Source of the DNA: Rhizobium redzepovicii
Lineage (GTDB): Bacteria; Pseudomonadota; Alphaproteobacteria; Rhizobiales; Rhizobiaceae
Assembly: GCF_019793435.1 (NCBI RefSeq)
Contig: NZ_JAILYH010000005.1
Location: 62,001 to 126,000 of the forward strand
DNA length: 64,000 nt
Direction: 5' to 3'
Positions within the stretch are counted from its first letter, which is position 1. The number at the start of each line of letters is the position of its first letter. The translations under genes were made by a program, and so were the position numbers. This document shows positions 1 to 64,000 of the stretch, piece after piece. Under the pieces are notes generated by a model. It was not told the DNA's origin and ran no database searches. It was given only the letters and a program-made list of their open reading frames with translations.

Positions 1-39
1 GCCGCTCTGGGCCGAAAGCTGGGGACCGAGTCGCGGTGA
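1..39 (+). CDS. possible 3' end of an upstream gene (partial)
   Basis: In frame 1 the window opens with twelve sense codons (AALGRKLGTESR) ending in TGA at 37-39. It could be the C-terminus of a gene lying left of the window. There is too little sequence to identify a family, and it may be a chance frame. Confidence 0.25.
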   Translation, partial: AALGRKLGTESR

Positions 40-85
40 CGTCAGGCCGTGCTTGGATGCAGCTGCCGCGTGAATCACCGGCAAT

Positions 86-118
86 AAATAGAGCCCGCGC
101 GGCAATGCCGGCGGGCTC
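86..118 (-). terminator. Rho-independent terminator of argG
   Basis: The arms GAGCCCGC (91-98) and GCGGGCTC (111-118) form a GC-rich hairpin. Read on the minus strand it is followed by a T-rich run (TATTTATT). It lies 28 bases beyond the argG stop codon. Confidence 0.7.
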
Positions 119-145
119 CAACCAGTTCGAAAGCGAACCCGGGAT

Positions 146-1369
<1,224 letters not shown>

Positions 1370-1545
1370 GATGATGAGGTCCGTTGCATAAAAAGGCCGG
1401 CGAAAACCCGGTGTCGCGGCACTTTTAGCGAGATTGGCGCGTGACGCAAGGGCAAGTGCCAAGCCGCCGGCGCGATAGCGTTGACAGCGCCAAAGCGGAG
1501 CCCATATTCGCCAACGTCCGAGCAATGATCGAGGAGGGGCTCCCC

Positions 1546-2397
1546 GTGACCAATATTCAAGACATTTTCAAGAAATCCAATGTTGCCGTCGTCACCGGCG
1601 GGGCGTCCGGCATCGGCCTGGCGGCGGCGAAATATTTCGCCGGGCGCGGCATGAGCGTCGCCATCGCCGATCTCGGCGGCGATCGGCTGGCCGAGGCCGC
1701 CGACCAACTCAAGGCCATTGCCGGCGAGGAAAATGTGATGGCGGTCGAAACCGACGTCGCATCCAGGGACTCGCTGGAGGCGCTCGAACGTGCCGTGCTC
1801 CAGCGTTTCGGCCGCGTGCACGTGCTGATGAACAATGCCGGCATCGGCCCGGAAACCTCGATCTTCAGCCCACAGGCCAACTGGGACCATATCTTCGCCG
1901 TCAACCTGATGGGCGTCATCAACGGCACGCGCACCTTCGGCCCGAAGATGCTGTCGCACGGCGAGCCCGGCCTGATCATCAACACCGGTTCGAAACAGGG
2001 CATCACCACGCCGCCCGGCAATCCCGCCTACAATATCTCCAAATCGGGCGTGAAGGTCTTTACCGAAGCGCTGGAGCATGAGCTTCGCAACATCGACGGC
2101 GGCAAGATCTCCGCCCATCTTCTGATCCCCGGCTTCGTCTTCACCGGCCTCACCAAGGGCGACCGCGCGGAAAAACCGGCCGGCGCCTGGACACCGGAGC
2201 AGACCGTCGACTTCATGGTCGAAAGCCTCGAGCGCGGCGATTTCTATATCCTCTGCCCCGACAACGATGTGGCCCGGCCGGTCGACGAACGCCGAATGGC
2301 CTGGGCGGCCGGCGACATCATCGAGAATCGCCCGCCGCTGTCGCGCTGGCACAAGGACTATGCCGATAAGTTCAAGGCCTTCCTCGAACAGAAGTGA
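1546..2397 (+). CDS. SDR family NAD(P)-dependent oxidoreductase
   Basis: This 283-residue short-chain dehydrogenase/reductase has the cofactor-binding TGGASGIG near residue 18, the NNAG structural motif, a serine in NTGSKQG and the catalytic YxxxK as YNISK, so it should be an active Rossmann-fold enzyme. The substrate cannot be read from sequence. The start is the GTG at 1546, because a strong Shine-Dalgarno GAGGAGG (1531-1537) sits eight bases before it; an ATG at 1525 in the same frame lacks such a site. It is divergent from argG and followed by a palindromic repeat. Confidence 0.88.
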
Positions 2398-2408
2398 TCG
2401 GCGGCACT

Positions 2409-2506
2409 GCATATCATCAGGACGTGTGCAGCGGTTCCGGGAGAACGATATGCACAAAACAAACAGCGAGTGCGCGTCGCATGAATCAAGCTTCATGCGA
2501 CGCGCA
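2409..2506. repeat. two-hairpin intergenic repeat (RIME-like), copy 1
   Basis: The first half is bounded by GCATATC (2409-2415) and GATATGC (2447-2453) around a GTGTGCAGCGGTTCCGGG core. The second half is a perfect palindrome, TGCGCGTCGCATGAA (2471-2485) against TTCATGCGACGCGCA (2492-2506). Related copies lie at 16390, 38890 and 63275. It may also end transcription of the SDR gene. Confidence 0.75.
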
Positions 2507-2530
2507 TGAGAAGGTTTGATTGGTAATTTT

Positions 2531-2573
2531 CCGAAAGCCGGATAAGAGATCGTCAGGTCTTTCCGGCTTTCGG
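2531..2573 (+). promoter_or_regulatory. hairpin overlapping the lysE ribosome-binding region
   Basis: CCGAAAGCCGG (2531-2541) and CCGGCTTTCGG (2563-2573) are perfect 11-base inverted arms with a 21-base loop. The 3' arm ends eight bases before the ATG at 2582, and the only SD-like bases (CGGAG, 2571-2575) are partly in the stem. Closing the stem would hide the ribosome-binding site. Confidence 0.5.
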
Positions 2574-2581
2574 AGTGTGCC

Positions 2582-3223
2582 ATGGATTTCCTGCCCAGCC
2601 TGCCGACGCTGCTCGGCTTTGCCGCCGCGACGCTGCTGCTCGCGGCGACCCCCGGCCCCGACATGACGCTGTCGATCAGTCGCGCGCTCGCCCAGGGCAA
2701 GTATGCAGCACTCTTCGTCGTGGTCGGCACCAGTCTCGGCATCGTCGTTCACACCATGCTGGTCGCCTTCGGCATTTCGGCGCTGATCACTGCCTCGCCG
2801 AGCGCCTTCCTGATCCTGAAAACCGGCGGCGCCGGCTATCTGCTCTGGCTGGCGGTGCAGGCGATCCGCTTCGGCTCGAAGCTCACCGTCGCCAAGGTCG
2901 AGGAACAGAAGGGCACAGTGCTTTCGAACATCTCGTCTGGCTTCTGGGTCAATCTTCTGAACCCCAAGGTCATTATTTTCTTCATGACCTTCCTGCCGCA
3001 ATTCGTCAGCGCCGGCGATCCCGCCGTCACGCAGAAGCTGCTGTTCCTCGGGCTTTGCTTCATTCTGATCGGCATGCCCGTCAATGCCAGCGTGATCTTC
3101 GCCGCCGACTGGCTGGCTTCCTGGCTGCAGAACAACAGAAAGGTGCTGCGCGGCATGGACTATACCTTCGCCGGCGTCTTCTCGATCTTCGCCGCGAAAA
3201 TCCTGCTCACGCAGGCCAGATGA
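2582..3223 (+). CDS. LysE family translocator
   Basis: This 213-residue inner-membrane protein has the LysE/RhtB layout: about six hydrophobic segments and the conserved early motif ATPGPDMTL near residues 21-29. LysE-family proteins export amino acids or homoserine lactone-like small molecules; the substrate is unknown here. A glycine-rich second segment (KTGGAGYLLWLA) and the NLLNPK motif are also typical. It is a single gene preceded by a hairpin that overlaps its translation start and followed, in convergent orientation, by the ABC importer. Confidence 0.88.
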   Translation: MDFLPSLPTLLGFAAATLLLAATPGPDMTLSISRALAQGKYAALFVVVGTSLGIVVHTMLVAFGISALITASPSAFLILKTGGAGYLLWLAVQAIRFGSKLTVAKVEEQKGTVLSNISSGFWVNLLNPKVIIFFMTFLPQFVSAGDPAVTQKLLFLGLCFILIGMPVNASVIFAADWLASWLQNNRKVLRGMDYTFAGVFSIFAAKILLTQAR

Positions 3224-3268
3224 TCAGCACCATGTCAGGCCAATTAGCCGATCAGCACGCTGTCAGCG

Positions 3269-4063
3269 CTAGCCGATCAGCAAAGCATCGTCGTCGAGCG
3301 TCTGGCCGCGCATCTTGCGGAACATCGCGATCAGATCCTCGACCTGCAGGTTCTTTCTGTTGTCGCCCGCGACATCGAGAACGATCTCGCCGCCATGCAG
3401 CATGATCGTGCGATGGCCATAGTCCAGCGCCTGGCGCATCGAATGCGTCACCATCATCGTCGTCAGCTTGCGCTCGGCCACGATCTTCTGCGTCAGGTTC
3501 ATCACGAATTCCGCCATCCCAGGGTCGAGTGCGGCCGTATGTTCGTCGAGCAGCAGCACTTCCGAGCCGGCAAGTGTGGCCATGACGAGCGAAACCGCCT
3601 GACGCTGCCCGCCGGATAGCAGATCCATGCGGTCCTTCAGCCGGTTTTCCAGCCCGAGATTGAGTTCGGCGATCCGCTCGCGGAAATAGTCGCGCCTGCT
3701 GCCCCCGAGCGCCGGCGCAAGTCCGCGCTTCTCGCCGCGGCGGGCGGCCAGAGCAAGATTTTCCTCGATCGACAGCGAACCGCAGCTTCCCGTCAGCGGA
3801 TCTTGGAAGACCCGCGCGACGAGACCGGCGCGTGATGCCGTCGACTTGCGCGTCACCTCGTTCTTGCCGATCAGCACCTGCCCCTCGCTCGGCAGGACAT
3901 CGCCGGCGAGCACGCCGAGCAGCGTCGATTTGCCGGCGCCGTTGGAGCCGATGACGGTAACGAAGGAGCCCTGCTCGATGGTCAGGCTGACACCGTTCAG
4001 CGCCTGCTTCTGCAGCGGCGTACCGCGCCCGAAAACGACCTTGATGTCCTTGACGCTGATCAT
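3269..4063 (-). CDS. ABC transporter ATP-binding protein (ABC_sub_bind-type importer)
   Basis: The 264-residue ATPase has a Walker A loop GSNGAGKST, the signature LSGGQRQA and Walker B VLLLDEH, so it should power the permease encoded just upstream. Its ATG (4063) overlaps the permease stop by four bases, implying translational coupling. The frame extends further upstream but only through the permease gene, so MISVKDIK is the start. With the permease and binding protein it forms a three-gene importer of the type often annotated for tryptophan/tyrosine; the substrate is unproven. Confidence 0.9.
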   Translation of the reverse strand: MISVKDIKVVFGRGTPLQKQALNGVSLTIEQGSFVTVIGSNGAGKSTLLGVLAGDVLPSEGQVLIGKNEVTRKSTASRAGLVARVFQDPLTGSCGSLSIEENLALAARRGEKRGLAPALGGSRRDYFRERIAELNLGLENRLKDRMDLLSGGQRQAVSLVMATLAGSEVLLLDEHTAALDPGMAEFVMNLTQKIVAERKLTTMMVTHSMRQALDYGHRTIMLHGGEIVLDVAGDNRKNLQVEDLIAMFRKMRGQTLDDDALLIG

Positions 4064-4938
4064 GATGCAGCACCTCCGCGAAGACGGGGAAGGATGAGCG
4101 CCACGGTGACCAGCACTGCCGTCACGAAATTGAGGTCGGAGGCCTGCAGGCCGATGACGTCGCTGGACAGCGCCAGCTGGATCGCAATGCGATAGAGGAT
4201 CGAGCCGAGCACGCAGCCGATCAACGCGATCAACAGGCCGCGGCGACCAAGCAGCGTCTCGCCGATGATGACGGCGGCCAGACCGACGACGATCGTGCCG
4301 ACACCCGAGGTGACGTCGGCAAAGCCGTTGGTCTGGGCAAACAGCGCACCGCCGAACGCCACCAGCGCATTCGAGATCGCCATGCCGAGATAGATCTGCC
4401 GGCTGGTATCGACACCCTGCGCCCGGGCCATCCGCGCATTGGCGCCGGTCGCCCGCATGGCAAGCCCGGCATCGCTTTCCAGGAAGCGCCAGACCAGGAC
4501 GAGGGCGACGATCACGAGAACGCCGACGAAGAGCGGCCGCACGTAGAAATCGCGCAGGCCATGGCCGAAGAACGGGCTGATCATCGTATCGGCATTGATG
4601 AGGGCGACGTTGGGTTTGCCCATCACGCGCAGATTGACGGAAAACAGCGCGATCATCGTCAGGATCGAGGCGAGCAGATTGAGGATCTTGAAGCGCACGT
4701 TGAGCAGCGCCGTCACCATGCCCGCGGCCGCACCCGCCGCCATCGCGACCACAGCCGCAAGCCAGGCATTGACGCCGGCAATGATCAGCACCGCGGTCAC
4801 CGCTGCACCAAGCGGAAACGAGCCGTCGACAGTCAGATCGGGAAAGTCGAGAATGCGGAAGGCGAGATAGACGCCGAGAGCGACGAAGGAATAGACCAGA
4901 CCGAGCTCGACGGCCCCCCAAAATGCGATTTGGCTCAA
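4060..4938 (-). CDS. ABC transporter permease (ABC_sub_bind-type importer)
   Basis: This is a 292-residue polytopic inner-membrane protein of the branched-chain-permease-like fold, with repeated hydrophobic segments and the motif FPDLTVDGSFPLGAA near residues 31-45 that typifies permeases paired with PF04392 binding proteins. It lies between the substrate-binding-protein gene (upstream) and the ATPase gene (4-base overlap downstream). No ligand specificity can be read from the sequence. Confidence 0.88.
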   Translation of the reverse strand: MSQIAFWGAVELGLVYSFVALGVYLAFRILDFPDLTVDGSFPLGAAVTAVLIIAGVNAWLAAVVAMAAGAAAGMVTALLNVRFKILNLLASILTMIALFSVNLRVMGKPNVALINADTMISPFFGHGLRDFYVRPLFVGVLVIVALVLVWRFLESDAGLAMRATGANARMARAQGVDTSRQIYLGMAISNALVAFGGALFAQTNGFADVTSGVGTIVVGLAAVIIGETLLGRRGLLIALIGCVLGSILYRIAIQLALSSDVIGLQASDLNFVTAVLVTVALILPRLRGGAAS

Positions 4939-4996
4939 GGCTTTCAGCCCCTTTTGTTACCGTTCCGCCCGTCGCGAAACCGCAGCTTTTTAATAC

Positions 4997-5030
4997 TTCA
5001 GCCGCCCCCGCGCAAACGGGAGCGGCTGAA
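4997..5030 (-). promoter_or_regulatory. intercistronic hairpin between SBP and permease genes
   Basis: TTCAGCCGC (4997-5005) pairs with GCGGCTGAA (5022-5030). On the minus strand it is followed by an A-rich rather than U-rich stretch, so it is not a classical terminator. Hairpins in this position commonly stabilise the upstream SBP message relative to the permease. Confidence 0.45.
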
Positions 5031-5058
5031 TGTGAATGGTCGATCGAACGACGGCCGA

Positions 5059-6012
5059 TTATTCGATGACCTTGTTGGCGCGGGAAAGCACGCTCTCGGG
5101 CAGAGTGACGCCCATCTTGGCCGCCGCCGCCTTGTTGACGACGAGGTCGCTGCCGGCAGCGGTCTTGACCGCGATATCGCCCGGGTTTTCGCCCTTCAGC
5201 ACCCGCACGACGATCTCGCCAGTCTGCTTCCCGACATCGTAATAGTTGAAGCCGAGGGCGGCGACCGAACCGCGCGAAACCGAATCCGTATCGGCGGTGA
5301 AGAGCGGCAGCTTGCTTTCTTCGGCAACCGCGACGGCGCCTTCGAGTGCGGAGATGATCGTGTTGTCGGTCGGGATGTAGATCGCATCGGCGCGGCCGAC
5401 GAGGGCGCGGGCCGCGCCCTGGACCTCGGCCGACTTGGTGGCGGCTGATTCCACAACCTTCAGGCCCGCCTTTTCGGCTTCGGCCTTCAGCACGGCAAGC
5501 AGCGAAACGGAATTGGCCTCACCGGAATTGTAGAGATAGCCGATGGTTTTCACATCGGGCAGGATTTCCTTGATCAGCGCCAGATGCTCGGCGACCGGCG
5601 ACATGTCGGAAAGGCCGGTGACGTTGCCGCCTGGTTTGTCCATGTTCTTGACGAGCTGAGCGCCGAGCGGGTCGGAGACCGCTGTGAAGACGACCGGAAT
5701 GTCGCGCGTCGAGGAGACGACCGCCTGAGCAGAGGGCGTGGAGATCGGCACGATGACATTCGGCTCGTCGCCGGCAAACTGGCGGGCGATCTGAGCTGCC
5801 GTCGCCGGATTGCCCTGCGCCGACTCGAACACGAATTTCAGGTTCTCGCCCTCCTTATAGCCGGCGGCCGTCAGCGCATCGAGAACGCCCTTGCGGGCCG
5901 CATCCAGCGCCGGATGCTCGACGATTGCCGTCACGGCGACCGTGACGTTGTCAGCCTTTGCGGGCAGGGAAAGGGCCAAACTGGCGGCAAGAGCGAGCAG
6001 AATCGGGCGCAT
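5059..6012 (-). CDS. ABC transporter substrate-binding protein (PF04392-like)
   Basis: This 317-residue periplasmic binding protein has an N-terminal signal peptide (MRPILLALAASLALSLPAKA) followed by a two-lobed type-1-like fold. Motifs such as the PISTPSAQAV and FTAVSDPLGA stretches fit the ABC_sub_bind family linked to aromatic amino acid uptake in other bacteria. The ATG at 6012 is preceded by a good AGGAGG site (minus strand), whereas the ten-codon upstream extension lacks a signal-like start. It is the first gene of the three-gene importer. Confidence 0.88.
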   Translation of the reverse strand: MRPILLALAASLALSLPAKADNVTVAVTAIVEHPALDAARKGVLDALTAAGYKEGENLKFVFESAQGNPATAAQIARQFAGDEPNVIVPISTPSAQAVVSSTRDIPVVFTAVSDPLGAQLVKNMDKPGGNVTGLSDMSPVAEHLALIKEILPDVKTIGYLYNSGEANSVSLLAVLKAEAEKAGLKVVESAATKSAEVQGAARALVGRADAIYIPTDNTIISALEGAVAVAEESKLPLFTADTDSVSRGSVAALGFNYYDVGKQTGEIVVRVLKGENPGDIAVKTAAGSDLVVNKAAAAKMGVTLPESVLSRANKVIE

Positions 6013-6041
6013 TTGTATCCTCCTGATTGATTTTGGCGGCA

Positions 6042-6070
6042 CTATTAGGAAAAGCGCATGCTTAAATCAA
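6042..6070 (-). promoter_or_regulatory. candidate sigma-70 promoter of the ABC importer
   Basis: On the minus strand TTGATT (6065-6070) and TAATAG (6042-6047) are separated by 17 bases. They lie about 30 bases before the SBP start codon and just after the rlmN stop. Confidence 0.45.
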
Positions 6071-6105
6071 TGCAGGAGAATTGTAGCGAGGATCAAACTT
6101 GCTGA

Positions 6106-7332
6106 TCAGTCGTCGGCGCCGTGATTGGCGATCATCATCGCCTCGAAGGCCAGGCGCTCGGTCTTGCGCATGCGTTCGGACTCCGATTTCAGCTGGCCGC
6201 AGGCGGCAAGAATGTCGCGCCCGCGCGGCGTGCGGATCGGCGAGGCGTAACCGGCCGAATTGATGAAATCGGCGAACTTCTCGATCTGCTCCCAGTCGGA
6301 ACACTGATAATTGGTGCCGGGCCAGGGATTGAACGGAATGAGATTGATCTTCGCCGGCACGCCTTTCAGCAGCTTGATCAGCCCCTTGGCGTCTTCGAGG
6401 CTGTCGTTGACATCCTTCAGCATCACATATTCGAAGGTGATGCGCCGCGCATTGGAAAGGCCGGGATAGGCTTTGCACGCCTCGATCAGCTCCTTCAGCG
6501 GATACTTCTTGTTGATCGGCACGAGAATGTCGCGCAGGTCGTCGCGCACCGCATGCAGCGAGATCGCCAGCATGACGCCGATCTCCTCGCCGGTGCGGAA
6601 GATTTCCGGCACGACGCCGGAGGTTGAAAGCGTCACGCGACGCCTGGAGAGCGACAGGCCGTCGCCATCCGTGGCGATCAGCAATGCCTGCTTGACGGCG
6701 TCAAAATTATAGAGCGGCTCGCCCATGCCCATCATCACGATATTGCTGACCTTGCGGCCCTCGGCAGGCATGATCGTGCCTTGCGGCGCTTCGCGATCGG
6801 GGAAGTCGCCAAGCCGGTCGCGGGCAAGCAGCAGCTGCGACAGAATTTCCTCCGCCGTCAGGTTGCGCACCAGGCGTTGCGTCCCGGTGTGACAGAAGGA
6901 GCAGGTGAGCGTGCAGCCGACCTGGCTGGAGATGCAGAGCGTGCCGCGGCCCTCTTCCGGAATATAGACGGCTTCGATTTCAACCGGGCGGCCGGCGCCG
7001 CGCGGGGGAAAACGCAGCAGCCATTTGCGCGTGCCGTCGTTCGAGACTTGCTCTTCGACGATTTCGGGACGCGCGATGGTGAAATGCTGCTTCAGCATTT
7101 CGCGCATGTCCTTGGCGACATTCGTCATATGGTCGAAATCGGAAACCCCGCGCACATAGATCCAGTTCCACAGCTGCGCGACGCGCATCTTGATCTGCTT
7201 CTCGGCCACGCCCTTTTCCCGAAGCGCCGCCCCCATCTCCTCACGTGAAAGCCCGATCAGGGACGGCTTTTCGACGCTGGCAGACGTGTGCGCCTGCGGC
7301 TTGGTGACAACGATCGCATCCGTGACGGACAT
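6106..7332 (-). CDS. rlmN: 23S rRNA (adenine2503-C2) / tRNA methyltransferase RlmN
   Basis: RlmN is a radical-SAM enzyme that methylates C2 of A2503 in 23S rRNA and A37 of some tRNAs. The 408-residue protein has the iron-sulfur triad C140, C144, C147 (CTLTCSFC) and a C-terminal cysteine near residue 378 (LAACGQL) in the position of the resolving cysteine; the GMGEPL motif lies in between. The N-terminus has a roughly 25-residue extension typical of rhizobial homologues. It is monocistronic, with its stop about 94 bases before the importer's start. Confidence 0.95.
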
Positions 7333-7529
7333 AGTCTTTAGATCCCGAATTCAAACACGTAACCGCCCCGCAAGCCCGCGGACTTCAGGAGCAAACCGGA
7401 AGAGGTGAGGCGCATGACGGCACATTGGCAGAAAATGAATGGCGGAACGGCGACTGATATCGCGATCTGTCCGCTGTTGGCGCGCCCTTTAGCATCATTT
7501 TGTCCGCGCGTCACTATAGATGGAAAACA

Positions 7530-7556
7530 GCAAAGGCCGGCGCAAGGCCGGCCTCT
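7530..7556 (-). terminator. terminator of the IalB-like gene
   Basis: GGCCGGC (7535-7541) and GCCGGCC (7547-7553) form a short perfect stem with a five-base loop. On the minus strand it is followed by TTTGCTGTTTT. It begins about 27 bases past the stop codon. Confidence 0.7.
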
Positions 7557-7580
7557 TGAAACTCTGCGGCTGGAGACCGC

Positions 7581-8090
7581 TTACTTGCAGCTTTCAATCT
7601 GCTTCAGCGCAGCCGAGATGCCAGAAAGCGAATAGCTGTAGGAGGTGCCGGTGCCTTTGCGCGAGACGGCATTCACCGTCATCGAATGACCGGTCTTCAT
7701 CGCGGCGACCAGGGCGGGCTCCTGCGCCGCATTCTCGACCCAGCCGGCCTTGTCCTTGGTGAACATCACGAAGGTCTTATTGTCGATGACGACATTGATC
7801 TTCGAATTTTCCTTCACCGTGTAACCCATCATCGCCTGCGGTTCGTAGGAGATGTTCTGGCCCGGACGCTGCGAGACGATGAAGAAGTTGTCGCCGTGGT
7901 CGACGCTTGCCGGCTGCTTTGCCGTCGGAACCGACAACACGTAGCAGACGGTGCTGGCGCCCGACTTGTAGGAGTAGGCGCCCCATGCCTGGAACTGCTG
8001 GATGCGGTTCGGCGCGGCCTGCTGCGCTGCCGCAACTCCGGCCATGGCAAGGGTGAGTGCGAGAGCGGATACGATACTTTTTACAAACAT
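7581..8090 (-). CDS. invasion-associated locus B (IalB) family protein
   Basis: This is a 169-residue secreted protein with a clear signal peptide (MFVKSIVSALALTLAMAGVAAA) and the IalB-type beta-rich domain, including FQAWGAYSY, the CYVLSVPTAKQP stretch and a C-terminal cysteine. IalB-family proteins are periplasmic or envelope proteins first linked to Bartonella invasion; their role in rhizobia is undefined. The start at 8090 follows an AGGAA site and starts the signal peptide; nine more upstream codons are open but not signal-like. It is divergent from the ECF sigma gene. Confidence 0.85.
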   Translation of the reverse strand: MFVKSIVSALALTLAMAGVAAAQQAAPNRIQQFQAWGAYSYKSGASTVCYVLSVPTAKQPASVDHGDNFFIVSQRPGQNISYEPQAMMGYTVKENSKINVVIDNKTFVMFTKDKAGWVENAAQEPALVAAMKTGHSMTVNAVSRKGTGTSYSYSLSGISAALKQIESCK

Positions 8091-8426
8091 GGATTCCTGC
8101 CGGTTCTTGCGATTCAAGGCCCGAAGCGATCATAGCGGGCGCCGCATAATCACGATCTGCTTTATTTTGACTTAATTCAGGTTACCAAATGGTCAACAAT
8201 AGCTGCGATTTGTATCTGCCTGTGTCATTTCAGCTCGGGTACCAATTTTCGCCCCTTTGACGGTATCGGCCGCGACACGGTGCCCCGATGGCACTGGCCG
8301 TCCGTTCGGCTGAATTTAAGACACAAAGATTCAGGCAAGAGTTTGACCTTTCCCAAATCCGTTGTACCTCAGTAAGACTTGGAAATCCGATACGAAATTA
8401 TTGCCGCAGGGGGCTCGTGAGGGGAC
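8091..8426. other. 336-base divergent intergenic region (ialB-like / ECF sigma)
   Basis: This stretch must hold the promoters of both flanking genes. I see an AT-rich patch at 8160-8210 but no confident sigma-70 or ECF-type promoter pair, no repeat element and no credible small gene. Confidence 0.5.
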
Positions 8427-8987
8427 ATGGATGCCGAGCAAAGACAGCGTTTCGCTGCCCTCGCGAAGGCCGTCGCCAGGGATCGCGACCAGCAGGCCTT
8501 TTCCATCCTGTTCGACTATTTCGCACCGCGGCTGAAAGCCTGGCTGATGCGCCAGAAGATGACATCAGCCGAGGCCGAGGAACTGGTCCAGGAGATCATG
8601 ATCGTGCTTTGGCATAAGGCGGATCTCTACGATGCCACGCGATCTTCCCTTTCAACCTGGCTTTTCCGCATTGCTCGGAACCGCCGCATCGACGTACAGC
8701 GCCGCACCAATACCCGCATCTTCGACGAGACCGATCCGGCCCTGCAGCCGTCGGCCGAGATCGGCGCAGATGAAATCATCGACAATGATGATCGCGACGC
8801 CAGGATCCGCGCCGCCGTCGGCCAATTGCCGGAGGAGCAGCGCGACATGCTGCGTGCCGCCTTCTTCCTTGGTCAATCGCATTCGGAGATCGCCGAAGCG
8901 ACCGGGCTGCCGCTCGGCACGGTGAAATCGCGTATCCGGCTCGCCTTCGGCAAGCTCCGCAAGGTGCTGGAGCGCGAAAACGCTTAA
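8427..8987 (+). CDS. ECF-type RNA polymerase sigma factor
   Basis: This 186-residue alternative sigma factor has region 2 at about residues 20-95 (FDYFAPRLKAWL, AEELVQEIMIVLWHKA, STWLFRIARNRRID) and region 4 at about 130-180 (LPEEQRDMLRAAFFLGQSHSEIA, LPLGTVKSRIRLA, a helix-turn-helix). The sequence resembles RpoE of the ChrR-controlled group. That group normally has a ChrR anti-sigma gene directly downstream, yet here the next gene is convergent and unrelated. The SD GAGGGG precedes the ATG. Confidence 0.88.
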   Translation: MDAEQRQRFAALAKAVARDRDQQAFSILFDYFAPRLKAWLMRQKMTSAEAEELVQEIMIVLWHKADLYDATRSSLSTWLFRIARNRRIDVQRRTNTRIFDETDPALQPSAEIGADEIIDNDDRDARIRAAVGQLPEEQRDMLRAAFFLGQSHSEIAEATGLPLGTVKSRIRLAFGKLRKVLERENA

Positions 8988-9385
8988 ATAGTTTTCATCG
9001 TTTCCTCAGTCCGGTCGGCCAGAACGCGGTCGGCTGCCTCGTAGTGACCTGGGCGGATATGGCCGCGCACCATGGCGAAGGCGGCCGAGAGCACGGCGAT
9101 GTCGTCGGAGAAGCCGATGACGGCGAAAACATCCGGGATCATGTCGACGGGCATGACGAAATAGGCGAGTGCTGCGAGCAGCACGCCGCGCACTTTCGTC
9201 GGCGTCTGCGGATCGAGCGCACAGTAAAACCCGGCAATGACATCGCGTGAGAACGGAATCTGCCGCACGGCGCGGCGGAAGGTCGGCCAGAATTTCTGCC
9301 TGACCGTCTTCTCCCGCCGGCTCTGGGTGTCCTCGTCGCCTGGCAACAGAATTTCCCCGAACTTGACCTCGTCCATCCCTTCCAT
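8984..9385 (-). CDS. YkvA / DUF1232 family membrane protein
   Basis: This 133-residue protein contains the DUF1232 core: the VRGVLLAALAYFVMPVDMIPD helix with its MPVDxIPD motif, followed by the VIGFSDDIAVL segment. Members are small membrane-associated proteins of unknown function. Start choice is uncertain: the ATG at 9385 has AGGG eight bases upstream, an ATG at 9376 is also possible, and a more distal TTG at 9430 is unlikely. Its stop overlaps the convergent sigma-factor stop by four bases. Confidence 0.78.
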   Translation of the reverse strand: MEGMDEVKFGEILLPGDEDTQSRREKTVRQKFWPTFRRAVRQIPFSRDVIAGFYCALDPQTPTKVRGVLLAALAYFVMPVDMIPDVFAVIGFSDDIAVLSAAFAMVRGHIRPGHYEAADRVLADRTEETMKTI

Positions 9386-9442
9386 CCTTTCGTCCCTGCG
9401 AACATATGGTGATGGCGCGAACTCTTTCAATCGGCCCCGCTT

Positions 9443-9748
9443 TTAGACGCCGCGTCGGGTCGCGGCCTTGTCCATCGCCTTGGCGAGCTTGAAATCCAGC
9501 TCCGTCAGTCCGCCGGCATCATGCGTATTCAGCGTGACATCCACCCTGGAATAGACGTTGAACCATTCGGGATGGTGGTTGAGTTTTTCGGCGGTGATCG
9601 CCGCCTCGGTCATAAAGCCGAATGCCTCGATGAAATTCGAAAACTTGAAGGTCTTCGATATTGATGAAGCCGCCTCATTGAGTACCCAGCCCGCAAGCCC
9701 GGCCAGTTGCGCCTCGACCGCGGTCCGTTCCAGTCTTTCCATTTTCAT
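9443..9748 (-). CDS. phhB: pterin-4a-carbinolamine dehydratase
   Basis: This 101-residue protein dehydrates 4a-hydroxytetrahydrobiopterin, recycling the pterin cofactor of aromatic amino acid hydroxylases; some homologues also act as transcription cofactors. The family motif E-K-x2-N-H-H-P is present as EKLNHHPEW at residues 54-62, including the catalytic histidines. Length is normal. No phenylalanine hydroxylase gene is adjacent. It is divergent from the phosphatase gene. Confidence 0.92.
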
Positions 9749-9782
9749 GCCATGGTCCTCTCATCTGCCGATAGGTTTACCG

Positions 9783-10283
9783 ATGAAACGCATCAGCATC
9801 CTCTTCGTTTGCATGGGCAATATATGCCGTTCTCCGCTCGCGGAAGGAATTTTCAGCCATCTGGTCGCCGAGGCGGGCTTGACCGGCCGTTTCACGGTCG
9901 ATTCCGCCGGCACCGGCGGCTGGCATGAAGGCGCACCGCCCGACCAGCGGTCGATTGCCACCGCCAAAAGCCACGGCATCGATATCTTGAGGCAACGCGC
10001 CCGCCGAATCCGCTCCAGCGATTTCAGGGATTTCGATCTGATCCTGGCGATGGACCGCGACAATGTGGCGGCGCTCGAAACGATCGCGCCGCCTGAGGCG
10101 ACCATCGGCCTCTTCGGCGATATCGCGCTTGGAACGGGAGAGGATATTCCCGATCCCTATTATGGCGGCCCGGCAGGTTTCGAGCTGGTCTATACCAGAC
10201 TCTTGACCGGCTGCAGCAGCCTGCTCGAAGCGCTGGGCACCGAGCGCGCCTCGTGCAGCGGGAACACTTCCTCGGTGAGGTAG
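9783..10283 (+). CDS. low-molecular-weight protein tyrosine phosphatase
   Basis: This 166-residue LMW-PTP has the catalytic loop C10-MGNIC-R16-S at the extreme N-terminus and the general acid Asp124 in DPYYGG. It should hydrolyse phosphotyrosine-like substrates in the cytosol. The ATG at 9783 places the CX5R loop at the family's usual position, although the frame is open further upstream. The last 94 bases overlap the 3' end of the convergent thpR gene; about 15 residues after the normal end (LLEAL) look like tail sequence created by that overlap. Confidence 0.92.
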   Translation: MKRISILFVCMGNICRSPLAEGIFSHLVAEAGLTGRFTVDSAGTGGWHEGAPPDQRSIATAKSHGIDILRQRARRIRSSDFRDFDLILAMDRDNVAALETIAPPEATIGLFGDIALGTGEDIPDPYYGGPAGFELVYTRLLTGCSSLLEALGTERASCSGNTSSVR

Positions 10284-10783
10284 GGCCCGCCGCCGACCGA
10301 TTCGCGCGACGACAGCAGCACGAAACGCGGCGCCGTGAAGGTTGACGTGTGGAAATTGCCGCGTCCGGCCAGATATTGCACGACATCGTCGAGCCGCGAG
10401 GATTTGAGCCGTGCCAGCGTCACATGCGGAGTGAATTTGCGGGGATCTGGCGGCAGCCCGATGCGCTGGCAGATCCGCTCGATCTCGCCCTGCAGGGCAT
10501 ACATCTCCGGCGATTGAGAAACGCCGGCCCAGACCGAATGCGGTTTCTTCGAGCCGAAGGAACCAATGCCTTCGAGCCGGAACTGGAATTCCGGCCGATC
10601 GATCCGGTCGAGGCGTTCTACGATTTCATCGGCCGTGCGGCCGTCGACATCACCGATAAAGCGCAGGGTGATGTGGTAATTTTCCACATCGATCCATCGT
10701 GCTCCGGGGAGGCCACCGCGCAGCAATGAAAGGCTCATCGCCGCATTGCGCGGAATTTCGAGGGCGGTAAACAGTCTCGGCAT
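10190..10783 (-). CDS. thpR: RNA 2',3'-cyclic phosphodiesterase (LigT/ThpR)
   Basis: This 197-residue 2H-phosphoesterase has the two catalytic HxTx motifs, HITL at 37-40 and HVTL at 120-123. The family opens 2',3'-cyclic phosphates on RNA ends. The ATG at 10783 has GGGGAG nine bases upstream; a GTG nine bases further up lies too close to the same SD. The C-terminal 20 or so residues (after FPLHEA) are encoded opposite the LMW-PTP tail. Confidence 0.92.
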   Translation of the reverse strand: MPRLFTALEIPRNAAMSLSLLRGGLPGARWIDVENYHITLRFIGDVDGRTADEIVERLDRIDRPEFQFRLEGIGSFGSKKPHSVWAGVSQSPEMYALQGEIERICQRIGLPPDPRKFTPHVTLARLKSSRLDDVVQYLAGRGNFHTSTFTAPRFVLLSSRESVGGGPYLTEEVFPLHEARSVPSASSRLLQPVKSLV

Positions 10784-10850
10784 AACGAGCACTCCCCGAA
10801 TCTTTTGCAGTGCTTACACGGAATCATGCAATCAATGACCGCGCAAGCCC

Positions 10851-11495
10851 CTATTTCTTCACAGAAGAAATCGTCCCGACGAAATTTGTGACATCGGCTT
10901 CCATCTTCTGAACCATGACATCGACGCCCTTCGCATTCGGATGCATGCCGTCGTCGAGTTTAAGCCCCGCATCGAGCGCCACGCCGTCGAGAAAGAAGGC
11001 ATAGAGCTTAACTCCGTGTTTCTCCGAAAGTTTCCGATAAATCGGATTGAAGCGTGCAGCATAATCCGCCCCCATATTGGGCGGCGCCATCATGCCGACC
11101 AGCAGCACGGCAATGCCGCGCTCCTTCAGCCGCGTTATCATCTGGTCGAGATTTTTCTCGCTTTCTTCTGGCGGGATGCCGCGCAGCGCATCGTTGGCGC
11201 CGAGTTCGAGGATGACGCCGTCGGTACCGTCGGGTATCGACCAGTCGATCCGCGCAAGCCCCCCTGTCGTCGTGTCGCCGGAGACCCCGGCATTGGCAAT
11301 AGTGACGTCTAGCCCCTTCGCCTTCAGGGCCGCCTGCAGCTTTTCCGGAAAGCCGTCGCCGGGCGGCAATTGGTAGCCCGCCATCAAACTGTCCCCAAAA
11401 CCGACGAGGTTGATCGTCCGGGCATTGGCTGCGGCGGCAAAGATCAGTGAGACGGCAATGACGGTGAATTGAAGCGCGGCAACTTTAAATCTCAT
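10851..11495 (-). CDS. arylesterase / TesA-like SGNH hydrolase
   Basis: This 214-residue secreted hydrolase has a signal peptide (residues 1-25), the nucleophile motif GDSL (34-37), the oxyanion asparagine in GAND (99-102) and the catalytic D182/H185 pair in DDGMHPN. This is the TesA/arylesterase lineage, which cleaves acyl esters or thioesters in the periplasm. It is divergent from an ABC ATPase-permease pair. The same trio (tesA, ybbA, ybbP) is clustered in E. coli, so the association is conserved. Confidence 0.93.
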   Translation of the reverse strand: MRFKVAALQFTVIAVSLIFAAAANARTINLVGFGDSLMAGYQLPPGDGFPEKLQAALKAKGLDVTIANAGVSGDTTTGGLARIDWSIPDGTDGVILELGANDALRGIPPEESEKNLDQMITRLKERGIAVLLVGMMAPPNMGADYAARFNPIYRKLSEKHGVKLYAFFLDGVALDAGLKLDDGMHPNAKGVDVMVQKMEADVTNFVGTISSVKK

Positions 11496-11567
11496 TCTGG
11501 CTTCCCTAGATTGGCGAAGTGCCGTTATGCGGCTGTTTCGTTATAGATTTATATAGGGCGATTTCTG

Positions 11568-12275
11568 TTGGCAAAAACCATCATCGAGTTGAAGGGCGCC
11601 GATCTGACGCTTGGCAGTGCGGCCGCTTCGGTGCATGTGCTGAAGGGCATCGACCTCGATATCACATCAGGCGAATCCGTCGGCATCGTCGGCCCGTCCG
11701 GATCCGGCAAGTCGACCCTGCTGATGGTGCTTGCCGGGCTGGAGAAGCTCGACAGCGGCGAAATCAATATCAACAACACGCCGATCCACGCGCTGAGCGA
11801 GGATCAGGTCGCCGATTTCCGCGGCCGCAACATCGGCATCGTCTTCCAGTCCTTCCACTTGATCGCCAACATGACGGCGCTGGAAAACGTCGCCGTGCCG
11901 CTCGAACTTGCCAATGTCGGCAACGCCTTCGAGATCGCCCATCGCGAGCTGAAGTCGGTCGGCCTCGGTGAACGGCTGAACCACTATCCCGGCCAGCTTT
12001 CCGGCGGCGAACAGCAGCGCGTGGCGATCGCCAGGGCGCTCGCCCCCTCGCCCGCCCTGCTGATCGCCGATGAGCCCACAGGCAATCTCGACACCGAGAC
12101 CGGCCGTCAGATCGCCGACTTGCTGTTTTCCAAACAGGCCGAACGCGGCATGACTTTGCTTCTCGTCACCCACGACGTCTCGCTTGCGAACCGCTGCTCG
12201 CGCCAGATCCGCGTCCGATCCGGCCGGATCGAAGGCGACAGCGCCACCCGCCGTAGCGAGGCGGCAATCGCATGA
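11568..12275 (+). CDS. ABC transporter ATP-binding protein (LolD/YbbA type)
   Basis: The 235-residue ATPase has Walker [10 protein letters not shown] (42-50), signature LSGGEQQR (144-151) and Walker B LLIADEP (164-170), followed by TGNLD, which marks the MacB/LolD/YbbA class. The start is a TTG at 11568 with AGGG nine bases upstream; no ATG or GTG fits the conserved N-terminus. Its stop overlaps the permease ATG by four bases. It is probably an E. coli YbbA counterpart rather than LolD, given the esterase and the large FtsX-like partner. Confidence 0.9.
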
Positions 12276-14815
12276 GCATCATCACGCCGCGCGTTTCGCT
12301 CGCTTTTCGCCTGGCGCTCCGCGAGCTGCGCGGCGGCATTCGCGGCTTTTACATCTTCCTCGCCTGCATCGCGCTCGGCACCGGGGCGATTGCCGCCGTC
12401 AATTCGGTCTCACAGTCGATCATCGATACGATCGCCTCGCAGGGACAGGAGCTCTTGGCCGGCGACGTCCGTTTCGAACTCAACAACCGCGAAGCCACGC
12501 CTGAGGAAATGGCTTTCCTCGACGGCCTCGGTACCGTTTCGGTGTCGACCGGCCTGCGCTCGATGGCCCGCAAGCCTGACGGTTCCGATCAGGCGCTGGT
12601 GGAGGTCAAGGCGGTCGACGACGCCTACCCGCTCTACGGCAGCTTCAAAGCCGAGCCGGACTATCCGCTCGCAGCTCTGCTTTCGGGCCAGGGCGGCACC
12701 TATGGCGCCGTGGCAGCGCCCCTCCTTCTCGATCGGCTGGGGCTTGCGGTCGGGGATGAATTGCTGCTTGGCAACGTCAAGCTCAGCATCACCGGCACCG
12801 TCAAAACCGAGCCGGATGCGCTGTCGGAAGGTTTCGGTTTTGCGCCGCGTCTGCTGGTCAGCCGCCGGGCGCTCGAAGCCTCCGGGCTGATCCAGACGGG
12901 AAGCCTGGTCGAACATGCCTATAAGATCCGGCTGGAAGACAAGGGCGCAATGTCGGGCATCCAGGCGCGCGCCGCCAAGGAATTCCCTTCTGCCGGCTGG
13001 GCCGTTCGGACCAGCGACCGCGCCGCGCCCTCGCTCACCGAAAACATCAACCGCTTCTCGCAGTTCCTGACGCTGGTCGGCCTCACCGCGCTGATCGTCG
13101 GGGGCGTCGGCGTCGCCAATGCCGTCCGCGCCTTCCTCGATTCCAAGCGCACCACCATCGCAACCTTCAAATGCCTCGGTGCGCCGGCGCAGGTCGTCGT
13201 TCTGATCTATCTTTTCCAGATCGCCATCATCGCCCTTGGCGGCATCACGATCGGCCTTCTCATCGGCGCCCTGTCGCCGATCTTCGCCGCCCAGTTTCTG
13301 GCGCAGTTCCTGCCGGTCTCGACGGCGCCGACGCTTTATCCCGGCGCCTTGCTGCTGGCGACGCTCTTCGGCATCCTGACGACGCTCGCCTTCGCCATCC
13401 TGCCGCTCGGCCATGCCCGCGAAGTGCCGGCGACCGCGCTCTTCCGCGAGCAGGGCTTCGAGGCCCGCCGCCTTCCCTCCTGGCCCTACATCCTGCTGGC
13501 CGCGCTGTTCATGGTCGCCCTTGCCGGCCTTGCCATCCTCACCGCCTATGACCGCTTCATTGCCGTCGTCTTCGTCGGCGCGATCGTCTTCGCCTTCGTC
13601 GTGCTGCGCCTGGTCGCAGCAGCGATCGCCTGGCTTGCGCGTCGCAGCCCGCGGGTCAACTCGCCGGCATTGCGGCTTGCGATCGGCAACATCCACCGCC
13701 CCGGCGCATTGACGCCCTCGGTCGTGCTCTCGCTCGGCCTCGGCCTGGCATTGCTGGTGACGCTGACCCTTATCGACGGAAACCTGCGCCAGCAGCTGAC
13801 CGGCCGCATGAATGAGGGCGCGCCGAACTTCTTCTTCGTCGATATCCAGAGCGCCGAGGTCGATGCTTTCCGTGCTCTCGTCCAGGCACAGGCGCCGAAG
13901 GGCAAGCTGATGGAAGTGCCGATGCTGCGCGGCCGGATCATCGCCTTCAACGGCGAGGACGTCAGCAAGATGAACGTCCCGGCCGCCGGCCGCTGGGTGC
14001 TGAACGGCGATCGCGGCATCACCTACGCCGACACCCTGCCGGAAAATGCCGCGCTGACCGAAGGCAGCTGGTGGGACAAGGATTACAGCGGCGAGCCGCT
14101 CGTCTCCTTCTCCTCGGAAGAAGCCCATGAACTCGGCCTGAAGATCGGCGACAAGGTCACTGTCAACGTGCTCGGCCGCAACATCACCGCGAAGATCGCC
14201 AATCTGCGCCGCGTCCAATGGGAATCGCTATCGATCAATTTCGTCATGGTCTTCTCGCCGAATACCTTTCGCGGCGCCCCGCATGCGTGGCTGGCGACGC
14301 TGACCGATCCCGCCTCGACGCCGGCAGAAGATGCGGCGATCCTGAAATCCGTCACCAACACCTATCCGACGATCACCAGTGTGCGCGTCAAGGACGCGAT
14401 CGATATCGTCAACCAGCTGGTGGCGCAGCTTGCAACCGCAATCCGCGCCGCAGCCTCGGTCGCCCTCATCGCCTCGATCCTCGTCCTTGCCGGGGCCCTT
14501 GCCGCCGGAAACCGGGCGCGCACGCACGACGCGGTGGTGCTGAAGACGCTCGGCGCCACCCGCGCCATGCTCATTCGCGCCTTCAGCTACGAATATCTGA
14601 TCCTGGGGCTGGCAACCGCGATCTTCGCGCTGATGGCCGGCAGCGTTGCCGCCTGGTTCATCGTCGCCCGCATCATGCACCTGCCCTCGACCTTCCTGCC
14701 CGATGTGGCGGGGCTGACACTCGTCACCGCCCTCGTCCTGACGGTCGGCATCGGCCTGATCGGCACCTGGCGCATCCTCGGCCAGAAGGCCGCACCCGTC
14801 CTGCGCGAGCTTTGA
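12272..14815 (+). CDS. FtsX-like ABC transporter permease (YbbP type)
   Basis: This large 847-residue membrane protein has the YbbP layout: an N-terminal transmembrane helix (about 15-45), a periplasmic domain, a first FtsX block near residues 255-400, a central helical pair, a second large periplasmic domain and a C-terminal FtsX block near 720-840. No cargo is known. It probably moves lipophilic molecules or transmits force across the inner membrane with the upstream ATPase. Confidence 0.9.
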   Translation: MSIITPRVSLAFRLALRELRGGIRGFYIFLACIALGTGAIAAVNSVSQSIIDTIASQGQELLAGDVRFELNNREATPEEMAFLDGLGTVSVSTGLRSMARKPDGSDQALVEVKAVDDAYPLYGSFKAEPDYPLAALLSGQGGTYGAVAAPLLLDRLGLAVGDELLLGNVKLSITGTVKTEPDALSEGFGFAPRLLVSRRALEASGLIQTGSLVEHAYKIRLEDKGAMSGIQARAAKEFPSAGWAVRTSDRAAPSLTENINRFSQFLTLVGLTALIVGGVGVANAVRAFLDSKRTTIATFKCLGAPAQVVVLIYLFQIAIIALGGITIGLLIGALSPIFAAQFLAQFLPVSTAPTLYPGALLLATLFGILTTLAFAILPLGHAREVPATALFREQGFEARRLPSWPYILLAALFMVALAGLAILTAYDRFIAVVFVGAIVFAFVVLRLVAAAIAWLARRSPRVNSPALRLAIGNIHRPGALTPSVVLSLGLGLALLVTLTLIDGNLRQQLTGRMNEGAPNFFFVDIQSAEVDAFRALVQAQAPKGKLMEVPMLRGRIIAFNGEDVSKMNVPAAGRWVLNGDRGITYADTLPENAALTEGSWWDKDYSGEPLVSFSSEEAHELGLKIGDKVTVNVLGRNITAKIANLRRVQWESLSINFVMVFSPNTFRGAPHAWLATLTDPASTPAEDAAILKSVTNTYPTITSVRVKDAIDIVNQLVAQLATAIRAAASVALIASILVLAGALAAGNRARTHDAVVLKTLGATRAMLIRAFSYEYLILGLATAIFALMAGSVAAWFIVARIMHLPSTFLPDVAGLTLVTALVLTVGIGLIGTWRILGQKAAPVLREL

Positions 14816-14879
14816 CCGGGCAGCGGCAGCCAAACCCTTCACCTTACGGCGATTTAACCGGCCGGGCTGTTGCAACCCT

Positions 14880-14909
14880 CTTGTTTGCGATGAACGAAAG
14901 CCTCATATT
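14880..14909 (+). promoter_or_regulatory. candidate promoter for the BI-1 gene leader
   Basis: CTTGTT/TTGTTT (14880-14886) and CATATT (14904-14909), about 17 bases apart, resemble a rhizobial -35/-10 pair. They would start a transcript near 14916, at the head of the structured leader. Confidence 0.35.
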
Positions 14910-14915
14910 GTCGGC

Positions 14916-14994
14916 AGGCATGCTGGAGCTCCGCAGCGGCGCCCGGGTCGAAAACCCGACACCGTATCTCCATCGGAGCTTTTAAGAGGAAACT
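14916..14994 (+). ncRNA. candidate ybhL-type leader RNA
   Basis: Between promoter and BI-1 start lie AGCTCCG (14927-14933) and CGGAGCT (14974-14980), a nested hairpin CGGGT/ACCCG (14944-14958) and a competing CTCC/GGAG pairing (14968-14978). The ribosome-binding site AAGAGGA follows. The ybhL motif is a known alphaproteobacterial leader found upstream of genes for this protein family. Assignment here rests on position and structure; a covariance-model search would decide. Confidence 0.55.
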
Positions 14995-15723
14995 ATGGCT
15001 GACCTTCGTAACTATCAAAGCCGCGCTCAGACCGGCGAGATGATTGATCAAGGCCTGCGCGCTTATATGCTCAAGGTTTACAACCTGATGGCGCTGGGTC
15101 TGGCGATCACCGGCGTGGCGGCATATCTCGGATTCAACTTCGCTGTTCAGGACGGACAACTCACCCAGTTCGGCGTGCTGCTGTTCCAGTCGCCCTTGCG
15201 CTGGGTCGTGATCCTCGCGCCTCTCGCGGCTGTCTTCTTCCTGAGCTTCCGCATCAATAGCATGAGCGTGGCCGCCGCACAGACGACCTTCTGGGTCTAT
15301 GCCGGCCTGGTCGGCCTGTCGCTCTCGTCGATCTTCCTGGTCTACACGGGCCAGAGCGTCGTTCAGACCTTCTTCGTCACCGCCGCCTCCTTCGGCGCGC
15401 TGTCGCTTTACGGCTACACGACGAAGCGTGATCTGTCAGCGATGGGTTCGTTCCTGGTCATGGGTCTTTTCGGCCTGATCATCGCTTCGATCGTCAACGT
15501 CTTCTTGGCCTCGTCGGCCATGCAGTTTGCGATCTCGGTGATCGGCGTTCTGATCTTCGCCGGCCTCACCGCCTACGACACGCAGCGGATCAAGGAACTG
15601 TACCTAGAAGCCGATGACGTCGCCGTGGCCGGCCGCAAGGCGATCATGGGCGCGCTGACGCTCTATCTCGACTTCATCAACCTCTTCATGTTCCTGCTGC
15701 AGTTCATGGGCAACCGCAAATAA
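14995..15723 (+). CDS. Bax inhibitor-1 / YccA family membrane protein (YbhL-like)
   Basis: This 242-residue protein has about seven transmembrane segments and the BI-1 signature near the C-terminus (GLTAYDTQRIKELY, then LYLDFINLFMFLLQFMG). BI-1 proteins are inner-membrane, possibly calcium- or stress-related channels; E. coli YbhL and YccA belong here. The gene is monocistronic, preceded by a structured leader and closed by a strong terminator. Confidence 0.93.
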   Translation: MADLRNYQSRAQTGEMIDQGLRAYMLKVYNLMALGLAITGVAAYLGFNFAVQDGQLTQFGVLLFQSPLRWVVILAPLAAVFFLSFRINSMSVAAAQTTFWVYAGLVGLSLSSIFLVYTGQSVVQTFFVTAASFGALSLYGYTTKRDLSAMGSFLVMGLFGLIIASIVNVFLASSAMQFAISVIGVLIFAGLTAYDTQRIKELYLEADDVAVAGRKAIMGALTLYLDFINLFMFLLQFMGNRK

Positions 15724-15741
15724 GCAAGCGGACAGAGATCG

Positions 15742-15768
15742 AAAAGGCGGCTTCGGCCGCCTTTTTTG
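15742..15768 (+). terminator. terminator of the BI-1 gene
   Basis: The stem AAAAGGCGGC-TTCG-GCCGCCTTTTTT has a stable UUCG-type tetraloop and a six-base U tract. It lies about 20 bases after the stop codon. Confidence 0.9.
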
Positions 15769-15815
15769 TTGCGCTCATTTTGCCGGGATGGTTTTAGAGG
15801 AGCCCTGCCTTCCTG

Positions 15816-16388
15816 ATGGACCAGCCGCCAATGTCATTCCTCCTGCGCGACGCGTCGCAAGCCGATATTCCCGCCATCACCGGTATCTACCGGGAATCCG
15901 TTCTGAACGGCACGTCGAGCTACGAGATCACCCCGCCATCCGAGGCGGAGATGGCGCAGCGTTTTGCGGCGATCGTCGGCCAGCAATATCCCTATATCGC
16001 CGCAGCCGGTGCGGATGGCGGCATGCTCGGTTATGCCTATGCCTCGGCCTTTCGCGTCCGCCCGGCCTATCGCTGGATGGTCGAGGATTCGATCTATCTG
16101 GCGCCCGAAGCCCGCGGCCTCGGCATCGGCAAAGCATTGATGGCCGAACTGATCGACCGCTGCACCAATCTCGGTTTTCGTCAGATGATCGCCGTCATCG
16201 GCGGCGCCAGCCCCGCCTCGATCGCGCTTCATCTCAAGACGGGCTTCGTGGAGGTCGGCCTGATGCGGGGCGCCGGCTACAAACACGGCCGCTGGCTGGA
16301 TACGATGCTCATGCAGCGCGTCCTCGGCGAGGGCATGACGACCGATCCGGATCCCTCCGCCTATCCCGGCACGCTGTTTGCCGGCTGA
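15816..16388 (+). CDS. GNAT family N-acetyltransferase (phosphinothricin acetyltransferase-like)
   Basis: This 190-residue GNAT enzyme has the acetyl-CoA loop in APEARGLGIGKALM (about residues 88-101) and the PAT-like ends VLNGTSSYEI and HLKTGFVEVGLMRGAGYKHGRWLD. The latter resembles Bar/Pat and MddA-type methionine sulfoximine/sulfone acetyltransferases. Substrate is therefore likely a glutamine-analogue or amino acid, not demonstrated. Start at 15816 or the internal ATG at 15831; an SD-like GAGGAG lies at 15797-15802. Confidence 0.87.
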   Translation: MDQPPMSFLLRDASQADIPAITGIYRESVLNGTSSYEITPPSEAEMAQRFAAIVGQQYPYIAAAGADGGMLGYAYASAFRVRPAYRWMVEDSIYLAPEARGLGIGKALMAELIDRCTNLGFRQMIAVIGGASPASIALHLKTGFVEVGLMRGAGYKHGRWLDTMLMQRVLGEGMTTDPDPSAYPGTLFAG

Positions 16389-16389
16389 T

Positions 16390-16433
16390 GCATGTGCCCG
16401 GAAGCGTGAAGCGGTTCCGGGATAACGACATGC
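16390..16433. repeat. two-hairpin repeat, copy 2 (first half only)
   Basis: GCATGT (16390-16395) and ACATGC (16428-16433) bracket the family core GTGAAGCGGTTCCGGGATAA. Only the first hairpin remains. It fills the gap between two convergent genes and ends 13 bases from the DUF2794 stop codon. Confidence 0.65.
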
Positions 16434-16446
16434 AGAAAAAAGCGTC

Positions 16447-16848
16447 CTACTTGTCGACGAGCTTCAGCGCCTTGTCGAACACCTTCAGCACCTGGTTCAA
16501 CTCGTGACCGCGCTTCAGGATGGTGCCGTGGACGTTGATCACGGAATAGGCGCCCTGTTTGGCGGCGAGCTTGGGATTTTTCTCGATGCGGAAGAGCGGC
16601 ATTTCGCCGGAGCGCTTGAAGACGGAGAACACCGCTTTGTCCTTCAGGTGATCGATGGCGTAATCGCGCCATTCGCCGTCACCGACCATACGACCGTAGA
16701 TCCAGAGGATCGCGTCCAGTTCGCGCCGATGAAAGGTCACCGGAAGCGGGTCCTTGCTCTGCTTGTATTCCCTGAGATCGACGACGACTGAGGAACTATT
16801 GTCGACGGAACGGCTTTCGCCGTGTCGCAAATCCGGCTGATCTGTCAT
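16447..16848 (-). CDS. DUF2794 family protein
   Basis: This 133-residue cytosolic protein matches what I recall of the alphaproteobacterial DUF2794 family, with the block FHRRELDAILWIYGRMV and GEWRDYAIDHLKDKAVFSVFKRSGEMPLFRIEK at about residues 40-90. Function is unknown. A direct repeat resembling a PHO box lies 23-40 bases upstream of its ATG. Confidence 0.8.
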   Translation of the reverse strand: MTDQPDLRHGESRSVDNSSSVVVDLREYKQSKDPLPVTFHRRELDAILWIYGRMVGDGEWRDYAIDHLKDKAVFSVFKRSGEMPLFRIEKNPKLAAKQGAYSVINVHGTILKRGHELNQVLKVFDKALKLVDK

Positions 16849-16870
16849 TCAGTCTCCAAGGCCTCTGCAT

Positions 16871-16888
16871 GTGACAGGAGGGTGACAG
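16871..16888 (-). promoter_or_regulatory. PHO-box-like direct repeat upstream of the DUF2794 gene
   Basis: On the minus strand CTGTCAC-CCTC-CTGTCAC forms two identical seven-base units with a four-base spacer, close to the PhoB consensus CTGTCAT-N4-CTGTCAT. It is only 23-40 bases from the start codon and no obvious -10 follows, so its role is uncertain. Confidence 0.4.
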
Positions 16889-16941
16889 TGTGCCCGAGCC
16901 GCCGCAAATTGCAAGAGCGCCGGCCGTCACATTCGGCCGCA

Positions 16942-17007
16942 CTACAGCGCCGCGCGCAGCCCGCATGAACGCTGTAGCACTTTGAATCGGCGCATCGTCC
17001 GATGCGC
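16942..17007. repeat. CTACAGCG-type palindromic intergenic element
   Basis: CTACAGCG (16942-16949) and CGCTGTAG (16970-16977) form one palindrome, followed by CACTTTGAA and a second one, GCGCATCG (16990-16997) with CGATGCGC (17000-17007). This resembles repeats scattered between genes in Rhizobium. It occupies most of the 348-base gap between the DUF2794 and DUF1223 genes; I see no convincing gene in the remainder. Confidence 0.55.
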
Positions 17008-17196
17008 GTGACAGCGCTGTCGCTTTCTCGGCAGCGCCGCATTTCAGTCAAAACAGCGCCTCATTTGCAGGAGATTTATGAATCCCGGTTTGGCGCCAGC
17101 GCGCCAAAGGGCCCGGCGGAGCGTATCGACCTTAACCCCAGCCCCGAATACGCTCAGCCGGGCCGCCCGGTACTTCACCCGCAAGCGGATGAAATC

Positions 17197-17937
17197 TCAG
17201 ATATTTTTGCCAGCCATTACCACGGTCGCGCCAAGGATCGCCGCCGGATCGCCGTTGTCGTCCGCCGATTGCAGCAGGATCGCGCAGCCCTCGAGCTGCG
17301 GCCGCTGCAGGACGCTGGCCGGCAGCGTCAGACTGGTCGCGTTGCCGTCCCACATGCCGACCGTTTCGACATTGGTGACGCTGTGCAGATAGGACAGCTT
17401 CTTTCCGCTGTTCTCGCCTTTTTCGACCTCGATCGTCTTTTCCTTGTCGAAATAGACCATCACCACATTGGCTTTGCCCTGCCCCGCGCCGATCTTGATT
17501 TCCAGCTCGTCGCCGCGCATTGCCGCGCTGATGGGAACGGTCAGCCCGTTGCCTTCGCCGCTATAGGTGTCGATCTTGCTGTTGATGCCGTTGAGATCGG
17601 CGCCGGCCAGGTGGCCGCGCCCGTTGACGATCGCCTGCGGCGTATAGACGTTGCTGCGGCCCATTGTTCTCGCATAGCCGTATTGCCGCTCGGTGTTTTC
17701 CTTGGAGCTCAGCGTATCGGCCCAGCCGAGATAATTCCAGTAATCGACATGATAGGCGAGCGCGATGACATCGCCCTGGCTCACCAGCTTGCGGAAAGCG
17801 GCGTCAGCAGGAGGACAGGAAGAGCAGCCCTGCGCCGTGAAAAGTTCGACGACACCTTTCGGCGTGCCGTCTTCGGCCTGTAGCGGGCCTGAGAGAACAA
17901 CGCCGGCGATCAGCGGAATCAAAAAACGGGGGGACAT
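17197..17937 (-). CDS. DUF1223 domain-containing secreted thioredoxin-like protein
   Basis: This 246-residue protein has a signal peptide (MSPRFLIPLIAGVVLSGPLQA) and a DUF1223 domain with ELFTAQGCSSCPPAD at about residues 31-45; the CxxC pair sits at the start of a thioredoxin-like fold, as in this family. It is probably a periplasmic thiol protein of unknown partner. It is monocistronic, upstream of acnA on the same strand but distant from it in transcription. Confidence 0.88.
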   Translation of the reverse strand: MSPRFLIPLIAGVVLSGPLQAEDGTPKGVVELFTAQGCSSCPPADAAFRKLVSQGDVIALAYHVDYWNYLGWADTLSSKENTERQYGYARTMGRSNVYTPQAIVNGRGHLAGADLNGINSKIDTYSGEGNGLTVPISAAMRGDELEIKIGAGQGKANVVMVYFDKEKTIEVEKGENSGKKLSYLHSVTNVETVGMWDGNATSLTLPASVLQRPQLEGCAILLQSADDNGDPAAILGATVVMAGKNI

Positions 17938-18111
17938 TCACCTGCACCTCTTTTTCAGCGCCGACGGCGTGATTGAACCGAAGGCACTGACATATGAACG
18001 TACGAATAATCCTTCCGGGTCCAAACGAAAAGTCACGAACGGGTGAGACGCAGCGCGACCGGAACCCGCATAAAACAAATCATCGTGAGCCCCCGCAAAT
18101 CCCGTCGCCAC

Positions 18112-18146
18112 AAAGAAAGGCCGCCGGAAACTGCTCTCCGGCGGCC
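18112..18146 (-). terminator. terminator of acnA
   Basis: Perfect ten-base arms GGCCGCCGGA (18119-18128) and TCCGGCGGCC (18137-18146) with an eight-base loop. On the minus strand they are followed by TTTCTTT. Confidence 0.85.
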
Positions 18147-18170
18147 ATTATCATGCGAGGCTATTAACAA

Positions 18171-48647: not shown

Positions 48648-48664
48648 CGCACAAATAATGCGCA
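48648..48664 (-). promoter_or_regulatory. NtrC-type upstream activating site
   Basis: TGCGC-ATTATTT-GTGCG (minus strand) closely matches the NtrC dyad TGCAC-N7-GTGCA. It lies about 95-110 bases upstream of the sigma-54 -24 element, the normal enhancer distance. Confidence 0.55.
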
Positions 48665-48686
48665 ATTTTTCAAAGATGCATATTAT

Positions 48687-49571
48687 TTATTCATTTGCCT
48701 TTTTCCGAATCAGACCTTCCTGTGCAACGGAAGCGATCAGCTCACCCGATCGGGTAAAGAGGCTGCCCCGGGTCAGCCCTCTGGCGCCCGAAGCCGACGG
48801 GCTGTCCTGCGTATAGAGCAGCCAGTCGTCGAGCTTGCACGGTCTGTGGAACCACATGGAATGATCGAGGCTCGCCACTTGCAGGCTCTGGTCGAAGATG
48901 GACGTGCCGTGGGCATAGAGCGAGGTATCAAGCAGCGTCATGTCCGAAAGATAGGCAAGAACCGCCGCCTGATAGAGCCGGTCGTCGGGAACCGGGCCGG
49001 TGGCGCGCACCCAGACATCCTGTTTGGGGGCGAGCTTCTTGTCGGAAAAATAATGTGTCAGCGAGACGGGGCGGATCTCGATCGGCCGCTCGCGCTGCCA
49101 GTATTTTCGGATCGCCTCCGGCGCATGCGTCAGGTACTGGTCCTTGATCTGCTGTTCGCCGAGCAGCGCTTCCGGCATTTCGACCTCGGGCATGGCGATC
49201 TGGTGGTCGAAGCCCGGCTCCTCCACCTGGAAGGAAGCTGACAGCGTGAAGATCGCCTTGCCGTGCTGGATGGCGACGACGCGCCGGGTATTGAAACTTG
49301 ATCCGTCGCGGATCCGCTCCGCCTGGTAGATGATCGGCACCGAGGGATCGCCGGGACGCATGAAATAAGCATGCAGCGAATGGACGAAACGCTCGACCTC
49401 GATGGTGCGTTGCGCCGCCATCAACGCCTGGCCGATGACCTGGCCGCCGAAGACCCGCTGCCAGCCGGCCTGCGGGCTGCGCCCGCGGAAGATATCGACC
49501 TCGATCGGCTCCAGGTCGAGCGTCGAAAGCAGCGTCTCCATCGCCGAAGGCCCTGATGTTTCGCGCATCAT
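48687..49571 (-). CDS. tesB: acyl-CoA thioesterase II
   Basis: TesB hydrolyses acyl-CoAs to free fatty acids. The 294-residue protein has two hotdog domains, with RVFGGQVIGQALMAAQRT near residues 38-55, SLHAYFMRPGD, and the C-terminal LDHSMWFHRPCKLDDWLLY. The first of two adjacent ATGs (49571) is used because GGGAGG lies eight bases upstream. Confidence 0.94.
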   Translation of the reverse strand: MMRETSGPSAMETLLSTLDLEPIEVDIFRGRSPQAGWQRVFGGQVIGQALMAAQRTIEVERFVHSLHAYFMRPGDPSVPIIYQAERIRDGSSFNTRRVVAIQHGKAIFTLSASFQVEEPGFDHQIAMPEVEMPEALLGEQQIKDQYLTHAPEAIRKYWQRERPIEIRPVSLTHYFSDKKLAPKQDVWVRATGPVPDDRLYQAAVLAYLSDMTLLDTSLYAHGTSIFDQSLQVASLDHSMWFHRPCKLDDWLLYTQDSPSASGARGLTRGSLFTRSGELIASVAQEGLIRKKANE

Positions 49572-49655
49572 TTTGTATGCCTCCCGGCGGTAGGAAGTGA
49601 AGTTGCGATGATCTATATAGGTCACATCTGGGGCACAAGGTACGGGAGCGGCGCG

Positions 49656-50870
49656 ATGCTTGATATGCTGGTTGTGGGCGGGGGTTATGTCGGCCTTTCC
49701 GCCGCCGTCGCGGTCAAGCAGGCGGCACCTCATCTGAACGTCGCGGTCGTCGAGGCGGCCCCCGAGCATGTCTGGAAAAACGACACGCGCGCTTCGGCCG
49801 TCATTGCGGCGGCAGCGAAGATGCTCGAAATCTTCGGTATCTGGAACGAGATCGAGCCGGCAGCGCAGCCGATCACCAAGATGATCGTCACCGATTCCAA
49901 AACCTCAGATCCGGTCCGCCCGGTTTTTCTCACCTTCGACGGCGAAGTGGCCGAGGGCCGGCCTTTCGCCCACATGATCCCGAATGTGACGATGGTCGCA
50001 GCCCTGCGCGGTGTCTGCGAGCGCCTCGGTATCGACATCCGCCATGGGCTCGGCGCCACCGAGCTGAAGACCGAAGACAGTCATGTCACTATCACGCTTG
50101 CGGACGGCAGCACGTTGGAGAGCCGGCTGCTGGTGGCCTGCGACGGCGTGCGCTCGAAACTGCGCGACCTCGCCGGCATCAAGACCGTCACCTGGGGCTA
50201 CGGCCAGTCCGGCATCGTTGCGACGGTCGAACATGAGCGGCCGCATGAAGGCTGCGCCGAGGAGCATTTCCTGCCGGCCGGCCCCTTCGCCATCCTGCCG
50301 CTCCGCAACAACCGCTCCTCGCTGGTCTGGACGGAGCGGACGCATGACGCCGACCGATTGATTGCCGCCGACGATCTCGTCTTCGAGGAGGAGCTCGAAC
50401 GCCGCTTCGGCCACAAGCTCGGAGCGCTGAAGGTCATCGGCGACAAACGCGCCTTTCCGCTTGGCCTGACGCTCGCCCGCGCCTTCGTCGCACCGCGTTT
50501 TGCGCTGGCCGGCGACGCCGCGCATGGCATTCACCCGATTTCGGGACAGGGCCTGAATCTTGGCTTCAAGGATGTGGCGGCCCTTGCCGAAACGATCGTC
50601 GAGGCCGATCGCCTAGGCCTCGATATCGGCTCGATCAACATTCTCGAACGCTACCAGACCTGGCGGCGCTTCGACACCTTCCGTATGGGCATGACGACAG
50701 ACGTGCTGAATCGGCTGTTCTCCAACGATGCAACACCGATCCGCATCGCCCGCGACATCGGTCTCGGCCTCGTCGACCGGCTGCCGCGCCTCAAATCCTT
50801 CTTCATCGGTCAGGCGGCTGGAACGACGGCAAAGGACAATCCGCGGCTGCTGGCCGGCCAAGCAATTTAA
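49656..50870 (+). CDS. UbiH/UbiF-family FAD-dependent hydroxylase
   Basis: This 404-residue flavoprotein monooxygenase has the N-terminal FAD dinucleotide motif VVGGGYVGLSAAVA, the middle VACDGVRSKLRDLAG DG motif and the C-terminal ALAGDAAHGIHPISGQGLNLGFKDVAAL (GD motif), all standard for ubiquinone-ring hydroxylases UbiH, UbiF or UbiL. Which ring position it modifies cannot be told. The start follows a GGGAG site. Divergent from tesB. Confidence 0.92.
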   Translation: MLDMLVVGGGYVGLSAAVAVKQAAPHLNVAVVEAAPEHVWKNDTRASAVIAAAAKMLEIFGIWNEIEPAAQPITKMIVTDSKTSDPVRPVFLTFDGEVAEGRPFAHMIPNVTMVAALRGVCERLGIDIRHGLGATELKTEDSHVTITLADGSTLESRLLVACDGVRSKLRDLAGIKTVTWGYGQSGIVATVEHERPHEGCAEEHFLPAGPFAILPLRNNRSSLVWTERTHDADRLIAADDLVFEEELERRFGHKLGALKVIGDKRAFPLGLTLARAFVAPRFALAGDAAHGIHPISGQGLNLGFKDVAALAETIVEADRLGLDIGSINILERYQTWRRFDTFRMGMTTDVLNRLFSNDATPIRIARDIGLGLVDRLPRLKSFFIGQAAGTTAKDNPRLLAGQAI

Positions 50871-50888
50871 AGCCGATTTCCCGGGACG

Positions 50889-51077
50889 TTATTCGTCAAG
50901 GCGGCGGGCTTCGGAGACCAGCATGATCGGGATGCCGTCGCGGATCGGATAGGCAAGTCGTGCCTTTTCCGAGACAAGCTCATTGTGCTCGCGATCATAG
51001 GAAAGCCGGCCCTTGGAGAGCGGGCAGACCAGGAGATCGAGCAGCTTTGGATCGACGCGGCTGAGTTTTTCGTCCAT
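50889..51077 (-). CDS. Trm112 family protein
   Basis: This 62-residue protein matches the bacterial Trm112/UPF0434 family: [47 protein letters not shown]. The usual zinc-type cysteines are reduced to one (C18). Eukaryotic Trm112 activates methyltransferases; the bacterial role is unclear. Lies nine bases downstream of the LON-domain gene, likely co-transcribed. Confidence 0.9.
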
Positions 51078-51086
51078 GGCTGAAGT

Positions 51087-51758
51087 CTACTGCAGAACCG
51101 TGTCGGAGTCACCGAAGACGCGCGCCAGCACGATTTCGGTAATGGCGATCAGCGTTTCGGCCCGCGTCTTGAGATCGGGTGCCTCCAGCAGCGCCTGCTT
51201 TTCCGCCGGCCCGAACGGCGACATCATCGCCAGCGAATTGACGAGCGTCAGATTGCTCGCCCGCTCGACGCTCTCCCAGTCGGCTTCCAGCTTGTTGGCA
51301 TCGAGATAGGCCTTGAAGGCGGTCAGAAGCGCCGCGCGGTCGACCGCCTCCTCCTCGTTCGCGGCCGAGAGATCGGCGATGAACGGAGCGATACGGAAGG
51401 TGCGGAAGGGATCGCTGGTGGTTTTCTCCTCCAGCAGCCGGAAACGGCAGACGCCGGTCAGCGAGACGATATAGCGCCCATCGCCGGTCTCGGCGAAGGA
51501 GGTGATGCGGCCGAGGCAACCCACAGCGGCAAGGTTGGGATCGCCGCCCTTGTCCTCGTGTTCGCCGAGCGCCGGCTGGACCATGCCGATCAGCCGGTTT
51601 CCCGTCAGTGCGGCATCCAGCATCGCCAGATAACGCGGCTCGAAAATGTTGAGCGGAAGCTGCCCGGCCGGCAGAAGAAGGGCACCGGTCAGGGGGAAGA
51701 CGGCGATCGTATCAGGCAGATCGCCCGGCTTCAGGTATCTGGCATTCCCGACTTGCAT
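51087..51758 (-). CDS. LON peptidase substrate-binding domain protein
   Basis: This 223-residue protein has the N-terminal Lon substrate-binding domain alone (IAVFPLTGALLLPAGQLPLNIFEPRYLAM near residues 18-46, then VGCLGRITSF) with no ATPase or protease. It may act as an adaptor or RING-less Lon-N protein. The ATG at 51758 fits the common MxVGNARY start; ATGs at 51773 and 51788 are alternatives. Confidence 0.85.
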   Translation of the reverse strand: MQVGNARYLKPGDLPDTIAVFPLTGALLLPAGQLPLNIFEPRYLAMLDAALTGNRLIGMVQPALGEHEDKGGDPNLAAVGCLGRITSFAETGDGRYIVSLTGVCRFRLLEEKTTSDPFRTFRIAPFIADLSAANEEEAVDRAALLTAFKAYLDANKLEADWESVERASNLTLVNSLAMMSPFGPAEKQALLEAPDLKTRAETLIAITEIVLARVFGDSDTVLQ

Positions 51759-51851
51759 GAAACCGTCCCGCATTCTTTTAACGGGCATGCCCGTCCTGAC
51801 GAGAATGTGGTGCCCGCGCCCAAAAACGCAAGGGCAGATGCGCGAAACTTA

Positions 51852-51920
51852 GCGCATAACCCCGAAAATCGGAATCGACTTTCAACAGGATCGGACGCGG
51901 CTTCAAAGCGGTACAGCGCC
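51852..51920. repeat. degenerate palindromic intergenic element
   Basis: GCGCATAACCCCGAAAATCGG (51852-51872) is followed by a TCGACTTTC arm, then CAAAGCGGTACAGCGCC. It looks like a decayed member of the same CTACAGCG-type repeats seen at 16942. No gene is apparent here. Confidence 0.4.
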
Positions 51921-51950
51921 TTGCCGCGCCCTATGGACGCCGCAGTTGCC

Positions 51951-52925
51951 CTAGGAGAACAGCATCGCCGAAAGCTTGCGCCGAGCCGAAACCGTCGCCG
52001 GATCCTTGAAACCCCAGACCTCGAAGAACTGAAGCAGCTGGCGGCGGGCGCCGTCATCGTCAAAGGCGCGATCCTTGCGCATGATCAGCAGCAGGTGCTC
52101 GGCCGCTTCGTCGCGCCGGCCTTCGACATTGAGGATCTTGGCAAGCTTCAGCCGCGCCTCGTGGTCGTCGGGATTGACGGCAAGATCACGTTCGAGCGCA
52201 ACGGGATCGCCGAGCTTGCGGGCTTCCTCGATCTGTTCGAGCTTTTTCAGCACCGCCTGGATGCCGGGGTCTTTCGCCAGCTCTTCCGGCAGATCCGTCA
52301 GAGTTTGGCGCGCCCGCTCATGCTGGTTTGCGGCGATCATGCATTCGGCCATTCCGGCAACCGCCTTGGCATTTTCCGGATCGGCCTGCATCACCGCGGC
52401 GTAGAGCTGGGCTGCCTCATTGATATTGCCGGCGGCCAGCAATTCTGCGGCTTCGGTGAGCACGGCCTCGATCTCGGCCGCCTCGTCGGCGCCGGCCGGA
52501 CCGGCGATACGGTCGATGAACTGCTGAATCTGGCTTTCCGGCACCGCGCCCATGAAGCCGTCGGCGGGGCGGCCGTTGACGAAGGCGATGACGGCGGGGA
52601 TAGACTGGATGCCGAGCTGTCCGGCGATCGAGGGATGGTCGTCGATGTTCATCTTGACCAGCCGGACGCGGCCCTTGGCTTCGTTGACCACCTTCTCCAA
52701 AACAGGCGTCAGCTGTTTGCACGGCCCGCACCAGGGCGCCCAGAAATCGACCAGCACCGGCTGATTGCGCGATTCCTCGATGACGTCCTTACCGAAATTC
52801 GCGGTCGTCGTGTCGGTGATGTAGCCGCCTGCCGCAGCCGCGGTTGCCGGCTGAGCGCCGAAGCTTGTCGTCGCCGTCATCTGATTTCCGAAGGAACCGT
52901 TATAGGGGTTGTCACTGCCGCTCAT
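51951..52925 (-). CDS. thioredoxin-TPR protein (CnoX/YbbN-like)
   Basis: This 324-residue protein has a thioredoxin domain (about 36-140) with the redox motif W65-C66-G-P-C69, followed by a C-terminal tetratricopeptide region (about 150-324). This is the architecture of CnoX (YbbN), a chaperedoxin that protects proteins from chlorine stress. Unlike E. coli CnoX (SxxC), the intact CGPC suggests reductase activity. The start MSGSDNPY is preferred to a longer one. Confidence 0.88.
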   Translation of the reverse strand: MSGSDNPYNGSFGNQMTATTSFGAQPATAAAAGGYITDTTTANFGKDVIEESRNQPVLVDFWAPWCGPCKQLTPVLEKVVNEAKGRVRLVKMNIDDHPSIAGQLGIQSIPAVIAFVNGRPADGFMGAVPESQIQQFIDRIAGPAGADEAAEIEAVLTEAAELLAAGNINEAAQLYAAVMQADPENAKAVAGMAECMIAANQHERARQTLTDLPEELAKDPGIQAVLKKLEQIEEARKLGDPVALERDLAVNPDDHEARLKLAKILNVEGRRDEAAEHLLLIMRKDRAFDDDGARRQLLQFFEVWGFKDPATVSARRKLSAMLFS

Positions 52926-52981
52926 AGGTATCTCCCGCCGCGCCGATCCAGCCGGCATCATTGTAGCGCTAAAATCGTATG

Positions 52982-53491
52982 TCAGGACGTCACTTTCAAG
53001 ACAAGCGGCTTATGCCCGGTCGCTTCCATGAATCGGATAAGATCGCCGCTCGCAATTGATGTCGTCGCATCGTTGGAGAGCGGATGGCAGTTGACGATTT
53101 CCTCGCGCATCAGATCCGCATCGAGCACGAAAGTGACATTGCCCGCGGTATCGTTGATCGCCCCGAATGCCGTGACCGCGCCGGGGATGACGCCGAGATA
53201 GTCCATCAGCTTCTCCGCCCTGCCGAAGGAAACCCGGCCGGACCCGCCGATAAGAGTGTGAACCTGCTTCAGGTCGACCTCGGCATTTTCCTCCACGGTC
53301 AGCAGAAAATACCTGTCCTTCTTGTCTTTGATGAAAAGATTCTTGGTGTGGCCGCCGGGGATCTCGTCGCGCAGCGCAACCGATTCGGCCACGGTGAAAA
53401 CCGGCGCGTGATCGACCGTCTTATGAGCAATGCCGAGCCCGTCGAGGAAAGCGAACAATTCTTCTCTGGTCTTGGGGGTATTTTCGGGCAT
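52982..53491 (-). CDS. prolyl-tRNA deacylase (YbaK/ProX family)
   Basis: This 169-residue protein has the YbaK/ProRS-editing fold, with GGHTKNLFIKDKKDRYFLLTV near residues 47-67, the LLTVEENAEVDLK stretch and GAINDTAGNVTFVLD. Family members trans-edit mis-acylated tRNA (Ala-tRNA-Pro or similar). Length is normal. An ATG 12 bases upstream is an alternative start. Confidence 0.88.
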   Translation of the reverse strand: MPENTPKTREELFAFLDGLGIAHKTVDHAPVFTVAESVALRDEIPGGHTKNLFIKDKKDRYFLLTVEENAEVDLKQVHTLIGGSGRVSFGRAEKLMDYLGVIPGAVTAFGAINDTAGNVTFVLDADLMREEIVNCHPLSNDATTSIASGDLIRFMEATGHKPLVLKVTS

Positions 53492-53747
53492 CGGGCAATC
53501 CATTGCTCAGGGGGGACAAAGTCGAGGCATCTTGATTAAGTCCGTCCCCATCATTTGGCAATCTTCGCCACCGACGCTCACCCCCCGCATTTGCGGCCTT
53601 TCCGCCGGCCTGATGCGACCTTGCGAATTTTTCTTCGCCCCTTCGTCATTTCCCTGTTGCATTTGAAAAGCCGTTAGGCCATATAGCGCCCGTCGCCACG
53701 AGGCGGCGCCCACGGTCCAACAACTACCCCGGACCGATGCGGATTGA

Positions 53748-53822
53748 GCGGGTGTAGCTCAGGGGTAGAGCACAACCTTGCCAAGGTTGGGGTCGAGGGT
53801 TCGAATCCCTTCGCCCGCTCCA
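53748..53822 (+). tRNA. tRNA-Gly (anticodon GCC)
   Basis: A complete cloverleaf of 75 bases including an encoded CCA. The acceptor arms are GCGGGTG and CGCCCGC, the anticodon stem CAACC/GGTTG encloses TTGCCAA with GCC at 53780-53782, and the T-loop is TTCGAAT. The gene is followed by a decayed HNH endonuclease. Confidence 0.97.
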
Positions 53823-53952
53823 GTTTTCTCTCTTGTTCATACCGATGCCATGGGTACGGGAAGCAGCCGAGACAGGGTGACGGCGTCGTGTGCGCTGCCG
53901 CGGGCTTAGCTATCGTTTTGCAATCCCCGAGCAAATAAAATAGCCGACAGAT

Positions 53953-54234
53953 TTACCGCTTGAAGCAATGTTCGCGATGCCATTGCAGAAAATGCACATG
54001 CGGTCGTTCGAATGCGCGCCGGGGCATTATCGCGCGGCCGGTGTTATTGATCAGGCCCCGTAGCGCGTCGGGATCATTAACGTCTCGTGAGATGAGAATC
54101 TCCATATCATCAGCCAGACCGATCAATCCTCGATCGAACATCCAATGGGCCGTGCCGGATAGGGCAATTCCGTTGCTGACGATATCGGGACCGCTCGCCT
54201 CGACCGGTCGGATATGCGCTGCATCGATTGTAAT
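53953..54234 (-). pseudogene. HNH endonuclease, C-terminal remnant
   Basis: Ninety-three codons survive, reading TIDAAHIRPVEASG... with SNGIALSGTAHWMFDRGLIGLADDMEILIS and a terminal FLQWHREHCFKR. This is the end of a COG3440-like HNH restriction endonuclease, including the H, N and H catalytic positions. A stop codon (TAA, 54235-54237) cuts off the N-terminal part and no start with an SD is seen. It lies 130 bases past tRNA-Gly. Confidence 0.75.
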
Positions 54235-54413
54235 TTATTTTGGTTGATTGCTTCGTCTGTAAACTTATTGTCGAGGCAAAGTGAACACGTCTTCGGATCG
54301 AGACTCTCATGTTCAGTTCAGCCCCTTCCGCCGCCGCCGCCCCCACCCTGACGCATCGGCGCCGACATCACCCATAAAATCCTGATCGCTCCTAACATTA
54401 TCTGAGGTTCTTC
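54235..54413. other. gap upstream of the M81 peptidase gene
   Basis: No gene is apparent. It contains stop-riddled sequence that would have coded for the missing HNH N-terminus if continuous, but I cannot recognise it. A promoter for the M81-GGT pair should lie here. Confidence 0.35.
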
Positions 54414-55856
54414 ATGCGAATCGCCGTCGGTGGCATTCATATCGAGTGCAGCACATACAATCCCGTCCTGAACGAAGAGAAGGATTTTCGCGTTTTGCGC
54501 GGGGCAGGACTGCTGGAATCCTCTTACTTCGGCTTCCTTAAGGATTACGACGCTGAATTCCTGCCGACGATCCATGCCCGCGCCATTGCCGGCGGTCCGG
54601 TATCGCGCGCCGCCTACGAGGCCTTCAAGAGCGAATTCCTCGAGCGACTCAAACCGCTGCTGCCGCTCGACGGTCTCTATCTCGCCATGCATGGCGCCAT
54701 GTATGTCGAGGGCATGGAGGATGCCGAAGGCGACTGGATCGGTGCTGCCCGCGCGCTGGTCGGCGAAGATTGCACGGTTTCGGCAAGCTACGACCTGCAC
54801 GGCAACGTCACCCAGCGCATCATCGATGCGCTCGACATCTATTCCACCTACCGCACCGCGCCGCATGTCGATGTCGAGGAGACGATGCGCCGTTCGGTCG
54901 CCATGCTGGTGAAGAGCCTGAAAACAGGCGTGAGGCCGGTCGTTCTCTGGGCGCCGATCCCGGTCGTGCTGCCCGGCGAGCGCACCAGCACAGTCGATGA
55001 GCCGGCTAAAAGCCTCTACGACATGCTGCCCGGGATCGACGCGATCGACGGCGTCTGGGACGCATCCTTAATGGTCGGCTATGTCTGGGCCGACGAACCG
55101 CGCGCCACGGCCGCCGCCATCATGACCGGCACCGATCGGGCCGTGCTGGAGCGTGAAGCCAGACGCCTCGCGAAGGCTTATTGGCAGGCACGAGGAGATT
55201 TCGTCTTCGGCTGCGAGACCGGCTCGGTCGAGGAATGTGTTGCGAAAGCCATCGCAAGCCCGACCGCTCCTGTCGTGCTCGCCGAATCCGGCGACAACCC
55301 CACAGGCGGTGGCGTCGGTGACCGGGCCGACGTGCTGGCCGAGCTGATCGCCAAGGGTGCGACGGGCGTTGTTTTCGCCGGCATTGCCGACAGGGCGGCG
55401 ACCGAGGACTGTTATGCCGGCGGCATCGGCGCGGCGCTCGATCTCAGCGTCGGCGCCTCGCTCGACACCAAGGGCAGCCAACCGGTCACGGCCCGCTTCA
55501 CCGTGAAATTCCTGCACGAAACGTCGGACCCGGCCGACCGCCAGGCAGTGGTTTCGATCGATGGCATCGATCTTGTGCTCTCCGCAAAACGCCGGCCCTA
55601 TCACAATATCGTCGATTTCACCCGGCTCGGACTTGATCCGCACGGCGCCAGGATCATCGTCGTCAAATCGGGATATCTCTCGCCCGAGCTGGCGCCGATC
55701 GCCAATCCGAACCTGATGGCGCTGTCGACAGGTGTCGTCGACCAGTTCGTCGAGCGCCTGCCACGGCTGCGCAAACAGCATCCGACCTACCCCTTCGATA
55801 AGGATTTTGTCTTCGAGCCGCAGGTCTTTCTCTCCGCGCGCTCGGCGCGCGCCTGA
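54414..55856 (+). CDS. M81 family metallopeptidase (MlrC-like)
   Basis: This 480-residue protein has both halves of the MlrC/M81 family: the N-terminal DUF1485 part starting MRIAVGGIHIECSTYNP with metal-ligand candidates in DLHGNVT and the TYRTAPHVDVEET stretch, and a C-terminal MlrC domain after about residue 300. In Sphingomonas, MlrC degrades linearised microcystin, but most homologues act on unknown small peptides. It lies 71 bases upstream of a gamma-glutamyltransferase gene. Confidence 0.88.
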   Translation: MRIAVGGIHIECSTYNPVLNEEKDFRVLRGAGLLESSYFGFLKDYDAEFLPTIHARAIAGGPVSRAAYEAFKSEFLERLKPLLPLDGLYLAMHGAMYVEGMEDAEGDWIGAARALVGEDCTVSASYDLHGNVTQRIIDALDIYSTYRTAPHVDVEETMRRSVAMLVKSLKTGVRPVVLWAPIPVVLPGERTSTVDEPAKSLYDMLPGIDAIDGVWDASLMVGYVWADEPRATAAAIMTGTDRAVLEREARRLAKAYWQARGDFVFGCETGSVEECVAKAIASPTAPVVLAESGDNPTGGGVGDRADVLAELIAKGATGVVFAGIADRAATEDCYAGGIGAALDLSVGASLDTKGSQPVTARFTVKFLHETSDPADRQAVVSIDGIDLVLSAKRRPYHNIVDFTRLGLDPHGARIIVVKSGYLSPELAPIANPNLMALSTGVVDQFVERLPRLRKQHPTYPFDKDFVFEPQVFLSARSARA

Positions 55857-55927
55857 GCTTCGAACCATCCGACTTCCCAGGAAAGACATTCGGCCAGAAA
55901 AGACATCCGGCCAGAAGGGCGTCCCGA

Positions 55928-57709
55928 ATGACCGAATTCACGACCCGTCCCGAAATCCTCGGCACCTTCGGTGTCGTTACCTCGACCCACTGGATCGGCT
56001 CGGCGGTCGGCATGAGCATTCTCGAAAAGGGCGGCAATGCCTTCGATGCCGCGGTGGCGACCGGATTCGTGCTGCAGATCGTCGAGCCGCATCTCTGCGG
56101 CCCGGGCGGCGACCTGCCCGCGGTGATTTATTCCAAGAAGAAGGACAAGGTCGAGGTCATCTCGGCCCAGGGGCCGGCACCCGCCGGCGCGACGATCGAG
56201 CATTATACCAGCGAAGGCCTGACGCTGATCCCCGGCGACGGCCTGCTTGCGACAGTCATCCCCGGCGCCTTCGACGGCTGGATGCTGATGCTGCGTGACT
56301 ACGGCACGATGAGCGTGCGCGACGTTCTGGAACCGGCGATCTATTACGCCGAGGACGGCCATCCCCTGCTGTCGCGCGTCTCCGCGACCATCAAGGGGCT
56401 TGCGGCCTTCTTCGAAAAGGAATGGCCGACCTCCTACGCGACCTGGCTGCCCGGCGGCAGCGTCCCCGCAGCACAGGCGAATTTCAGGAATCCGGTGCTT
56501 GCCGAAACCTGGAAGCGCGTCATTGCCGAAGCCGAGGCAAAGAGCGGCCAGGAGGCACAGGTGGAGGCGGCACGCGACGCCTTCTACCGCGGCTTCATCG
56601 CCGAAAAGATCGATACCTATCTGAAGACCGCCGAAGTGATGGATGCGAGCGGCAGCCGCCATAAAGGCGTGCTGACCGCCAACGACATGGCGACCTGGTC
56701 GGCAACGATCGAGGAGCCGCTGACCTATGACTATCACGGCTGGACGATCGCCAAGACCGGTCCCTGGGGCCAGGGTCCGGTCTTCCTGCAGACCCTGTCG
56801 ATCCTCAAAGGTTTCGATCTCGCCGCGATGAACCCTGATGGCGCCGATTTCGTCCATACCGTTACCGAAGCGATGAAACTCGCCTTCGCCGATCGCGAGG
56901 TCTATTATGGCGATCCCGATTTTTCCGAGGTTCCCGTCACCCATCTGCTGTCGGATGCCTATGCGAGCGAGCGCCGCAAGCTGATCGGCGCGGACGCCTC
57001 CCTTGATCTTCGCCCCGGCATCGTTCCAGGTTTCGAAACGCAGCATGATCTGACGATGACGATGCTCGGCGCTGCGTCCAAGACGGGCGCCGTCTACGAA
57101 CCGACCATGGCGCATCTGGAAAAACGCGGCGACACCGTGCATATCGACGTGATCGACCGCGACGGCAACATGGTCTCCGTCACGCCATCCGGCGGTTGGC
57201 TGCAGTCTTCACCAACCGTTCCCGGCCTCGGCTTCTGCCTCAATTCCCGGGCCCAGATGTTCTGGCTGAAGCCGGAACTGCCGACCTCGCTGGCGCCGGG
57301 AAAGCGTCCGCGCACGACACTGACGCCCTCGCTGGGCCTTTACGAGGGCCGCCCGACACTGGCCTTCGGCACGCCGGGCGGCGACCAGCAGGAACAATGG
57401 CAGCTCTCCTTCTTCCTGCGCCATGTCAATCACAAGCTGAACCTGCAGGCGGCGATCGACCGGCCGCTGTTTCACACAGCCCATTTTCCGAGTTCCTTCT
57501 ATCCGCGCACCCGCGAGCCGGGCAGCCTGATGGCGGAGGCGAATTTCGGCCCCGATGTGCTTGATGCGCTCGCCCGCAAGGGCCACAGGCTGACGGTTAC
57601 CGATCCCTGGACCATCGGCCGGCTGACCGCAGCGCGGCGCGATGCCGACGGGCTGCTGCGCGCTGCGGCCACCCCGCGTCTCATGCAGGCCTATGCGGTC
57701 GGACGATAG
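55928..57709 (+). CDS. gamma-glutamyltransferase family protein
   Basis: This 593-residue Ntn-hydrolase cleaves gamma-glutamyl bonds. It has the N-terminal family start GGNAFDAAVATGFVLQIVEPHLCGPGGDLPAV and the autoprocessing threonine, likely T403 in GDTVHIDVIDRDGN. A typical secretion signal is missing, so it could be cytosolic, unlike E. coli GGT. Glutathione or the products of its M81 neighbour are possible substrates. Confidence 0.9.
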   Translation: MTEFTTRPEILGTFGVVTSTHWIGSAVGMSILEKGGNAFDAAVATGFVLQIVEPHLCGPGGDLPAVIYSKKKDKVEVISAQGPAPAGATIEHYTSEGLTLIPGDGLLATVIPGAFDGWMLMLRDYGTMSVRDVLEPAIYYAEDGHPLLSRVSATIKGLAAFFEKEWPTSYATWLPGGSVPAAQANFRNPVLAETWKRVIAEAEAKSGQEAQVEAARDAFYRGFIAEKIDTYLKTAEVMDASGSRHKGVLTANDMATWSATIEEPLTYDYHGWTIAKTGPWGQGPVFLQTLSILKGFDLAAMNPDGADFVHTVTEAMKLAFADREVYYGDPDFSEVPVTHLLSDAYASERRKLIGADASLDLRPGIVPGFETQHDLTMTMLGAASKTGAVYEPTMAHLEKRGDTVHIDVIDRDGNMVSVTPSGGWLQSSPTVPGLGFCLNSRAQMFWLKPELPTSLAPGKRPRTTLTPSLGLYEGRPTLAFGTPGGDQQEQWQLSFFLRHVNHKLNLQAAIDRPLFHTAHFPSSFYPRTREPGSLMAEANFGPDVLDALARKGHRLTVTDPWTIGRLTAARRDADGLLRAAATPRLMQAYAVGR

Positions 57710-57778
57710 CGCCGGAGCGCGCGTCGTCGGCCGCTTCCCCGGAGGGTGGAGGCAACAAGTATTACGGGAAAATAACCC

Positions 57779-57807
57779 GGGCCGGTGGCGCACGGCCCAC
57801 CCTTTTT
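57779..57807 (+). terminator. terminator after the GGT gene
   Basis: GGGCCG (57779-57784) pairs with CGGCCC (57793-57798), then ACCCTTTTT follows. It lies about 70 bases past the stop codon. Confidence 0.6.
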
Positions 57808-57975
57808 GCTGCACTGCTTATATGACTTCTGCTAGATATTATTTCACCAATAATTATTAACGACCACTTCCGCCCATTTGTGTTCTCTTATCCCTGCGAA
57901 TCAAAAAGGTTTGATTTGCCCGGGGACGGTCGCCATGTTCAAGCATGGGGCGATGCAACAGTTGGGTAGGAGCCT

Positions 57976-59310
57976 ATGCTGCAACGGATTGAAGACATTG
58001 ATGCAGCGCTCGTCGACAGGCTGCAGCATTCGGCGTTCAAGTACTTCCTGAAATATACCAATCCCGAAAACGGCCTGGTGGCCGATACTTCGATCGGCGG
58101 CGTGCCGGCGAGCATCGCAGCCGTCGGCTTTGCCCTTTCCTCCTATCCTGTCGGTGTCGAACGTTGCTGGATCACCCGCAGGGAAGCAGCCGAACGGACG
58201 GTCAATACGCTGCGTTTCTTTGCCGAGGCGCGTCAGGGCGAGGAACGTCACGCAACGGGCCACCGCGGCTTCTTCTACCATTTCCTGCACATGGATACCG
58301 GCAATCGCGCCTGGAACAGTGAACTCTCGACCATCGACACGGCACTGCTTATCGCCGGCATCCTAACGGCAGCGCAGTATTTCGATCGCGAAGACGACGA
58401 GACGGAAACGGAAATCCGCGCGCTCGCGACCTTCATCTACGAGCGCGTCGACTGGCGCTGGGCCCTGAACAAGGGCGATACGATTGCCATGGGCTGGAAG
58501 CCCTCTTCCGGCTTCCTGCGCTGGCGCTATCACGGCTTCGACGAGGCGATCATCCTCTATGCGCTGGCGCTCGCATCGCCCACGCACCCCATCCCGCAGT
58601 CATGCTACGACGCTTTTACGTCGAGCTATTCCTGGATGATGCATGGCGAGCAGCCCTATCTCTATGCCGGTCCACTGTTCATCCACCTCTTCTCCCATGC
58701 CTGGATCGATTTCCGCGGCATTCAGGACAGACCGATGGCAGAGCGGAACTGGGACTATTTCCGCAACACCCAGGTGATGATCAACGTCCAGCGGGATTAT
58801 GCCGAGCGCAATCCCGGCCAGTTCGTCGGCTATAACCGGAATATCTGGGGTTTCTCCGCCTGCGACGGTCCGCCGCCGACACGGCGCATGCGCGGCGGCC
58901 GCCAGCCGAAGGTTCTGGGTTACGCCGCCCGTGGCGCGCCACTCGGCCCGGACGACGGCACGATCGCGCCCTGGGCCGCGCTTGCCTGCCTGCCCTACGA
59001 CCGGCAGGCGGCTCTCGACGGCACCAAGGCGCTGCTGACCAGCTATCCGAACCTGCTTCTGGAAGGCGGCTTTCCTGGTGGCTTCAACCCGACCGTCAAG
59101 ACCAAGCGGCCGGAAGGCTGGGTCGATGACCGCACCGTCGGCATCGACCAGGGTCTCGTCGTCATGACCATCGAGAACGAGCGCTCCGACTTCATCTGGA
59201 AACTGATGCGGCAATCGCCGGCCATCCGCCTCGGGCTCGAGCGCGCCGGCTTCACCGGCGGCTGGCTCGAAGGCATCGAACCGGAAGAAGTGGTGCGCAA
59301 GTTCGGCTGA
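57976..59310 (+). CDS. glycoamylase-like / GH144-type beta-1,2-glucanase candidate
   Basis: This 444-residue protein fits the Pfam Glycoamylase (alpha/alpha-barrel) family that includes GH144 endo-beta-1,2-glucanases and the C-terminal region of cyclic glucan synthases. Supporting motifs: LVADTSIGGVPASIAAVGFALSSYPVGVE, GHRGFFYHFLHMDTG, NSELSTIDTALLIAG, GWKPSSGFLRWRYHGFDEA and CDGPPPTRR. No signal peptide is seen, so it would act in the cytosol. A TAGGAG site precedes the ATG. Confidence 0.82.
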   Translation: MLQRIEDIDAALVDRLQHSAFKYFLKYTNPENGLVADTSIGGVPASIAAVGFALSSYPVGVERCWITRREAAERTVNTLRFFAEARQGEERHATGHRGFFYHFLHMDTGNRAWNSELSTIDTALLIAGILTAAQYFDREDDETETEIRALATFIYERVDWRWALNKGDTIAMGWKPSSGFLRWRYHGFDEAIILYALALASPTHPIPQSCYDAFTSSYSWMMHGEQPYLYAGPLFIHLFSHAWIDFRGIQDRPMAERNWDYFRNTQVMINVQRDYAERNPGQFVGYNRNIWGFSACDGPPPTRRMRGGRQPKVLGYAARGAPLGPDDGTIAPWAALACLPYDRQAALDGTKALLTSYPNLLLEGGFPGGFNPTVKTKRPEGWVDDRTVGIDQGLVVMTIENERSDFIWKLMRQSPAIRLGLERAGFTGGWLEGIEPEEVVRKFG

Positions 59311-59312
59311 AT

Positions 59313-60350
59313 TTAGTTTTCGAAGATATGCGCCTTGCCCGCGATATCCAAGCGAACGAGATCGCCTCGTGAGGGAAGCGCGACGCTTGAGGTCTTGATC
59401 AGGATCGGCGGCAGGGCGACACCGTCGAGCGAAACCGCAACGGTGCAGACCGCGCCGCCGAACTCCACCTCAACGACACGCCCGCCATAGCGGCGATCGC
59501 CTTCATCGGCAACGACGCGGATCTGCTCGGGCCGCAGCATGATCTCCGCCTTGCCCTGACGATTGCCTTCGACGGCGACGCGGCCGAGCGCACAATCGGC
59601 GAGGCCATTGCGGATGATGGCCGGAAGCAGCACGGCATCGCCGAGAAACAGCGCCGTCTCGCGATCCCGCGGATGCAGATACAATGATTGCGGCGACCCG
59701 GCCTGGATCAGCCGCCCCTCTCTCAGAACCGCAACCTGATCGGCAAAAGTCAGCGCCTCTTCCTGATCATGCGTGACGAGCACGGCGGTGATGCCGGCCG
59801 CCTGCAGCACGCGCGCCACTGCCTTGCGCATGTTCTCACGCAGGCCGGTATCGAGTGCCGAGAACGGTTCGTCGAGCAGCATCAGCCGCGGCTTGCGGCC
59901 GAGGGCACGCGCAAGCGCCACGCGCTGCTGCTGTCCGCCGGAAAGCTGGTGCGGACGCCGCACCAGCATGCCACGGTCGAGCTCGACCATATCGAGCAGC
60001 TCGACGATGCGCTTCTCGCGATCCGCTGCCCCCCGCTCGAAGCCGAAGCCGATATTTTCGGCGACGCTCAAGTGCGGAAACAGCGCGCCGTCTTGCGAAA
60101 CGATGCCGATGCCACGCTTATGGGCCGGCACCGTCGCAGGCCCATCGGCAAGGACTTCGCCGTCGAGCGTTACCCTGCCGACATCGGGTTGCTCGAAGCC
60201 GGCAATAATGCGCAGCAGCGTCGTCTTGCCCGAACCGGACGGGCCGACGACGGCCGTGCGGCTGCCCGCCTGGACATCGAGCGAAATATCCTTCAGCGCC
60301 TGCACAGGCCCGTAGCGCTTGCTGATGTTTTCGATCGTAAGCAGCGTCAT
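59313..60350 (-). CDS. Fe(III) ABC transporter ATP-binding protein (FbpC type)
   Basis: This 345-residue ATPase has Walker [10 protein letters not shown] (36-44), signature LSGGQQQR, Walker B LMLLDEP and a C-terminal TOBE-like regulatory domain. It resembles FbpC-type ferric and polyamine/sulfate importers. It overlaps the permease stop by four bases and is the last gene of an iron-boxed minus-strand operon. Confidence 0.9.
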
Positions 60351-62014
60351 TGGCCGGCGGTCCGTTTCGATTGCGTATAGAGCATGAGGGTGAGCGGCAG
60401 CGACAGCACGACCATCATGAAGGCATATGGTGCGGCCGAGACATAGTCGATCTCGCTGGTCAGCGACCAGAATTTGGTCGCCAGCGTATCGACGCCGTTG
60501 GGCGACAGCATCAGTGTCGCCGTCAGTTCGTTGGTGATGCCGAGCGCGGCTAGCGCCACGCTGGCGGCCGCGCCTGGTGCGGCAAGCCGCATGGTGATCT
60601 GCCGCACCGCTTGGCCCGGCGTGCGGCCCAGCCCCATCGCGGCGCGCTCCAGCTCCACCGGCGCCTGGGCGATGCTGGCGCGCAGCCCGACCATGGCGCG
60701 CGGCAGGAAAAGCATCACATAAGCGACGAGCAGCGTTGCGAAGGTCTGATAGAGTGGCAGCACGAGACGCACGGTGATCGTCACCAGCGCCAGCGCCACC
60801 ACGACACCCGGCAGCGAGCCGACGTAATAGTGGCAGGCTTCGAGCAGGCGCTGGAAGCGGCCGGGCGCACGCACGGAAAGCCAGGCCATCGGGGCTGCTG
60901 CAATCGTCGCCAGCACGCCGCCGACAATGGCAAGCACGATCGTCTGCAGAAAGGCGCTGCCGACCTCGATGCGCCAGATCTCGGTACCGCCGAGATAGAG
61001 CCAGCGGCCAAGCGTCACCAGCGGCACGCCGAGCGTCAGCACCGCCAGGGCGATGGGCAGCAAGATGGCTGGCAGCATGAACCAGCCGAGCCGCCGGCGG
61101 TCCGTGGGACGCGGCGAGCCGGTGCCGACGCGGGCATAACGTTCGTTACCGCGCACCAGCACCTCGAAGCCGAGCAGAAAAAGACAGCAGGCGACGAGCA
61201 CGCCGCCAAGCATGTTGGAGGCAGGGCTGTTGTAGGAAGACTGGAACTGGTCGACGATCGCCGTCGCGAACGTGTCGAAGCGGATCATCACGAACAGGCC
61301 GTATTCCGACAGCAGATGCAGCCCGATCAGCAGCGAGCCGCCGCAAATGGCGAGCCGGAGCTGCGGCAGAACCGCCCGGAAGAAGACCCGCCAGGGATTA
61401 AGGCCAAGCGAGGCCGCGGCATCCTCGATCGCCGGATCGAGGCGGCGCAGGGCTGCGGCGACCGGCAGGTAGAGGAAGGGATAATAGGCGATCACCGAGA
61501 TGAAGACGCCGCTCTGCAGGCCGCGCATGCCGGGGAGGAGACTGACCCAGGCATAGCTGTGCACAAAGGCGGGCACGGCGAGCGGGGCGATGGCAAGCCA
61601 GGCCCAGAGCCTGGCGAAAGGAATGTCGGTCCGCTCGGTCAGCCAGGCAAGCGTCACGGCAAGCGCGATCGACAGCGGAATGGTGATCGATTCCAGCAGG
61701 ACCGTGTTGACGAGCAGTTCGCCGACGCGCGGCCGGAAAACCAGGGCCTTCACCGTTTCCCAGCCTACGTCGTAGGTGACCCAGCCGATGAAGCCGAGCG
61801 GCACCAGACTGAAGATCGCGACGATGGTGGCAAGCAGGAGCACGGAGGCGTGCGGCGCGCGCGCGCGCGGCAAACCCATACGCGTGGCCTTCGACGCGAC
61901 CGGCGCCTTGTTGCCGGATGCGAGCAATCTGTTGTCCTGCAGCAAGGCCGATGCCTTCATACGCCGAAAAAGGAAGGCAACCGCTTTTGAGGAGCGGTTG
62001 CCGGATATCGTCAT
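60347..62014 (-). CDS. Fe(III) ABC transporter permease (FbpB type)
   Basis: This 555-residue, roughly twelve-helix permease has two fused membrane halves, each with a transport motif loop ([24 protein letters not shown] and [23 protein letters not shown]), typical of FbpB-type ferric importers. The start MTISGNRSS is used, but the ATG at 61960 is an alternative as the upstream one lacks a good SD. Confidence 0.88.
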
Positions 62015-62077
62015 GCCCTAAGGTTTTCTTGAGCCAAAAGCAATAGTTTTGGCCATGGCAAGCCTGCGGCAGAAGCG

Positions 62078-63100
62078 TCAGATCAGCCCGGCAATCGTCA
62101 TCAGCTCCACGACCTTCCTGCTGTCCAGCGTCGAAGCTTCGACTTTCGGCGCATTGAGATCGGCGAGCGGCGTCAGCTTGTCGTTGGAAGCGGCATCCTT
62201 GCCGATGGCATATTCGTAGGACGTGCCGTCCTTCAGAACCGCCTGGCCGGCCTTGCTGGTGATGAACTTCAAGAAAGCCTGGGCGTCCTTCATATGCTGG
62301 GTCGACTTCAGGATGCCGCCGCCCGAAACACTGACGAAAGCGCCCGGATCCTGGTTCTTGAAGTAATGCAGGCCGACATTCTTGCTGTTTTCACCGGTTT
62401 TGGCCTGATCGCCGAACCAGTAATAGTGATAGATGATCGCGCCTTCGACTTCGCCTGCATTGACGGCCTTCATGGCGACGCTGTTGCCCTTGTAGGGTGT
62501 CGCGTTGTCCTTGAGGCCTTTCAGCCATGCCTTGGTGGCGTCTTCACCCTTGAGCTGCAGCAGCGAGGCGACGATGGCCTGGAAGTCTGCACCGGCAGGC
62601 GCTGCACCCCAGCGGCCCTTCCAGGCCGGATCGGCGAGGTCGAGCATCGACTTCGGCAGCTTGTCTTCGGTGAGCTTGGTCTTGTCATAGGCAAAAACGG
62701 TGGTGCGGGCGGCAATACCGGTCCACATGCCGTCGGCCGGGCGGTACTGATCCGGCACCTGGTCCAACGTGTCCTTTTCGATGGGGGCGAAGAGGCCTGC
62801 GCCGTCGACCAGCGTCATCGCCGGCGAATTCTCGGTGAGGAATACGTCAGCCGGTGAGGCATCGCCTTCCTGGATGATCTGGTTGGCGAATTGCATGTCG
62901 CTGCCCTGGCGCATGGTGACCTTGATGCCGGTCTCCTTGGTGAAGGCGTCGATCCATTCGCGGCCCAGGCTTTCGTGCTGGGCATTGTAGACGACGAGAC
63001 CTTCGTCCTGCGCATTGGCCCTGCCGGCGAGCGCAGTGGCGGAGAGAAACGAAGCGGCAAGCGCAAGCGCTTGGGAAAAACGGTTGAGAGCAAAGTTCAT
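62078..63100 (-). CDS. Fe(III) ABC transporter substrate-binding protein (FbpA type)
   Basis: This 340-residue protein has a signal peptide (MNFALNRFSQALALAASFLSATALAGRANA) and a ferric-binding fold: VVYNAQHESLGREWIDAFTKETGIKV with the iron-anion-site region, and the tyrosine pair IIYHYYWF that commonly co-ordinates Fe(III). A GGAGG site precedes the ATG. Two iron-box motifs lie 63-127 bases upstream. Confidence 0.93.
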   Translation of the reverse strand: MNFALNRFSQALALAASFLSATALAGRANAQDEGLVVYNAQHESLGREWIDAFTKETGIKVTMRQGSDMQFANQIIQEGDASPADVFLTENSPAMTLVDGAGLFAPIEKDTLDQVPDQYRPADGMWTGIAARTTVFAYDKTKLTEDKLPKSMLDLADPAWKGRWGAAPAGADFQAIVASLLQLKGEDATKAWLKGLKDNATPYKGNSVAMKAVNAGEVEGAIIYHYYWFGDQAKTGENSKNVGLHYFKNQDPGAFVSVSGGGILKSTQHMKDAQAFLKFITSKAGQAVLKDGTSYEYAIGKDAASNDKLTPLADLNAPKVEASTLDSRKVVELMTIAGLI

Positions 63101-63162
63101 GATGGCCTCCGTGGCAATGCCGCCCGAGCTCCACAAGGGCGATGAGAGGCGTATATTTTTCC

Positions 63163-63177
63163 TGACTGCCTATTTCA
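63163..63177 (-). promoter_or_regulatory. RirA iron-responsive operator, proximal
   Basis: TGA-CTGCCTATT-TCA fits the rhizobial iron-responsive operator TGA-N9-TCA. It lies 63 bases upstream of the fbpA-like ATG. Confidence 0.55.
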
Positions 63178-63212
63178 AGTTTGGCCTGCAAGGAAAAGCC
63201 ATCACAATATCT

Positions 63213-63227
63213 TGACTAAATATTTCA
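63213..63227 (-). promoter_or_regulatory. RirA iron-responsive operator, distal
   Basis: TGA-CTAAATATT-TCA, a palindromic TGA-N9-TCA site, lies exactly 50 bases upstream of the proximal copy in AT-rich promoter-like DNA. Confidence 0.6.
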
Positions 63228-63274
63228 TATTAAAAGGGAATAAATCTCGATCGGTCGAAAAAGCGGCATTCCGC

Positions 63275-63376
63275 GCATGTCGCCCGGAAGTGTGCAGCGG
63301 TTCCGGGACAACGACATGCGTCAAAAGAAGAGCTAAAGCGCGTCGCAGGAATCGAATTGCGTGCGACGCGGTTTAG
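63275..63376. repeat. two-hairpin repeat, copy 4 (complete)
   Basis: GCATGTCG (63275-63282) with CGACATGC (63312-63319), then CTAAAGCGCGTCGC (63333-63346) with GCGACGCGGTTTAG (63363-63376), one mismatch. It has the same arrangement as the copy at 38890 and fills the space between the iron operon and the ALDH gene. Confidence 0.85.
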
Positions 63377-63417
63377 GGGGTGCAGCCCTCCTTTTTCGAG
63401 CCTTTCTGCAAGCCGGC

Positions 63418-64000
63418 TTATTCGACGTCGAACTTGACGCCTTGGGCGAGCGGCAGCGTTCTGCCGTAATTAATCGTGTTCGTAGAGCGGCGCATATAGG
63501 CCTTCCAGGCATCCGAGCCGGATTCGCGGCCGCCGCCGGTTTCCTTCTCGCCACCGAAGGCGCCACCGATTTCGGCGCCCGACGGGCCGAGATTGACGTT
63601 GGCGATGCCGCAATCCGAGCCGCGGGCGGAGACGAAGGTTTCGGCCTCGCGCATGTCGTTGGTGAAGATCGACGACGACAGCCCCTGCGGCACCGCATTG
63701 TGCAGGGCCAGTACCGTATCGAAATCGCTGTATTTCATCACGTAGAGGATCGGCGCGAAGGTCTCGTGCTCGACCGGGCCGGTTTGCGCCGGCATTTCGA
63801 CGAGCGCCGGGCGAACGTAGAAGGCATCGGTCAAACCGTTGCCGACGCGATCACCGCCGGTCACCTTGCCGCCGGCCGATGTCGCCTGGCTGAGTGCTGC
63901 CTGCATCTTCTCGAAAGCCTGGCCGTCGATCAGCGGTCCGACCAGCGTGCCTGTTTCGAGCGGATTGCCGATGGTGACGGAACCATAGGCCTTCTGGAGC
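63418..64000 (-). CDS. aldehyde dehydrogenase, ALDH7 (aminoadipate-semialdehyde dehydrogenase) type, 3' part
   Basis: The 5' end lies right of the window; 193 codons remain. The conserved end of an ALDH7-like enzyme is seen: [99 protein letters not shown]. This matches the lysine-catabolic AmaB/L-aminoadipate-semialdehyde dehydrogenase group. The catalytic cysteine itself lies outside the window. Confidence 0.9.

Follow-up and report, generated by a model that had tools for sequence, protein, structure and literature searches.

The Ferric-Iron ABC Operon and Its Neighbours

The window, which is the whole 64-kb stretch of Rhizobium redzepovicii DNA analysed here, carries the minus-strand operon whose genes and control sites are listed in Table 1. 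The preliminary description had named it an Fe(III) ABC operon, and sequence comparison identifies its members as ferric-iron ABC transporter genes. FbpA matches YfuA, SfuA and 8k7n, which are ferric-iron-binding proteins with solved structures, at E values of 1e-137 or better, and its YHYY stretch aligns with those proteins; none of the NCBIfam models matches FbpA above its cut-off. The operon resembles the SfuABC/YfuABC/FbpABC transporters in the closeness of the binding protein to SfuA and YfuA and in the shared order of binding protein, permease and ATPase. It departs from these systems in its expected control, which in alphaproteobacteria is by RirA/Irr rather than Fur.

Table 1. Genes, predicted promoter and candidate control sites of the fbpA region (window coordinates).
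Feature	Coordinates	Strand	Remarks
ABC ATPase	59313..60350	minus	with TOBE domain
ABC permease	60347..62014	minus	start as listed; true start may lie downstream of hairpin
Hairpin	61976..62002	minus	perfect 10-bp stem, then T-rich stretch
fbpA	62078..63100	minus	periplasmic ferric-iron-binding protein, SfuA/YfuA type, 340 aa
GGAGG	63106..63110	minus	likely ribosome-binding site of fbpA; read directly from the sequence
Predicted promoter P1	63150..63178	minus	-35 TTGAAA (63173-63178), 17-nt spacer, -10 TATACG (63150-63155)
IRO1	63163..63177	minus	TGAAATAGGCAGTCA (plus strand, TGACTGCCTATTTCA); -77 from ATG; overlaps -35 box of the predicted fbpA promoter
Conserved element	63201..63215	minus	TCAAGATATTGTGAT; shares its TCA with IRO2 (right half)
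IRO2	63213..63227	minus	TGAAATATTTAGTCA (plus strand, TGACTAAATATTTCA); upstream operator; -127 from ATG
Conserved block	63237..63246	minus	GATTTATTCC
Inverted repeat	63333..63376		CTAAAGCGCGTCGCA / TGCGACGCGGTTTAG; 15 nt, 93%

The gene upstream of the operon runs in the same direction, ends at 63418 and resembles L-piperidine-6-carboxylate dehydrogenase over its last 193 residues, a call made from a fragment that falls below the cut-off for the whole protein. Divergent transcription from the plus strand was set aside; this neighbour is co-directional, and a single plus-strand promoter-like match is found, at 63130-63157. The inverted repeat between the dehydrogenase gene and the iron operon is possibly a terminator or a rhizobial repeat.

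Relatives of the locus were collected in two sets. The first consists of the window together with homologous loci, of which the best 80 of 361 were taken, and the second of the 59 of 394 family genomes, the window's own included, in which FbpA is matched at E 1e-100 or better. Together they give 140 loci, of which 131 are distinct after identical upstream regions are removed; related sequences are not independent, and the FbpA tree used below is a quick tree. Directly after fbpA and inside the listed start of the permease gene lies the hairpin of Table 1. A perfect GC-containing hairpin with a stem of 8-10 bp occupies the same interval in 45 of the 80 homologues (best 80 of 361) when counted by a strict script. 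The hairpin is likely an attenuator or terminator, which would place the real start of the permease after it.

Two TGA-N9-TCA Sites and the RirA Regulator

The two TGA-N9-TCA sites lie where the preliminary description placed them, exactly 50 bp apart, and are termed IRO1 (gene-proximal) and IRO2 (upstream). A motif-free repeat finder recovers the same pair as an 18-nt direct repeat with a start-to-start spacing of 50. The motif occurs 24 times in the 64-kb window, compared to a shuffle mean of 10.9 (sd 3.35), and simple arithmetic from this figure predicts roughly one chance pair per 7.0 Mb for any given spacing. The window's own genome has one such 50-bp pair, with none in the reversed control. 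The operator pair by itself is not beyond chance; thus, the case for the operators rests on conservation in relatives. A third match, at 63085-63099, overlaps the fbpA start codon; it is shared by only three of the 80 homologues (L014, L052 and L076; best 80 of 361) and is set aside as probably coincidental.

The IRO operator is defined as TGA-N9-TCA in the available portions of PMC8822346 and PMC6386902, and [4Fe-4S] RirA is described in excerpts of PMC5863699 and PMC6748827 as binding IRO boxes and repressing. Five Rrf2 proteins of the window's genome exceed the Pfam cut-off, and one of these reaches 265.8 bits with the RirA model, whose cut-off is 193, compared to 41.5 to 51.6 bits for the other four. 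The fbpA locus thus combines the TGA-N9-TCA palindrome with a RirA gene in the same genome and an iron-metabolism gene downstream of the operators. RirA control of the fbpA operon is well supported as a prediction from these features and from the conservation described below.

Elsewhere in the genome, control genes give a mixed picture, which speaks against the RirA model: rirA has an IRO upstream, no clear promoter IRO is seen in the suf stretches examined, and none is found in the stretch before the irrA domain match. A TGA-N9-TCA site also spans the start codon of an hmuP-like gene (L127:1132-1146 of the window's genome). The longer form TGAAATN5GTCA occurs at 20 places in the genome, compared to four for the reversed control. 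It was rejected as a genome-wide marker of iron promoters, since 19 of the 20 places fall inside an open reading frame of at least 80 aa (a mechanical count that includes spurious frames). In Sinorhizobium fredii, the motif is noted in five of ten ChIP-seq peaks in the part of PMC8822346 available. RNA-seq of Rhizobium leguminosarum, as given in excerpts of PMC6421345, includes some Fe(III) transporter genes, afuA3 among them, that are not raised in a rirA-frameshift strain; this speaks against the RirA model, although these genes are not mapped to the present operon.

Compared to known RirA-repressed IRO promoters, such as that of fhuA in R. leguminosarum, the fbpA promoter likewise has TGA-N9-TCA, RirA in the genome and an iron-uptake gene downstream. 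It differs from the fhuA type in having two operators with a conserved element between them; one operator is embedded in the -35 box, and the other lies about 77 bp upstream of the predicted start. No description of paired operators at this operon was recognised in the literature searched.

IRO1 Overlaps the Predicted Promoter

IRO1 overlaps the TTGAAA hexamer of TTGAAA-N17-TATACG, a promoter (P1) predicted from sequence. The P1 hexamers are near-invariant in the 53 loci of the first set (81 loci) that have both operators. P1 is absent from the list returned by a generic promoter scan of the window, which missed it because the scan demands T at the sixth -10 position.

In homologous Rhizobiaceae promoters, the gene-proximal site overlaps a TTGA -35 box. 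When promoter candidates with TGA in the -35 box are picked without regard to TCA, 128 of the 131 distinct upstream regions have one. A TCA stands 12 bp after this TGA, the operator position, in 99 of the 128 candidates, and any other offset is found at most 15 times. Stricter filtering leaves 97 of the 131 regions with a scored IRO1, a count that omits L125, which the previous count includes. L125 is from another genus of the family, and its sequence at the IRO1 place is identical over all 15 letters to the fhuA IRO box published in PMC10510648, as given in the portion available.

IRO2, the Conserved Element and the Spacing

On the plus strand, 11 of the 15 letters of IRO2 match the RirA-bound fhuA IRO box, as given in the same portion of PMC10510648. 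Of the 81 loci in the first set, 53 have both sites in exact form (50 bp apart in 25, 48 bp in 28). Extending the comparison to the 131 distinct loci again gives 53 with both sites, at a spacing of 48 in 28 and 50 in 25, with no other value within 35-65. In one further locus, L019, the spacing is 49 bp and one letter is broken. The loci with both sites carry the titles Rhizobium or 'Rhizobiales bacterium', and to these are added the window and one genome of the same genus.

In the tree of FbpA, a single group of 29 rows (support 92, not starred) takes in every 50-bp locus, and it is nested in a 40-row group (support 97) that also includes 48-bp loci; the tree needs ten changes in the state of IRO2 in all. 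The 50-bp form was probably inherited from a single event, so its 25 loci are not independent. Among the paired loci, the length of the interval changes once on this tree and the length of the leader 20 times (binomial p 0.0011). On this comparison of relatives, the operator spacing is constrained.

A conserved element with the constant letters TCAAG-N3-TTGTGAT lies between IRO2 and the promoter, and its TCA also forms the right half of IRO2. The distance from the start of TTGTGA to the -35 box is 29 bp in the window and 27-29 bp in relatives; with one mismatch at most, TTGTGA is found at 27-29 bp in 74 of the 108 loci with a scored promoter. Of the 72 loci with the element and TCA, 52 have TGA exactly 12 bp upstream, which completes IRO2, and the next commonest offset is found nine times; in the remaining loci IRO2 is not intact and the element is kept. 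The distance of 27-29 bp is also found in 23 loci without an intact IRO2 (L152 among them is probably a false call), which argues for another cause of the spacing. Among the 13 loci with an ICE box but neither IRO1 nor IRO2, 11 have the element at 27 bp, as do all four loci in which IRO1 and an ICE box occur without IRO2. Thus, the distance does not depend on IRO2. The element is found in none of the 21 loci in which IRO1, IRO2 and ICE are all unscored, and it is not seen at 27-29 bp in 33 of the 40 IRO1-only loci. In the window's genome, TCAANNNNTTGTGAT occurs at the operon and at one other place (control matches, none), a pattern that does not resemble a common regulon site.

Turnover of Irr-Type Boxes

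The ICE box, to which Irr binding is attributed in alphaproteobacterial promoters, has the consensus TTTAGAA-N3-TTCTAAA. Within three mismatches of it, ICE-like boxes occur in 33 of the 131 distinct upstream regions, mostly at about -140, beside the IRO2 place, and in some relatives they are near-perfect. The window's promoter has none (the best match has four mismatches and lies at -310), and the window's lineage as a whole is without an ICE box; the promoter thus differs from the Irr/ICE-box promoters of its relatives. A block, GATTTATTCC, is conserved in the window's lineage near the ICE-box place of sister lineages.

With one mismatch at most, the consensus is matched at three places in the window's genome and nowhere in the control. 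The genes next to these places are presumably mbfA, a cysteine desulfurase gene and an nfuA-like gene, which makes the consensus credible. The genome also encodes IrrA (177.2 bits, cut-off 150). Loss of RirA as the cause of ICE-only promoters was rejected, since each of the 17 genomes tested, including 11 with ICE-only promoters, has a RirA above the cut-off. Irr can repress or activate according to the position of the ICE box, as stated in the portion of PMC7762939 available.

Proposed Mechanism and Alternatives

Reading from the two sites, the promoter-like hexamers, the element, the conservation of all three, and the RirA and IrrA genes, we infer binding of RirA at this promoter, repression, an activator and its masking. 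The promoter of this ferric-iron ABC operon is, with a slightly better than even chance, iron-responsive and of the RirA type, with different jobs for its two operators. When iron is sufficient, [4Fe-4S] RirA on IRO1, overlapping the -35 box, would exclude RNA polymerase, and this occlusion is the probable main switch. RirA on IRO2 would cover TCAAG-N3-TTGTGAT, the site of a putative activator or architectural protein, such that a second RirA dimer removes upstream stimulation. As iron falls, the cluster would break down, both sites would empty and the operon would be expressed. The near-fixed spacing of the operators would follow from how far the element lies from the promoter and not from contact of two RirA dimers. 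That IRO2 is an anti-activation site masking the element, in a promoter re-wired around a constant core, is a tentative proposal, less probable than the division of jobs as such; it is suggested by the shared TCA and the constant distance. The shift from 48 to 50 bp speaks against the two-job model, as it rotates the element by about 70 degrees, which is beyond the tolerance of many activators.

An alternative is that the region holds tandem promoters with one operator each; the second promoter would have TTGTGA as its -35 box and a weak -10, NAAACT, just before IRO1 at a spacer of 16 or 18. TTGTGA agrees with TTGACA at four of six positions, and sigma-70 spacers of 16, 17 and 18 would account for operator spacings of 48, 49 and 50. 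NAAACT is, however, poor as a -10 (3-4 of 6), and similar A-rich letters precede TTGA in distant relatives that lack TTGTGA, so their conservation has another reason. Such an arrangement is unlikely.

The element may instead be a site for IHF, whose consensus has the core TCAANNNNTTR and the full form WATCAANNNNTTR; bending would then join Irr or polymerase contacts, and RirA at IRO2 would compete with IHF. The core is present in 57 of the 74 element-bearing loci, but the full consensus in only two of the 74, and the most constant letters, TGTGA, lie partly outside it. An IHF site is accordingly given a low probability.

Equally improbable is a promoter in which IRO1 alone works and IRO2 is not a RirA site, its TCA belonging to the element and its TGA being incidental. 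Within the window's lineage, IRO2 is lost in L018, L023 and L037 with IRO1 intact, and is one letter off in L019, as such a promoter would allow. The exact 12-bp offset of TGA in 52 of 72 loci, set against nine at most for any other, and the resemblance of IRO2 to the fhuA IRO argue the opposite.

The preliminary description took 50 bp as about five helical turns, a distance that would have both sites on one face of the DNA. With 10.5 bp to a turn, the 50-bp spacing comes to 4.76 turns and falls about 86 degrees short of five, and the 48 bp seen in 28 of the 53 distinct paired loci comes to 4.57 turns, closer to the opposite face. Neither centre spacing is near a whole number of turns; thus, a same-face rule is not what is kept, and same-face spacing was rejected on the turn arithmetic together with the 48-bp relatives. 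The related proposal that two same-face RirA dimers bind co-operatively, with the 50-bp spacing serving their contact or a small loop, agrees with the near-fixed spacing of the paired loci and with the co-operative binding of RirA to fhuA IRO DNA by SPR (Hill 2.2) given in the available part of PMC10510648, but it is similarly doubtful given these turn values and the distance maintained in loci without an intact IRO2. Co-operativity reported on fhuA IRO DNA, moreover, does not need two sites.

Implications for Iron Control in the Family

If IRO2 does mask the element, the element would have stayed at a nearly constant distance from the promoter as RirA and Irr sites around it came and went, with some lineages having Irr (ICE) and RirA sites, one having the Irr-type box alone, and that of the window having RirA alone. 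Most of the RirA operators known are single, loose palindromes. The fbpA promoters of these relatives form a natural series in which IRO2, the ICE box and the spacing vary, and IRO1 and the constant element are common; such a series could show what is gained from a second operator and how control of a promoter moves from one iron regulator to another.
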